Shown here: piece after piece, positions 1-64,000 of the stretch
How the letters are laid out: the number at the start of each line of letters is the position of its first letter
Numbering within the stretch: position 1 is the first letter of the stretch
Made by a program: the position numbers and the translations under genes
Assembly (NCBI GenBank): GCA_028288485.1
Contig: JAQBNO010000154.1
Coordinates: 1-64,000 of the forward strand
Reading direction: 5' to 3'
Source: Segetibacter sp.
GTDB lineage: Bacteria; Bacteroidota; Bacteroidia; Chitinophagales; Chitinophagaceae
DNA length: 64,000 nt
Notes under the pieces: generated by a model
Databases searched by the model: none
Told to the model about the DNA's origin: nothing
Seen by the model: only the letters and a program-made list of their open reading frames with translations

Positions 1-100
1 TATATTTTCCCCGTAACACTCCGTCAATGTCGGTAAAAGCAATTTTTACTTTCCCTGCCGGATGATCTTTTACGTATTTAACAATTTCCTCTGTATTCAT
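1..100 (-). CDS. glutamine synthetase family protein, N-terminus only (runs off left edge)
   Basis: Reverse-strand reading from ATG at 100: MNTEEIVKYVKDHPAGKVKIAFTDIDGVLRGKY; the DIDGVLRGK motif is typical of glutamine synthetase N-termini. Confidence 0.75.
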   Translation of the reverse strand, partial: MNTEEIVKYVKDHPAGKVKIAFTDIDGVLRGKY

Positions 101-196
101 ATAATTGCTTTCACTAAAAATAAACACGTTCTAATAAATGTTACCAGCTTACAAATTGTTTTTCTTTCTTGTTCCAACATTCGTTCATGGTGGTTC

Positions 197-270
197 CCCA
201 GTTGTCCGAATGCATCCCTTTGGTGCAGTTGTCCGAATGCATCCCTTTGGTGATGTCACCCACTTATACG
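197..270 (+). repeat. interspersed repeat, long-insert variant, with internal 27-bp perfect tandem duplication
   Basis: cagttgtccgaatgcatccctttggtg at 199-225 and again at 226-252, then atgtcacccacttatac. Confidence 0.7.
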
Positions 271-710
271 CTATCTTTTCATGGCAGCTTTTAAATTCCG
301 TTTATAAATGGAGTGTTTTAGTAATAATTTTCAAGTTAAGCTGAAAAGCTTAAACCATGTTTTTTCATCGTCGAAGGAGTGAATGAAATATTTAAGAGTG
401 CGAAGCAAGAAAACCCCCAGCCCCTGAAAGGGCAACGTTATTAGTTGAGCGCGGAGGAGCTAAGTGTGCATAGCAACAGGGGTAAGAATGAGATTTTGGC
501 TGCCGAGGAGTCATGTATAACGGAGCACGTCCGGAGCTGTTAAGGCTGCAGCAACATGTGTTCTATAAACACGACAACCTTCGAGGGTGAAAAACCCTTA
601 ACTAAATGACATTGGCCCTTCAGGTCATACAAATTTTTGAATCAAACGACATTTGCCTTAGGGGATTTTAAAGCCGAAAAAATGAGCTGTCGATTTTTTT
701 GCTGCGGTAT

Positions 711-735
711 AAGTGTGCGACGCAACGAATGCTGC
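711..735 (-). repeat. interspersed intergenic repeat, core variant
   Basis: aagtgtgcgacgcaacgaatgctgc. Confidence 0.65.
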
Positions 736-814
736 ATCTAATGCTATCGCCGGTAACAAAAAAGGTCTTTACGCTCTTAGTAAAAGAGTATGATAGGTAG
801 CCGATTGTCGAGGG

Positions 815-2170
815 TCAGAAAATATACGCTTTCTTTCCAAATACCCTGAAGCATTGGTAACTTATGGCTATTATTAGAAAATAGATGGCGGCCAGTTTGA
901 AATTAAATATCATCATCGCGACAAATGAAATGCTGGCAATTACTAACGCCGTAACCGGGAAAACCGGGTACCATGGCACTTTAAAAGGGCGTGGCAGCAG
1001 TGGCTCTTTTTTTCGAAGTTGCAGTAATGAGATCATCGATACAATATACAACGTTAAGGCACCAAATACTGAGATGGTGATGATTTCGGCCGTTTTGCCG
1101 GTAAGTAATGCAACAATTCCAATAATCATATTCAACAGGAGCGCATTGGAAGGGGTTTGAAACTTCGGATGAATTTTACCGAGGAAAGCCGGGGCAAACC
1201 GTACTCTTCCAAATTCAAAGGTAGATCTGCCTGCAGCTAAAATAATTCCGTGAAAAGAGGCAACGAGCCCAAACAGCCCCACTGTAATGAGCAGGTGATA
1301 CATAAAATTGTTATTACCAACAATATGCCCTAAAGCCAATGGTAGCGGGGAATCGGAAGTAGCGCCGCCCGGCTGGTAAACAATTGCTTCCCATCCTGCA
1401 ACGCCGACGGAAGCGGAAAAGGTAAGGACGCAAAGGATCACCAGGGTAAGAATGGCCGAGCCAAAACCAAAAAGGATGGTTCGTTGAGGACGGACGGCTT
1501 CTTCAGCTACATTAGCCACACCTTCGATTGCCAGGAAAAACCAGATGGCAAAAGGAATGGCCGCAAAAGCTCCCTTCCAGCCGTGGGGAAGTGCGTTCTG
1601 TTGTAAGTTTTTGAACTCAAAGTGTGGCAGGGATATGCCGGCAAACAACAACAATTCTCCAACGGCTAAGATGGTTATCACCAGTTCGAATGTTGCTGCA
1701 GCTTTAACTCCGTATATATTTAATGCTGTGAAAACAATGTAGCTAAAAATGGCAATGGCCACTATTGGAATTTGGGGAAAAAATAAATTAAAATAAGCAC
1801 CGATGGCAAAAGCAATGGCAGGCGGGGCAAAGATGAATTCTATGTTTTGAGCCATGCCGGCAATAAAACCGACATGTTTCCCCATTGCCCGGTTTGCATA
1901 ATCAAATGCTCCACCAGCTTTAGGAATGGCACAGGCCAGTTCAGTATAGCTAAACGTGAAAGTTGCATACATGATAATGATGAAAAATGTAGCAGCAGCC
2001 AGGCCCAAAGTGCCACCCTTTTCCAATCCCAAGTTCCAGCCGAAATACATGCCTGATATAACATAGCCAACTCCCAAACCCCACAGCATAGCAGGGGTAA
2101 GTGTACGTTTCAGTTCATTTGCAGGAGGTAATGACAATAAAAAGAAATTTGCAGTTAAATATTGGTACAA
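815..2170 (-). CDS. eat: amino acid/ethanolamine permease (APC superfamily)
   Basis: 12-TM APC-type protein; EutP/Eat-like segments such as GYVISGMYFGWNLGLEKGG and SYTELACAIPKAGGAFDYANRAMG. Confidence 0.8.
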   Translation of the reverse strand: MYQYLTANFFLLSLPPANELKRTLTPAMLWGLGVGYVISGMYFGWNLGLEKGGTLGLAAATFFIIIMYATFTFSYTELACAIPKAGGAFDYANRAMGKHVGFIAGMAQNIEFIFAPPAIAFAIGAYFNLFFPQIPIVAIAIFSYIVFTALNIYGVKAAATFELVITILAVGELLLFAGISLPHFEFKNLQQNALPHGWKGAFAAIPFAIWFFLAIEGVANVAEEAVRPQRTILFGFGSAILTLVILCVLTFSASVGVAGWEAIVYQPGGATSDSPLPLALGHIVGNNNFMYHLLITVGLFGLVASFHGIILAAGRSTFEFGRVRFAPAFLGKIHPKFQTPSNALLLNMIIGIVALLTGKTAEIITISVFGALTLYIVSMISLLQLRKKEPLLPRPFKVPWYPVFPVTALVIASISFVAMMIFNFKLAAIYFLIIAISYQCFRVFGKKAYIF

Positions 2171-2284
2171 ATTAATTCTCCTCTAAAATAGGTGATTTAA
2201 TCTAAACCTTGTTCCTGTACTAACATTGCCCCTGGAACGACAAACCCTTCCCCGGAAAGCGGAAAGAAGTTTGAAATACAGGAG

Positions 2285-2325
2285 AGTGACATCACCAAAG
2301 TGATCCATTCGGACAACAATGTTCA
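2285..2325 (-). repeat. interspersed repeat, long-insert variant
   Basis: agtgacatcaccaaagtgatccattcggacaacaatgttca, reverse complement of the 197-270 type. Confidence 0.6.
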
Positions 2326-2364
2326 CTGTTTATTCAATGCCTGCAAACAAAAGAATAACAGGCG

Positions 2365-3123
2365 TTACTCCCTATAAAAATTTACCGCACTCCCCTGTGC
2401 CGTACAGGTAACAATGAGTTCATTAATGCAAACATGAGGGGGAAGTGTTGAACAATACCATGTGATATCTGCTATATCCCGGGCATGAAGAGGCGTGTAA
2501 CCCTCATACGCACGTTTAGCCTTATCCCCGTCGCCGTTAAAGCGGACAAGAGAAAATTCGGTATCTGCAGATCCGGGGTGAATAGCGGTGACTTTTATTT
2601 TATATGGAAGCAGGTCAATTCGCAACGACTTGCTGATGGCATCGACTGCAAATTTTGTAGCACAATACACATTTCCTTTTTCGTATACCTCTTTGCCGGC
2701 AACGGATCCAATATTTATAATGTGGCCCTGCTTTTTAGAGGTCATATAGGGAACTACTGCTTTCGTTACGTACAGCAATCCTTTTACATTAGTATCGATC
2801 ATCGTGTCCCAATCGTCAATACTTCCTTTTTCGAAAGTATCGCGGCCCAATGCAAGACCGGCATTGTTTACAAGTATATCGATATCTTTCCATTCAGCAG
2901 GCAAATCGTACAGGTTTTGACGCACCTCCTCTTTATGTTGTACGTTAAACACAAGACTTAGTATGCGTACAGAATATTTTTCCCTTAGTTCATCTGCAAA
3001 TGCATGAAGCCGGTCGGCACGACGGCCGGTAATAATACAATTCCAATGATTTGAAGCAAACTTTTCGGCGATGGCTTTTCCAAAACCAGAAGTTGCACCT
3101 GTGATCAATACAATTTTATGCAT
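2365..3123 (-). CDS. SDR family NAD(P)-dependent oxidoreductase (YdfG-like)
   Basis: VLITGATSGFGKAIAEKFA N-terminus, NNAGLALG, YCATKFAVDAISKSLR. Confidence 0.9.
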   Translation of the reverse strand: MHKIVLITGATSGFGKAIAEKFASNHWNCIITGRRADRLHAFADELREKYSVRILSLVFNVQHKEEVRQNLYDLPAEWKDIDILVNNAGLALGRDTFEKGSIDDWDTMIDTNVKGLLYVTKAVVPYMTSKKQGHIINIGSVAGKEVYEKGNVYCATKFAVDAISKSLRIDLLPYKIKVTAIHPGSADTEFSLVRFNGDGDKAKRAYEGYTPLHARDIADITWYCSTLPPHVCINELIVTCTAQGSAVNFYRE

Positions 3124-3279
3124 AGGCTGCGAAGTTAATAAGCAGGGGGCAAATGGAAAATTTGAAAATGGGGAGTAGAGAATTAGGAAGTGACTACTTA
3201 GAGTACTTAGAAATTAAGTAATTAGGAATTACGTACCGAACTCTTTAGTTTGATATTCCTGATTACGAATTACTCTTCG

Positions 3280-5916
3280 TTATCTTATTAATACAGCGGT
3301 TCCTTTCTTAACAATGTGATTGCCAAGGTAATCGGTGCCTTCTGCAATAAAAATGTAAGTACCCGACGGCTGTTCGGCCCCGTTAATAGTGCCATCCCAT
3401 CCCTGGCCTATTATACTCGTTCCATAAATCTTTTGACCCCACCGGTTAAATACCCTGAAGTAGTTGAGACTCTTGATTCCAACAGGAATGGGCCTTAAGA
3501 AATCGTTCCTCCCATCCCAGTTGGGTGTAAAGGCAGTTGGGATAAAAATATCAGGCGCCGTTTTAAATACTTTGACTTTTAATACATCCTCTGCAAAACA
3601 TCCCTCCGGTACACTCACCTTTACTTTATACACGAGTGAATCATAGGATGGTCCTACAACCACAACCGGGTTAGCGATGGAAGAATTATCCATTCCGGTT
3701 CCTGGTGTCCAGGAATAAAAGGTGCCTCCTGTTGCATTTAATTGGAGAGGCTGGTTGGCAACTATAGAAGTATCGTTACCGGCAAACGCTTTTACCTCGG
3801 GAATTACTGTAACAACTACGGTATCAGTAGTTGGCTTTGGGCAACCCATTGTGTCAAGAACAGTAAGAACGTAGTTCGTTGTCGACTTTGGTCCTGCAAC
3901 AGGCGTTAACGTGTTTACGCCGGAAAGAGAGTTGCCTGGTGTCCAGGTAAAATATGCTCCAACGATATTGCCTGTAAGCTGGGTGCGTTCTGCATAACAA
4001 ATGGTAACATCAGAACCGGCAGTTGCAATGGGGTAAGGCACAGGTTTTATGACAATAGTATCTTTCGCCTGGCACTTGCCGAGCTTTGCTGTTACTACAT
4101 AGGTAGTGGTTTTGTCAGGACGAGCTGCCGGGTTTTTAATATCAGCACTTGTAAGTAATCCGTCTGCCGGTGTCCATTGCCATTGAAGTCCATCGCTTTT
4201 CGGCTGTAAAACAATTATGTCTGTACTACAAATGCTAGTGTCAGCACCGAGATCAACGGTTATAAAATCGAGTACATTTACTTTTATAGAATCTTTGTTT
4301 TCACACCCAATTCCGTCGGAAAGTGTTACTACATAGGTGGTAGTATCTTTGGGAAAAACAACCGGGTTTGGAGAATTTGGATTAATGATATTAATTGCAG
4401 GTGTCCAGGTAAAAGTTCCGGTTCCTTGCGCTCGTAAAGGCAAAGTATCAACGCTGCAGATGAGGGTATCTTTAAATGGAAGAGTTATTGTGGGAGCAGT
4501 GGTAACACTAACCGGGGTAGTAATTGAATCGACACAGCCTTTACTGCTGGTTACGATCAACCTGGCATTCCTGATTCCTGCATCGGGGTATTTATAGGTG
4601 GGATTTTTAATCGCGGAAACGTCGGATGTAGTGGAAGGTTCTCCGAAGTCCCATCTCCAACTTTCAATTACACCATAATTTGTCGTGCTTTTGTCGGTAA
4701 AAGTAAAAGGTGTTTTAAAGCAACTGCCTTTAATGTCAAAAGCAGGTTTAAACCCCGGGTAAACGCCTACTCTTGTTGAGGCTGTATCAATACATCCACC
4801 AGCGCCAATAACAGTAAGTTTAACTGTATAAACGCCAGTGTCGGCATACCTGAAAACGGGAGCAGCCTGGCTCGAAGTGTCACTTGTTGCTGTGTTTACC
4901 CCAAAGTCCCACGAGTAGCTGCGTATGGTTGAAGAAGTGTTGAGGTTACTGAAATTTACAGCGAAATCATTGCACCATGCTCCCGATGCAGGAATGGGTT
5001 CGGCAGCAGCATAATCGCAATCACCAATTTCAAGAATAAAATCCTTCCGGTGTTGGTTAATAATTTTCCCGTTTCTCCACTCATTTACACAAACGTTAAT
5101 CACATAGCGGCCCCGGTCAGGGGCTCTTCCTGTAATTTTACCGGTAGCAGGATTAATAGTGACTGCTTCTCCTAATGGCCGTTCCCCGGTAAAAGGTAGT
5201 TTATAGGGTAATGAAGTTAAGGTTAAGGTCGTGGGTGGTCCTCCCTGCGCATTACCTGGATTAGGATTGGTCGAGGTTCCCCCGGCGTAAGCATTACAAA
5301 ATGAATAACTTAAAGAATCTCCGTCTGCATCTGATGCGCCAAAATCGAGAACAAAGGTTTTATTTTCGCAGACAAGTGCTGCGTCTTTTGGAGCAAACTG
5401 AGGGCTGTTATTATGACCTGCCGGCAACACAGCAGTGCCTGGTATTTTAGTAGCGTATGTGCCACCAATGCTTGAGTTTATGCCAATGTTGCTGATAAAG
5501 TCGGGCCTGCAACATCTTATCCAGGTTAATGTATACCCGGCAGCGGTATTGGGCAATTCTACTGTTTCTGTAAAAATTCCTATTTGGAAGCATACCTCCG
5601 GAGCAGAGATTAAGCACGGAATGGTGTCGGTGTTCAAGTCAATTCTGCCCACAGGATATTGTAATAAAAGCTTAAGGGGCCTTTGTAAAGACGAATTGTT
5701 ATTATTATAGATACCAATCACTACGCTTTCTGTTTCCAATGTCTGCCCCGAGGAATGACAGTCTCTAAACAACCGCATCGAGATCTTGTACTTGCTCGAA
5801 TTTGCAGCAGCACCGGGTCCCATGTATTCATAAAATAATTCACCTCCAGCAATGTGGTTTGCAAAACCTGATATAAAAAATAGAAGAGAAACTATTAAGA
5901 TTAAAAATTTTTTCAT
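3280..5916 (-). CDS. PKD-domain protein with gliding motility-associated C-terminal domain (T9SS type B sorting domain)
   Basis: Signal peptide, PKD-like YSWDFG repeats, C-terminus IPTAFTPNWDGRNDFLRP...VFNRWGQKIY...GWDGT...PSGTYIF. Confidence 0.9.
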   Translation of the reverse strand: MKKFLILIVSLLFFISGFANHIAGGELFYEYMGPGAAANSSKYKISMRLFRDCHSSGQTLETESVVIGIYNNNNSSLQRPLKLLLQYPVGRIDLNTDTIPCLISAPEVCFQIGIFTETVELPNTAAGYTLTWIRCCRPDFISNIGINSSIGGTYATKIPGTAVLPAGHNNSPQFAPKDAALVCENKTFVLDFGASDADGDSLSYSFCNAYAGGTSTNPNPGNAQGGPPTTLTLTSLPYKLPFTGERPLGEAVTINPATGKITGRAPDRGRYVINVCVNEWRNGKIINQHRKDFILEIGDCDYAAAEPIPASGAWCNDFAVNFSNLNTSSTIRSYSWDFGVNTATSDTSSQAAPVFRYADTGVYTVKLTVIGAGGCIDTASTRVGVYPGFKPAFDIKGSCFKTPFTFTDKSTTNYGVIESWRWDFGEPSTTSDVSAIKNPTYKYPDAGIRNARLIVTSSKGCVDSITTPVSVTTAPTITLPFKDTLICSVDTLPLRAQGTGTFTWTPAINIINPNSPNPVVFPKDTTTYVVTLSDGIGCENKDSIKVNVLDFITVDLGADTSICSTDIIVLQPKSDGLQWQWTPADGLLTSADIKNPAARPDKTTTYVVTAKLGKCQAKDTIVIKPVPYPIATAGSDVTICYAERTQLTGNIVGAYFTWTPGNSLSGVNTLTPVAGPKSTTNYVLTVLDTMGCPKPTTDTVVVTVIPEVKAFAGNDTSIVANQPLQLNATGGTFYSWTPGTGMDNSSIANPVVVVGPSYDSLVYKVKVSVPEGCFAEDVLKVKVFKTAPDIFIPTAFTPNWDGRNDFLRPIPVGIKSLNYFRVFNRWGQKIYGTSIIGQGWDGTINGAEQPSGTYIFIAEGTDYLGNHIVKKGTAVLIR

Positions 5917-6212
5917 GGAACGAATACTATTCTAAAGCTAAACGGCACCTGTAAAAGCAGTAAAAGTTACTCTTTTACTCAATGAAGGGTGAAAGTACAA
6001 AAGGAAACGCTGCCAGAATGAGCCCTTACAATTTTTATTAAAGAAGGCAGTCTTTATCGCTTAATCGTTTTTTCTTTAGTGGCACGAAATCAGTAACAAT
6101 TTACTTCATGAAAAATAGAGAGCCAATGGTTTTTTTTATGAAAAACAAGGCCTTTAAGCATTATATCAGACAGTAAAAGGGGGCTTTTTGTTGCCTTCCC
6201 TGGAAAAAATAT

Positions 6213-6260
6213 CAACATCATTGTCGGGACGGAACCTTTTGGTGATGTCACTTGTACCGC
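6213..6260 (+). repeat. interspersed repeat, long-insert variant
   Basis: catcattgtcgggacggaaccttttggtgatgtcacttgtaccgcaaatctt; same trailing sequence as 52466 copy. Confidence 0.65.
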
Positions 6261-6349
6261 AAATCTTTATTGAACTGTTTTTAAAGTTGTTGTTTTTGAG
6301 AATTACAATATTCATTCATTCATTCATATCGGTTATTATGCAGGTTTTT

Positions 6350-7150
6350 TTATTCGGCTGACTTTATGAATTGCATGAGATATTTGTTAAGCTCCCCCGG
6401 CGCTTCTATCATACTCATATGACCTATGCCGTTCATTAAATGTATATGAGACACCTTCGGCACATGCACCTGGTTCAAAAGATCTTTTAATGGAGCCGCT
6501 ACATCTTCTGATCCAATGATAAACAAAACAGGAACTTTAGTTTTTTTCAGCTCCAGTGTTCTTTCGGGGCGGTTCATCATTGCCGTATAATATTGTATCA
6601 ATGCTTCCTTTGTAAAATTTTTCCCCTGTTCAATTAAGGCTTCAATCTTTTCGGGGTGTTGCTTTTTGAAGTTGTCGGAAAAAAGGTTGGGGGTAGAGTT
6701 TTTTAAAAAGGGATAAGTTCCGTACTTTTCTATTAAGGAAATACCTTTTTTTCTTGCTGATTTTTTTTCTTCATTATCTGCAGATGCAGTGGAATGTATA
6801 AAACCCCAGCCTTTTAAACTATCGCCGTACTTTTCGGCAAAAGCGAGTGTAACATATCCTCCCATGCTATGACCTAACAGTATACATTCTGCAACACGTT
6901 CATGATCAATTAGAGCTTTAATGCAATCTGCATAGTCCTCCATACCTACCTCTGGTTTTTGCAACATTGGTGATTTGCCACTCCCTGGCAGGTCGGGAAG
7001 TATAAGCAGGCAATGCTCCTGTAAAAAGCTGACCTGTTCGTTCCAGATGGTACTGTCTTCCGCGAAACCGTGTAAGAGTACAACAGGCTGGCCTTTTCCA
7101 TATACCTGATACGATATATCTACATCCTGGTATTTAAATTTATTTTCCAT
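6350..7150 (-). CDS. alpha/beta hydrolase
   Basis: HGFAEDSTIW, LLGHSMGGYVTLAFAEKY, GIGHMSMIEAP; start chosen at MENKFKYQD (7150), since the ORF-track extension to 7210 reads through a repeat copy. Confidence 0.9.
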   Translation of the reverse strand: MENKFKYQDVDISYQVYGKGQPVVLLHGFAEDSTIWNEQVSFLQEHCLLILPDLPGSGKSPMLQKPEVGMEDYADCIKALIDHERVAECILLGHSMGGYVTLAFAEKYGDSLKGWGFIHSTASADNEEKKSARKKGISLIEKYGTYPFLKNSTPNLFSDNFKKQHPEKIEALIEQGKNFTKEALIQYYTAMMNRPERTLELKKTKVPVLFIIGSEDVAAPLKDLLNQVHVPKVSHIHLMNGIGHMSMIEAPGELNKYLMQFIKSAE

Positions 7151-7191
7151 AGTGCTATAACCACCTCCGATTTGCTGCGTAAAGACTTTAC

Positions 7192-7216
7192 TAGTACAAG
7201 TGAGTGACACAACGAT
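7192..7216 (-). repeat. interspersed intergenic repeat, core variant
   Basis: tagtacaagtgagtgacacaacgatg. Confidence 0.7.
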
Positions 7217-7281
7217 GATGCTACGGGGTATGAAAGTCGGCTCCCAAGAACATAGGTTACTTAAGGCAGGGCGCGCAAACC

Positions 7282-8874
7282 TTATATTTTCGAACCAACA
7301 AATCGCTTTTTTAAAATCATAATAAAATGGTACAAAAATAAGACTGACATCAAAAATAGAGCAAGGCCGAAAATATAAGCCCCGTTACGCACAAAGAAAG
7401 TTTCGCCGGTAACAGGCGGAATGGTGTATTTAATGGCGGCAGGGGCATCCCAGGGGCGGGTTTCAACAATATCGCCATTGCTGTTTATTACTGCCGAAAT
7501 GCCCGTATTGGCACTTCGTGCTATCCACTTCCGGGTTTCAAGAGCTCTTAGTCTTGCATAGTTCAGGTGTTGGCGGTGCCCCGGTGTATTCGCCCACCAA
7601 CCGTCATTTGTCATAATGGTAAGCAGGTTAGCTCCCTTTTTTATATAACTGGTAATATATTCACCATAAATACTTTCGTAGCAAATGATGGGAGCGGTGA
7701 TATAAGGATTGCCTTCAACTTTAAAAGCAACAGCTTCCTTATCGTGACCATAACCCCCTGCAGTTCCACCGAATTTTTCAAATATTGCACCGAGCCAAAG
7801 AAGGAAATCTGGTAAGGTTTCAACGCCGGGAACCAGTTTGCTCTTATTGTAAAACTGTATCGGCTGATTTGCCTTTATAGCGACTGCGGCATTAAAGGCA
7901 TCGTAATAAGTGCCATCAACCTGATTTTTCCTGGCCGTTTTGGTAGCTTTTTCGGTTCCATAATTTTTAAAGGTCTCGATGCCGGTTTGAAGTGTAATGG
8001 TGGGGTGCCGGTTTACGAAATCGAATACAGGCTGGTATTGCAGGTACTGTTGTACCTGGTCCTGCCAAACGGGAACAGGCAGAGCAGTTTCGGGCCAAAG
8101 TACCAGTCTTGTGTTTGAGTCAATGTACTGTTCCGATAAGGTGATCAGCTTTTGAATTTGTCCCCCCGTTGATGCCACATCAAACTTTTCGCTGTAGGGA
8201 TCGATATTAGGTTGAACGATAACTACATTAGGGTTGCCAGCGTTGCTTATATCGTTACCGTTAGTTGCCGGGTGAAGCCAATAAGAAATAGCGGCAGGTA
8301 CTGCCAGGATAACGATTGCTGTAATTATTGATACCGCTTTAGCTGAAGTTTTACTGTTTTTTACCGATAGGAAAAGTGTTACGTTGGCCAGCAGAACCCA
8401 TAAACTGCCCCCCGATGTGCCAGTATATTCGTACCATTGAACCCAATCGGGGTGTGTGGCGAATGCATTCCCAAGGGTTAACCACGGCCAGCTTAGTTGC
8501 CAGTTAAGGTGAATAAATTCAAAGCTTAACCAGAAAACGATAAAGGCAAGTAAACCGGTTTTTATGCCGTATTTGGTTTTAAAGATGTGAAAGCCCCACA
8601 ACGGAATTACCATGAAAAAACTGTTGCCAATGACTGCTCCGACTGCCCCTGCAGCAGTTGCATTCCATATCCACCAGGTTGTTCCGGCGTTCCAGGTAAA
8701 CATGGCGAGTAACGCAAACAAGAAAAAACGAATCCTGTTTTGCTCCTGGTCGGCAATCCATAATAACGGAACCCAGGCAACAAAAATAAGAAACGTGAAA
8801 GCAGAGTCGGGCCACGCAAACACCAGCAAAAGACCCGACATGATGCTGAACAGCAGGGAAGAATATTTTTTCAA
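7282..8874 (-). CDS. lnt: apolipoprotein N-acyltransferase
   Basis: Multi-TM N-terminus, nitrilase-like domain: VIVQPNIDP, LVLWPETALP, PIICYESIYGEY, MTNDGWW...QHLNYARLRALETRKWIARSANTGISAVI. Confidence 0.95.
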   Translation of the reverse strand: MKKYSSLLFSIMSGLLLVFAWPDSAFTFLIFVAWVPLLWIADQEQNRIRFFLFALLAMFTWNAGTTWWIWNATAAGAVGAVIGNSFFMVIPLWGFHIFKTKYGIKTGLLAFIVFWLSFEFIHLNWQLSWPWLTLGNAFATHPDWVQWYEYTGTSGGSLWVLLANVTLFLSVKNSKTSAKAVSIITAIVILAVPAAISYWLHPATNGNDISNAGNPNVVIVQPNIDPYSEKFDVASTGGQIQKLITLSEQYIDSNTRLVLWPETALPVPVWQDQVQQYLQYQPVFDFVNRHPTITLQTGIETFKNYGTEKATKTARKNQVDGTYYDAFNAAVAIKANQPIQFYNKSKLVPGVETLPDFLLWLGAIFEKFGGTAGGYGHDKEAVAFKVEGNPYITAPIICYESIYGEYITSYIKKGANLLTIMTNDGWWANTPGHRQHLNYARLRALETRKWIARSANTGISAVINSNGDIVETRPWDAPAAIKYTIPPVTGETFFVRNGAYIFGLALFLMSVLFLYHFIMILKKRFVGSKI

Positions 8875-9059
8875 CTGAAATTTTTAGATACTGCGGGCAA
8901 GTTAGTAAACAAGTTGGAAATACAAGTTACCAGTTGCAGGTAGCAAGTTGCCGGTTACAAGTTTTAACGTTGTTCCCCGGAAACTAGTAACTGCTAACAG
9001 GAAACTCACACTTATTTTCCCTTAACTCGTAACTGGTACCGGGTAACTTTGATTTTTTT

Positions 9060-9091
9060 TTTGCCTCGAATATTTCCTGCCTCTATCTTTG
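9060..9091 (+). promoter_or_regulatory. Bacteroidota-type promoter (TTTG-N20-TATCTTTG) of guaB
   Basis: tttgcctcgaatatttcctgcctctatctttg, ending 3 nt before ATG. Confidence 0.6.
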
Positions 9092-9094
9092 CAC

Positions 9095-10597
9095 ATGGCA
9101 ACTAACCCCACTTCTGGCAGCAATGATGCTGTTTTATCAAGATTTTTTGGTGAAGGCTTAACCTTCGATGATGTGTTACTTGTACCCGGCTACAGCCAGG
9201 TTTTACCACGCGATGTAGATATTTCAAGTCGTCTTACTCAAAGTTTACAGTTAAAAATTCCTATGCTTTCGGCAGCTATGGATACCGTTACCGAAGCCAC
9301 GCTGGCCATCGCACTGGCCCGTGAAGGTGGTATTGGCATTCTTCACAAAAATATGAGTATCGAGCAGCAGGCCGAACAGGTACGTAAGGTCAAGCGTAGT
9401 GAAAGTGCCATGATCATCGATCCCATTACTTTAACCGTAGATTCTACTATCGGCGACGCGTATCGACTGATGCGGGAGAATAAGATTGGCGGAATTCCCA
9501 TTGTTGAAAATACAAATAGATTAGTCGGCATTCTAACCAACCGCGACCTGCGTTTCGAAAACAATATGCAGCGAAAGGTAAGTGAATTGATGACAAAAGA
9601 TAACCTGGTGGTCGCCCCTGAAGGAACCGACCTGAAACAGGCCGAAGTCATTCTTCGCCAGCATAAAGTGGAAAAATTACCGGTCGTAAACAAAGATGGA
9701 AAATTGGTTGGACTAATAACTTTCAGGGATATATTACAATTAAGAAACTTCCCTAATGCCGGCAAAGATAATTTTGGACGGCTGATGGTTGGCGCCGCAT
9801 TAGGCATTACAAAAGATATGCTCGATCGTGCGGCTGCTTTACAACATCTATCCGTAGACGTGGTAACCCTTGATAGTGCACATGGTCATAGTAAAGGTGT
9901 AATAGATGCTTTAAAAAGTTTGAAAAGTAATTTTAAAGACTTACAGGTTATAGCCGGAAACGTTGGAACCGCTGAAGGTGCAAAAGCGCTTGCCGATGCA
10001 GGTGCCGATGCCGTGAAGGTAGGTATAGGTCCTGGATCTATTTGTACAACGCGTATTGTTGCAGGTATCGGCGTTCCTCAACTAACGGCGGTTATGGAAG
10101 CTGCACATGCGTTGAAAGGTACAAACGTAAGCCTGATCGCCGACGGAGGTATCAGGTATACCGGCGATATGGTAAAAGCTTTGGCAGCCGGAGCAAATGC
10201 CGTAATGATGGGAAGCATTTTTGCCGGAACCGAAGAAAGTCCAGGTGAAACGATCATCTACGAGGGAAGAAAGTTTAAGGAATACCGTGGAATGGGCTCG
10301 TTAGGTGCCATGGTAGAAGGAAGCGGCGACCGCTATTTCCAGGACGTAGAATCAGATATCAAGAAGTTCGTACCCGAAGGCATTGAAGGCCGCATTGCCT
10401 ATAAAGGGCACGTAAACGAAGTAGTTTACCAGTTTACCGGTGGACTTCGTGCAGGCATGGGATATTGCGGCGCTAAAACAATAGCTGAGCTACAACAAGC
10501 GCAGTTTGTAAGAATTTCAAATGCGGGAATGCGGGAAAGTCATGTTCACGATGTGGTGATAACCAAAGAAGCGCCGAACTACAGCAGGGGTCAATAA
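9095..10597 (+). CDS. guaB: IMP dehydrogenase
   Basis: [16 protein letters not shown] domain pair, [38 protein letters not shown] track starts at 9089 but ATG 9095 is preferred because 9089 lies in the -7 box. Confidence 0.95.
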
Positions 10598-10700
10598 GCT
10601 GTTGACAGTTGAGGGATGGCAGTTGACGGAAGTTGTCCTTTGAATGATCTCACTGCCAAAATGTAGATTTTTTTGTTACCAGCAATAGTCCTTTTTTCAA

Positions 10701-10724
10701 CATCGTTGTGTCACTCACTTGTAC
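10701..10724 (+). repeat. interspersed intergenic repeat, core variant
   Basis: catcgttgtgtcactcacttgtac. Confidence 0.7.
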
Positions 10725-10795
10725 AGGTTTGCTTACTTGTACAGGTGAGTAACATAGCGATCAGACATTCTCCGGATGAAAAAATGAATCGCAAA

Positions 10796-10823
10796 ACAGC
10801 CGCTCTAATGTTATAAGCGGCTA
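10796..10823 (-). terminator. putative terminator hairpin for the 10824-11021 gene
   Basis: agccgctctaatgttataagcggct inverted repeat directly after the stop codon. Confidence 0.45.
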
Positions 10824-11021
10824 TTAGATATTCTTTCTTTCTTCTGCTTCCTCTTTGGTTTCGTCAGTGTCAAAAGTTTTTTCGAAGGTTTGCATTAAGG
10901 AAGACAGTGGCCCTTCCATATGTTCCTGTGGATCGGTAGTTTTTAATGTCTCAGCATCTGGTTTGACTGCAGCATCTTGGTTGCTGTCTTGTTTATTTTG
11001 TTCTGGTTGTTCTGTTGCCAT
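10824..11021 (-). CDS. hypothetical small acidic protein
   Basis: 65-aa ORF rich in E/D/Q, followed by a hairpin. Confidence 0.5.
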   Translation of the reverse strand: MATEQPEQNKQDSNQDAAVKPDAETLKTTDPQEHMEGPLSSLMQTFEKTFDTDETKEEAEERKNI

Positions 11022-11199
11022 TGTGACTGATTTTAGAAGTCAAAGATACAATTACATTTCCCGTCCGCTATTGTTCAGTAAGAGTTGCCATAAATCCATT
11101 TATTACTTCTTGCAAAAGCACATCAATCACGCGTTTTACCAAAGCATGGGCAGAGGGAGTGGCAATTGAGAGAAGATAGTTATTTCCTCCAAAAAAACC

Positions 11200-12654
11200 C
11201 TATTCTTCATCCAAACCTGACATATCCCCGTCAGTTAATTCGGGCAATATATTTTTCACCTGTTCATCTGTTAAAGTATCTACTCCTTTAAGGCGTTTTT
11301 GTATGGCTCTTGTTCTTACGCCGGCAACATTTTCCAGTTGATCTAATCCTGTTTGAATATTCTTTTGCGCTTTTTCTAACATGCCACTAAAGTTTCCAAA
11401 CTCTGTTTTTACGGCGCTGAGTAATTGCCATACTTCGCCGCTGCGCTTTTCAATGGCGAGCGTACGAAAGCCCATTTGTAAACTGCTTAAAAAGGCGGAG
11501 AGGGTAGTGGGGCCGGCAATATTTATTTTGCATTCTGTACGTATGCTTTCGAACAATCCGGGAGTGCGTAACACTTCGGCATAAAGACTTTCAAAAGGCA
11601 AAAACAAAATAGCGAAGTCGGTAGTGTTTGGTGGATCAATGTAACGGGCGCAAATATCAGATGCACATTTTTTTATGCCTCTCACAAAAGCTTTGCGGCT
11701 TTCTTCAATCTGAACTAAGTCACCTGCATCATATGATTGCATCAGCCATTCAAAATCTTCTTTGGGAAATTTTGAATCTATAGGCAACCACAATGTTTTG
11801 TCTTTGTTACCCGGCAGTTTAACAGCAAACTCTACAACTGCATTGCTGCCTTCTTTTGTTTTTACATTCTTTGCGTATTGATCGGGTGTTAGCGTTTGTT
11901 CAAGCAGGTTTTCGAGTTGGTACTCACCAAGTACGCCTCTCGATTTTACGTTGCTGAGTACACGTTTGAGATCCCCTACACCCGTTGCCAGTTGCTGCAT
12001 GTCGCCCAGACCTTTATGTACTGCTTCGAGTCTTTCACTTACAAGTTTGAATGATTCTCCAAGCCTTGCTTCCAATGTTTGCTGAAGTTTTTCGTCAACA
12101 GTCACCCGCATCTGTTCCAGCTTTAATTCGTTGCCTTGCTGCATGTCGCCGATCTTTGTTTCAAGCGTTTGGCGCATGTTGTCGAGTCGGTTGCCGGTTT
12201 CGTTATTTTGTTCACTTTGCTTGTTTAAGAGCGCATAAAAACTGTCTTTTTGTAAGGCATTAAACTCCTGTATCGATAAAGCCAGATCCTTTTTAAAAGT
12301 ATCAAGAGACTGTCTTATTTCTATACGGGTTTCTTTTGAATTGGTTGTATTCGCTTCACTGAATGCAGTGAGTTTATGATCTATGGTATTGGTAAGATGG
12401 TTCAGTTTCTCTTCAAACGAAGATAGTGATGAGGATAGTTCTTTTCGTGCATATGCAGCCTGGTCGAAAGTCTCTTTGCGGTTTCCTGCAATCTCTGTTT
12501 TAACAGCTGCTTCTATCCGGCCGAGTTCTTGGTATAGTGTTTCTAATTTGTAAGAAATATCAACTGTTTTATTAAGTGTTGCCCTATAGCTTAAAACAAT
12601 ATTGACAACGAGTAACAGGGCAATTACAGCAAGCAGAATATAAACAGGAAGCAT
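11200..12654 (-). CDS. rmuC: DNA recombination protein RmuC
   Basis: N-terminal TM, coiled coil, then LKRVLSNVKSRGVLGEYQLENLLEQ...LWLPIDSKFPKEDFEWL...ILFLPFESLYAEVLR. Confidence 0.93.
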   Translation of the reverse strand: MLPVYILLAVIALLLVVNIVLSYRATLNKTVDISYKLETLYQELGRIEAAVKTEIAGNRKETFDQAAYARKELSSSLSSFEEKLNHLTNTIDHKLTAFSEANTTNSKETRIEIRQSLDTFKKDLALSIQEFNALQKDSFYALLNKQSEQNNETGNRLDNMRQTLETKIGDMQQGNELKLEQMRVTVDEKLQQTLEARLGESFKLVSERLEAVHKGLGDMQQLATGVGDLKRVLSNVKSRGVLGEYQLENLLEQTLTPDQYAKNVKTKEGSNAVVEFAVKLPGNKDKTLWLPIDSKFPKEDFEWLMQSYDAGDLVQIEESRKAFVRGIKKCASDICARYIDPPNTTDFAILFLPFESLYAEVLRTPGLFESIRTECKINIAGPTTLSAFLSSLQMGFRTLAIEKRSGEVWQLLSAVKTEFGNFSGMLEKAQKNIQTGLDQLENVAGVRTRAIQKRLKGVDTLTDEQVKNILPELTDGDMSGLDEE

Positions 12655-12781
12655 AGGATGAATTGAGATTATTCATTACAAATAATGGAAAGGATAAAAA
12701 TACTTTAAAGCATCTACACTGCTAAAGGTATTAGCTGCAGGAATTGCCAGAAACAATTGAACGTTGAAGAAATGATACCAT

Positions 12782-12802
12782 AGTACAAGAGTGCGACGCA
12801 AG
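12782..12802 (-). repeat. interspersed intergenic repeat, core variant
   Basis: agtacaagagtgcgacgcaag. Confidence 0.6.
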
Positions 12803-12979
12803 AAAGTTTAATAGCAGCAATACCGCCCGGACCAACAGAAGCGCTACTATTTTTTCGGTCTGTCACCTGAAAAGCATTTTACACTTTAATAAAGTATGGC
12901 GGTTTGCAGGAGCGTCGAATTAAAATTTCTGTCGATAAGTAGTTCTTCACTCAGACCACCCCATTATTTACAAAAAAAA

Positions 12980-13010
12980 TTTGGTTGCTAGTTTTTGCTG
13001 AATATATTTG
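12980..13010 (+). promoter_or_regulatory. Bacteroidota-type promoter (TTTG-N19-TATATTTG) of TonB receptor gene
   Basis: tttggttgctagtttttgctgaatatatttg. Confidence 0.55.
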
Positions 13011-13018
13011 CACTAAAT

Positions 13019-13051
13019 CTACTAATCCTATCAAGTTGGTAGGAATAGTAG
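13019..13051 (+). promoter_or_regulatory. 33-bp near-perfect palindrome, candidate operator
   Basis: CTACTAATCCTATCAAGTTGGTAGGAATAGTAG; 14 of 16 symmetric pairs match. Confidence 0.65.
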
Positions 13052-13172
13052 GGAAAGGAATATTATATGCAAAAGATCTCGTTTTTTTTCTTGTGCCATG
13101 CCCCTTCAACAACCACCTGTTGTATTTGTAGCTAAATGCAACCAGATTTCTATTTCACCTTATACAATTATT

Positions 13173-15770
13173 ATGAAAATTAATTTTTCCCTTTTTAAAG
13201 AATACTACAAAAAGAAGCAAAGAATTACGGGCTTTTTTATTTTTTTATTTTTAACCTCTTCTATACATGCAGCCTTTTCGCAGGGTGTACCATTCACCGG
13301 GCGAATAGTTAACGATCATAACCAGGGCGTTCCTTCTGCTTCCGTATCAATAAAATCAACTTCTGCCGGAACAGTTACTGATTCAACGGGTCGTTTTTCC
13401 CTTACAGTTTCTCAAAAATTTCCCTTTACGTTAATTATAAGTTCTGTAGGTTTTGAGCGCCACGAACTGACAGTAAGAAATAGTAACGTGAATAATGTAT
13501 TAATACAGTTGCAGTCAGTTTACCAGAGGGATACGGTTATTATCACTTCCCGTCGCAGGAGGGAGGTACTCCAGGACGTTCCTATCCCTATCTCAGTGAT
13601 AACAGGTGCTCTTGTGGAAGACGCCGGTGCTTTCAACGTAAATCGACTGAAAGAGTTAGTGCCATCGGTTCAACTCTATTCCTCCAATCCCCGGAATACT
13701 TCGCTAAACATCCGCGGACAAGGCTCTACTTTTGGACTTACAAATGACGGCATTGAGCCGGGTGTTGGTTTTTATGTAGACGGCGTTTATTATGCCCGTC
13801 CCGCTGCAACAACACTCGACTTTATAGATGTAGAGCGAATTGAAGTGCTGCGTGGCCCGCAGGGTACATTATTTGGTAAGAACACCACCGCAGGCGCTTT
13901 TAGTATAACCACACGTAAACCATCGTTTAAACCAGGGGCTAATTTTGAAGTAAGCTACGGCAACTACGGATATATCCAGGCTAAGGCTTCACTTACTGGT
14001 GGATTAAGTAAAAAATTGGCGGGAAGATTATCTTTTTCGGGCACACAACGCGACGGGGTTATTGAGAACGTTGCCACCTTGAAGAACGTAAATGATATCA
14101 ATAACCAGGGCGTGCGTGGCCAGTTGTTGTTTACACCTACCGATAAAATAGACATCACACTTGCAGGAGATGCAACACAGCAGAATCCCGACGGCTATGC
14201 GCAGGTGTTTGCTGGTGTTGTACCTACTTTACGTGCACCCTATCGCCAGTTTGAGCAGATCATTTCAAGTCTTAATTATACACTGCCAAGCCGTAACCCC
14301 TTCGACCGCAAGATTGATCATAATACAGCGTGGCGGTCCGGCAATAAGCTGGGAGGTATATCACTGAATGCCGATGTTAAAGCTGGCAAGGGTACATTTA
14401 CTTCTACCACCGCCTGGCGCTACTGGTATTGGGATCCTTCCAATGACAGGGATTTTACCGGCTTACCGGTACTGAGCAAATCACAGGCTACTTCCAGACA
14501 CAAGCAATTGTCGCAGGAATTACGCTATGCAGGAGAATTTACTTCGCGACTGAGTGGGGTGATCGGCCTTTATTATATCGGCCAACAACTGAATTCAGAC
14601 CCTGTTCAAATAGAAGAATCGGGGTCGGCTCAATGGCGGTTTTCCCAAAGTACGAACAGCGCCAAATGGAATACACCCGGCTTGTTCGAAGGGTACGGTA
14701 CTAAAACAACTTCAGAGCTTATTAGCCATAGTGCTTCTGCATTCGCACAGTTGGACTGGGCTGTCACTGACCGTTTTCACGTCTTGGGTGGATTGCGTTA
14801 CAACTACGACAGGAAAAAAGTGGACTTCAGCCGGTTAACTTACGGCGGCATGCAAACCGCGGATGCTGATCTGATCGCTCTTAGGAAGCTTGTTTATACT
14901 GACCAGGTGTTCAATACCAATACCGATAATAAGAACCTTTCGGGTTTATTGACCTTGAATTTCAAAGCTTCCAAACAAGTTAATACGTATGCCACTTATT
15001 CTACAGCTTACAAGTCTGTAGGTCTTAACCTCGGTGGGCTGCCTACCAACAGTAATGGTGTAATGCTGGAGCTTGCTACCATAAAGCCTGAATATGTGCA
15101 GCACTTTGAAGTTGGCGTAAAAACCACGCCGGCCATAGGAACAACTCTAAACTTATCATTATACAATACCAACATTAAAGATTACCAGACACAGGTGCAA
15201 ACGGCTGAAGTAGGCGTAAACCGCGGCTACCTTGCCAATGCTGAAAAGGCACGAATCCGTGGGGTCGAATTTGACGGAAATACCAGACTGAATAGGCACT
15301 TTTCGCTATACGGTGGTGTTGCTTACACCGATGGTAAATACATTTCCTTTAAAAATGCACCTGTGCCGTTAGAAGAAACCGGCGCGCCGTCAGCGTTTAA
15401 AGATATTTCAGGGGGCGACCTTCCCGGTATATCCAAATGGACAGTTTCACTAGGTAGTGAGTTTAGTACACCAGCCAATTTTATGGGAAAGGTTGGAAAG
15501 TTCTTCGTAGCCGCCGACGGGTATTATCGTTCAGGTTTTTCGTCCAGCGCGTCTCCTTCCAAGTATCTGAATATTGATGGTTATGTGTTGGTTAATGGCA
15601 GGTTCGGCTACCGTGTTTCAAGTGGCTTGTCAGCGTTTATCTGGGGACGTAATTTGCTCGGCAGAAATTATTTTGAACAATTATTACCTGCCGCAGGAAA
15701 TGCCGGACATTATGCAGCGGTACTTGGAGACCCAAGAACCTATGGTATTACGTTACGTTTCTCTTTATAA
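13173..15770 (+). CDS. TonB-dependent receptor
   Basis: Signal peptide, CarboxypepD_reg-like domain, plug (RGPQGTLFGKNTTAGAFSITTRKP), barrel ending in aromatic ITLRFSL; start chosen at MKINFSLF. Confidence 0.92.
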   Translation: MKINFSLFKEYYKKKQRITGFFIFLFLTSSIHAAFSQGVPFTGRIVNDHNQGVPSASVSIKSTSAGTVTDSTGRFSLTVSQKFPFTLIISSVGFERHELTVRNSNVNNVLIQLQSVYQRDTVIITSRRRREVLQDVPIPISVITGALVEDAGAFNVNRLKELVPSVQLYSSNPRNTSLNIRGQGSTFGLTNDGIEPGVGFYVDGVYYARPAATTLDFIDVERIEVLRGPQGTLFGKNTTAGAFSITTRKPSFKPGANFEVSYGNYGYIQAKASLTGGLSKKLAGRLSFSGTQRDGVIENVATLKNVNDINNQGVRGQLLFTPTDKIDITLAGDATQQNPDGYAQVFAGVVPTLRAPYRQFEQIISSLNYTLPSRNPFDRKIDHNTAWRSGNKLGGISLNADVKAGKGTFTSTTAWRYWYWDPSNDRDFTGLPVLSKSQATSRHKQLSQELRYAGEFTSRLSGVIGLYYIGQQLNSDPVQIEESGSAQWRFSQSTNSAKWNTPGLFEGYGTKTTSELISHSASAFAQLDWAVTDRFHVLGGLRYNYDRKKVDFSRLTYGGMQTADADLIALRKLVYTDQVFNTNTDNKNLSGLLTLNFKASKQVNTYATYSTAYKSVGLNLGGLPTNSNGVMLELATIKPEYVQHFEVGVKTTPAIGTTLNLSLYNTNIKDYQTQVQTAEVGVNRGYLANAEKARIRGVEFDGNTRLNRHFSLYGGVAYTDGKYISFKNAPVPLEETGAPSAFKDISGGDLPGISKWTVSLGSEFSTPANFMGKVGKFFVAADGYYRSGFSSSASPSKYLNIDGYVLVNGRFGYRVSSGLSAFIWGRNLLGRNYFEQLLPAAGNAGHYAAVLGDPRTYGITLRFSL

Positions 15771-15859
15771 AACTCGTAATGGCTGAACAACCTATGGAAA
15801 TAAAAAAGCTGACTTTCTATTTTTTTCTTTTTGATACGGGCGTCAGTACCAACGGGCAG

Positions 15860-15884
15860 CATCGTTGCGACGCTCCGTTCAACA
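15860..15884 (+). repeat. interspersed intergenic repeat, degenerate copy
   Basis: catcgttgcgacgctccgttcaaca. Confidence 0.5.
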
Positions 15885-15923
15885 TTTTTTACTAATAGAT
15901 AAAGCAAAGTGTAATTCATTTAG

Positions 15924-15958
15924 CAGTTGTTGGCAGAGAAGGCCAACAACTGTTTTAA
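15924..15958 (+). terminator. strong hairpin, probable terminator downstream of TonB receptor
   Basis: cagttgttggc agagaag gccaacaactg followed by ttttaa. Confidence 0.6.
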
Positions 15959-15974
15959 TAACCTTCTTTTATAT

Positions 15975-16045
15975 AGTTACGTGGCCGAGAGGACAGGCAG
16001 GGGTCTGCAAAACCTTTCACGGTGGTTCGAATCCACCCGTAGCGT
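15975..16045 (+). tRNA. tRNA-Cys (GCA anticodon)
   Basis: Cloverleaf folded by hand: D stem gcc/ggc, anticodon loop ctGCAaa with stem ggggt/acctt, T arm ggtgg-ttcgaat-ccacc, U73 discriminator; CCA not fully encoded. Confidence 0.85.
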
Positions 16046-16076
16046 CCGTTTTTTTCTTCAGCAATCATGAGGGCAT

Positions 16077-16105
16077 AGAGCAATGCGAAAGCATTGCTCT
16101 ATTTT
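16077..16105 (+). terminator. GNRA-looped perfect hairpin, terminator after tRNA-Cys
   Basis: agagcaatgc-gaaa-gcattgctct-atttt. Confidence 0.7.
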
Positions 16106-16340
16106 AAACGTGCATTTTGCCTTGTCGGTAGTTTGAAGCCGAAGATCCACACGATTGTGCTGATGAAGCCATCGCAACGTGCCGCGGCAGTTTCGACGGG
16201 AAACTATGTTGCCCAACAGGCTAAAGCTGGTATAAAAAAAGAGATTTAAAGGATTTTCACATTTTGAAATTCCACCTGCCTCAATTGAGCTGTCAAGACA
16301 AGACCTTCAAAAAGAATGTAACTCAACAAACAAACACTGT

Positions 16341-17087
16341 ATGAACAAAAGAGTTTTTACACTAATGATCCTGGTTTTTTCTGCTGGAGCCGCTTTTTCC
16401 CAGCCGACTAAAAGTACGGTTGATGTGCAGCAAACCTGGCTGGGTTACTTCAACCAGGCACGGTTAACCCACAAGTTTGGCTTATGGGGTGATTTTCACT
16501 TGCGCACCAGGGAAGATTTTGTCGATAATTTTTCGCAATCAATTGCAAGAGTTGGGCTTACTTATTATGCGAACGACGTAACCAAACTAACCGCAGGTTA
16601 TGCATACGTAACCCATTACCCGGCAGAAGGGCATACGAAAGTTTCACAAATCGAACACCGTCCGTGGCAGCAGGTACAATGGCATAACCGGTATGCAAAA
16701 ACGCGCATGATGCAATGGATCAGGTTGGAGGAGAGGTATCGGCAGAAGATTTTAAATGACTCTACTATGGGTAACGGTTATAATTTCAATTTTAAACTTC
16801 GTTACAACCTGTTCTACGAAATTCCTTTCAGCCCGAAGCCGACTAACAAGTGGTCGTTCGTTATAAATGATGAAGTGCATATAAATTTCGGAAAACAGGT
16901 TGTGTACAACTATTTCGATCAAAACAGGTTTTTCCTGGGTTTTAAATTTAATACGAGTCAGCATGACAACCTGCAGTTAGGTTATATGAACCTTTTTCAA
17001 CAATTAGCGGCCGGAAATAAATACAGGAATAACCACGTTATTCGATTATTTTATTTTCAGAACCTCGATTTGCGGAAGAGAAAATAA
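16341..17087 (+). CDS. DUF2490 domain-containing protein
   Basis: Signal peptide, WLGYFNQARLTHKFGLWGDFHLR, RPWQQVQWHNR, WIRLEERYRQ typical of DUF2490. Confidence 0.8.
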   Translation: MNKRVFTLMILVFSAGAAFSQPTKSTVDVQQTWLGYFNQARLTHKFGLWGDFHLRTREDFVDNFSQSIARVGLTYYANDVTKLTAGYAYVTHYPAEGHTKVSQIEHRPWQQVQWHNRYAKTRMMQWIRLEERYRQKILNDSTMGNGYNFNFKLRYNLFYEIPFSPKPTNKWSFVINDEVHINFGKQVVYNYFDQNRFFLGFKFNTSQHDNLQLGYMNLFQQLAAGNKYRNNHVIRLFYFQNLDLRKRK

Positions 17088-17255
17088 CAGCGGTAAATAA
17101 AAGCAGAGAGCTTTCAATCGAGATCATCCATTTCGAAATCCAACCAATGTTTTTCTTCATATTTCAATAGAATGACAATTTAAACCAGGAAGTAATAAAA
17201 TCAGCTCAATAAAACGGGGAAGTTTGCGTTATAGGAGGTATCCAATATCCGTGTA

Positions 17256-18296
17256 ATGTCAAACTTTTACAAAACCCTATTGTTAACCTTTATTCTCGGA
17301 ATTTTCCAGGCCGGGGATATTCATGCACAGGACGTGCATTTCTCACAGTTTTTTGAGGCCCCTCTATTGCGGAATCCGTCCCTTTCCGGACTATTTAACG
17401 GAGACATCCGTGTCCAGGGAGTTTATCGAAACCAGTGGGCAAGTGTTACAGTCCCTTATAAAACCGGATCATTCAATGTTCAGTACAAGAGCCCCATTGG
17501 TCATGCCGACGATTTTGTTACCACCGGTTTGCAGGTGGTGTACGACAAGGCCGGTTCAACTAATTTAACTACCACCAATTTTCTTCCTGCATTAAACTAT
17601 CATAAATCACTCGGGTCAGATAAAAGTACCTACTTGTCGTTAGGATTTATGGGTGGAATTATACAACGGCGGCTCGATCGCACAAAAATGACCACCAATA
17701 ACCAATATGGTCCAGATGGGTATAATCCTGCCTTAGCCGATGGAGAAACTTTTGTAAATTCTAATTATTCATACCTGGATGGCAGCGTTGGTATGACATT
17801 TAATTCGGCGATGAGCGCCGACAGACCTAATGATAATTATTTTATAGGGGTAGCATATCACCATTTTAACAGGCCGACAAATAGTTTTTACCAAAGACCG
17901 GATGTGGAGTTGAATCCAAAATGGGTTTATTCTGCTGGAATTCGGTTCTCGGTTAGTGAGGCTGCTTACTTAACGTTGCAGGCCGACCATGTGACGCAAG
18001 GGGCTGCAAAAGAAATAATAGGCGGGGCATTATATTCGGTAAAATTGGGTAATAGCTACGAAGCACCTGATTACACTTTACATTTCGGTGCTCTCCTGCG
18101 CTGGCAGGACGCGATTATACCGGTGATGAAACTCGATTATAATCCCTTTTCTATATCACTTAGTTATGACGTTAACGTAAGCGAGCTTAAAACTGCAAGC
18201 CAGGGACAAGGTGGAGCGGAATTGTCAGTAACTTATTCCGGTTTTTTTGACCGCGATAATAGTTCGAAAAATGCAATCAAGTGCCCAACATTTTAG
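17256..18296 (+). CDS. PorP/SprF family type IX secretion system membrane protein
   Basis: QDVHFSQFFEAPLLRNPSLSGLFNGDIRVQGVYRNQWASV. Confidence 0.92.
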   Translation: MSNFYKTLLLTFILGIFQAGDIHAQDVHFSQFFEAPLLRNPSLSGLFNGDIRVQGVYRNQWASVTVPYKTGSFNVQYKSPIGHADDFVTTGLQVVYDKAGSTNLTTTNFLPALNYHKSLGSDKSTYLSLGFMGGIIQRRLDRTKMTTNNQYGPDGYNPALADGETFVNSNYSYLDGSVGMTFNSAMSADRPNDNYFIGVAYHHFNRPTNSFYQRPDVELNPKWVYSAGIRFSVSEAAYLTLQADHVTQGAAKEIIGGALYSVKLGNSYEAPDYTLHFGALLRWQDAIIPVMKLDYNPFSISLSYDVNVSELKTASQGQGGAELSVTYSGFFDRDNSSKNAIKCPTF

Positions 18297-18550
18297 AGGG
18301 CAGTAAATTGCTGCAATTAAAATGTAAGAAATTGTAATATTAAGGGTTGATCGGTGAATGATTTAAAAAACGAGCACTTAACTGCATTTTTATTTGAACA
18401 GGAAAGAATAAGGGTAGAAAAATTTCGTTATTTCATTTAAAATAAATGGTGCACGATTAATAGCGTTTTTATCCCTTGTTCTTAATTGTGGCCAAACTTT
18501 TGTATATTCAGATTAATAACTAATTTTATCTTTATTAGACAGACTTCGAC

Positions 18551-18904
18551 ATGAATAAATTTTACTTAATAATTCTTTTTACCGGGCTTACTATTTATGC
18601 CCAGGCCCAGGCTCCTAAAAGTAGTGATCTTAACTTTGGCGGCAGTACCAACCAGCCAAAAATGATGAGGTTTTATCCTAATCCTGCTACTTCTGTCATA
18701 AATTTTGAACTACAAAAACCTATTCAGCGCGAATTTACTTTACAGGTGTACAATTTCGTCGGTAAAAAAATGTTTGAGTTGAACAATATCTCTCAAAAAA
18801 TAATCATCCCGTTGTCAGAGTTTTACAGAGGAGTTTATATATTCCAAATCAGGGACAAAAGTGGCCGGATAGTAGAATCAGGGAAATTCCAGGTTATTAA
18901 ATAG
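18551..18904 (+). CDS. short secreted protein consisting mostly of a T9SS type A sorting domain
   Basis: Signal peptide then MRFYPNPATSVINFEL...FTLQVYNFVGKKMFEL...YRGVYIFQIRDKSGRIVESGKFQVIK. Confidence 0.85.
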   Translation: MNKFYLIILFTGLTIYAQAQAPKSSDLNFGGSTNQPKMMRFYPNPATSVINFELQKPIQREFTLQVYNFVGKKMFELNNISQKIIIPLSEFYRGVYIFQIRDKSGRIVESGKFQVIK

Positions 18905-18957
18905 CAATTAGCCGCTTCTGAAATCGTTAATTCTTCTCCAATTTATTTTATAATCGT

Positions 18958-18992
18958 TACCAGCCGCACAACGGCTGGTTTTGTTTTTTACA
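18958..18992 (+). terminator. Rho-independent terminator
   Basis: accagccg-cacaa-cggctggt-tttgtttttt. Confidence 0.75.
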
Positions 18993-19067
18993 GGAATTAT
19001 GGCAACGGCAGTGAATGACAGCGAAAGTGGGGTCGCTTAAGGGAAGGCGTTCCACAGATAGTTGCGG

Positions 19068-19093
19068 ATGAACGAAATGCGACGCAACGATGT
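19068..19093 (-). repeat. interspersed intergenic repeat, core variant
   Basis: gatgaacgaaatgcgacgcaacgatg. Confidence 0.6.
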
Positions 19094-19202
19094 GAAATCA
19101 AGGAACGAAAGCTAGTGTCAAAAAGCACTGTTATAACGAACCAAACCGCCGGTTCGACCTTTTCCTCACTCACCATTCACCATTCCTCACTCACACTCCC
19201 AA

Positions 19203-20375
19203 CTACAACACCTGCACAATCAAAAACTTCAGGTAATTGGTATTTTCAATTCCCCAGATAATGGGGTGGTCGCTCGACTGTGTTTTAAAAGTTACCTGCC
19301 TTAATTTTCTTTTTGCGTCTTTCGCAGCCATATGTATCGTGTCAATAAAAAGCTCGGGCGATACGAGGTTGGTACAACTGCTCGTAACTAAAAACCCACC
19401 TGGTCTTAGCAGTTTCATTCCACGGAGGTTGATTTCTTTATAGCCTGTTACCGCTTTTTGAATATTCTCCCTGCTTTTGGTAAAAGCCGGTGGATCAAGC
19501 ATTACAACGTCGTATTGCCTGCCAGCTTTATCCCATTTTTTTAGCACATCAAATGCATTTACTGCCTCGAAAGTGCAGGTATCCGACAAGGAGTTCAATT
19601 CGGCGTTTTTTGTTGCCTGTGCTACTGCATTTTCCGAGATGTCTAAACCAAGAACACTTTTTGCCCCGTAAGATGCAGCATGAATTTCAAAAGTTCCGGT
19701 ATAGGTAAATACTCCTAACACATCCGCGTCTTTTACGATATGTTTAATTGCACGCCGGTTGTCCTGCTGGTCTAAAAAATAACCGGTTTTTTGCCCGTTC
19801 TCGATATCAACGTAAAAACGAAGGCCGTTTTCATTAATGATGATAGTAGTATCCTGAGGCTCAGTTAACCAGCCTTTTTTCTGTTCAAGTCCTTCTAATT
19901 CTCTTACAGGAACATCGTTGCGCTCGTAAATGCCTTTCGGGTTAAAAATGGTGCGAATGGCATTTACAATAGCTGTTTTCCAGACTTCAATACCGTAGGA
20001 AAGCGTTTGAATTACAAAGTAATCATTGAATTTGTCGATGATAAGTGCAGGTAAAAAATCTGCTTCTCCAAAAATTAAACGGCAATTCTCGGTATAGCCG
20101 ATTTTTTGCCTGTAATTCCACGCCGCTTTTATTTTGTTGAAAAAGAACAGCTCATCAATTACTTCATTTTTATCACGCGTTAAAAGTCTCACCATTATTT
20201 GAGACTTAGGATTTATATAGCCCTTTCCAATAAATTTCTGATCGTGCGTGTATACTTCAACTATATCTCCTGCCTGTACTTCCCCGTTAATTTTGTCAAT
20301 TTCATTTCCAAAGATCCACGGGTGGCCATTTGCCACTCTTTGACTGATTTTCCTGTTTAAATACGCCTTTGTCAT
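19203..20375 (-). CDS. class I SAM-dependent rRNA methyltransferase (RlmI-like, PUA domain)
   Basis: GHPWIFGNEI...QAGDIVEVYTHDQKFIGKGYINPKSQIMVRLL, NGQKTGYFLDQQDNRR, DVVMLDPPAFTKSR; start at MTKAYLNRK (20375). Confidence 0.92.
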   Translation of the reverse strand: MTKAYLNRKISQRVANGHPWIFGNEIDKINGEVQAGDIVEVYTHDQKFIGKGYINPKSQIMVRLLTRDKNEVIDELFFFNKIKAAWNYRQKIGYTENCRLIFGEADFLPALIIDKFNDYFVIQTLSYGIEVWKTAIVNAIRTIFNPKGIYERNDVPVRELEGLEQKKGWLTEPQDTTIIINENGLRFYVDIENGQKTGYFLDQQDNRRAIKHIVKDADVLGVFTYTGTFEIHAASYGAKSVLGLDISENAVAQATKNAELNSLSDTCTFEAVNAFDVLKKWDKAGRQYDVVMLDPPAFTKSRENIQKAVTGYKEINLRGMKLLRPGGFLVTSSCTNLVSPELFIDTIHMAAKDAKRKLRQVTFKTQSSDHPIIWGIENTNYLKFLIVQVL

Positions 20376-20379
20376 TTTG

Positions 20380-20475
20380 CAAAGATAATTTCTACAGATT
20401 GTCTTTCTGCGCATTTAAAAAATGTCAATTTGACTTTAAAAGCTTCTTTGGCAAAATGTTTGACTTGTACCTTTG
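20380..20475. promoter_or_regulatory. divergent promoter region: TATCTTTG (-) for the methyltransferase and TTTG-N17-TACCTTTG (+) for grpE
   Basis: Minus strand ttatctttgcaaaATG; plus strand tttggcaaaatgtttgacttgtacctttg. Confidence 0.55.
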
Positions 20476-20489
20476 CGAAAAAGTAAAAT

Positions 20490-21053
20490 ATGGAAGAGAA
20501 AGAAATACCGCTAGCCGAAGATCAAACAATGGAAGGCGTTGATATAAATTCTGATGATAGCATTCCCGGAACTTCACATCTTAATGATACACTTGCCGAC
20601 GAAAGTGAAGTAGAGAAATTAAAGGAGGATTTAAAGGAGCAAAAGGATAAATACCTGCGCCTGTTTGCCGAATTCGACAATTTTAAAAGGCGCACCGCGA
20701 AAGAGCGAATTGAACTTTCACAAACTGCCGGAAAAGAAGTTGTTACTTCTATGCTTGATGTTTTGGACGATTGTGATCGTGCTGAAAAGCAAATTCAATC
20801 AACCACCGACCTGAATCAAATCAAAGAAGGTGTTCAGTTGGTCTTTAATAAGTTGAGAACAACATTGCAAAGCAAAGGTTTAAAAGCAATGGAAAGTATA
20901 GGTAGTGAATTTGACGTGGAGAAACATGAAGCAATTACCGAAATTCCCGCTCCTACGCCTGACTTAAAAGGCAAAGTAGTCGACGAGGTTACAAAGGGTT
21001 ACTATTTAAACGATAAGCTCATCCGGTTTGCGAAAGTGGTAGTAGGTAAATGA
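20490..21053 (+). CDS. grpE: nucleotide exchange factor GrpE
   Basis: DKYLRLFAEFDNFKRRTAKER, EGVQLVFNKLRTTLQSKGLKAMES, NDKLIRFAKVVVGK; upstream of dnaJ. Confidence 0.95.
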   Translation: MEEKEIPLAEDQTMEGVDINSDDSIPGTSHLNDTLADESEVEKLKEDLKEQKDKYLRLFAEFDNFKRRTAKERIELSQTAGKEVVTSMLDVLDDCDRAEKQIQSTTDLNQIKEGVQLVFNKLRTTLQSKGLKAMESIGSEFDVEKHEAITEIPAPTPDLKGKVVDEVTKGYYLNDKLIRFAKVVVGK

Positions 21054-21117
21054 AGGAATTGGAAGAATAAGAAATAGGACTGTTTTTTGAGGCGGGCTGA
21101 TTTACTACTATTAATCT

Positions 21118-21200
21118 TCCGTTGCCACGCTCGGTTCACAGGCAGTTTTTCATAGCAGCGTGGCAGTTTATCCTGGGCCTGTCGAAGGGTCGCGCTCTTT
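21118..21200 (+). repeat. composite interspersed repeat (long form)
   Basis: ccgttgccacgctcggttcacaggc...agcagcgtggcagttta...cctgtcgaagggtcgcgctc; homologous to 40648 and 58595 copies. Confidence 0.65.
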
Positions 21201-21343
21201 TGCTTTCTATTTCATTATTCAGCAGAGTGCAGTAGCGAAACGAGCGACTGATTAAGATAAAGTATAATAAACAAATGATATTTTACGTTGGAGTTGGATT
21301 GTAAAATAAGTTTCTAAAACTTCCCTTTGGGGATGGATTATAT

Positions 21344-22507
21344 ATGTCAACAAAAAGAGATTATTACGAGGTGTTAGGAGTAAGCAAATCTGCTGCTGCC
21401 GACGAGATAAAAAAAGCTTACCGTAAGGTGGCCATGCAATTTCATCCCGATCGTAACCCTGGGGATAAGGAAGCTGAAGAAAAGTTTAAAGAAGCTGCTG
21501 AAGCCTACGAAGTTTTGAGTGATGCTGATAAAAAAGCGAAATACGACAGGTACGGTCACCAGGCTTTTGGGCCGGGTACTGGCGGCTTTGGCGGTGGCAA
21601 TGGTAATATGGAAGATATTTTCAGCCAGTTTGGAGACATTTTCGGCGAGGATATCTTTGGTAACATTTTTGGCGGTGGCGGAAGAAGTCGTAGTGGTGGA
21701 AGAAGATCAACCGGTCAGCGTGGAAGTAATCTTCGGGTAAAGCTCAAACTGAACTTTGAAGAAATTGCAAAGGGAGTTACGAAAAACATAAAAGTAAAAA
21801 AATATGTAAGCTGTAACACCTGTAGTGGTAGCGGTGCGAAGGATAAAGGTAGTATGCAAACCTGCTCTAACTGTAATGGTAGCGGACAGGTGAGAAAAGT
21901 GCAGAACACTTTCCTGGGTCAAATGCAAACTGTTACAACCTGTTCTGTTTGTAACGGTGAAGGAACTACAATAACCGCAAAATGTCATACATGTAAAGGT
22001 GAAGGCCGGGTATATGGTGAGGAGATGGTAAGCCTTGATATTCCTGCAGGTGTTCAGGAAGGCATGCAGCTCAGTCTGAGTGGCAAAGGAAATGCAGGCG
22101 AAAGAGGTGGCGCCAATGGCGACCTGATTATTCTGATTGAAGAAGAAGCACATCCTGCATTACATAGAGACGGGTTAAATGTAGCTTTTGAGTTGTTTAT
22201 TACTTTTCCCGATGCTGTTTTTGGTACCAACGTAGAAGTACCGACGATTGATGGAAAGGCGAAAATTAAAATTCCTGCAGGCACACAGAGCGGAAAGATT
22301 TTCCGGCTAAAAGGCAAAGGTTTCCCCGAAGTAAACGGTTATTCTAAAGGCGACCAACTCATTCACGTAAATGTTTGGACCCCTCAAGGCGTAAGCAGCG
22401 AAGAAAAGGCTATGCTCGAAAGAATGAACGAAAGCAACAACTTTAAACCACATCCCGATAAAAATGAAAAGAGTTTTTTTGAGAAGATAAAAGAAGCTTT
22501 TAGTTAA
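21344..22507 (+). CDS. dnaJ: molecular chaperone DnaJ
   Basis: [38 protein letters not shown] region, four CxxCxGxG zinc motifs. Confidence 0.97.
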
Positions 22508-22550
22508 GTTGACGGATGACTGTTGACCGATGTGAGGACGATATTTATAA

Positions 22551-22590
22551 AGCGCCCGATGCAATTTTTGTATTGGGCGTTTTTGTTTTG
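22551..22590 (+). terminator. Rho-independent terminator after dnaJ
   Basis: cgcccgatgcaa-ttt-ttgtattgggcg-tttttgtttt. Confidence 0.7.
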
Positions 22591-22619
22591 CGGAAAGCCG
22601 GAGATGTTTTATTTAAAAC

Positions 22620-22874
22620 AGCAATTACTTAAGTTCGATGAAAGCAATAATAGCAATTAAAAAGCTAACGATTGCTATATTAAATGATGCTTGTACGGAT
22701 AATAGCTTTTGGTACCTCGCTTCTCGTTTGTTCAATTCTAAGTTCTGCACTATCAGTTCCGTCTTTTACAAATTCTTTTGTTGCTTGTTTATTACTCTCT
22801 TCCTTCATACTTCGAAATGGTAATAATTTTCGATGAAATCTTTCTTTTGACACTTGACGTTTGACGTTTGACAA
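22620..22874 (-). pseudogene. frameshifted remnant of a small coiled-coil + TM protein (DUF1640-like)
   Basis: ATKEFVKDGTDSAELRIEQTRSEVPKAII in one frame; VQASFNIAIVSFLIAIIAFIELK* TM tail in a different frame. Confidence 0.45.
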
Positions 22875-22912
22875 AACTCAAGTAACATTGCATCTTATTC
22901 AAAACTGCTCTT

Positions 22913-23509
22913 ATGAAAATTATTATCGTAGGTGCTTCAGGCACAATAGGCAGAAAAGTTACAGCGGCGCTGGAAGGTCAACATGAATTAATTAAGGTTG
23001 GAAGCAAAAGCGGTGATATACAGATTGATATGACCTCACCTGCTTCAATAGAAGAAATGTTTAAGAAGGTTGGTTCGTTTGATGCTGTAATAAGTGCAGC
23101 GGGGAGCGGGCATTGGGGACCATTGGAAGGGATAAATGATGAAGCTTTCCGCAAGGGACTTAATTATAAATTGATGGGACAGGTTAATCTTGTATTGATA
23201 GGCCAGCATTTAATAAATCCAGGGGGCTCCTTCACACTTACTTCCGGTATATTATCTGAAGATCCAGTTGTTGGTGGTGCCGCAGTTTCTGCCGTAAATG
23301 CCGCGATTAATTCGTTTGCCCTTGCAGCCGCCATTGAGTTAAAAAATGATGTCCGGATTAATGCAGTCAGTCCTGGAGTTGTTGAAGATTCTCCTGAAAT
23401 TTTTCCTGCATTTCCTGGTCATATTCCTGTTACTATGGAGAAGGTGGTGGCTGCTTATTTAAAAAGCGTATTGGGGAGTATGACGGGACAGGTAATAAAG
23501 GCTTTTTAG
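22913..23509 (+). CDS. short-chain dehydrogenase
   Basis: IIIVGASGTIGRKVTAAL, AVISAAGSGHWGPLE, compact ~200-aa SDR. Confidence 0.88.
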   Translation: MKIIIVGASGTIGRKVTAALEGQHELIKVGSKSGDIQIDMTSPASIEEMFKKVGSFDAVISAAGSGHWGPLEGINDEAFRKGLNYKLMGQVNLVLIGQHLINPGGSFTLTSGILSEDPVVGGAAVSAVNAAINSFALAAAIELKNDVRINAVSPGVVEDSPEIFPAFPGHIPVTMEKVVAAYLKSVLGSMTGQVIKAF

Positions 23510-23722
23510 AAGTTACGGCGGGAAAAATTGACGGTGACCGCTGTTCTTAACCCAAGCTGGAGCAGTGATTACAGAACATAAATTTTCAAAATTGGGCCTG
23601 CGTGTATTCTCTGCACGGGGACGATAATGATTAGAGATACTGTTAGTGACCGGGCGGTTTTGTTAACTAAACTCCATCGCTTCAGTATTGCTGGGTGACG
23701 TAGACTCCAAATTCACTTTGCC

Positions 23723-25483
23723 CTAGTCTATTTTCCTTTTCTTCGTATAAACCTTCTTTCCCTTGCTTATAAGCTCAATAAATTCCTTGTGTAAAAGGTT
23801 TTTGGGATTGGCTGAAGCGGAAGCGAGGCTATTCAATTGATCCCAGGTAAACTCTTTAGAATAGGGAGATTGTTTCAAAAGAGTGCCGAACATTATTATA
23901 GCAGAAGCAAACCGCAAAGCTGAATCACACTTATTTAACGGGAGAAGGTTTTGTTTTGACTCGTACACCTCCTTCACAGTATCAACATTATCAGCCAATT
24001 TATAAGATAACTGCACGCTGGCGATGTTTTGCTCACTACTGCTTGCTGAAGGTGAAATACTATTTTCTAATGGAGTTATTTCAAAGGCTGCCAACAGCGA
24101 ATGGCCGCTTCCCACTTCGCCACCTTCTAATTCTGTATTCTTATCGCCAATTGCAGTTTTTTTATTGTCGAAGCCAATTAGCCTGTACTCTTTAACCAGG
24201 TCAGCATTAAATCTTACATTGAGAAAGACATTACTAGCAATGGTGTACAGCGTTTGGGCAAATTCTTCAACCAGTACTTTTTCTGCTTCTTTCTCATTAT
24301 CAAGATAAGCAAAGTTGCCCTTGCCTTTTTTAGCCAGTGTTTCCAATTTACTATCCTTATAATTACCTACTCCAACACCCAGGCAAGTAAGGTAAATTCC
24401 TGTTTTGCTTTCTCTTGTAATTATTTCTTCCAGTTCTTTTTCACTCGATTGACCAACATTAAAATCTCCATCGGTTGCCAGGATTACGCGGTTATTACCA
24501 TTAACTATGAAATTACCACGGGCAACTGAATATGCTGTTTTAATAGCAGAAGCACCCGGTGTTGCTCCGTCGGGAAATAGCCCTTCAATTGACTCAATTA
24601 TTTTTTGTTTTCTATCACCGGAGGTTGGTTGAAGCAATATTTTTACCTGGTCGCCATAAGTTACGATAGAAACAAAATCTTTACTTCTTAAATTTTCTAC
24701 CAATAACTTAAACGCACTTTTTAGCAATGGCAGCCGGTTGGGAGTATCCATGCTTCCCGATACGTCTATTAAAAAAACAAGGTTGGCCGGGGGTGTTTTG
24801 TCGAGGTTGATCTTCCTTGCCTGCAGGTTAATAAACAATAGCTGGTTTTTTGGGTTCCAGGCGCACGGGGTGATATTCGAATTGAACACAAAAGTTTTCT
24901 GCTGATTGCTTTCCGGTTTTATTTTAAAGTTGAAGTAATTGAGCATTTCCTCTATTCTTACTGCATCAGGTGGCGGTTTCTCCTTTAAATTCAAAAATCT
25001 TCTTATGTTACTGTAGCTGGCTTTATCAATGTGAAGTGCAAACCCTGTTTCCGGGTTATCTTTTGCGTTTACAATAGGATTTTCTAAAGTGGAAGAATAA
25101 GTTTCGCCATCGTCGCGGGTTGGCTCGGTATGGTTGAAATGGAGATTTTTAGTGAAGGAGGAAAGATAGACAGTTGTTGACGCAGCCTTACGGTTAGTCA
25201 TTTTAAGGGTGAAAGATCCGACATGTTTGGTAACGACTGCTGTTTTCAGGGTGTCGTAGCCTTCAAGAGAAAATGTTATGGTGTCTACCTTTAAATTCGT
25301 TGGTATTCCGAATGCACCTGAAGCACCCGTATAGTAGGGATAGGTACCTTTAGAAAACAAGGCTATCCTTGCTCCTTGTAAGCCCTGTCCTTTTTCATCT
25401 TTTAGTTCGCCACGCAAATAATATTGAGAAAAGGACAGTTTATATAGGAGTAGCAGAACAAGCGTTACAGAAAATTGCCTCAC
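23723..25483 (-). CDS. vWA domain-containing protein (YfbK-like, with carboxypeptidase-regulatory-like N-terminus)
   Basis: VFLIDVSGSMDTPNRLPLLKSAFKLLVENL (MIDAS), DNPETGFALHIDKASYSNIRRFLN, C-terminal DUF3520-like region. Confidence 0.9.
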   Translation of the reverse strand: MRQFSVTLVLLLLYKLSFSQYYLRGELKDEKGQGLQGARIALFSKGTYPYYTGASGAFGIPTNLKVDTITFSLEGYDTLKTAVVTKHVGSFTLKMTNRKAASTTVYLSSFTKNLHFNHTEPTRDDGETYSSTLENPIVNAKDNPETGFALHIDKASYSNIRRFLNLKEKPPPDAVRIEEMLNYFNFKIKPESNQQKTFVFNSNITPCAWNPKNQLLFINLQARKINLDKTPPANLVFLIDVSGSMDTPNRLPLLKSAFKLLVENLRSKDFVSIVTYGDQVKILLQPTSGDRKQKIIESIEGLFPDGATPGASAIKTAYSVARGNFIVNGNNRVILATDGDFNVGQSSEKELEEIITRESKTGIYLTCLGVGVGNYKDSKLETLAKKGKGNFAYLDNEKEAEKVLVEEFAQTLYTIASNVFLNVRFNADLVKEYRLIGFDNKKTAIGDKNTELEGGEVGSGHSLLAAFEITPLENSISPSASSSEQNIASVQLSYKLADNVDTVKEVYESKQNLLPLNKCDSALRFASAIIMFGTLLKQSPYSKEFTWDQLNSLASASANPKNLLHKEFIELISKGKKVYTKKRKID

Positions 25484-25548
25484 AATACTTGTGTTTGTTA
25501 TATCTAACTGTAAGACAAGAAAATTATTATGAAAGTCTTACAAAATAT

Positions 25549-26091
25549 TTAATCTTCTTTAAGCTGGTACAATTGCGGAAGATTTCTTCCTAAGCCATTG
25601 TAGTCTAATCCGTAACCCAAAACGAATTTGTCAGGGATGGTAAAACAGGTATAATCAATTTTTACAGGAAAAACAGTTGCGTCAGGTTTGTGCAGAAAAA
25701 CAGCTATTTTTAAAGAAGATGGTTGTTGGTTATAAACCTGTGGTAAAAATTGATTAATTGTTTTCCCGGTATCAATGATGTCTTCAAGAATAATAATGTC
25801 GCGTCCGTGAATGTCGGTGTCTAACCCGATCGCCGTAATAACCTGTCCTGAGCTTTTTGTGCCTTTATAAGATGCCAGCTTTATAAAACAAATTTCTGCC
25901 TCTATTTTCAAATACTTGAATAAATCGGCGGAGAATATAAACGACCCGTTCAAAATTGAAATGAACAACGGTCTTTTACCTTCATAATCTACGTTTATTT
26001 TTTCTGCCAGTTCTTTTACCTTTTCAACAATTTCATTAGAAGATAAGTAAGGTATAAAGCATTTGTCATGAACGGTAATAGTATCGGACAT
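25549..26091 (-). CDS. hpt: hypoxanthine phosphoribosyltransferase
   Basis: ILNGSFIFSADLFKYL, GRDIIILEDIIDTGKTI (PRPP motif), DKFVLGYGLDYNGLGRNLPQLY; likely start MSDTITVHDK. Confidence 0.93.
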   Translation of the reverse strand: MSDTITVHDKCFIPYLSSNEIVEKVKELAEKINVDYEGKRPLFISILNGSFIFSADLFKYLKIEAEICFIKLASYKGTKSSGQVITAIGLDTDIHGRDIIILEDIIDTGKTINQFLPQVYNQQPSSLKIAVFLHKPDATVFPVKIDYTCFTIPDKFVLGYGLDYNGLGRNLPQLYQLKED

Positions 26092-26120
26092 TATGTGTTT
26101 TTCGCGCAAGATAACGCTTA

Positions 26121-27197
26121 TTACATACTAGACCCTGTTTTGTAACCCGTTGTAGAAGCTAAACGGGGGCTATTTGGCGCCGGGTACTTAAGGTAAATTT
26201 TTTCTCCGGTTGCCGGTTGCATGTTTTTTCGTAAACCATTAAACTCCATAATTGATGAAAGCTGTATTCCTTCTTTTTGAGCAATATCATGAAGGCTTTC
26301 GTTTTCTTCAACTATATGAACTTCTTTGTTGCATTTTTTTGATTTTTTCTGAAGAAAAATCAACTGGTTGGCACTAAGAATATCAGTTTCGTCGAGGTCG
26401 TTAAATTCCAGCAGCTTCTTAAACGCAACATTATAATTATTAGCAAGTGCAAGTAAAGACGTTCCCGCTTCAGCATATATTACTTTTGCTTCATTTATAT
26501 TAAAAACAGTATTTAAAGGATATCTTTCGCTTGAAGATTTTTTTACTTCTTTCTTGCCAGTTACCGGAACACCTGATAGCTTTTCTTCTACAGCTTCTCT
26601 GTTTGCAAGGTTAGCAAGTTCTTCAATGGGGTGTTGAGTTACAAATAGATCATCCCGCATATTGGTGCGTTGCATTGCAACTAATGTATATTCCTGTAGA
26701 TTATTTTCAACAATCAGTCTGATGAGAGATTGTGCATAAGTAGAACTTGTAGCATATCCAGCTCTTTTTAATCCTTTTGCCCATCCCTCAAAATCAGTTG
26801 GATCGAGCTTAAAAAGAAACGCATACATTGGTCTTGTCCTTAAAAAGTCTGAATGATCTCTATACGAATCTTCTACTGAAGGATATTTTCTGAAGCATTC
26901 ATTCTTCGCGTCGTCATCATGTTTCATCGATTCTCCTGTCCATTCCGATTTGCATTTTATTCCAAAATGATTATTCGCCATGGAAGCTAGATCACTTTGT
27001 CCGCCTGCTGTTTCAAGAATTCCCTGGGCCAACGTTACAGATGCGGGAACACCCGTTCTTAACATTTCAGAAATGGCAAGCTCTTTGTATTCATTAATAT
27101 AAGTACTTATTCTTTGTTGGTAGGATTGCCCGATGGCTGATGATAAAAATACGATAGCAGAAAGCAAGGTTGAAATTAGCTTGGGGAATTTTACCAT
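26121..27197 (-). CDS. glucosaminidase domain protein with LysM repeats
   Basis: SVTLAQGILETAGGQSDLASMANNHFGIKC...MKHDDDAKNECFRKYPSVEDSYRDHSDFL, two LysM-like segments. Confidence 0.9.
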   Translation of the reverse strand: MVKFPKLISTLLSAIVFLSSAIGQSYQQRISTYINEYKELAISEMLRTGVPASVTLAQGILETAGGQSDLASMANNHFGIKCKSEWTGESMKHDDDAKNECFRKYPSVEDSYRDHSDFLRTRPMYAFLFKLDPTDFEGWAKGLKRAGYATSSTYAQSLIRLIVENNLQEYTLVAMQRTNMRDDLFVTQHPIEELANLANREAVEEKLSGVPVTGKKEVKKSSSERYPLNTVFNINEAKVIYAEAGTSLLALANNYNVAFKKLLEFNDLDETDILSANQLIFLQKKSKKCNKEVHIVEENESLHDIAQKEGIQLSSIMEFNGLRKNMQPATGEKIYLKYPAPNSPRLASTTGYKTGSSM

Positions 27198-27844
27198 TAT
27201 TTCTTTTTTATTAAAAGTAATCCGTCTCTAATAGTTAGCATAACCTGCTCAACTCTAGAGTCGTTAGATACATGTTTATTGAATGCGTCTATTGCTATAG
27301 CATTCTTTCCTTTAATCGGCTCGTCTAGTACTTGCCCGTGAAATAATACGTTATCTGCAATGATAACGCCTTTTTCAGATAGCCGCGGCAAAATTAGCTC
27401 ATAATATTCTACATAGCCAACTTTATCCGCGTCAATAAATACCAGGTCCCATTCATACGGCAATGTTGGGATTATCTCTTTTGCATTTCCTACATGTAAA
27501 ATAATCAGATTCTCTTTACCAGCTACTTTAAAATTTTTTAATGCTGTAGCCGCGTCTTCTTCTCTCAACTCAATTGTGTGTAATTCTCCGCCTTTCTTTT
27601 GTAATCCTTCCGCAAGGCATATTGCACTATAGCCAGTAAAGGTGCCTATTTCTAGAACGTATTTTGGATTAATAATATTACTAATAAATGAAAGAAATTT
27701 GCCTTGTATATGGCCGCTGATCATATGCGCCTGCGGATGCTCTTTTACCGTTTCCTCATTTATTTGCTTCAAAACTGAATCTTCCGGGCTTGTAAACTTT
27801 GTAATATAGTTTTCCGCTACCGGGGAAATTACTTCATTCGGCAT
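27197..27844 (-). CDS. O-methyltransferase (class I SAM-dependent)
   Basis: VLEIGTFTGYSAICLAEGL, DLVFIDADKVGYVEYYELILPRLSEKGVIIADNVLFHG. Confidence 0.92.
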   Translation of the reverse strand: MPNEVISPVAENYITKFTSPEDSVLKQINEETVKEHPQAHMISGHIQGKFLSFISNIINPKYVLEIGTFTGYSAICLAEGLQKKGGELHTIELREEDAATALKNFKVAGKENLIILHVGNAKEIIPTLPYEWDLVFIDADKVGYVEYYELILPRLSEKGVIIADNVLFHGQVLDEPIKGKNAIAIDAFNKHVSNDSRVEQVMLTIRDGLLLIKKK

Positions 27845-28104
27845 GTCGTAAAACTAACGATAAATGAAATCAATTAAATACAGCTTGGTTTATATAAAAC
27901 TGTTAATAAAGTAGTGATACTACTTTTAATAGTCGAAATGACAGCAGGAAAGGCTGCAATCAATACACTTTTAAAGTAGCCGTAATTATAAATGATTTTT
28001 TTGGTTACCGGCTTTTGAATGTATCCTGGTGCATCCTACTAATGAGCTCGTTTTTGCTGTCTTGATTTTTATTTTTTTTGATACGGCCTTTTTGTACAAT
28101 AAGA

Positions 28105-28232
28105 ATCATCGTTGCTACGCTCAGTTCAACTTTTAATTCTTCGATAGAACTTAGCTCAGTGTACCCTGAGCTAAACCGAAGGGTGCACTGAGGTTGCCGA
28201 ACGGGTACCCTGAGCTAAGCCGAAGGGTCACA
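28105..28232 (+). repeat. composite interspersed repeat with tandem ACCCTGAGCTAARCCGAAGGGT units
   Basis: catcgttgctacgctcagttcaac followed by gtaccctgagctaaaccgaagggtgcac and gtaccctgagctaagccgaagggtcac. Confidence 0.7.
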
Positions 28233-28353
28233 ATCCTTTCGTCTGCATTGCCAGTGACAACAAAAGAGTAAAGTTGTTGCCTGTTTTTATGGATTGGTAT
28301 TATAATATTCGCTTCTGACGACAGTTATTGCATAAGGGACGTCAGCCGGTTGG

Positions 28354-28458
28354 GTGCCAGGGCGAAGGCATGCCGAAACAGCGAAGCGGTTTCAGAAACA
28401 AAGTTTCGATGGCAAGCCGGAGAGTCCGGGTTGCGATAACGAAGCCACGAGGCTCGAG
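28354..28458. other. array of adjacent short hairpins, possible structured RNA or repeat
   Basis: GAAACagcgaagcgGTTTC; GAAACaaaGTTTC; GCAAgCCGGAgagTCCGGgTTGC; GAAGCCacgaGGCTCG. Confidence 0.5.
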
Positions 28459-28517
28459 CTATCAATGATCGCACTAAAAGTTCATTTTGTATGGTTTGAG
28501 GGCCGCCCCTAAGGTTT

Positions 28518-28540
28518 CTTGCGTCACACACTTGTACCGC
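28518..28540 (+). repeat. interspersed intergenic repeat, core variant
   Basis: cttgcgtcacacacttgtaccgc. Confidence 0.65.
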
Positions 28541-28617
28541 CCCAAACGGTTAAACAAGTTCCAGGTAAGCAGGAACCGGCAAGTTAACTCGTGAAAAAAG
28601 CCGACATAAAAATATAG

Positions 28618-28640
28618 GGTACAAGGGAGTGACACAACCG
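28618..28640 (-). repeat. interspersed intergenic repeat, core variant
   Basis: ggtacaagggagtgacacaaccgg. Confidence 0.65.
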
Positions 28641-28796
28641 GAGCTGAATAAAGAACAGGTGATGGTTACCAAACAATAAAACGGACTTATTGCATAACTC
28701 GGCCGTTTGTTAAATCGCTGCTTATAATATCTAAACCAACCGCTTATTTCGGGGTTGTTAGAGTTAATGATTATTTTTAGCGCTTAAATTTTTAAG

Positions 28797-30959
28797 ATGA
28801 GAAACACGGCGCTCACACTTCTATTGCTACCCTTTTTATGTATTGCCCAAAACAAAAAAATAACCTTAGATGACGTTTACAGGATCGGAACATTCAAGGC
28901 GGAATCTGTTCCCGGTTTCCGCAGCATGAACGATGGAAAGTATTTTACTAAAAGTTCAGCAACAGGTTTACTAAAAAATAATTTTATCACCGGAGAAACG
29001 GTAGAAACTCTAATAAATGCTTCAGACGTAAAAAATGAAAAAGGAGAAACCCTGCCAGTCGATGATATAGAATGGAACAAAAATGAAAAAAAGATCCTGG
29101 TTTTTATAGGCAGGGAAAAAATTTATCGCAGAAGCAGCAAGGCAATTGTATATGCCTATGATGTGCAAACAAAGCAGGCGGTAAAAGTAGATACGGGCAA
29201 AATTATTCACGCCACCTATTCTCCCGATGGTAACAAAGTGGCTTTCGTAAAAAACAATAACCTGTATTTCAAAAATCTTGTGACCAGCCAAACGACACAG
29301 GTTACCAACGATGGTGAATGGAACAAGATAATAAATGGTAATGCTGACTGGGTATATGAAGAAGAGTTTGAATTTACGAGGGCTTTCCAGTGGAGTAAGA
29401 ACGGCACTTACCTGGCTTATTATAAATTTAACGAAAGCAAGGTTCCTGAATTTAGTATGACGATGTATAACGGTTTGTACCCGACCCAATACAGCTTTAA
29501 ATACCCTAAAGCGGGAGAACCTAATTCAGCTCTTGAAATCCACATTTATAATATCGCTACAGGAAAAGATGTAAAAGCAGATATCGGCCAGGAAACAGAC
29601 ATTTATATCCCGCGTATTAAATGGACCGAGGACGATAACAAACTTGGTATCGCCTGGATGAACCGCCTGCAAAATCATTTAAAATGGCTGGTAGCTGATG
29701 CAACCACGGGTACAACTTCTGCGCTGTACGATGAGACCAATAAATACTACGTTGAGATCAATGATGACCTGCAGTTTTTAGCCGGGGGACAGCACTTTAT
29801 TACAACCAGCGAAAAAAACGGTTTCAAGCATATTTACCTGTACCGGATGAACGGCGAAATGCAAGCACAGCTTACCAACGGGAACTTCGATGTAGATAAC
29901 ATTTTAGGTATAGATGAAAAAGTGAGGACGGTTTATTATACTGCCGCCTATGCCTCGCCTATGGACAGGCAATTATTTGCTGTAAATTATGGCGACAAGA
30001 AAACTGCTCCGCGACAAATTACAAAGGGTGCAGGTACACACAAAATTGATATGAATAGCGACTTTACCTATTATGTAGATACCTATTCCGACATTAACAC
30101 CCCGCCTGTAGTTGCCATTTACGACATTAAAGGAAAGCCGGTTAAAACCCTTGTAGACAATGCCGGGCTCAAAAACAAGATGACAGCTTATTCAATTGGC
30201 CAGGCTACTTTTATTAGGGTTCCAAACTCCAAGGGCGATTCCTTAAATGGATGGATGCTGAAACCTGTAAATTTTGATGTAACAAAAAAATATCCTGTTC
30301 TGTTTTGCAACTATGGCGGGCCGGGCAGTCAACAGGTTACTGACAAGTGGGGGACTGTTAGTTTCTGGCACCAGTATCTTGCTCAAAACGGCTATATAAT
30401 CGTTTCGTTTGATAATACAGGTACCGGTTTCCGCGGCGAGGACTTTAAAAAGAAAACGTACCTGCAGATGGGAAAACTTGAAATTGAAGACCAGGTTGAC
30501 GCTGCCAGGTTTTTAGGAACGCTCCCTTACATAGACAAAGCCAGGATCGGACACTGGGGATGGAGCTATGGTGGGTTTATGAGTAGTCTTGCCATTACAA
30601 AAGGCGCCGATGTGTTTAAATCGGCAGTAGCTGTTGCACCGGTTACCAGTTGGAGATTTTATGATAACATCTATACCGAAAGGTTTATGCGCACGCCACA
30701 GGAAAACCCGAAAGGATACGATGATAACTCACCTCTAAATTTTACCGACAGGATAAAAGGAAAATTTCTCATCATTCATGGAACAGGGGATGACAACGTA
30801 CATTTCCAGAACTCGGTAATGATGGTTGACAAAATGATACAAAATAATGTAGATTTTGAAAGCGCCTATTATCCCAATAAAAGCCATGGCATTTCGGGTG
30901 GAAACACAACCTACCATATTTATAAAAAAATGACAGATTTCATTTTAAGAAATTTATAA
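28797..30959 (+). CDS. S9 family peptidase (dipeptidyl peptidase IV)
   Basis: NADWVYEEEFEFTRAFQWSKNGTYLAYYKFNESKVPEF, GWSYGGFMSSLA catalytic Ser, HGTGDDNVHFQNS, NKSHGISGG. Confidence 0.95.
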   Translation: MRNTALTLLLLPFLCIAQNKKITLDDVYRIGTFKAESVPGFRSMNDGKYFTKSSATGLLKNNFITGETVETLINASDVKNEKGETLPVDDIEWNKNEKKILVFIGREKIYRRSSKAIVYAYDVQTKQAVKVDTGKIIHATYSPDGNKVAFVKNNNLYFKNLVTSQTTQVTNDGEWNKIINGNADWVYEEEFEFTRAFQWSKNGTYLAYYKFNESKVPEFSMTMYNGLYPTQYSFKYPKAGEPNSALEIHIYNIATGKDVKADIGQETDIYIPRIKWTEDDNKLGIAWMNRLQNHLKWLVADATTGTTSALYDETNKYYVEINDDLQFLAGGQHFITTSEKNGFKHIYLYRMNGEMQAQLTNGNFDVDNILGIDEKVRTVYYTAAYASPMDRQLFAVNYGDKKTAPRQITKGAGTHKIDMNSDFTYYVDTYSDINTPPVVAIYDIKGKPVKTLVDNAGLKNKMTAYSIGQATFIRVPNSKGDSLNGWMLKPVNFDVTKKYPVLFCNYGGPGSQQVTDKWGTVSFWHQYLAQNGYIIVSFDNTGTGFRGEDFKKKTYLQMGKLEIEDQVDAARFLGTLPYIDKARIGHWGWSYGGFMSSLAITKGADVFKSAVAVAPVTSWRFYDNIYTERFMRTPQENPKGYDDNSPLNFTDRIKGKFLIIHGTGDDNVHFQNSVMMVDKMIQNNVDFESAYYPNKSHGISGGNTTYHIYKKMTDFILRNL

Positions 30960-30979
30960 AAAAGATAGATCTTTTTGAT

Positions 30980-31007
30980 GCCGGTGCCCACAGTGCCGGC
31001 TTTTTTT
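30980..31007 (+). terminator. Rho-independent terminator
   Basis: gccgg-tgcccacagtg-ccggc-ttttttt. Confidence 0.75.
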
Positions 31008-31118
31008 ATTTCTGCAATAAGGAAAAGGCGGTTGAGTAGTAATTGAAATATGAACAAGTTCAAAAGCTATATTTCAAAGAGAAAGTCAAATAACTGAGAT
31101 GATGATCGGGAGAAAAAT

Positions 31119-31220
31119 AAAAAAGGGCCAGGATAGAAATCCAGCCCTGTTTTAATCCAATATTCTATGAAAAACCACTTATATAGAGTGTATATGAGAG
31201 CTTTAAGTTGCACGGATTAA
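31119..31220 (+). repeat. direct repeat copy 1: hairpin plus micro-ORF MKNHLYRVYMRALSCTD*
   Basis: aaaaagggccaggatagaaatccagccctgttttaatccaatattctATGAAAAACCACTT; near-identical to 31348-31464. Confidence 0.8.
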
Positions 31221-31347
31221 GATATTTATTTAATAAAAGGCATTGTTTAATAGACTGTTAGGCAAATTTGAATATGTGAGTGTCCCAAAACGGGAAGCAG
31301 AGTAGGCAATGGAGAAAGAGCGGGGAGGTAGTTATAGAAATAAGCAA

Positions 31348-31464
31348 AAAAAAGGGCCAGGATAGAAATCCAGCCCTGTTTTAATCCAATATTCTATGAA
31401 AAACCACTTGTATAGAAGCTTTATAAAAGCGGGAAGTTGCACAGTCGGGCACGTTAATTTCTAA
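31348..31464 (+). repeat. direct repeat copy 2: hairpin plus micro-ORF MKNHLYRSFIKAGSCTVGHVNF*
   Basis: Same 5' block as 31119-31180; downstream differences are synonymous or conservative at several codons. Confidence 0.8.
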
Positions 31465-31620
31465 GTTTCGTTCTACAAGCGGATAAGGTATTTTTCAATG
31501 CTCTGTTTGCAGAAAAAAAGGGAACGCTCACGTTTCAGGATTCGTTGTCGCAAAAAATATTATTCAAGGGCACATTCGGGCGAAGGGTAATTGTACTTTT
31601 ACCAAAATCATTGCTTTCTC

Positions 31621-32187
31621 ATGTCCAATAAAATTTTAATAGCTGTTAGTGGAGCAAGTGGAGCGATCTATCCAAAACTTTTAATTGACAAATTATTACT
31701 TATAAAAGATCAGTGGGAAGAATTAAGCGTAGTAATGAGCACCAATGCAAAACAGATTTGGGCCACAGAATTAGGAAATGAAGATTATAAGAATCTCCCG
31801 GTGCGTTTTTTCGAAAAAAATGATTTTAATGCACCCTTCGCCTCAGGTTCAGCTAAGTATAATATCATGATAGTTTCGCCTTGTAGCATGGGCACTCTAT
31901 CGCGTATTGCAACAGGAATTAGCAATGACCTGGTTACACGGGCAGCAGATGTAATTTTGAAAGAAAGGCGAAAACTGGTATTGATGCTGAGAGAAACTCC
32001 TTACAGCTTAATTCATATTAAAAATATGGAAGCCGTTACACTTGCAGGTGGCGTCATTTGCCCTGCCACTCCATCTTTTTACAGCAGACCGGCAACGATT
32101 GAAGAAGCAGCGATGACGGTGGTTGATCGGCTATTGGATATTGCAGGATTAGATGTTAATGCTTATAGATGGGGAAGCAGAGGGTGA
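31621..32187 (+). CDS. ubiX: UbiX family flavin prenyltransferase
   Basis: KILIAVSGASGAIYPKLLIDKL, MIVSPCSMGTLSRIATGISNDLVTRAADVILKERRKLVLMLRETPYSLIHIKNM. Confidence 0.93.
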   Translation: MSNKILIAVSGASGAIYPKLLIDKLLLIKDQWEELSVVMSTNAKQIWATELGNEDYKNLPVRFFEKNDFNAPFASGSAKYNIMIVSPCSMGTLSRIATGISNDLVTRAADVILKERRKLVLMLRETPYSLIHIKNMEAVTLAGGVICPATPSFYSRPATIEEAAMTVVDRLLDIAGLDVNAYRWGSRG

Positions 32188-32302
32188 TGGGTGAATGGAT
32201 GTATGGGCAATGGTGAAAAGTCAAAAGCCGAACGTGAAACCCTACTACCGGTAATTTGCAGCCGGTAACGGGGAACCCCTGTAACCTGCACGTTGCAACT
32301 TC

Positions 32303-32938
32303 CTAAAACAACCCAAACAACTGTGCATCAATTTTACCAAGAATTTCTCCCATATCCTCCACTTTTTCAGCAAATTTGTTTTTATCCACGTCAATAATCA
32401 ACAACGCCCCTTCCCTGTAACCTTCAATCCATTTGTTGTAATAATCGTTCAGTTTCTTAAGGTAATCGAGCCTGATATTCTCTTCATATTCCCTTCCCCT
32501 TTTCTGAATTTGACCAACGAGTGTTGGCACCGAGGCCTTCAGGTAAATCAACAAATCGGGCGGCTTGACCATTGATCTCAAAGTTTGAAAAAACTGGAAG
32601 TAATTTTCAAAATCGCGTTTGCTCATTAAACCCATATCGTGGAGGTTGGGAGCAAAAATGTGGGCGTCTTCGTAGATAGTCCTGTCCTGGATGATAGTCT
32701 CCGTTCCCCGTTCGATTTCCAGTAGCTGATTTAAACGGCTGTTTAAAAAGTAGATCTGCAGGTTAAAACTCCATCTTGGCATATCTTCATAAAAATCGTT
32801 CAGGTAAGGATTATTGGCCACATCCTCAAACTGTGGAATCCATTTGTAATGCTTACTTAGCGCTTCCGTTAGCGTGGTTTTACCTGCTCCAATGTTGCCT
32901 GCAACTGCTATATGTTTGGGTTTGTTTGTTTTTGACAT
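32303..32938 (-). CDS. deoxynucleoside kinase
   Basis: IAVAGNIGAGKTTLTEALSKHY, WSFNLQIYFLNSR, QDRTIYEDAHIFAPNLHDMG. Confidence 0.93.
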   Translation of the reverse strand: MSKTNKPKHIAVAGNIGAGKTTLTEALSKHYKWIPQFEDVANNPYLNDFYEDMPRWSFNLQIYFLNSRLNQLLEIERGTETIIQDRTIYEDAHIFAPNLHDMGLMSKRDFENYFQFFQTLRSMVKPPDLLIYLKASVPTLVGQIQKRGREYEENIRLDYLKKLNDYYNKWIEGYREGALLIIDVDKNKFAEKVEDMGEILGKIDAQLFGLF

Positions 32939-33009
32939 CTTAAAATATTACCGGAGTTACTAAACTAGGTTGTCTAAAGTAAAGGATTTATTTTATTATA
33001 GCAGCAATA

Positions 33010-34011
33010 TTAAAAGTAGTTTAGCCCCATGCTTTCACGTACCAATTCCATAGTTGCCCGGGCGCTTTTTCGTGCCTTTTCAGCACCTGTTTCCATGATT
33101 TGTTTAAGATAGGCTTCATTGCCTAAAATGCCCTCCACTTTTTCGCGAATTGGCGCTATAAATCTTACCATGTCTTCGGCCAACTGTTTTTTCATATCAC
33201 CGTATCGTATGTTGCAGTTATTGTAGTCATTTTCAAACTCATTCACCACAGCACCGTCCGATACCAGTTTCATCAGCAGGAAAATATTTTCAATGTAAGG
33301 TGGCTTTTCCGAGTTTTGTTCTGTCGGTCCGCTGTCCGTTTTGGCTTTCATCACCTTCTTCCTGATCATGTCGTCACTGTCGGCAAGGTAAAGCGTGGCC
33401 ATCTGGTTCTCGCTCTTGCTCATTTTACCCGCACCATCGAGGCTCGGCACCTTAACCAGTTGATCATTATAATTGAAAGCCTGCGGTTCGGGAAAAACAT
33501 CTCCATACCTGTGATTGAAACGATTTGCAAAGTTCCTTGCCATCTCAAGATGCTGCTCCTGGTCCTTACCAACAGGAACCAGCGATGCACGGTGTAAAAT
33601 AATATCAGCGGCCTGCAAAACAGGGTAAGTAAGCAACCCGGCATTTTGATTATCGGGTTGTAAACGTACCTTATCTTTAAAGGTCACCGTCTTTTCCAGC
33701 TCGCCTTTGTACGCCAGCATATTCAGGTACAGGTATAACTCGGTCGTTTCGTGAACATGGCTCTGGCAATACAGAGCCACTTTGTCAGGGTTTAACCCAC
33801 AGGCAATATTCTCCGCCAAAACCCTGTGTACATTCGATTTCAGTTCCTTTGTATCAGGATGTGTAGTTAACGAATGGAGGTCGGCCACCATAAAAAAGCA
33901 TTCAAATTCTTCCTGCATGCGCACGTAATTGCGAATGGCACCAAAGTAGTTGCCAAGGTGCAAAAATCCTGTGGGCCTGATCCCACTCATTACAATAGGT
34001 TTTCCTTCCAT
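33010..34011 (-). CDS. trpS: tryptophan--tRNA ligase
   Basis: SGIRPTGFLHLGNYFGAIRNYV, HIGH/KMSKS-type GAGKMSKSENQ, PVGKDQEQHLEMARNFANRFNHRYG. Confidence 0.96.
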   Translation of the reverse strand: MEGKPIVMSGIRPTGFLHLGNYFGAIRNYVRMQEEFECFFMVADLHSLTTHPDTKELKSNVHRVLAENIACGLNPDKVALYCQSHVHETTELYLYLNMLAYKGELEKTVTFKDKVRLQPDNQNAGLLTYPVLQAADIILHRASLVPVGKDQEQHLEMARNFANRFNHRYGDVFPEPQAFNYNDQLVKVPSLDGAGKMSKSENQMATLYLADSDDMIRKKVMKAKTDSGPTEQNSEKPPYIENIFLLMKLVSDGAVVNEFENDYNNCNIRYGDMKKQLAEDMVRFIAPIREKVEGILGNEAYLKQIMETGAEKARKSARATMELVRESMGLNYF

Positions 34012-34140
34012 AAAGACGGCGAAGATAGGGAATGGAAAAGAGTTGTGAAACCCTGAATGATGTGTTTGCCTCCAAAAATCAAATTACAATTTTCCACGAC
34101 TTGATATCTTTTGGTACTTAACATATTGCTGCTATTTAGC

Positions 34141-34163
34141 CTCGTTGCGTCGCACTCTTGTAC
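34141..34163 (+). repeat. interspersed intergenic repeat, core variant
   Basis: ctcgttgcgtcgcactcttgtac. Confidence 0.65.
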
Positions 34164-34332
34164 TATTTTAAATATTTCAGCAAATAAATCCACACATTTA
34201 TATTCTTTATGTTTATCTCTGACTGGGTTTCTTTTTGGCATTAGCTGTGCATTCAGCTATCGTATAAACAGTTAATTCAATATTAGATTAGTAATTTTTT
34301 GATGATTTTGAAGACAAAATAAAAAGTAAGAC

Positions 34333-34911
34333 ATGGTAAAGCTGGAATATTTCGACAGAGAAGACTTTAAGCAGTTAATAGAATGGATGAACAGTGAGCA
34401 TTTGATTACCAACTGGGCGGGGTCGCTGTTTAAATTCCCTCTCACCGAAGACAGCCTTGACTGGTACATACAAGACACCAATAACGCCGACGACTCTGAC
34501 GCTTTTATTTATAAAGCCGTGGACACAAAAACGGGCAAAACAGTTGGACATGTTTCGCTGGGAAGCATCAGCGAAAAAAACCGGGCAGGTAGAATAAGCA
34601 GGGTGCTCGTAGGAAATACTGCAGAAAGAGGAAAAGGCTATTGCTCCAAAATGATAAATGCAATTTTAAAAGTAGGGTTTGAAGAGCTGAAACTACACCG
34701 CATCAGCTTGGGCGTTTATGATTTCAATACAGCAGCAATTCGCTGTTACGAGAAATGCGGCTTCGTAAAAGAGGGCGTGATGAGAGATGTTTTAAGATAC
34801 CAGGACAACACTTATTGGAGCCTCATAGAAATGAGTATCCTGGAAGATGAGTGGCGCAAACTGCATCACAAGAAAAGCAAGGAACAGCCGGAAGATTGCA
34901 AGGAATGCTGA
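34333..34911 (+). CDS. GNAT family N-acetyltransferase (RimJ/RimL-like)
   Basis: GHVSLGSISEKNRAGRISRVLVGNTAERGKGYCSKMINAILKVGFEELKLHRISLGVYDFNTAAIRCYEKCGFVKEG. Confidence 0.93.
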   Translation: MVKLEYFDREDFKQLIEWMNSEHLITNWAGSLFKFPLTEDSLDWYIQDTNNADDSDAFIYKAVDTKTGKTVGHVSLGSISEKNRAGRISRVLVGNTAERGKGYCSKMINAILKVGFEELKLHRISLGVYDFNTAAIRCYEKCGFVKEGVMRDVLRYQDNTYWSLIEMSILEDEWRKLHHKKSKEQPEDCKEC

Positions 34912-35052
34912 AAAGCCGACTATCGCGGGAGAAATTAAGTCTTACAGGTATTGTGCGTCATTCAGCAGGCACACCGTATTGCTGTGCCTGCACTGAGGTA
35001 ACAAGAATCGCCAGGCAATCACACGCTTTCTTCCTGCTAAATAGCAGCACCA

Positions 35053-35081
35053 ACGATGAACGGAATGCGACGCAACGATGT
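35053..35081 (-). repeat. interspersed intergenic repeat, core variant
   Basis: cgatgaacggaatgcgacgcaacgatg. Confidence 0.6.
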
Positions 35082-35263
35082 CTCCAATGAAAAACTTGCG
35101 CCGGTACCAGGAAAAACAAACCGGCATTCTGCATCCACCTGCCGACTTATTCTTATTCAATTCTAAAATCTCAATAAGAAAACTTCAAATTCTCACTCCA
35201 ATCTTTTTAAATGCCATAAATCATGGTTCTATATCTTTACAACCATTAAATGACTAAACCGTT

Positions 35264-36238
35264 ATGTTGAAAGTTGGTGTATTTGGAGTTGGACATTTAG
35301 GTAAATTTCATCTCAATAACTGGCAGGAAATTGAAGGCGTTAAACTGGTGGGATTTTACGATCCGATTGACCAGACAGCTAAAGAAGTAGCAGAAAAATA
35401 TAATCTTAAACGATTTACAGATATTGATAGATTGATAGATGCATGTGATGCAGTAGATATTGTTGCACCAACCAATCACCACTTTGCTTTGTGCGAAAAA
35501 GCAATAAGGAAGGGAAAACACGTGTTTGTAGAGAAACCGCTGGCTAATACAATCGATGAAGGCCGGTTATTGGTGAACATGGCAAGGGAAGCTAATATAA
35601 AAATGCAGGTGGGACACGTAGAAAGGTTTAACCCGGCATTCCTCGCAATTAAAGATCTGAAGCTGAACCCGATGTTTATTGAAGTACATCGCCTCGCCCA
35701 GTTTAATCCACGCGGAACAGAAGTGAGCGTGATACTTGACCTGATGATACACGACATCGACATTATCCTGAATATTGTTGACAGTGACGTAAAACACATT
35801 TTTGCAAGCGGCGTGGCTGTTATGACCGACACGCCTGATATTGCCAACGTACGCATCGAGTTCAATAATGGCTGCGTAGCTAACCTTACCAGCAGCCGCA
35901 TCAGCATGAAGAAAATGCGGAAGATCCGTATGTTCCAAAAAGACAGTTATATCGGAATAGACTTCCTGGAAAAGAAAACGGAAGTAATAAAGTTAAAGCA
36001 GCCGGAAGACACAAACGTTTTTGCATTTGATATTGAAACACCTAACGGCAAAAAAACCATTGCTGTTGCCAACCCGCCTGTAAAAGACGCAAACGCAATA
36101 AAGCTCGAACTGGAGGCGTTTGCAGACTCAATTGTAAACAACAAGCCAACGGTGGTTAGTGAAATCGACGGATTCCTGGCTATGGAAGTAGCTCACCAGA
36201 TTTTAGAGAAGATCAGCCATTCGAGAGCTTTGTCGTAA
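35264..36238 (+). CDS. Gfo/Idh/MocA family oxidoreductase
   Basis: VGVFGVGHLGKFHLNNW, DIVAPTNHHFALCEKAIRKGKHVFVEKPLANTIDE. Confidence 0.93.
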   Translation: MLKVGVFGVGHLGKFHLNNWQEIEGVKLVGFYDPIDQTAKEVAEKYNLKRFTDIDRLIDACDAVDIVAPTNHHFALCEKAIRKGKHVFVEKPLANTIDEGRLLVNMAREANIKMQVGHVERFNPAFLAIKDLKLNPMFIEVHRLAQFNPRGTEVSVILDLMIHDIDIILNIVDSDVKHIFASGVAVMTDTPDIANVRIEFNNGCVANLTSSRISMKKMRKIRMFQKDSYIGIDFLEKKTEVIKLKQPEDTNVFAFDIETPNGKKTIAVANPPVKDANAIKLELEAFADSIVNNKPTVVSEIDGFLAMEVAHQILEKISHSRALS

Positions 36239-36251
36239 GGGGACTGCTTAC

Positions 36252-37670
36252 ATGAAAAGGATTAAACCGTTACAGATTCACTGGTATATTTTCAGCGATG
36301 TAGTGTCGGCAACTGCAACGTGGTGGCTTTTTACCTGGTACAGGAGAAACGTGCTTAATGAGGCTCATACCGGTTTGTGGGAAATGACCGCTGATAGCTT
36401 TTTTCGAACTTCTGTTGTTGTCATTCCCATTCTGTGGGTTTGTTATTTTTCGCTAACCGGCTTTTATGGAAAGTCGCTATACAAAAGATCGCGGTTAAAC
36501 GAATTTACTTCTACATTTTTAGTGAGCCTGATCGGCTGCCTGCTCATTTTTTTCTCAATTATTTTAAACGACCGTGCCCCAACCTATACCTATTTCTACT
36601 CGGCGTTTTTTATTTTCTTCCTGTTGCAGGCAGGACTTACCTTTTTTGGAAGGGCTTTGATTTTAGGTAAAGCAAAAGCAGACATTTTAAGGGGGAAAGT
36701 AAAATTCAATACACTCCTGGTGGGCAACAATATAAATACGTTCAAAGTTTACAGGGAAGTATGTAAAAGCTTTGCTGCTCTTGGCTATACATTTAGTGGT
36801 TATGTAAACACCTCACCATCAAAAAATACTGTAAATAAGTCGCTTCCTTTGTTAGGTACTATTGACGACCTGGAGACAACAATAAAGTCTTACTCGATAA
36901 AACAGGTCATCATCGCACTCGAAAATAAAGAAAGCCACCTCACCGATAACCTGTTACAACGCCTGAGTGACATAGACGTAGAAATAAAATTGTATCCCAA
37001 TGCTGTCGACATCTTATCAGGATCAGTAAAAGCCCAAAATGTAATGGGCGCTTTGCTAATCGACCTCAACACCGACCTGATGTCGGACTGGCAACAAAAC
37101 GCCAAGCGTTTAATGGATGTAATAGCTGCATTATTATCAATTGTAATACTTAGCCCGCTATTGTTTTATGTGATGTTGCGAACCAAGTTTTCTTCCCCGG
37201 GACCCATATTTTATCTCCAGGAACGTGTTGGTTACAAAGGCAGGTCGTTTACTATCTATAAATTCAGAAGTATGTATGAAAATGCAGAAGAAGACGGTCC
37301 TGCACTTTCAACAGACCACGATACCCGTATTACACCCTGGGGAAAATTTATGCGTAAATGGCGACTTGACGAACTGCCGCAACTTTTAAATATTTTAAAA
37401 GGCGAAATGAGCCTTGTTGGTCCGCGGCCGGAAAGGCAGTATTACATCGACAAGATTACAGCTCTAAACTCTTATTATAAATACCTGCTGAAGGTTAAGC
37501 CGGGACTAACATCATGGGGCATGGTTCAGTTTGGATATGCATCGACAGTAGAAGAAATGATAGAACGAATGCAATACGACCTGGTATATATCGAAAATAT
37601 CTCGTTATTGCTCGATTTTAAAATAATGATGCATACTTTACGAATTATTTTAAGCGGGAAAGGCAAGTAG
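36252..37670 (+). CDS. sugar transferase (undecaprenyl-phosphate glycosyl-1-phosphate transferase family)
   Basis: KRLMDVIAALLSIVILSPLLFYVMLRTKFSSPGPIFYLQERVGYKGRSFTIYKFRSM...RKWRLDELPQLLNILKGEMSLVGPRPER. Confidence 0.95.
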   Translation: MKRIKPLQIHWYIFSDVVSATATWWLFTWYRRNVLNEAHTGLWEMTADSFFRTSVVVIPILWVCYFSLTGFYGKSLYKRSRLNEFTSTFLVSLIGCLLIFFSIILNDRAPTYTYFYSAFFIFFLLQAGLTFFGRALILGKAKADILRGKVKFNTLLVGNNINTFKVYREVCKSFAALGYTFSGYVNTSPSKNTVNKSLPLLGTIDDLETTIKSYSIKQVIIALENKESHLTDNLLQRLSDIDVEIKLYPNAVDILSGSVKAQNVMGALLIDLNTDLMSDWQQNAKRLMDVIAALLSIVILSPLLFYVMLRTKFSSPGPIFYLQERVGYKGRSFTIYKFRSMYENAEEDGPALSTDHDTRITPWGKFMRKWRLDELPQLLNILKGEMSLVGPRPERQYYIDKITALNSYYKYLLKVKPGLTSWGMVQFGYASTVEEMIERMQYDLVYIENISLLLDFKIMMHTLRIILSGKGK

Positions 37671-37841
37671 AGACAGGTTGCCACCTGTCTCTTTAAATCC
37701 TTGTCGCCCGTCTCTTTCAATTGTTATAATCAACCCGCCAAAACTGCCCTACAATTTCTATATTTCACCCTTCCATTAGCCGTTTGCTTTCTATGTTTCA
37801 CATTTCACAATTGTCTATCTTCATTTTCTAATAAACTCCGG

Positions 37842-40607
37842 GTGAAAATTATATTCCTGCTTACTTCCCTGTTCCTTATATTCTTTTCGTTAGCTGCCCA
37901 AAACAAATACTGGCAGCAGGAAGTGAACTTTACTATCCAGGTTTCTCTAAACGACCAGGACCATACCCTTGATGCTTTTGAAACAATTGAATACATCAAC
38001 CACTCCCCCGACACCTTGCATTTCATCTGGTTTCATATCTGGCCAAATGCTTACAAAAACGACCGGACGGCGTTTAGCGAACAATTATTAAAAGAAAGAA
38101 GAACCAATTTCTATTTTTCAAAGCCGGAAGAAAAAGGATACATTAATCAACTTGATTTTAAGGCGAATGGCAGCAATGCGACTATTGTGGCCGAAAGTAA
38201 CAATATTGATATTATAAAAGTATTATTGCCCACACCTCTTGCACCCGGAAATAAAACGATTATAACTACGCCTTTCAGGGTTAAACTGCCCCATAATTTT
38301 TCACGCCTCGGGCATTTAGGAAACGATTACCAGGTAACACAATGGTTTCCAAAACCGGCTGTATATGACAAAAAAGGCTGGCACCCGATGCCCTACCTGG
38401 AATTAGGAGAATTCTTCAGCGAGTTTGGTCGTTTTGATGTTGAGATCACTCTCCCTTCTGCCTACATAGTTGCTGCCACGGGTGTTTTACAGGACACAGA
38501 AACATTGCAACAACTAAAAGAAAAAGGAATCCACAGCATCGAAGGAAAAACAAAAACCTGGCACTATAAACAGGATCAAGTTCATGATTTTGCATGGTTT
38601 GCCAGCAAAGATTTTATTGTCAGATATGATACCGTGCTACTTCCCTCGAAGAAAGTAATCGATGTTTTCTCCTACTATAAACCCAACTCCAAAGCATGGA
38701 ACGAAAGCGTATCTTTTGCTAAAGACGGCCTGAAAAAATACAGTAATTGGATAGGCGATTACCCCTATTCTGTGGTGAGTGTGGTCCAGGGCAGCAGCAA
38801 CGAGATCAGTGGTGGAATGGAATATCCTACTATAACGCTAATTACCACCCAGGAAGGTGGCCATGAACTCGATGCTACTATTGTACACGAAATTGGCCAC
38901 AACTGGTTTTATGCAGCGCTTGCCTCAAACGAAAGAAAACATCCATGGATGGACGAGGGAATAAATAGTTTTTTTCAAAAACGTTATGAATTGGAAAAGT
39001 ACGGCACTCACGTATATGCAAAAGATTTTCCTTTTCAACATAAGATGCCTGAAGACGAAGAGGGAATGTTACTGGCAGCGATCACAAAAATCAAAAAAGA
39101 CCAACCTATAGAAACTTCATCAGAAAATTTTACCACCGTCAATTACGGCCTTATACTCTACGTTAAGGCAAGCCAATGGATGAAAAAACTGGAGGGAACT
39201 GTAGGAACGAAAATGTTCGATAGCAGCATAAATAAGTACTATCGTGACTGGAAATTCCGTCATCCTTACCCGGAAGATTTTAAAGTATCTATTGAAAAAA
39301 CAACTAAACAAAACCTCGACAACATTTTTAAAATGTTGTCTGAAACGGGCCCGATAGATTTAGTTGAAAAGAAAACTGTTAAGCCGTCATTTCTTCTCAA
39401 CCTAAAAAACACCGATAAGTATAATTATGTGAACATTGCTCCCGCAATTGGCTATAATCATTACGATAAATTGATGATCGGTGGCCTGCTACACAATTAC
39501 CAGCTTCCAATTAATGCCTTGCAATTTACCGGCGGCGCGTTATATGCTACCGGTTCAAAAAAAGTAAATGGTTTTGGCAGGGCTTCGTACAACGTCTATA
39601 AGAAATCAGTTCACGTAAGCACCGGGCTTAGTTATATTTCTTACACACAAAACGACTTTATCACCCAAGACAATAAAAAACTGCTCCAGGAAGTAAAGCG
39701 GTGGGTTCCTTCGGTAAAACTTACTTTTTTTGACAAAGACCCCTTGTCCACGCGACGTTTTACCGTTCAATGGAAAACGTTTTTATTGAACGAAGGCGCT
39801 TTAAATTTCAAAAGCGTCATAACCGCTGCCGATACTTTTGATATTGCAAGCGTAGTAAATAAGCAATCTTTTATAAACCGCCTTGCTTTAAACATTAGCG
39901 ACAATAGGCAACTTTTCCCCTATAGCCTTGATCTTTCGGCCGATCATGGCAAAGACTTTATCAGGGCGGGGATAACAGCAAAATATTATTTCAATTACAG
40001 CGATGGAAAAACCGGCATGAATGCACGCTTCTTTGCCGGCAAGTTCTTTTACCTGAAACCCGCAACTATAAATACCCGCTTTAACAACGACCGCTACTTC
40101 TACAATATGAGTGGCCCAAAGGGAAACGAGGATTACACGTATAGCGATTACTTCATCGGGAGAAACGAATTTCAAGGCTGGCAAAGCCAGCAAATAATGG
40201 AACGCGACGGTTTCTTTAAAGTAAACACCGAGTTATTAGGCAATAAGGTAGGCAAAACCGATGACTGGCTGATCAGTTTAAACCTTTCTTCAGGTTTGCC
40301 CGACAACATCAATCCTTTGAGCATTTTGCCTGTAAAAATTCCTCTTAAAATTTTCGTAGATGCGGGTACTTACGCAGAAGCCTGGAAAGAAAACCCTGCT
40401 TCCGGCCGTTTTATTTATGATGCCGGAATTCAAATTCCCCTTTTCGGATCGCTGATAGATGTTTACATCCCGGTTATTTACAGCAAAGTGTATCGCAATT
40501 ATTACAAATCAACGATAACAGAAAAGCGCTTCTTAAAAACCATTGCATTTACTATTAACATTCGAAATCTCCAGGTGAAGAACCTGTTGAAAGATCTTCC
40601 TTTGTAA
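37842..40607 (+). CDS. M1 family metallopeptidase
   Basis: TIVHEIGHNWFYAALASNERKHPWMDEGINSFFQKRYE (HExxH-E), GGMEYPTITL; probable GTG start at 37842 before signal peptide; ORF track opens at 37701. Confidence 0.9.
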   Translation: MKIIFLLTSLFLIFFSLAAQNKYWQQEVNFTIQVSLNDQDHTLDAFETIEYINHSPDTLHFIWFHIWPNAYKNDRTAFSEQLLKERRTNFYFSKPEEKGYINQLDFKANGSNATIVAESNNIDIIKVLLPTPLAPGNKTIITTPFRVKLPHNFSRLGHLGNDYQVTQWFPKPAVYDKKGWHPMPYLELGEFFSEFGRFDVEITLPSAYIVAATGVLQDTETLQQLKEKGIHSIEGKTKTWHYKQDQVHDFAWFASKDFIVRYDTVLLPSKKVIDVFSYYKPNSKAWNESVSFAKDGLKKYSNWIGDYPYSVVSVVQGSSNEISGGMEYPTITLITTQEGGHELDATIVHEIGHNWFYAALASNERKHPWMDEGINSFFQKRYELEKYGTHVYAKDFPFQHKMPEDEEGMLLAAITKIKKDQPIETSSENFTTVNYGLILYVKASQWMKKLEGTVGTKMFDSSINKYYRDWKFRHPYPEDFKVSIEKTTKQNLDNIFKMLSETGPIDLVEKKTVKPSFLLNLKNTDKYNYVNIAPAIGYNHYDKLMIGGLLHNYQLPINALQFTGGALYATGSKKVNGFGRASYNVYKKSVHVSTGLSYISYTQNDFITQDNKKLLQEVKRWVPSVKLTFFDKDPLSTRRFTVQWKTFLLNEGALNFKSVITAADTFDIASVVNKQSFINRLALNISDNRQLFPYSLDLSADHGKDFIRAGITAKYYFNYSDGKTGMNARFFAGKFFYLKPATINTRFNNDRYFYNMSGPKGNEDYTYSDYFIGRNEFQGWQSQQIMERDGFFKVNTELLGNKVGKTDDWLISLNLSSGLPDNINPLSILPVKIPLKIFVDAGTYAEAWKENPASGRFIYDAGIQIPLFGSLIDVYIPVIYSKVYRNYYKSTITEKRFLKTIAFTINIRNLQVKNLLKDLPL

Positions 40608-40647
40608 GAGATACTTTTGGTAGTCCCCGGTAAATCTTTATTCAACT

Positions 40648-40735
40648 ACCGTTGCCACGCTCGCTTGTACTGCAGCACATTATTCTGCGTGGCAGTTCAC
40701 CCTTGGCTGCTCGAACGGTCGCACACTGCAAATTC
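40648..40735 (+). repeat. composite interspersed repeat (long form)
   Basis: accgttgccacgctcgcttgtactgcagcacattattctgcgtggcagttcacccttggctgctcgaacggtcgcacact. Confidence 0.7.
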
Positions 40736-41033
40736 AAGGTTTTTGACCAGCTTGTTCCACCGTTTGTGAGGTTTGGCAATAGAAAGCTCTGGCATTAATT
40801 TAACCGTGTAATGAATTCCAAAAGAAAGTACAAGTGCTGAAAGGGCGACATATGAGAAAAAGAGAGACGTTATACTAACGTTCAATACTAATATTTCATT
40901 TCACCCTTTCAGGGCTATTGTATTGGCTGGTACATTTCTTAACCGGGCTTCACCCTGTTTTTCGATATTCCGTCCTTTCACGACTATTATTACAATCGGA
41001 ATGCCTTGCAATTTTACGATATTGCACTTATTC

Positions 41034-41966
41034 ATGCACCAGCATTCTTCGATACAATTATTAAGCAACCATGAGATAGATAGAAATCTTTGGGATAAAT
41101 GCATTATCGCTTCTCCCAATGGATTAATATATGCACGGTCGTTTTACCTTGACAAAATGTGCCCTGGCTGGAAGGCCATGGCTGCAGAAAACTATGATTG
41201 GGTACTACCACTTACACAAAGAACAAAATGGGGAATCTCCTATTTGTACCAACCTTCGTTTACGCAACAACTGGGAGTATATGCAAGACCAGGTATTGAC
41301 ATTCCTTTTCCAGGCATAATTGAATGTTTACAAAAGCATTATTCATTTTGCGAAACCGATTGGAACTATGCTATTGAACGAAAAAAAATCTGCACAGATT
41401 TTCAAATAACAGAGGCTACTAACTTCATTCTTAACCTTAACGATACTTACCAAAACTTATTTAAAAATTATCACAACGACCTAGTTAAAAACCTTAAGCG
41501 TAGCCACCGGTTTCATCACCTGTACAGGGAAACCGCTGACTACAATAAATGCATCAGGCTCTATAAAGAATATTATGCAAGCCGCTTACCAATGATAAAA
41601 GATGTTGACTACCAACAATTCAGGCAAATGTGCGATTGTGCCAATGAACATAATGGAGTAACCTGCCGTGAAGTGGTAAATAAAGAAAATGAAATAATGG
41701 CATGTGCACTGCTATTATCTGATGGCCAACGCCTTTACAATATCATGAATACAACAACAGAAGCAGGAAGAAGAACCGCAGCAAACCACTTTTTGGTAGA
41801 TGCAATTATCAGAGAGTTTTCAGGAAAAGATGTGCTGTTTGATTTTGAAGGCTCGGACGTACCGGGAGTAAGGTCGTTTTATGAAAATTTCGGAGCAGTA
41901 AACCAGCCTTTCTTCCGGGTAAAATACAACAAGCTTCCCTGGCCATTAAGGCTGGTTAAGAAGTAG
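41034..41966 (+). CDS. GNAT/FemAB-like N-acyltransferase
   Basis: Two GNAT-like halves; LRFxx-style EIMACALLLSDGQRLYNIMNTTTEAGRRTAANHFLVDAIIREFSGKDVLFDFEGSDVPGVRSFYENFGA; probable start MHQHSSIQL. Confidence 0.75.
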   Translation: MHQHSSIQLLSNHEIDRNLWDKCIIASPNGLIYARSFYLDKMCPGWKAMAAENYDWVLPLTQRTKWGISYLYQPSFTQQLGVYARPGIDIPFPGIIECLQKHYSFCETDWNYAIERKKICTDFQITEATNFILNLNDTYQNLFKNYHNDLVKNLKRSHRFHHLYRETADYNKCIRLYKEYYASRLPMIKDVDYQQFRQMCDCANEHNGVTCREVVNKENEIMACALLLSDGQRLYNIMNTTTEAGRRTAANHFLVDAIIREFSGKDVLFDFEGSDVPGVRSFYENFGAVNQPFFRVKYNKLPWPLRLVKK

Positions 41967-42630
41967 CATCTTCCAAAAGTTTTTCAGCAATACATAAATC
42001 AATTGGGCGGGTAACTTTTAGATTGCTGTATTCGCCTTCAATTAAAAATACTTCTTTACCAGCGGCTTCTACAACGGTAGCTTCATCTGTAAACGAACTA
42101 TTATAGGCTTGTTTAAAAGCTGCTGACAATATTTCAGATTGAAAAGTTTGAGGGGTTTGAATAATGCGCACTTTAGTCCTGTCGATTGTATGATGTGAAA
42201 TTTCGCCGGCGATACGAATAGAATCGGTGGCGGCCACAGCAGGAATTGCACTGCCCTTTTCAACTGCCTGTTCAAAACAATTACGGATTAATTGCTGGCT
42301 CACTATACAACGAACGGCGTCCTGCACAAAAACGATGGATGGATGAGAAATAAACTCCAAACCGCTTCTTACAGACTCAAAACGGGTTTCGCCGCCGATT
42401 GCCATTTGCACCTTTCCTTCTGCATCCATTTGTTTAATTATCTCCTCTCCTTTTGCTATATGTGCTTTTGGAAGGACCAGGATAATAATCATATCGTCAT
42501 ACGCTTGCAAAAAAGACTGTATAGTGTATTGCAACAAGGGTTTGCCCTTCAGCTGTAAAAATTGTTTTGGCACTTCGCCACCCATTCTCTGGCCCGACCC
42601 GCCTGCTACTATAACGGCATATTTCTTCAT
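41956..42630 (-). CDS. ispD: 2-C-methyl-D-erythritol 4-phosphate cytidylyltransferase
   Basis: AVIVAGGSGQRMGGEVPKQFLQLKGKPLL, VFVQDAVRCIVS, QTPQTF, DEATVVEAAGKEVFLIEGEYSNLKVTRPIDLCIAE. Confidence 0.95.
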   Translation of the reverse strand: MKKYAVIVAGGSGQRMGGEVPKQFLQLKGKPLLQYTIQSFLQAYDDMIIILVLPKAHIAKGEEIIKQMDAEGKVQMAIGGETRFESVRSGLEFISHPSIVFVQDAVRCIVSQQLIRNCFEQAVEKGSAIPAVAATDSIRIAGEISHHTIDRTKVRIIQTPQTFQSEILSAAFKQAYNSSFTDEATVVEAAGKEVFLIEGEYSNLKVTRPIDLCIAEKLLEDATS

Positions 42631-42776
42631 TTGTCAAAGATGCTGTAAAACAAATAACAGATGAAGTATTGAAGCAAAATTTATAACCGGCGGCATAATT
42701 TCTTTAATTTAAATAGAACCATAACACCTAAAGAGACGTTCGTTGATGTAGAATGAGATGGCAGCGTTTTATAAGC

Positions 42777-42802
42777 AGTACAAGTGTGCGACGCAAGAAT
42801 GT
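42777..42802 (-). repeat. interspersed intergenic repeat, core variant
   Basis: cagtacaagtgtgcgacgcaagaatg. Confidence 0.65.
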
Positions 42803-42941
42803 TGCATGTTGGTACAAAAGCCGGGCACCATAAAAATAAAAAATGCACTTGAAGACTGCAACAAAGAGTGGATGCAAGTGCCCTAAACAAAAAACAAAGC
42901 TTATTGTTGCTGAATAATAGCAGGATCACAAGTAGAAAATT

Positions 42942-43505
42942 ATGCGACAAAGTATTTATATCATTGTACTCTTTTTACTGGCATGCGGTAAAAACAAAGA
43001 CGGGCAAGAGCCTACAATTTTGTCGTTAAAAGAAATGAGCGACCTGGCAACAGTTGAATATACCGTGACTAAAATTATTAAGGCGAGTGACAATAAAACC
43101 TGGTTTAAAATTGGGGACAGAAAAATCTTAATGAGTTGTGAGGCACATATAAAGGCCGGCATCGACATGAGCGGCATAAATAAAAACAATTTTAAAATCA
43201 GGGATAAAACAATTGAGGTAACACTACCGTCTCCAAAAATTATAAGCCTCAGCATACCTCCAGAAGGCGTTAAAACAGAATATGAAGAAGTAAGTGTTTT
43301 CAGGGATAAATTTACAACAAGAGACCGGGATGCTTTAGCTGCACAAGCAGAAACCCAGATAAGAAACAGCGTTGACTCTTTAGGGATACTACTCCAGGCC
43401 AAAGTGAATACCTCTTTTTTTGTAACTAATTTCCTGAAGAAGCTTGGCTATGAAAATATTAGCATTAACTATAACGGCAACAGTTTCTTTAATCAAATGC
43501 AATGA
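42942..43505 (+). CDS. DUF4230 domain-containing protein (lipoprotein-like)
   Basis: Lipobox-like LFLLACGKN; LATVEYTVTKIIKASD...LMSCEAHIKAGIDMSGI...VTLPSPKIISLSIPPEGVKTEYEEVSVFRDKFTTRDRDALAAQAETQIRNSV. Confidence 0.8.
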   Translation: MRQSIYIIVLFLLACGKNKDGQEPTILSLKEMSDLATVEYTVTKIIKASDNKTWFKIGDRKILMSCEAHIKAGIDMSGINKNNFKIRDKTIEVTLPSPKIISLSIPPEGVKTEYEEVSVFRDKFTTRDRDALAAQAETQIRNSVDSLGILLQAKVNTSFFVTNFLKKLGYENISINYNGNSFFNQMQ

Positions 43506-44128
43506 GCAAACGCAGACGTATTGTAGTAGCAGTCATCTTTATAATTGCAGGCTATTGGCTGCTGCAAAAGCTCGACTTCCTGCCTTCGCTGAAGAACATA
43601 TTTAAGGCTAAACCAGTGGTGATTGATGAAACTCCTATACTGATAAAAGAAATTAAATCAATAGGACAATTAATAACGTTCAGTTCGTTCGATGAAGTAG
43701 TTGTTGATTCGAACATAGTTACACGGGGTTCAAGGTTTGTAAATTCGTTCAACACGCTTGCTCCAATCCCGGTGCTTCCTTCTGCAGATAAACAAATTGT
43801 TTTGATTGGCCGGGGAAAAGTGTTGGCAGGTACTGACCTTTCCCTTTTAACCGATAGCAGCCTTAGCATAAGAAACGATACCCTCAGCCTTTTTTTACCA
43901 AAGCCTCAAATCTTCGAGGCTATTCTAAACCCCAGCGATTTTGAAACTTTCGTGGAAAAGGGCGAATGGAGCAACGAGGAAGTAACCCTGGTGAAAATTA
44001 AAGCCCGTCGAAAAATGACAGACCGGGCTCTACAACAAAACATACTGGGAAAAGCCGGGCAGAAATCTAAAGCAATTATGGAAGATTTTTTAGGAAATAT
44101 GGGCTATAAAAAAGTGCTGATTTACTGA
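43502..44128 (+). CDS. DUF4230 domain-containing protein (membrane-anchored), paralogue of upstream gene
   Basis: GRGKVLAGTDLSLL...DTLSLFLPKPQIFEAILNPSDFETFVEKGEWSNEEVTLVKIKARRKMTDRALQQNILGKAGQKSKAIMEDFLGNMGYKKVLI; ATGA overlap with 42942 gene. Confidence 0.78.
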   Translation: MSKRRRIVVAVIFIIAGYWLLQKLDFLPSLKNIFKAKPVVIDETPILIKEIKSIGQLITFSSFDEVVVDSNIVTRGSRFVNSFNTLAPIPVLPSADKQIVLIGRGKVLAGTDLSLLTDSSLSIRNDTLSLFLPKPQIFEAILNPSDFETFVEKGEWSNEEVTLVKIKARRKMTDRALQQNILGKAGQKSKAIMEDFLGNMGYKKVLIY

Positions 44129-44158
44129 GTGCTGTTTACTTGCTTTCGAACAGTTTAT

Positions 44159-44365
44159 CTACTTTTTCTCTCGCTTGAATGCTAACCCGTTTTCATCAAG
44201 CGCCTTTTTCACCGTTTCCAGTGCATTTTTTCCAACTCCATGAAGGTTTGTTATTTCTGCTTCGGTATAAGAAGAAAGTTGTTCCAAAGAAAAGATACCC
44301 GCGTTATTGAACGCTCTCGTTGCAGGACCAGCTAACGGTGGCAGGTTATTATTTTCCATTTTCAA
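44159..44365 (-). CDS. small helix-hairpin-helix / RNAP alpha-CTD-like protein
   Basis: PPLAGPATRAFNNAGIFSLEQLSSYTEAEITNLHGVGKNALETVKKALDENGLAFK. Confidence 0.75.
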   Translation of the reverse strand: MKMENNNLPPLAGPATRAFNNAGIFSLEQLSSYTEAEITNLHGVGKNALETVKKALDENGLAFKREKK

Positions 44366-44608
44366 CTGTTATAAAACTTGCAGATTACTATTCGATATCC
44401 AGGCCAAAAGTAATATTTCAAAAAGAACTTTTCATCTATTTCACCCGGTTAAAAACTTTATTACGACTTAAACTTTTTCGTTTTTCGGCTATATTAGCGC
44501 ATTCAGCAGTAATGACTGTCAGGTGCACAATTTTGCACAGTTTCCTCTTTTTTGTATTTTTCCGATATTAAGTGCTTGCCATAATAACCACCTTATTTAT
44601 CTTCATCT

Positions 44609-44911
44609 ATGCACTTAACACAAAGAGAGTCCGAAAAGCTGTTACTATTCCTTGCCGGCCAGCTGGCTGAAAAGCGAAAGGCAAGAGGGCTTAAACTAAA
44701 TTACCCGGAAGCGATAGCACTTATTAGCAGCGAGTTGCAGGAGGCAGCACGTGACGGAAAGTCTGTAGCGGAGTTAATGCAATTTGGAGCAGCCATTCTA
44801 ACGCGGGAGGATGTTATGGAAGGCATTGCTGAAATGATTCATGAAATACAGATTGAAGCAACTTTCCCGGATGGAACAAAGCTGGTAACTGTTCATGATC
44901 CGATAAGGTAG
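44609..44911 (+). CDS. ureA: urease subunit gamma (orphan)
   Basis: [97 protein letters not shown], full-length UreA. Confidence 0.93.
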
Positions 44912-45396
44912 GCGCCATTCTGAAAGAGTAGGAGAAACGCAATAAAGGCGAAAGTTTAATTAAAAGCGCAGGCTGAATTGTTAGTACAGAAGAGTAAATT
45001 ATAAAAGAACTACCAGATAATACAGTTAGCGAGCAAGTGATATAACTGCGGAAGCGCTATAGACTTTCTCCCACTCGTGTCTAACCGGAAATGAACGGTA
45101 GCTTCATAAAAGCGACGATAGCCGCCCTAACAAATACCTCCTACCAACATCCGTCTATGTCCGTCTGCTAACCCCGAAATAAAACAAGCAGTGCGTAGAT
45201 GTCAATAACTACTTCTGCCTATTTAAGTGACACGCTTCATTAGCATCTCCACCAGTTGCCCATCTCGGCATCAACCGGTTTCATCCATTGACAGGACAAC
45301 CAACCTTATGTAATTATTTAGAAATAAACTCTACAGGTATGCGAGTTTCTGTTTTAGTACCTAAAAAGTGTGTTTAGGATTAAAAATTCCCCGTCG

Positions 45397-45590
45397 TGTG
45401 GGAACTATTTCCACAAAAAATGTATCTGGTTTGTCAGCCATTTATAAACGTATTTCCACAACAAAACCCACGCAACAAATAACTTTTCTTACTATTTTGA
45501 TTCACAGGAACTTACCATTTTTAATCCTTAACCACAGTATTAATTTCTTTAATAAAAGTAATACAACAGCAAATGGAACAGTATTTCCAT
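45397..45590. promoter_or_regulatory. three GGAA-N-TTTCCA motifs upstream of the DUF4142-like gene
   Basis: tgtgggaactatttccaca (45397), cgtatttccaca (45449), aatggaacagtatttccatt (45572). Confidence 0.4.
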
Positions 45591-45656
45591 TGGTACCATA
45601 TATAGAAACATTATTTTATACAATTATCATTTTTAATTTTAATTAAAAAAAAAGTT

Positions 45657-47228
45657 ATGAAAAACGCAGCTTGCTCTTTATCAAAGCTATTAGTAGCGTG
45701 CTCACTGGTTATGACGACGGGCACAATAGCGGATGCTCAGAGTACATCAAGCGTCTCTGGCCAATCTTCTTCTAATCGTGGTGCAACGATGTCAGATACT
45801 GCCTTTATTAGCAAAAACATTATGGATAACATGATGGAAATCCATCTATCCCAAATGGGTACCAGTAAATCAACAGATGCTAAAATTCAAAGTATTTCAC
45901 GTCAAATGGTGAAGGATCACACCGAGATGCTTAACGACCTGAAAAAACTTGCCCGTAGTAAGAATATGTCTGTTGCGAGCGATATGCATATGGGAATGGG
46001 TACCGGAACCGGTATGAATAATGGAAGTGGAATGTCGGGAAGTAGCTCGACGTCCGCAAATTCAGGTGCCGCTGCATCCGCCAACAAAGTTGGAACTCCG
46101 GGAAGTGGTATTGGCGCGGGTACAACAGGAAGCAGAACCGGTACGATTGCTGGCGCAAACGGATCAAAAACAGGTAATGCAACCGGAACCGGCTCTGGCA
46201 CAACAGGCTCCGACATTGGTACAGCAGGTTCAGCCACAGCAACAACAGGAAGTGGCGCGGGGACAACAGGTTCAACAATGGGATCAGGTACAACAGGAAT
46301 TGGTTCCGGCACAACAGGTACAACAGGTAGTGGTTCAGGTACAACAGGCGCAACAATTGGTTCAGGAATAACAGGAAGTGGTTCCGGCACAACAGGTGCA
46401 ACAGGTAGTGGTTCAGCTACAACAGGCGCAACAATTGGTTCAGGAATAACAGGAAGTGGTTCCGGCACAACAGGTGCAACAATTGGCTCAGGAGCAACAG
46501 GTAGCGGTTCAGGTACAACAGGTGCAACAATGGGATCAGGTACAACAGGCAGTGGTTTGGGTACAACAGGTAGTGGTTCAGGTACAACAGGCGCAACCAT
46601 TGGCTCAGGTACAACAGGAACAACAGGTAGTGGTTCAGGTACAACAGGTGCAACAATTGGTTCAGGAATAACAGGAAGTGGTTCCGGTACAACAGGTGCA
46701 ACAATGGGTTCAGGAGCAACAGGTAGTGGTTCGGGCACAACAGGCTCTACAATGGGTTCAGGAACAACAGGAAGTGGTTCAGGCACAGCAGGCTCTACAA
46801 TGGGAGCAACAGGAAGTGGTTCAGGCACAACAGGCTCTACAATGGGAGCAACAGGAAATGGCTCAGGTACAACAGGCTCCACAATGGGAACGACAGGCAG
46901 TGGCTCGGGCGGAACTGGTTCAAAAATGGGTACAGCAGCTAGTGGCTCAGGTACAACAGGTAGCGGTAGCGACATGGCCGGTATGAGTGGAATGATGCAC
47001 AGTATGCCAGGAATGGATGCTTTGCAAAATGCCTCAGGAGCAGAATTCAACCGTTTATTTGTTGCTCAAATGCTGACCATGCACCAGGCAAAACTTGCAG
47101 AACTGCAAACAGCTTCTACGCTGGTTAAAGATCCGCAATTGAAATTGATTGTAGCTAAAGCAATTCCAAAAATAAAAATGCACAGAGATATGCTTTCAGG
47201 CTTGAACAGGGGAAACAGCAACAGGTAA
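45657..47228 (+). CDS. DUF4142-like secreted protein with ~300-aa internal Gly/Ser/Thr repeat tract
   Basis: [53 protein letters not shown] ... [[17 protein letters not shown]]n ... [51 protein letters not shown]. Confidence 0.8.
46240..46970 (+). repeat. in-frame minisatellite coding for [18 protein letters not shown] units
   Basis: Repeated ggttcaggtacaacaggtgcaacaattggttcaggaataacaggaagt blocks with few substitutions. Confidence 0.9.
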
Positions 47229-47252
47229 TAAAAAAGCATTTGATTAAAAGAA

Positions 47253-47282
47253 AAGGCGGCAAATAAGCCGCTTTTTCTTTTA
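47253..47282 (+). terminator. Rho-independent terminator
   Basis: aggcggc-aaataa-gccgct-tttctttt. Confidence 0.7.
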
Positions 47283-47354
47283 CCACAACTTTTAAAAAAC
47301 GCAGAAATTTAGCGGCGAAAATGAGCGATAAACCTCCATGTCGCCCTTAGATCT

Positions 47355-47382
47355 GCCGTAGAAGTGAGTGACACAACGATGT
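47355..47382 (-). repeat. interspersed intergenic repeat, core variant
   Basis: gccgtagaagtgagtgacacaacgatg. Confidence 0.65.
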
Positions 47383-47495
47383 TGAATGAAGATATTGTGC
47401 TCGTTCCAACAACCCTCTTTTGTATACTAACTCATTTCTAAATTAATACCCGGATCTTAATTCAATCGATAGAATAACTGAAAATACCTTCCCAA

Positions 47496-47945
47496 TTATT
47501 CTCTCAACATTTCTATGTGGGGAATGTCGTCTTCGAGATACATCTCGCTGTGTTGCCTAAACCCGAAGCCTTCATAAAAGTTTTTAAGATAAAGCTGCGC
47601 GCCAATCTTAATTTTCTGAATTCCAAACAAAGAAAAACAAGTGTCGATTGCCTGCTGCATCAATCTTTTTCCCGCTCCACACCGCCTGAATTTTGCAGAA
47701 GTAACCACGCGGCCGATAGAAATAAAAGCATAGGATACTCCGGGAGGCACAAGCCGCGCATATGCCGCCAGTTCATTTCCTGCAAATCCCATCAGGTGAT
47801 AACATTGCTGGTCTTTATCATCGGCATCCTGGAAAACACAATTTTGTTCTACTACAAATACTTCGTTCCGCAGCTTTAAAATCTCATATAATTCGTATGG
47901 AGTTAAAGCATCGAAAAAGACACACTTCCAAATAATATCCTGCAT
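47496..47945 (-). CDS. GNAT family N-acetyltransferase (ElaA-like)
   Basis: YELYEILKLRNEVFVVEQNCVFQDADDKDQQCYHLMG, IGRVVTSAKFRRCGAGKRLMQQAI, QLYLKNFYEGFGFRQHSEMYLEDDIPHIEM. Confidence 0.93.
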   Translation of the reverse strand: MQDIIWKCVFFDALTPYELYEILKLRNEVFVVEQNCVFQDADDKDQQCYHLMGFAGNELAAYARLVPPGVSYAFISIGRVVTSAKFRRCGAGKRLMQQAIDTCFSLFGIQKIKIGAQLYLKNFYEGFGFRQHSEMYLEDDIPHIEMLRE

Positions 47946-48817
47946 TAAAACACATTTTCTTTGATAAATTTCACCGTTTGGCTGTAGGTATCCAACAGGT
48001 TATTTCCATACCAGCCATGCCCTTCTCCTTCATAAGTTATCATTTCCACTTTAATATTGTTTGCCTGCAAACGGGCTTTAAGCGTTTTCGATTGTTTAAT
48101 TGGAACAATAACATCAGCGGCGCCATGAAATATTTTTGTAGGAACCCCATGGGTAGCATAGCTTACAGGACTTGCTGAAACGTATAAATCCGCATTATTA
48201 GAAGGCTTTGTACCTAAGAAATTCACCAATACGGGCCGGGAAGCAGCAGGTATTGGATGATTGTTGTAGAAATCTGTAAGGTCAGTAGGACCAAACAAAT
48301 CAATTACCGCTTTTACCTTCCCGTCGCTATTGTTTTTATAGGCTTGAAGTAATGCAAGGTGGCCTCCTGCACTCGCGCCTATCAAACAAAATTTGTTTGC
48401 ATTAATATTGTAACCAGGTGCGTTAAAGGAAATAAAATCGATAGCAGATTGTACATCCTTTATTGCAGCAGGAAATCTGTTGGCATTATTGTTAGCGAGC
48501 CGGTAATTCATGTTGAATATTGCGTAATCCGGCAATTGTTTATGGATAGCAGAAATCGCCTCATTAAAATCTCTTTTATCGCCACTGTTCCAGCTTCCGC
48601 CATGAATAAAAAGAACAATTTTTGTTTTGGTTGTATCTCTTCCTTCAGGCAGGTAAATATCCATATTCTGCGCAGTATCACTTCCGTAAAAGACGTTTTT
48701 CAAATCGAGCTGAGCCAGTAGTGTATCCTTTGCTGCATCTTCTGCATTCCCTTTATTGCACGACATCGGGGTTGAAGAGAATAATCCCATACCGAGCAGC
48801 ATAGCCAACAACTTCAT
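47945..48817 (-). CDS. alpha/beta hydrolase (carboxylesterase/lipase, HSL-type)
   Basis: IVLFIHGGSWNSGDKRDF, FCLIGASAGGHLALLQAY, IFHGAADVIVPIKQSKTL, GEGHGWYG. Confidence 0.9.
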   Translation of the reverse strand: MKLLAMLLGMGLFSSTPMSCNKGNAEDAAKDTLLAQLDLKNVFYGSDTAQNMDIYLPEGRDTTKTKIVLFIHGGSWNSGDKRDFNEAISAIHKQLPDYAIFNMNYRLANNNANRFPAAIKDVQSAIDFISFNAPGYNINANKFCLIGASAGGHLALLQAYKNNSDGKVKAVIDLFGPTDLTDFYNNHPIPAASRPVLVNFLGTKPSNNADLYVSASPVSYATHGVPTKIFHGAADVIVPIKQSKTLKARLQANNIKVEMITYEGEGHGWYGNNLLDTYSQTVKFIKENVF

Positions 48818-48965
48818 GTTTAATTTTTACGCTAAAGTGCACAAAAGTACAGCCAAAATACTCCCACCTATTTCGTGGGGTTGCCGAATAGTTGTTAAAG
48901 TAGTTGTTGTAATTGGGTGAATGAAGAAGATGATTTCAAAAAAATGGCCTCACCTAAAACTTCTA

Positions 48966-50315
48966 CTATCTTCCTGCTACCGGTATAACCGGTAAGCTCT
49001 CGTTGCCGTCGTTTGAAACTGACTGCACCGCAAAAAAGTAATTGTCTTTCGAATAAGGGAGCCGGCTGCTGGTAGCAGCAGTGAAAAACTTTTTTTGCCA
49101 GGCAGGGGAAGTGGTTTCACGCATGAGCACAAAATAACCCTTTACTTTTCCTGTAGCAGGTGCTTTCCAGTATAAGTACGTGGAGTTGGTGAGTTCTTTC
49201 ACATCCACTTTGACATCCCGGGGCATAGGAGGTGCTTTTGCAAGGTTAGCAAGGTTGGCGAGGTTCATGGCAGTGTTTTTCCTTAAATATTCAAAATCCA
49301 TGAACTCAAGAAGATCTGCATACCTTGTTCCGTTTTCGGTTCGTACAGCCTGGTGCTGGTGATCGAAATTCTCGTTCATTTCAGTAATGCGGATCGCGGC
49401 AAATCCATTTTGGACAAAAGGCGAATGATCACCCCCGCGTCGAAAGCGATCGTTGCGGTAAATCATTACAACCTCCAGTTGGTCAACATACCGCTCGCCG
49501 ACTTCCTTTATGTACCTGGCAAGCTGCCTTGAAAGGCCGTCGTTCTCAAGTCCGAGGCTCCAGATTGCTGCTGCATTTTTATCAAGTTCATAAGCAGGAA
49601 TACCCTCACTGAAAACCCTTACTCGGGTATTGTCGATAATGCGGGTTTCACTGCTGTTGTTGCTGCCCATTATATCGTTGTTCAACATGCCTTCAATGTT
49701 CCAGCCTTGGGTTTTTGCTTTTTTGGCAAGGTAACCAGAGCCAAGAAGGCCTTGTTCTTCGCCGCTTACTGCCACGAATATGATCGTTGCCGGAAAAGAA
49801 TGCTTGCTCATTATTCGTGCACATTCCATTACAGCCGCTACCCCGCTGCCATCATCATTAGCGCCCGGTGCGTCAGTGGTACGGTTCATCACATCGGTCG
49901 CCCTGCTATCAAGATGGCCGCTAATGATAAATATTCTTTTATCTGCCGGGTCAGTACCTTTTAAAGTTGCCATTACATTTCCTAAAAGCGTTGGTACATC
50001 TACCCTCGTGCTAACGGGAATGGTGGTAGTATCAATCATAGCAGTCAACCTGCCACCCGACCGGCTCGCAAACTCGTTAAACTTCGACAAGACATAGTTA
50101 CGGGCAGCCCCTATACCTCTTTTTTTATCGGTTTGAGTACTTAACGTATTTCTTGTACCAAAAGAAACCATTTGTTGTACATACGATTTTAGCGAATCTG
50201 GTGAAACCTCCTTCACCATTTGTTCTATGGTTGAGTCGCGTTGAACGATTGTTTGCCCGAACGAACTTGTATTAAAAAGAGCCAAAGCCACATAAAGCGC
50301 TATTCTTGTTTTCAT
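48966..50315 (-). CDS. M28 family metallopeptidase
   Basis: IFIISGHLDSRATDVMNRTTDAPGANDDGSGVAAVMECARIM, FVAVSGEEQGLLGSGYLAKKA, MLNNDIMG, GGDHSPFVQNGFAAIRITE. Confidence 0.93.
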   Translation of the reverse strand: MKTRIALYVALALFNTSSFGQTIVQRDSTIEQMVKEVSPDSLKSYVQQMVSFGTRNTLSTQTDKKRGIGAARNYVLSKFNEFASRSGGRLTAMIDTTTIPVSTRVDVPTLLGNVMATLKGTDPADKRIFIISGHLDSRATDVMNRTTDAPGANDDGSGVAAVMECARIMSKHSFPATIIFVAVSGEEQGLLGSGYLAKKAKTQGWNIEGMLNNDIMGSNNSSETRIIDNTRVRVFSEGIPAYELDKNAAAIWSLGLENDGLSRQLARYIKEVGERYVDQLEVVMIYRNDRFRRGGDHSPFVQNGFAAIRITEMNENFDHQHQAVRTENGTRYADLLEFMDFEYLRKNTAMNLANLANLAKAPPMPRDVKVDVKELTNSTYLYWKAPATGKVKGYFVLMRETTSPAWQKKFFTAATSSRLPYSKDNYFFAVQSVSNDGNESLPVIPVAGR

Positions 50316-50392
50316 CGATTATATCGGCGGTTGAATTGATAGATTTACTTTTTGAGAGAGATTTTGTACTTAACTTTTCGAAGAACGTTCGG

Positions 50393-50418
50393 CTTTGGTT
50401 GTGTCACTCACTTGTACC
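50393..50418 (+). repeat. interspersed intergenic repeat, core variant
   Basis: ttggttgtgtcactcacttgtacc. Confidence 0.65.
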
Positions 50419-50542
50419 GAATATCATTACGGGGCTTTTATTTTTATCTGGTAATATTACGAAAAACTGTTGCCACCGGTAGAGGAACAAAGCTTTCTTT
50501 TCTAATCTGAAATATATCACTTAAAGATGCTTGAAAAGATAC

Positions 50543-50566
50543 CGTAGAAGTGAGTGACACAACCGG
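50543..50566 (-). repeat. interspersed intergenic repeat, core variant (inverted partner of 50393)
   Basis: gtagaagtgagtgacacaaccgg. Confidence 0.65.
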
Positions 50567-50631
50567 AGATCCACAAAGAAATTTTGCTTGCAAACAATAC
50601 AACAGAAAATATGGTAGCGGTTCAACCAATA

Positions 50632-51930
50632 TCAATACCCATACTTTTCACCCCACTTTTCTTTGAGGAACTTTCTTAGCTCGTTTTCCCTTGCGTTAAG
50701 GCCGGGATCGTAGAATTTCGTATTTGCAATCTTATCTGGCAAATACTCCTGTTCCGCAAAATTTCCTTCGAACGAATGGGCGTATTTATATCCCTTCCCA
50801 TAATCCATATTCTTCATCAGCTTTGTCGGCGCATTGCGAATGTGGAGGGGAACAGGCAAATCGCCATGGCTTTCTACAGCAGCCTGTGCCTTCCCGATAG
50901 CTTCGTACGAAGCATTGCTTTTAACGGATGAAGCCAGGTAGGTAGCGCACTGCGATAATATGATCCGGCTTTCAGGATAACCAATTTTACTAACAGCATC
51001 GAATGTAGCGTTTGCCAGTAACAATGCATTCGGATTGGCATTACCAATATCTTCACTCGAAAAAATCAGCATTCGCCTTGCGATGAATTTTACATCTTCC
51101 CCGCCTTCAATCATTCGTGCTAGCCAGTAAACAGCCCCGTTGGGGTCGCTGCCTCTCATACTTTTTATAAAAGCCGAAATAATGTCGTAGTGCTGTTCGC
51201 CCTGCTTATCGTATAAGGCGATTTTCTTTTGGGCAACCTCCATCACAATATCATTGGTAATTACGACCTGCAATCTGCCGGCAGGGGAGGTTTTAAGAGA
51301 ATTCATAACGAGTTCAAACAAATTCAACAGCTTTCTTGCATCTCCTCCCGATATATTTATCAGCGCTTCAGTTTCCCGTAAATCAATAGAGATACTGCTT
51401 AGCCATTCATCTTTCGCTATCACTTCTTTCAACAAAGAAATCAGTTCTTCTTCTGTTAAAGGCTTTAGTACATATACCTGGCAGCGGCTTAATAAGGCAG
51501 AGTTAACCTCGAAGGAAGGATTTTCTGTGGTAGCACCAATTAGTGTAATGATGCCTTTTTCAACAGCGCCCAACAACGCATCCTGCTGTCCCTTGTTAAA
51601 GCGGTGAATTTCGTCGATAAACAAAATTGCTTTTTCCTGGCTCCTTGACAGTTCAATTACCTCCCTTACATCTTTTACGCCGCTGCTGATAGCACTCAAC
51701 TGAAAAAAAGGAACATTTAGTGAATGCGCAATTATGTTGGCAACCGTTGTTTTTCCAACACCGGGAGGTCCCCATAATATCATTGAAGGAACGTTTCCCT
51801 GTTCGATCGCCGTTCGTAAAATGCTGCCTTTACCGGTGAGGTGCTGTTGCCCTGCTAGCTCATCCAATGTAGTTGGCCGCATTCTTTCTGCCAGGGGGAT
51901 AGAAGTTTGCTTCATACCATAAAGAAACAA
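50632..51930 (-). CDS. rarA: replication-associated recombination protein A (MgsA/RarA AAA ATPase)
   Basis: PLAERMRPTTLDELAGQQHLTGKGS, LWGPPGVGKTTVANIIA, FIDEIHRFNKGQQDALLGAVEKG, MRGSDPNGAVYWLARMIEGGED. Confidence 0.95.
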   Translation of the reverse strand: MFLYGMKQTSIPLAERMRPTTLDELAGQQHLTGKGSILRTAIEQGNVPSMILWGPPGVGKTTVANIIAHSLNVPFFQLSAISSGVKDVREVIELSRSQEKAILFIDEIHRFNKGQQDALLGAVEKGIITLIGATTENPSFEVNSALLSRCQVYVLKPLTEEELISLLKEVIAKDEWLSSISIDLRETEALINISGGDARKLLNLFELVMNSLKTSPAGRLQVVITNDIVMEVAQKKIALYDKQGEQHYDIISAFIKSMRGSDPNGAVYWLARMIEGGEDVKFIARRMLIFSSEDIGNANPNALLLANATFDAVSKIGYPESRIILSQCATYLASSVKSNASYEAIGKAQAAVESHGDLPVPLHIRNAPTKLMKNMDYGKGYKYAHSFEGNFAEQEYLPDKIANTKFYDPGLNARENELRKFLKEKWGEKYGY

Positions 51931-51956
51931 AAAAGCACCAAAAGAGGTGCTTTAAA
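51930..51956. terminator. possible bidirectional hairpin terminator
   Basis: aaaagcacc-aaaaga-ggtgcttt. Confidence 0.5.
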
Positions 51957-51961
51957 TAACG

Positions 51962-52420
51962 TTATTGAAAAAACTCTTTGTACTTCTTCATTAAGGCAAA
52001 CGTCCATACGATATGAATTAGCAGGATGGTAGCGTAGGTTAACATGGTAAAGAAAAAGGTGGTAGCCGTTTTTAAAGGCATGTCGACACCAAAATTTTTT
52101 ACTGCGTCAAGAAAGGGTTGGGGATTTTTCAAAAGCGGCAATAAGCCAAGTATCGTCATAATACTAAAAATAAGGGTTACAATTCCATTTACCCTAACCC
52201 AATCACGCAGGCTATGATTTACAATCTTCTGTTGCTGCAAGACCTCCCGTCGAAATTTAAAGCTGAACCAGGAATATAGTATTACTGCCAGCATCATAAA
52301 GGCTGGCAACATCGTTTGGGCAGAAGAAAGCAACATGGGAATGCTGAACAGCATCGATATAGAGAGCAGTAAGGCAACTGCATTTATAATAGCACTAAGA
52401 AGTCGATATATGATAGTCAT
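51962..52420 (-). CDS. hypothetical membrane protein
   Basis: Four predicted TM segments in 152 aa. Confidence 0.7.
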   Translation of the reverse strand: MTIIYRLLSAIINAVALLLSISMLFSIPMLLSSAQTMLPAFMMLAVILYSWFSFKFRREVLQQQKIVNHSLRDWVRVNGIVTLIFSIMTILGLLPLLKNPQPFLDAVKNFGVDMPLKTATTFFFTMLTYATILLIHIVWTFALMKKYKEFFQ

Positions 52421-52465
52421 GAATGTTTTGAAATTTTTTGGAGCGGATACCGCGATTTCTATTGA

Positions 52466-52513
52466 ACATCGTTGTCCTGATGGATCCTTTTGGTGATGTC
52501 ACTAACTTGTACG
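52466..52513 (+). repeat. interspersed repeat, long-insert variant
   Basis: catcgttgtcctgatggatccttttggtgatgtcactaacttgtac. Confidence 0.7.
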
Positions 52514-52639
52514 GCAAATCTTTGCTCAATTTGTTGAGTTAATAGAACAGTGAAGTAGAGTACCAAATAGATTATTTATATAAAATCGACCACTCAGTTG
52601 AAAGGCTTTGAGAAAGTCATTAATATCATTAAAAATTAA

Positions 52640-52883
52640 AAAAGCCTGATCACAGCAATAATTAATCCGCCTATTGCGACCATTGCACCAACTACCAAAC
52701 AATTATTTCTTTAAATCCCTTTTCAATTTTAGTGTCAAGTTGAGCAATTTTAATCTCTAAATCCTTTATGTCTTTCTTCGTGGAATAATCACCTTTATTC
52801 ATTTCTTCAGAAAACGAAACTTTAATCTCATTCCGTAATTTCTCTTCTGCTAATGCAAGCTCGCGGACAAAAAAGCCTTGCAC
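52640..52883 (-). pseudogene. frameshifted remnant of coiled-coil + TM protein (DUF1640-like)
   Basis: KDIKDLEIKIAQLDTKIEKGFKEIIVW* then, one nt out of frame, VVGAMVAIGGLIIAVIRLF*. Confidence 0.6.
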
Positions 52884-52982
52884 CTTCAGAAAGATTAATT
52901 TTTTCTCTTAGAAATCATACACAGATAATTCCGAAATTAGCATGAGTAAAATTAAACTTAAAATAAGTAAGTTGAACACCAA

Positions 52983-54821
52983 TTACTTCAGATCCAACTT
53001 TATCTGCAACTCATCAAACTGCTTTTGATCTATAACACTCGGCGCATCAATCATAACATCCCTACCACTGTTGTTTTTAGGGAAAGCTATGAAGTCTCGA
53101 ATACTTTCGCTGCCGCCTAATATTGAACATAGACGATCGAAGCCAAAAGCAATTCCTCCATGCGGGGGTGCACCATATTCAAATGCTCCCAACAGGAAGC
53201 CGAACTTGTGTTGTTGCTCTTCTTCATCCATTCCCAATGCCGCAAACATTTTTTCCTGCAAATCCCTTTGGAAAATACGGATAGAACCACCGCCGATTTC
53301 GTTACCATTCAACACCATATCATAAGCATTCGCTTTAATATTTGAATAGGGATGATTTAAATAATCAGCGGCATTTTCAATCACCGGATTATTGTTGATC
53401 ATTGTTCCGATCTGTTCGGGCTTGGGAGAAGTGAACGGATGGTGCCGTGCTACCCAACGGTTTTCTTCTTCTGCATATTCAAACAGTGGAAAGTCGAGTA
53501 CCCACAATAACTTAAATTCATTCTCTTTACGAAGCCCAAGGCGTTTTCCCAACTCCATTCGCAAATCACTGGTTGCTTTGCGCGTTTTTTCTTCTCTTCC
53601 TGCTAAAATTAAAATCAAATCGCCGGGTTGACCTTTACAACTGGCTGCAATGTGTTTCAGTTGCTCCGGGTTGAAGAATTTGTCTACACTGCTTTTTACA
53701 GTTCCGTCAGCATTGTATTTTAAAAACACCAAACCCTGCATTCCTATTTGAGGACGTTTTACCCATTCTGTCAGTTCATCAGTTTGCTTACGGGTATACT
53801 CAGCACATCCGGGAACTGCAATAGCTAACACAGTTTCGGCATTGTCAAATACAGCGAAACCAGTACCCCCAACTCCCAAAGGGGAGTTTGAAAGCTCCTG
53901 TTGCCGTGAAAGAAAAATAGTTGAAGGAACTTTCAGGTTTCCTATTTTCATTCCGAATCGAATGTCCGGCTTATCGTTTCCGTAAGTCCACATTGCATCT
54001 TCCCATGTAGTTCTTTCAACAGTTTCTGTATAGTCAATTCCTTTTACCTGCTTAAAGATGTATTTTATCATTCCTTCAAACATTTTCAGGATATCTTCCT
54101 GCTCCACGAAGCACATTTCGCAGTCGATTTGAGTAAATTCCGGCTGGCGATCTGCACGCAAGTCTTCATCCCTGAAACATTTTACGACCTGGTAATATCT
54201 GTCGTAACCACTTACCATCAGCAGTTGTTTAAAGGTTTGTGGCGACTGTGGCAACGCATAAAACTGTCCTGCATTCATCCGCGATGGAACTACAAAATCC
54301 CGGGCACCTTCAGGGGTAGATTTGATTAAGAAAGGTGTTTCGATATCCATGAAACCATTATCGTGCAGGTAATTTCTTGCTGCACGGTTAACGGCATAAC
54401 GAAGCTCAAGATTACGTTTTACAGGGTTGCGGCGAAGGTCAAGATACCTGTATTTCATACGGAGGTCATCACCACCATCGGTATCGTCCTGGATAGTAAA
54501 AGGGGGGACTGCCGATTTATTCAGGATTTTAAATTCAGACACAAGAATTTCAATATCACCGGTTGGCATGTTCGCATTTTTATTACTTCGCTCATGCACT
54601 GTTCCTATGGCTTGCAGTACAAACTCGCGGCCCAGCGGCTGCTCGTCCAGTTGTTGATTCAGCGTTTCGTTAAATAATAACTGTGTAATTCCGTAACGAT
54701 CGCGAAGGTCAACAAAGGTGATGCTTCCGAATTTACGAACAGTTTGCACCCATCCGGCAAGCGTTACATTTGTTCCTGCATCGGCTAATCTAAGTTGTCC
54801 GCAGGTATGTGTTCTGTACAT
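52983..54821 (-). CDS. aspS: aspartate--tRNA ligase
   Basis: [85 protein letters not shown]. Confidence 0.97.
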
Positions 54822-54990
54822 ATTGAAAAGTTAAGCCCCCACCCCTAAAGGGGAGAAAAGAAATATGTTTGTCAAAAACATGTTCTTTTGAAGGAATATA
54901 AATAATTTTTAGAGCGGCAAATATAGTTATAGTTTGTTTGTGATAATTATCGATTACATAACCGGCTACAGGCAGCCGAAACGGGAAAAG

Positions 54991-55018
54991 AGGTACAAGA
55001 GTGCGACGCAACGGATGT
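54991..55018 (-). repeat. interspersed intergenic repeat, core variant
   Basis: aggtacaagagtgcgacgcaacggatg. Confidence 0.65.
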
Positions 55019-55152
55019 TCAATATAATTTCGACTGTCTGGTCCAGGAAAAATACAGTTAACGCGGGAAATATGAACAGGTGAGGAGGAAGGAATCGTAC
55101 AATCAACCGCTGGATTTGTTTTTGTAACTTTAAACTAAATTCACCTCGGGTT

Positions 55153-55773
55153 ATGTCTAATGCAGATATATTGAAAAGGCTTGTAGACAGCCCGAATGCA
55201 ATAAAAATAATTGAAGCTGCACAATCTGTTTTTGAGAATGAAAAAATTGAGCGGCAAAAGTTTTATGACCTGGCCCATGAGAACTTTAAAGCAGAGTTTA
55301 TCAACGGGAGATTCTTTTTGATTCGCCTGCACGTTTAAGACACCTTGTCGTATCTACAAAACTTACCGGATATTCGACACCTATGTTAGTGAAAAAAAGC
55401 TTGGATTAGTGGGAGTCGAAAAAATGATGATAAGGTTAACCAGGAATGATTACGAACCCGATATTGTTACTTTAGTCAAGAGAGAGCAGTCCAATTTACA
55501 CCTGACCAAATGCTATTTCCGGCACCGGATTTTATAGTAGAAATCTTACCAGGTTCAACAGAAAAAATTGATCGTGGAATAAAATATATTGATTATGCGC
55601 ACACGGGGTACCTGAATATTGGATTGTCGACCCATCAAAAAAACGGTCGAAAAATACTTATTGCAGCAGGGCGAATATTATCGTCACGTAAAATTAGCGG
55701 GAGTAGGGAAATTCAGTTCGACGGTGGTGGAAGGATTTGTTTTGAAGGTGGAGGAATTGTTTGACAATGATTA
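55153..55773 (+). pseudogene. Uma2 family (DUF820) endonuclease remnant with several frameshifts
   Basis: Frame-spliced reading: ...RQKFYDLAHENFKAEFINGR / ILFDSPARLRHLVVSTKLTG / IFDTYVSEKKLGLVGVEKMMIRLTRNDYEPDIV / FSQERAVQFTPDQMLFPAPDFIVEILPGSTEKIDRGIKYIDYA / GVPEYWIVDPSKK / VEKYLLQQGEYYRHVKLAGVGKFSSTVVEGFVLKVEELFDND*. Confidence 0.85.
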
Positions 55774-55781
55774 GCAAGCGT

Positions 55782-56912
55782 TTACTTTATCAAATGCGGC
55801 ACATACCTGCTTACATTATCTGTTATCAAAGAATTCGCTTCCCTGATGCCTATGCCTGCCGGCTCCTGGCCTACTACCCAACTGCCAATCATCGGATACT
55901 TTCCATCAAAGTTTGGCAACTCCAATAACTCCTGGAAAACATAACCTTCTTTTCCATACTCGCCCTCGGTAAACTGTAGCAATTCCCCCTCCTTCACAAT
56001 TTCAATATTCGCTCCTTCTCTGCCTAGTATCGGCTTTTTAACATAGTTAGTAAGTAGAGCACTGTCAAAGTATGCAGCTAGAAGGTTGGGATGATCAGGA
56101 TACAATTCCCACAGAATGGGTAGAATTGCTTTATTGGCAAGAAGCATTTTCCAGGATGGCTCAATCCAGAAAGTACGATTAACATCGAGTAAAATGTTTT
56201 TACCAAATTCTTCTGTTACCATCCACTCCCAGGGATAGAGTTTGAATATATTCTTTATTGGCTGGTCTTCCATATCCATAAATTGCCTTGAATGTTCATC
56301 CCAGCCAATGTCGTCCACAAAAATAAGTTTCGTTTCAAATCCTGCCTGTATTGCACAATCACGCATGTACTCAACATTGGTTAAGTCTTCCAACGTTTCC
56401 TTTAAGCAGGTAAAATGAAGCGGAGCAGGATGGAGGTAATTTTTTAAGTACTTCCAGTAGTCAACCAGCTTTTCGTGTACGCTGTTGAACTGGTCTTTGC
56501 TTTTATCAAAATCCTGCAGCCAGAACCATTGAACAATGGCCGATTCGTACAAGCTTGTTGGAGTATCGGCGTTAAATTCCAGGAGCTTTACCTTTCCGTC
56601 TTTTACACAAAGGTCAAATCGGCCATAAATGGCCGGATGGTCTTCCGTCCAGGTTTTCTCGATATAAGGTATCAGCCAATCAGGAATATTGAACAAGTGA
56701 TAAAGTTTGTTATCCATCACATGCTGCACGGCACCAAGACAAAGATCCCACAAATCAGCGGTCGCCTTTTCTATTTGATGCACTTCCGTCATGCTTAATT
56801 CGTAGTAAACGCTTTCGTCCCAATAAGGAACGTTGGTTGTATGAAAACCGAAGCCGAGTTTTTCAACCGCACTCTGCCAGTTATTTCGTGGAGTTATTGT
56901 TTTCCGGATCAT
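55782..56912 (-). CDS. glutathionylspermidine synthase-like ATP-grasp protein (YgiC/YjfC-like)
   Basis: LYGRFDLCVKDG-type AIYGRFDLCVKDGKVKLLEFNADTPTSLYESAIVQWFW, EPSWKMLLANKAILPILWELYPDHPNLLAAYF, VKKPILGREGANIEI, IGSWVVGQEPAGIGIRE. Confidence 0.92.
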   Translation of the reverse strand: MIRKTITPRNNWQSAVEKLGFGFHTTNVPYWDESVYYELSMTEVHQIEKATADLWDLCLGAVQHVMDNKLYHLFNIPDWLIPYIEKTWTEDHPAIYGRFDLCVKDGKVKLLEFNADTPTSLYESAIVQWFWLQDFDKSKDQFNSVHEKLVDYWKYLKNYLHPAPLHFTCLKETLEDLTNVEYMRDCAIQAGFETKLIFVDDIGWDEHSRQFMDMEDQPIKNIFKLYPWEWMVTEEFGKNILLDVNRTFWIEPSWKMLLANKAILPILWELYPDHPNLLAAYFDSALLTNYVKKPILGREGANIEIVKEGELLQFTEGEYGKEGYVFQELLELPNFDGKYPMIGSWVVGQEPAGIGIREANSLITDNVSRYVPHLIK

Positions 56913-56995
56913 TTATAATTGTGTAAACTCTTGAATAATAGTGTGATTAAAGAGGCGTGATTTATTTTTTATTGTACCGGCATCAATTTTCATAG

Positions 56996-57082
56996 CATCA
57001 TCGTTGCTACGCTCAGTTCAACTATTATTTTTTAATTGAACTGCGCCTGGCAGTTGACCCTGCGCCAAAGGTCGCACTCACT
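56996..57082 (+). repeat. composite interspersed repeat
   Basis: catcatcgttgctacgctcagttcaactatt...aactgcgcctggcagttgaccctgcgccaaaggtcgcactcac. Confidence 0.65.
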
Positions 57083-57138
57083 TTATCTGCAAACCTATAA
57101 GCATCTTTGATGGTGCCGCTTATTAAATTTGGCTAACC

Positions 57139-57471
57139 TTAAGAAGATACACTGTAGCCGCCTCTTCCAAATCCACCCCTTGCTACCGCCCCTTTGAAAG
57201 CATTATTGCCAATATTAGATCTTTCATTCAGAGCACGGGAATAGTAACCGGCTCTTCCATAACTGCCATTACGGTAATTACCATAAGGCCTGAAGGCATA
57301 ATACCAGAGAAGTGCAGTCCCGATTCCTGAATGATGAGCCCTCGTATAAGGTGCAGTGGTGTCGCTTCTCATATACACCTTATTGGCACTCTCCCATTCT
57401 TTATCGGGTTTGTTACACGAAGCCAGTGCTGCTGTTATTAAAACAAGATTTATATATTTCGACTTTTTCAT
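57139..57471 (-). CDS. small lipoprotein, weakly YgiB/DUF1190-like, C-terminus RGGFGRGGYSVSS
   Basis: Lipobox LAASC-type (ALASCNK); Gly/Tyr/Arg-rich C-terminus; upstream of the ATP-grasp gene, same strand. Confidence 0.7.
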   Translation of the reverse strand: MKKSKYINLVLITAALASCNKPDKEWESANKVYMRSDTTAPYTRAHHSGIGTALLWYYAFRPYGNYRNGSYGRAGYYSRALNERSNIGNNAFKGAVARGGFGRGGYSVSS

Positions 57472-57480
57472 CGCTTCAAC

Positions 57481-57807
57481 TTACTTTACTGTTATAAAAA
57501 TTTCGTAATCCTTTGGCACTGATACATTTTTTGTATCGCCCTCGTCGTTTTCTGCAGTTCTATTTTCTATACCAAGTGAAGGTATAGTATCGTTGTATTG
57601 CACTGTTTTATACAGGCTATTTTTTACCCAAACTTTATGTTCGGTAGTAAGAATATCACGGCTACTGTCTATATGAGAAATATGAACTGAAGTTTCAACA
57701 GATCCCGCCTTATTTACTGCATCTGTAATGTCTTCTTTTTTCTGGTCGCACGAAGTAAAGGCAATTGCCAGGCAAGCAATAATTGCCATTGATTTTTTTA
57801 TAAACAT
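57481..57807 (-). CDS. hypothetical small lipoprotein
   Basis: Lipobox IAFTSCDQ, 10-bp gap to the next gene, same strand. Confidence 0.7.
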   Translation of the reverse strand: MFIKKSMAIIACLAIAFTSCDQKKEDITDAVNKAGSVETSVHISHIDSSRDILTTEHKVWVKNSLYKTVQYNDTIPSLGIENRTAENDEGDTKNVSVPKDYEIFITVK

Positions 57808-58056
57808 ATTAATTGCGTTATAAGTTTTCGTTGTAAAAATATAAGGAAAAAGAAATGGGGTCCATAAAAGATGTTTTTATCGGTTGCCTCACTCAACAAT
57901 GATCGTTCAAAACCCAGGAAACTCTCCAATTAATTTTCCTTCGTTTAAAGGCGCCTTTAACTACCATATCAATAAACGTTATGGCCACGGTCTTGCAATT
58001 ATAAATATCAAAAAAAGCGGAGAACAAAAAAGCTGCCGTTTAAAAAGTCAATTTCA

Positions 58057-58212
58057 CTAACTACGAAACCAACCTTCATTTTCTTCGCACCTCGTAAAAC
58101 TGTTTTTGATATGCTTTTTTTTCGCCACCCGTTTGTGTTTGACAGCACCTTTCTTATCTGCAGGAATAATAATAGCTGTAGCAGCAATGATTACCAGCAA
58201 CAATCTTTTCAT
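58057..58212 (-). CDS. possible small secreted basic protein (51 aa, below ORF-track cutoff)
   Basis: MKRLLLVIIAATAIIIPADKKGAVKHKRVAKKKHIKNSFTRCEENEGWFRS*: signal-like N-terminus then Lys-rich segment. Confidence 0.4.
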   Translation of the reverse strand: MKRLLLVIIAATAIIIPADKKGAVKHKRVAKKKHIKNSFTRCEENEGWFRS

Positions 58213-58594
58213 TTTATTTAATTAAAATAATCGGTAATAGATAGAAGAGAATAAACAAAGGGATGGAGCTTGTTCTTCCGTTGTAAACAAAGGTTTCCAA
58301 AATATTATTTACCGCCTTAATTGCAAAAGGAAAATATTAAGAGAATGAATTTGCCGTGGCTTAACCCTTTGGTTATGGTGGGGTTCTATATCGTAGTTCA
58401 TCTTTCGGTGGGGCAAGGCTCCGTTTAATGGCGATGTAAATATATGAATGACGAAATATTCGCTCCTTTTTCTCCTGGCAAATAATTATTATTACCCTGT
58501 TGCAAATTCGACCATGCAGGCAGCGGCAAATTTTACCGCAATGAACTGGTGCAGCGCGTAAAGAAAATCGCTGAATAGATTTACAAAAAGTAAA

Positions 58595-58692
58595 AGAGTG
58601 CTACCCTTCGACGCTGCTGAGGCCAAAGAACTGCCATGCTGAATCATGCGTTGCAGTACGAGCGTTCCAATGTTATCGGAAGCAACGATGTT
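58595..58692 (-). repeat. composite interspersed repeat with 17-bp insertion in the variable slot
   Basis: Reverse complement reads catcgttgc-ttccgataacattggaa-cgctcgtactgcaacgcatgattcagcatggcagttc...cgtcgaagggtagcactctttt. Confidence 0.65.
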
Positions 58693-58878
58693 TGACAGAA
58701 ATTCTGCCGCCCGGCCCATAAATATTTCTAACCCTCTGCTTATTCAATAATTATATCAGAGAAAAATCGAACAGTAGATTCAATTTTAATAACCCTAAAT
58801 ATTGTTACTCATTAACTTAAAAATGACTAAAACCTTCGCTTCCTTTCATTTTTTGTATTTTGGTGCTTTATTTAAGCT

Positions 58879-61209
58879 ATGTCTAAAGAATTAAGAAAGG
58901 AACAGGCACTCGAGTACCATGCTAAGGGCCGCCCTGGAAAAATAGAAGTAATACCTACCAAAGAAGCTAAAACACAAAGAGATCTTTCACTTGCCTACAG
59001 CCCGGGTGTAGCAGAGCCGTGTAAAGAAATTGCAGCAAACAAAGAAGACGTTTATAAATACACCGCCAAAGGCAACCTGGTAGCAGTAATCAGCAACGGT
59101 ACTGCGGTATTAGGCTTAGGCGACATAGGTCCTGAAGCCAGCAAACCAGTAATGGAGGGCAAAGGAGTTCTTTTTAAAATTTTCGCAGATATTGATGTTT
59201 TTGATATTGAGGTCAATGAAAAAGATCCGCAAAAATTTGTTGATATTGTTGCAGCCCTCGAGCCCACTTTCGGCGGTATTAACCTCGAGGATATTAAAGC
59301 GCCGGAATGTTTTGAAATAGAAACAAAACTGCGCGAAAGACTGAAAATACCGGTAATGCACGACGACCAGCACGGTACCGCTATTATAAGCAGTGCTGCG
59401 CTATTAAATGCGCTTGAACTTCAAAGAAAAAAAATTGACAAGGTAGAATTTGTAGTGAACGGCGCCGGTGCAGCAGCTATGGCGTGTGTTCGCCTGTATG
59501 TTTCGCTTGGTGCGCGTTATGAGAACTTCATCATGTTTGATAAAGATGGCGTTTTACACAGGGGGAGGACAGACCTTGATGAAGAAAAACTAAAGTTCGC
59601 AGTCGGACGAACAGACTGGACCTTGGAGAAAGCAATGAAAGACGCAGATGTTTTTCTTGGATTAAGCGTAGGAAATGTCGTGACAGCAGATATGGTTAAG
59701 AGTATGGCAAAAAATCCTATTGTTTTTGCCATGGCCAACCCTGATCCTGAAATACCCTATGACATAGCTACTGAGGCAAGAAAAGATATTATTATGGCTA
59801 CGGGGAGATCAGATTACCCGAACCAGGTAAATAATGTGCTTGGCTTTCCATATATTTTCCGCGGTGCTCTCGATGTAAGAGCCACAAAAATAAATGAGGC
59901 GATGAAACTTGCCGCAGTGAATGCTCTTGCAGAAATGGCAAAGTCTACCGTACCTGAAATTGTAAACCTTGCATATAACGAAAAAACGATTGTTTTCGGC
60001 CCTGAATACATCATTCCAAAACCACTGGATCCACGACTGTTAAGTACTATAGCTCCTGCAGTTGCAAAAGCAGCGATGGAAAGTGGGGTAGCTCAATACC
60101 CCATTAATGACTGGAACCAGTATATCGTTGAACTAAACAAACGCCTGGGCCTCGATAACCAGCTTCTACGTGTTATCGGGGCAAAAGCAAGAGGCAATCC
60201 TAAGAGGATTGTATTTGCTGAAGCCGACAATTTAAAAATTTTAAAGGCAGCCCAAATTGTATATGATGAAGGAATTGGATACCCGATACTATTAGGGAAT
60301 GCTTTAAAAATTCAGCAGATAGCCGACGAGAATGGCATTGACCTTAAAGATTTCCCAATCATAGATCCCCGCAGTGAAGACAATGAAGAAAAAAGAAATC
60401 ATTATGCTACACTCTTTTTTGCCAAAAGACAACGCAGGGGATTCAATTACTACGAGAGCAAAAAAGCAATGCGCGACCGAAACTATTTCGGTTGCATGAT
60501 GGTTGAAACAGGCGATGCAGATGCCATGATCTCAGGATTAACAAAGAACTACCCTGAAACTATCCGTCCGGCATTACAAATTATAGGTACTGAAAATAAT
60601 GTGAAGAAGATTGCGGGGATGTACATTATGATCACAAAAAAAGGGCCTTTGTTCCTGGCAGACACTACTGTGAACTTTAACCCGACAGCAGAGGAACTGG
60701 CAGAAATAACTTTAATGACGGCAAAAGAAGTTAAAACCTTCAATATCATTCCGCGCATTGCTATGCTGAGCTACAGCAATTTTGGCAGCAGCGATTCTCC
60801 TGAGGCGAAACTTGTAGCTGAGGCAAGAAATATTGTTAAGCGTATCAATCCGTCGTTGATAGTTGACGGTGAAATGCAGGCGAGCATGCCTTTTACAAAA
60901 GATATATTAAAAGACAATTATCCTTTCAGCGAGTTAGTGGACCAGGATGTAAATACGCTTATTTTCCCTAACCTCGCCGCGGGCAACATTGCCTATAACC
61001 TGCTGAAGGAAGTGGGGGGGGCCGACGCCATTGGCCCGATTTTATTAGGATTGAAGAAACCGGTGCATGTTTTACAGTTAGGAAGCAGTGTAAGAAGTAT
61101 TATCAATATGGCCCTTATTTCTGTTTTAGATGCCCAGATGAAGTCTAAAAGTAATACAGGCGAAGAAGTTATTAAAACACCGTGGTGGAAACGAAAAAGG
61201 AAACCATAA
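58879..61209 (+). CDS. maeB: NADP-dependent malic enzyme with phosphotransacetylase-like C-terminus
   Basis: [65 protein letters not shown]-like C-terminal half. Confidence 0.96.
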
Positions 61210-61230
61210 AAATATCATAAACACATTTAG

Positions 61231-61968
61231 ATGAGGTTTTTTTCAAAATTTGGCCAATACCTGCTCATGTTGAAGGGTATGTTCACACGCCCTGAAAATC
61301 CAAAGATGTATTGGAAGGAATTTATGCATCAATGTGTTGAGATCGGCATTGGATCGCTACCAATTGTTGTCATCATTTCCCTGTTCCTGGGTGCTGTAAC
61401 TACAGTTCAAACAGCTTACCAGTTGGTAAGCCCGCTTGTTCCAAGCAGCACAATAGGGCAGGTTGTAAGAGATAGTATGATATTGGAACTCTCTCCTACT
61501 GTTGTAAGCATTGTCCTGGCAGGTGTAGTGGGGAGTAAAATAGCCAGCGAGCTCGGTAATATGAGAATAAGTGAGCAAATTGATGCGTTGGAAATTATGG
61601 GTATTAATACAAAAGCCTATCTCGTTTTACCAAAAATTGTTGCCGCGTTGTTAATGATCCCCTGCCTGATAGCCCTTTCTGCTTTTCTCGGGATCTGGGG
61701 TGGAAGAACTGCAGCCGACATGTCGAACATTGTTGCCGCCGACATATTTGATATAGGACTGCGTACCAACTTTTCGCCTTTTAATGTATTTTTTGCCATG
61801 AGCAAAGCCTATACTTTTGCTTTCATTGTTAGCAGCGTACCCGCTTATTATGGATATTATGTTACGGGCGGTTCATTAGAAATAGGACGTTCGAGTACAA
61901 CTTCGGTCGTAGTTAGTTGTGTCCTGATTCTGATAGCGGATTACGCACTTGCAGCCCTGCTGCTTTAA
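61231..61968 (+). CDS. MlaE family ABC transporter permease
   Basis: VVRDSMILELSPTVVSIVLAGVVGSKIASELGNMRISEQIDALEIMGINTKAYLVLPKIVA. Confidence 0.94.
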   Translation: MRFFSKFGQYLLMLKGMFTRPENPKMYWKEFMHQCVEIGIGSLPIVVIISLFLGAVTTVQTAYQLVSPLVPSSTIGQVVRDSMILELSPTVVSIVLAGVVGSKIASELGNMRISEQIDALEIMGINTKAYLVLPKIVAALLMIPCLIALSAFLGIWGGRTAADMSNIVAADIFDIGLRTNFSPFNVFFAMSKAYTFAFIVSSVPAYYGYYVTGGSLEIGRSSTTSVVVSCVLILIADYALAALLL

Positions 61969-61980
61969 AAAGAAAACCAG

Positions 61981-62784
61981 ATGATCGAGATACAACACTT
62001 AAAGAAAAGTTTCGGAGATAAGACCATTTTGAACGACGTAAACCTTGTGATGCAAACAGGGAAATGCAACCTCATTATTGGTTCGAGCGGCAGTGGTAAA
62101 ACTGTGCTGTTAAAATGCATTGTCGGCCTTTTTACACCCGACGAGGGAAAAGTTTTGTATGACGGGCAAAGCATGACAGAACTCACGGTGCAGGAAAAAA
62201 AAGGCCTCCGGCAGCAAATAGGTATGCTTTTCCAGGGATCGGCGCTTTTCGATAGTATGACGGTAGAACAGAATATAAAGTTCATACTTGATATGTTTTC
62301 AGATCTTGGTCATAAGGAAAAGATGAAAAAGGTAAATGAAGTGCTGGCAAGGGTGAATATGGAAGGTGCAAATAAAAAATTCCCTGCTGAAATAAGTGGC
62401 GGTATGAAAAAAAGAGTAGGCATCGCACGTTCTATTGTGCTTAATCCTAAATACCTCTTTTGCGACGAACCAAATTCCGGGCTCGATCCTCAAACCTCGC
62501 TGGTAATTGATAAGCTAATACAGGATATTACCACGGAATTCAACATAACAACAGTGGTAGTTACGCACGATATGAATAGTGTAATGGAAATTGGTGATAA
62601 TATTTTTTATATGTACCAGGGCCATAAACAGTGGGAAGGTTCGAATAAAGACATCATTCACAGCAAAGACGAAAAGTTAAACGAATTCATTTTTGCTTCG
62701 GACTTCTTGCAGGACGCAAAACAAATGCGAATGATGGACGCGGAACAGAGCAAGAAAGAGGGGAATACCGCAGTACGTCAATAA
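61981..62784 (+). CDS. ABC transporter ATP-binding protein (MlaF-like)
   Basis: IIGSSGSGKTVLLKCIVGL Walker A, ISGGMKKRVGIARSIVLNPKYLFCDEPNSGLDP. Confidence 0.95.
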   Translation: MIEIQHLKKSFGDKTILNDVNLVMQTGKCNLIIGSSGSGKTVLLKCIVGLFTPDEGKVLYDGQSMTELTVQEKKGLRQQIGMLFQGSALFDSMTVEQNIKFILDMFSDLGHKEKMKKVNEVLARVNMEGANKKFPAEISGGMKKRVGIARSIVLNPKYLFCDEPNSGLDPQTSLVIDKLIQDITTEFNITTVVVTHDMNSVMEIGDNIFYMYQGHKQWEGSNKDIIHSKDEKLNEFIFASDFLQDAKQMRMMDAEQSKKEGNTAVRQ

Positions 62785-62933
62785 GCCGTTAGTGGTTGAA
62801 AACAGACCGCTGCCGCTGTTATCCCCCCAAAGTAACAAGCAGTATTTGTAATTATTTCACCCCCCTTGTTGGTCGCGTTACGCTTAACTTTCAGAACTAT
62901 TTTTTTGAGCCGTGCATAGGTAATTCTCTTCAT

Positions 62934-62957
62934 CATCGTTGCGTCGCACACTTGAAC
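62934..62957 (+). repeat. interspersed intergenic repeat, core variant
   Basis: atcatcgttgcgtcgcacacttgaac. Confidence 0.65.
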
Positions 62958-63185
62958 TATTAGTTCAATGCGCAGCTTTTTTTTCGACCGCTTTTTTTGG
63001 GAATTATGGTATTAAGAGGATTAGACGGATATTAATCGACGCAGTTATTGTGTCTCCTAGCGAAACTTCGGTGCATGCAACAATCCTCTTATCCCCACTC
63101 CTTCAATACAACTCTTACGGTCTTCACTACTTTAGCTTCGGGCTTTAATTGAGTCAATAGCAGAAAAAGTTGCTATAAAATATGC

Positions 63186-63210
63186 AGTATAAGTGAGTGA
63201 CACAACCGGG
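63186..63210 (-). repeat. interspersed intergenic repeat, core variant (inverted partner of 62934)
   Basis: cagtataagtgagtgacacaaccgg. Confidence 0.65.
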
Positions 63211-63358
63211 GCAGAATATAGGACATGTGCCGGTAAACCAAAAAACGATTCGACATTTTAAAGAAGAATCGCTGTATTATAAAACATTAATTAAATGTGC
63301 GGGTATTACTGTTATGTACTATTTTTGCCCATCATTAAAACATCATCAAACGTTTGCT

Positions 63359-64000
63359 ATGAGTGTATTAGTTAACAAAAACTCCAAAATAATTGTACAG
63401 GGTTTCACCGGTACTGAAGGCACTTTTCATGCTACCCAAATGATTGAATACGGCACCAATGTAGTTGGTGGTGTTACTCCGGGGAAAGGAGGAAGTACTC
63501 ATTTAGACAAACCTGTATTTAACACTGTAGCTGATGCCGTAGATAAAACGGGCGCTGATGTTAGTATTATTTTTGTTCCACCGGCATTTGCTGCCGATGC
63601 CATCATGGAATCCGCAGACGCAGGAATTGCTTTAGTAGTTTGTATTACCGAAGGCATACCCGTACAGGACATGGTGAAAGTAAAAAATTACCTTAAAACA
63701 AAAACCACCCGTTTAATTGGCCCCAACTGCCCCGGGGTTATTACTGCCGATGAAGCTAAAGTAGGCATTATGCCGGGCTTTATATTCAAACGAGGTAAAA
63801 TTGGGATCGTTTCAAAATCGGGTACACTTACTTACGAAGCTGCAGACCAGGCTGTAAAAGCAGGACTGGGTATTTCAACAGCTATCGGTATTGGCGGCGA
63901 CCCTATTATTGGTACTACAACCAAAGAAGCTGTGGAATTACTAATGAACGACCCCGACACGGAAGGCATTATTATGATAGGTGAAATTGGTGGCGGAATG
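63359..64000 (+). CDS. sucD: succinate--CoA ligase subunit alpha, 5' part (runs off right edge)
   Basis: [57 protein letters not shown]...[43 protein letters not shown]. Confidence 0.96.

Follow-up and report, generated by a model that had tools for sequence, protein, structure and literature searches.

Results

The window (the whole 64,000-nucleotide stretch of DNA analysed here, from a genome of 6.4 Mb whose nearest named loci suggest the family Chitinophagaceae) carries three open reading frames in a row on its minus strand. These encode lipoA (57807-57481), a 108-residue lipoprotein; lipoB (57471-57139), a 110-residue lipoprotein and the predicted substrate; and a 376-residue stand-alone GSP_synth ATP-grasp enzyme of the YgiC/YjfC type (56912-55782). 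lipoA was recognized as the third conserved member of the module from alignments, homologues and a structural model, lipoB from alignments, co-occurrence, a model and dN/dS, and the enzyme from PF03738, its relatives in the PDB and aligned residues. All three reading frames lie where a preliminary description of this DNA placed them, and their coordinates bear out the same-strand order of two lipoproteins and an enzyme that it gave. The minus-strand segment 57142-57186 encodes the C-terminal tail of lipoB, VARGGFGRGGYSVSS, in which a conserved G-F-G motif is followed by 8 residues to the C-terminus. The repeat noticed earlier between the lipoproteins and the enzyme (56913-57138, no strand assigned) is a dispersed genomic repeat: the genome contains at least 40 matches to it, 72-87% identical. 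This repeat fills the 226-bp gap before the enzyme and lies outside the conserved module; as the partner and enzyme genes are only 0-50 bp apart in most relatives, we regard the gap as a local feature. Downstream of the enzyme (55153-55764), reading-frame fragments resemble, by eye, the frame-broken remnant of a Uma2-type endonuclease.

In the Pfam search, residues 12-375 of the 376-residue enzyme matched PF03738 (GSP_synth; E 5.9e-148) and no amidase domain appeared, as expected for the glutathionylspermidine synthase-like ATP-grasp protein without an amidase that had been described. A signal peptide is not evident. In an alignment with E. coli GspS, the enzyme has L225 and W230 in place of T441 and T446, which we take to be the glutathione-binding threonines; YgiC and YjfC have Leu and either Phe or Trp at these positions. 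The Mg/ATP residue set is kept (R98, D100, E112, N114, K261, K293 and R298), as are Glu391 of GspS, which is key for spermidine binding (E175 in the enzyme), and the second polyamine-contacting Glu (E123; residue roles from PMC6272389 and PMC3581523). The closest solved structures in a PDB search were YgiC (7uk8, E 4.6e-108) and YjfC (7uk6), both of which carry the RefSeq product name peptide--spermidine ligase, an activity published for them (Pederick 2023, as cited in PMC12568646). The aligned residues indicate that, relative to GspS, the acceptor side of the enzyme is changed and the amine side unchanged, and we predict a peptide/protein--polyamine ligase of the YgiC/YjfC type. The enzyme has the ATP-grasp synthetase fold and the Mg/ATP and polyamine residues in common with GspSA and trypanothione synthetase. 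It is not itself a bifunctional GspSA, from which it differs in lacking the amidase domain, in the replacement of both threonines and in an NCBIfam equivalog score of 181.9 against a cut-off of 882 bits.

The signal of lipoB is MKKSKYINLVLITAALAS-C and its tail ARGGFGRGGYSVSS, with a C-terminal end that reads RGGFGRGGYSVSS; AVARGGFGRGGYSVSS. The lipobox, identified by reading the sequence and not by a predictor, is LASC, and its Cys is invariant across 39 aligned partners, although it is missing in some more distant ones. Positions common to the lipoB-type partners in the family alignment (n = 19) are M1, S4, L9, D37 and G100-[FW]101-G102. Structure prediction gave no confident fold for lipoB: the AlphaFold model is disordered (pLDDT 51, below 50 in the tail). 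The body of the protein is strongly conserved in alignments within Bacteroidota. In comparison with a same-genus genome, lipoB had a dN of about 0.10 and a dS of about 2.2 and was the most constrained of the three genes (dN 0.10, 0.13 and 0.26 for lipoB, the enzyme and lipoA, respectively). The RGGFG codons vary synonymously across 23 sequences, and lipoB had no match on plasmids.

lipoA has a signal with the lipobox TSC, again read from the sequence and not taken from a predictor. Its model is confident and mostly beta (pLDDT 86, pTM 0.62), with no Pfam family and no match in the PDB (best Foldseek E 0.27). At 41 of the 80 named loci, lipoB is preceded by a lipoA homologue; these loci range over Chitinophagaceae, Chryseobacterium, Sphingobacterium and one member of Ignavibacteriales.

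We then asked how lipoB and the enzyme are distributed among 200 genomes of the host's family, counting the enzyme above the Pfam cut-off and lipoB where it was clear (E <1e-10). The enzyme occurred in 22 genomes and lipoB in 19. Rather than the independent inheritance that would speak against the proposed pairing, we found the enzyme in 19 of the 19 lipoB genomes (Fisher p ~1e-23, a value that ignores shared descent). Of the three further enzyme genomes, one has an enzyme gene cut short by the start of its contig and one a fragment with two stops; in the third, two tandem tailed proteins stand just upstream. At the class level the enzyme was found in 9 of 10 genomes with lipoB; the exception (G555), which has lipoA-lipoB and no detected enzyme, is a fragmented assembly. 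In the same-genus genome the enzyme and lipoA-lipoB occupy different contigs, each well away from the contig ends; the enzyme lies beside aspS. As the two genes are unlinked there and yet both kept, co-transcription alone is not a sufficient explanation for their association, which is beyond chance. By eye, the unlinked lipoA-lipoB pair of that genome adjoins cyanophycinase- and cyanophycin synthetase-like genes (L139, 5972-10642).

To follow the glycine-rich ending of lipoB, we compared 101 enzyme loci from at least eight phyla, all of them preceded by 300 nt or more of sequence. The set comprised the window, two E. coli loci, the named best relatives and the loci of the family. At 94 of the 101, the gene immediately upstream closes with G-[FLW]-G and about 7-17 small residues, while four had variants of this ending (RGQLG at L088 and L097, RGLLG at L103 and RGGYG in YjfM) and three, L080, L116 and L131, had no tailed upstream gene. 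A scripted tail test gave 95 of 101, and reading by eye gave the 94 with G[FLW]G; the script had picked wrong reading frames at L088, where lipoB ends RGQLG..., and at L137, where the true partner ends RGGFG. The background rate of such tails was 2.4% of the other reading frames in the same loci. The named loci are not independent, because they are best-scoring relatives and many come from Chryseobacterium or Sphingobacterium, and an evenly drawn class sample is therefore the fairer test. Among its 18 evaluable loci, 12 had the strict motif and two a variant (L195 and L198), and a tailed neighbour was absent at four (L184, L193, L196 and L197). The tail, whose conservation in Bacteroidota the preliminary description had named as a check, is kept far beyond that phylum.

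Distant GSP_synth members also had partners with [SG]G[FY]G...GG tails, sometimes downstream. Several of the distant genes at L155-L162 have a membrane protein of about 280-305 residues upstream and a protein of up to 472 residues downstream, and several of these downstream proteins end in SGFG...SGG-type tails. At L140, a single ligase follows a tandem pair of small exported proteins with GFG tails.

The tail outlasts the body of the protein that bears it. With the tail removed, 58 partners still resembled lipoB and 36 of the 95 had no detectable body similarity to it, the latter including the mis-picked reading frames at L088 and L137. A short tail shared by otherwise unrelated exported proteins beside a single enzyme family is the trace expected of a site that the enzyme recognizes and modifies, and the comparison suggests that the conserved glycine-rich ending is likely to be the enzyme's natural target. 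The results support the proposal in the preliminary description of a YgiBC/YjfMC-like pair with lipoB as a candidate substrate for C-terminal ligation of an amine or peptide, but the motif is not the terminus itself: it lies mostly about 7-17 residues (23 in YgiB) before a small C-terminal residue whose conservation is loose (S, G, E or A). This position suggests that the motif serves for recognition and that ligation would take place beyond it.

The E. coli gene pairs ygiB-ygiC and yjfM-yjfC are arranged as previously described and resemble the module of the window in several ways. Their stand-alone GSP_synth enzymes are 41-45% identical to that of the window, and both place the partner before the ligase, the partner being exported and having an RGG[FY]G tail and a final GG. 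The RGGFG attributed to both DUF1190 partners is present in YgiB, but YjfM departs from it at the aromatic residue. The likeness to YgiBC/YjfMC therefore holds for an RGG[FY]G-type tail directly upstream of a ligase, but does not extend to membership of DUF1190: the 110-residue partner in the window falls outside the Pfam model, and none of the 19 lipoB-type partners matched PF06693, whereas YgiB and YjfM did. Profile comparison of lipoB with DUF1190 (hhalign) gave a probability of 97.7%, but over 33 columns of the signal-peptide region only. Also unlike the E. coli pairs, the module in the window has lipoA as a second lipoprotein and no DUF350, PspA or DUF2491 neighbours.

Which amine might be used? 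Matches in the window's genome to NspC (40 bits, below the cut-off) and SpeE (about 22 bits) were weak, leaving spermidine synthesis by either enzyme unsupported. A deoxyhypusine-synthase-like gene (PF01916) was present in 28 of 28 genomes examined, with or without the ligase. In some bacteria, enzymes of this kind supply homospermidine, and, as the window's genome has the deoxyhypusine-synthase-like gene but yielded neither a spermidine synthase nor an NspC that convinced, homospermidine is the most likely amine here. We also considered DUF350 as a partner in trans and rejected it, since the only trace was a decayed fragment with three in-frame stops elsewhere in the window's genome (G000:C57:44886-45152). 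In two other genomes (G002 and G003; L181 and L182) DUF350 adjoins a spermidine-synthase-like gene, and the ligase is absent from both.

Discussion

The gene content of these loci, the co-inheritance of lipoB and the enzyme, the conservation of the tail and the retention of catalytic and polyamine-binding residues were all observed directly. The explanation that fits them best, and which we consider reasonably probable, is that an enzyme of the YgiC/YjfC type caps the C-terminus of lipoB with a polyamine before export. From the comparisons above we infer lipoB as the substrate, and likewise the ligation site, the amine, the timing and the role in the envelope. In this mechanism a cytosolic, ATP-dependent ligase would recognize, through G-[FLW]-G, the flexible Gly/Ser tail that ends the lipoB precursor, and would use ATP to phosphorylate its C-terminal carboxylate (Ser110), giving an acyl phosphate. 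The terminal amine of a polyamine, in the window's organism most likely homospermidine, would then attack the acyl phosphate to form a C-terminal polyamine amide. As the partners are exported and no signal peptide is evident in the enzyme, modification would have to precede export. Modified lipoB would next be exported and lipidated at the lipobox Cys, presenting a polycationic end at the envelope, where lipoA may be its partner. Several points speak against this explanation: the open papers available describe no modified partner protein, four of the 18 evaluable loci in the evenly drawn class sample have no tailed neighbour, the fragmented G555 assembly has lipoA-lipoB and no detected enzyme, and the last residue of the tail is poorly fixed.

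The position of the motif, some 7-17 residues inside the terminus and not at it, could also reflect a docking or chaperone role: lipoB or its precursor might bind the ligase or its product through GFG, with lipoB carrying, sensing or exporting a small peptide-polyamine conjugate made by the ligase. The name peptide--spermidine ligase, given to YgiC and YjfC, allows for peptide substrates and fits this arrangement. We nonetheless think it unlikely, as the trio has no conserved peptide-making neighbour and the flexible C-terminus of the partners closes on small residues, as would suit the acceptor of a ligase. Less likely again is that in the window's organism the ligase adds an amino acid, a peptide or some other amine to the tail; the weakness of the NspC and SpeE matches favours this, but the polyamine-binding Glu residues are kept in the enzyme and the deoxyhypusine-synthase-like gene is found in all genomes examined. 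A RiPP-like route, in which the modified tail is later cut off as a short polyamine-capped peptide and the rest of lipoB is a scaffold, would account for a tail that outlasts very different bodies and for the conservation of both protein ends, but is very improbable given that the trio has no conserved protease and that the body of lipoB is so strongly conserved within Bacteroidota.

The proposed capping of the lipoB C-terminus can be compared with two further published systems. Operons that link PspA with polyamine, ATP-grasp, DUF1190 and DUF350 genes likewise encode a glutathionylspermidine synthetase-related ATP-grasp enzyme with a lipoprotein, which that study calls metal-chelating (Ravi 2024, PMC11237479). 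The Bacteroidota trio differs from these operons in being without PspA, DUF350 and channel genes (neighbourhood comparison found neither DUF350 nor PspA conserved beside it), and a tail rule is unmentioned in the passages of that study consulted. The conjugation of spermidine to SUMO and ubiquitin (PMC12270671) also uses ATP to form a spermidine amide at a protein Gly-Gly C-terminus, but proceeds by eukaryotic E1/E2 chemistry with unrelated enzymes, and the analogy is functional only.

Both the enzyme family and its association with DUF1190 lipoproteins have been described before. We did not find the family-wide tail rule or the lipoA-lipoB-enzyme trio in the open papers searched, which does not in itself establish priority, and no open paper that we found names the natural substrate of E. 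coli YgiC or YjfC. The tail rule points to one candidate substrate per ligase. On a broader reading, which is plausible though somewhat short of probable, GSP_synth ATP-grasp ligases across bacteria would constitute a general system by which exported proteins are capped with a polyamine at the C-terminus. Each ligase would have a dedicated partner with an otherwise unrelated body and a Gly/Ser tail containing G-[FYLW]-G, and the tail would bear the polyamine amide, an envelope modification undescribed in the open papers searched. If this is true, polyamine conjugation of exported proteins would join bacterial envelope biology, and would be tied to the membrane-stress operons in which these genes also occur.
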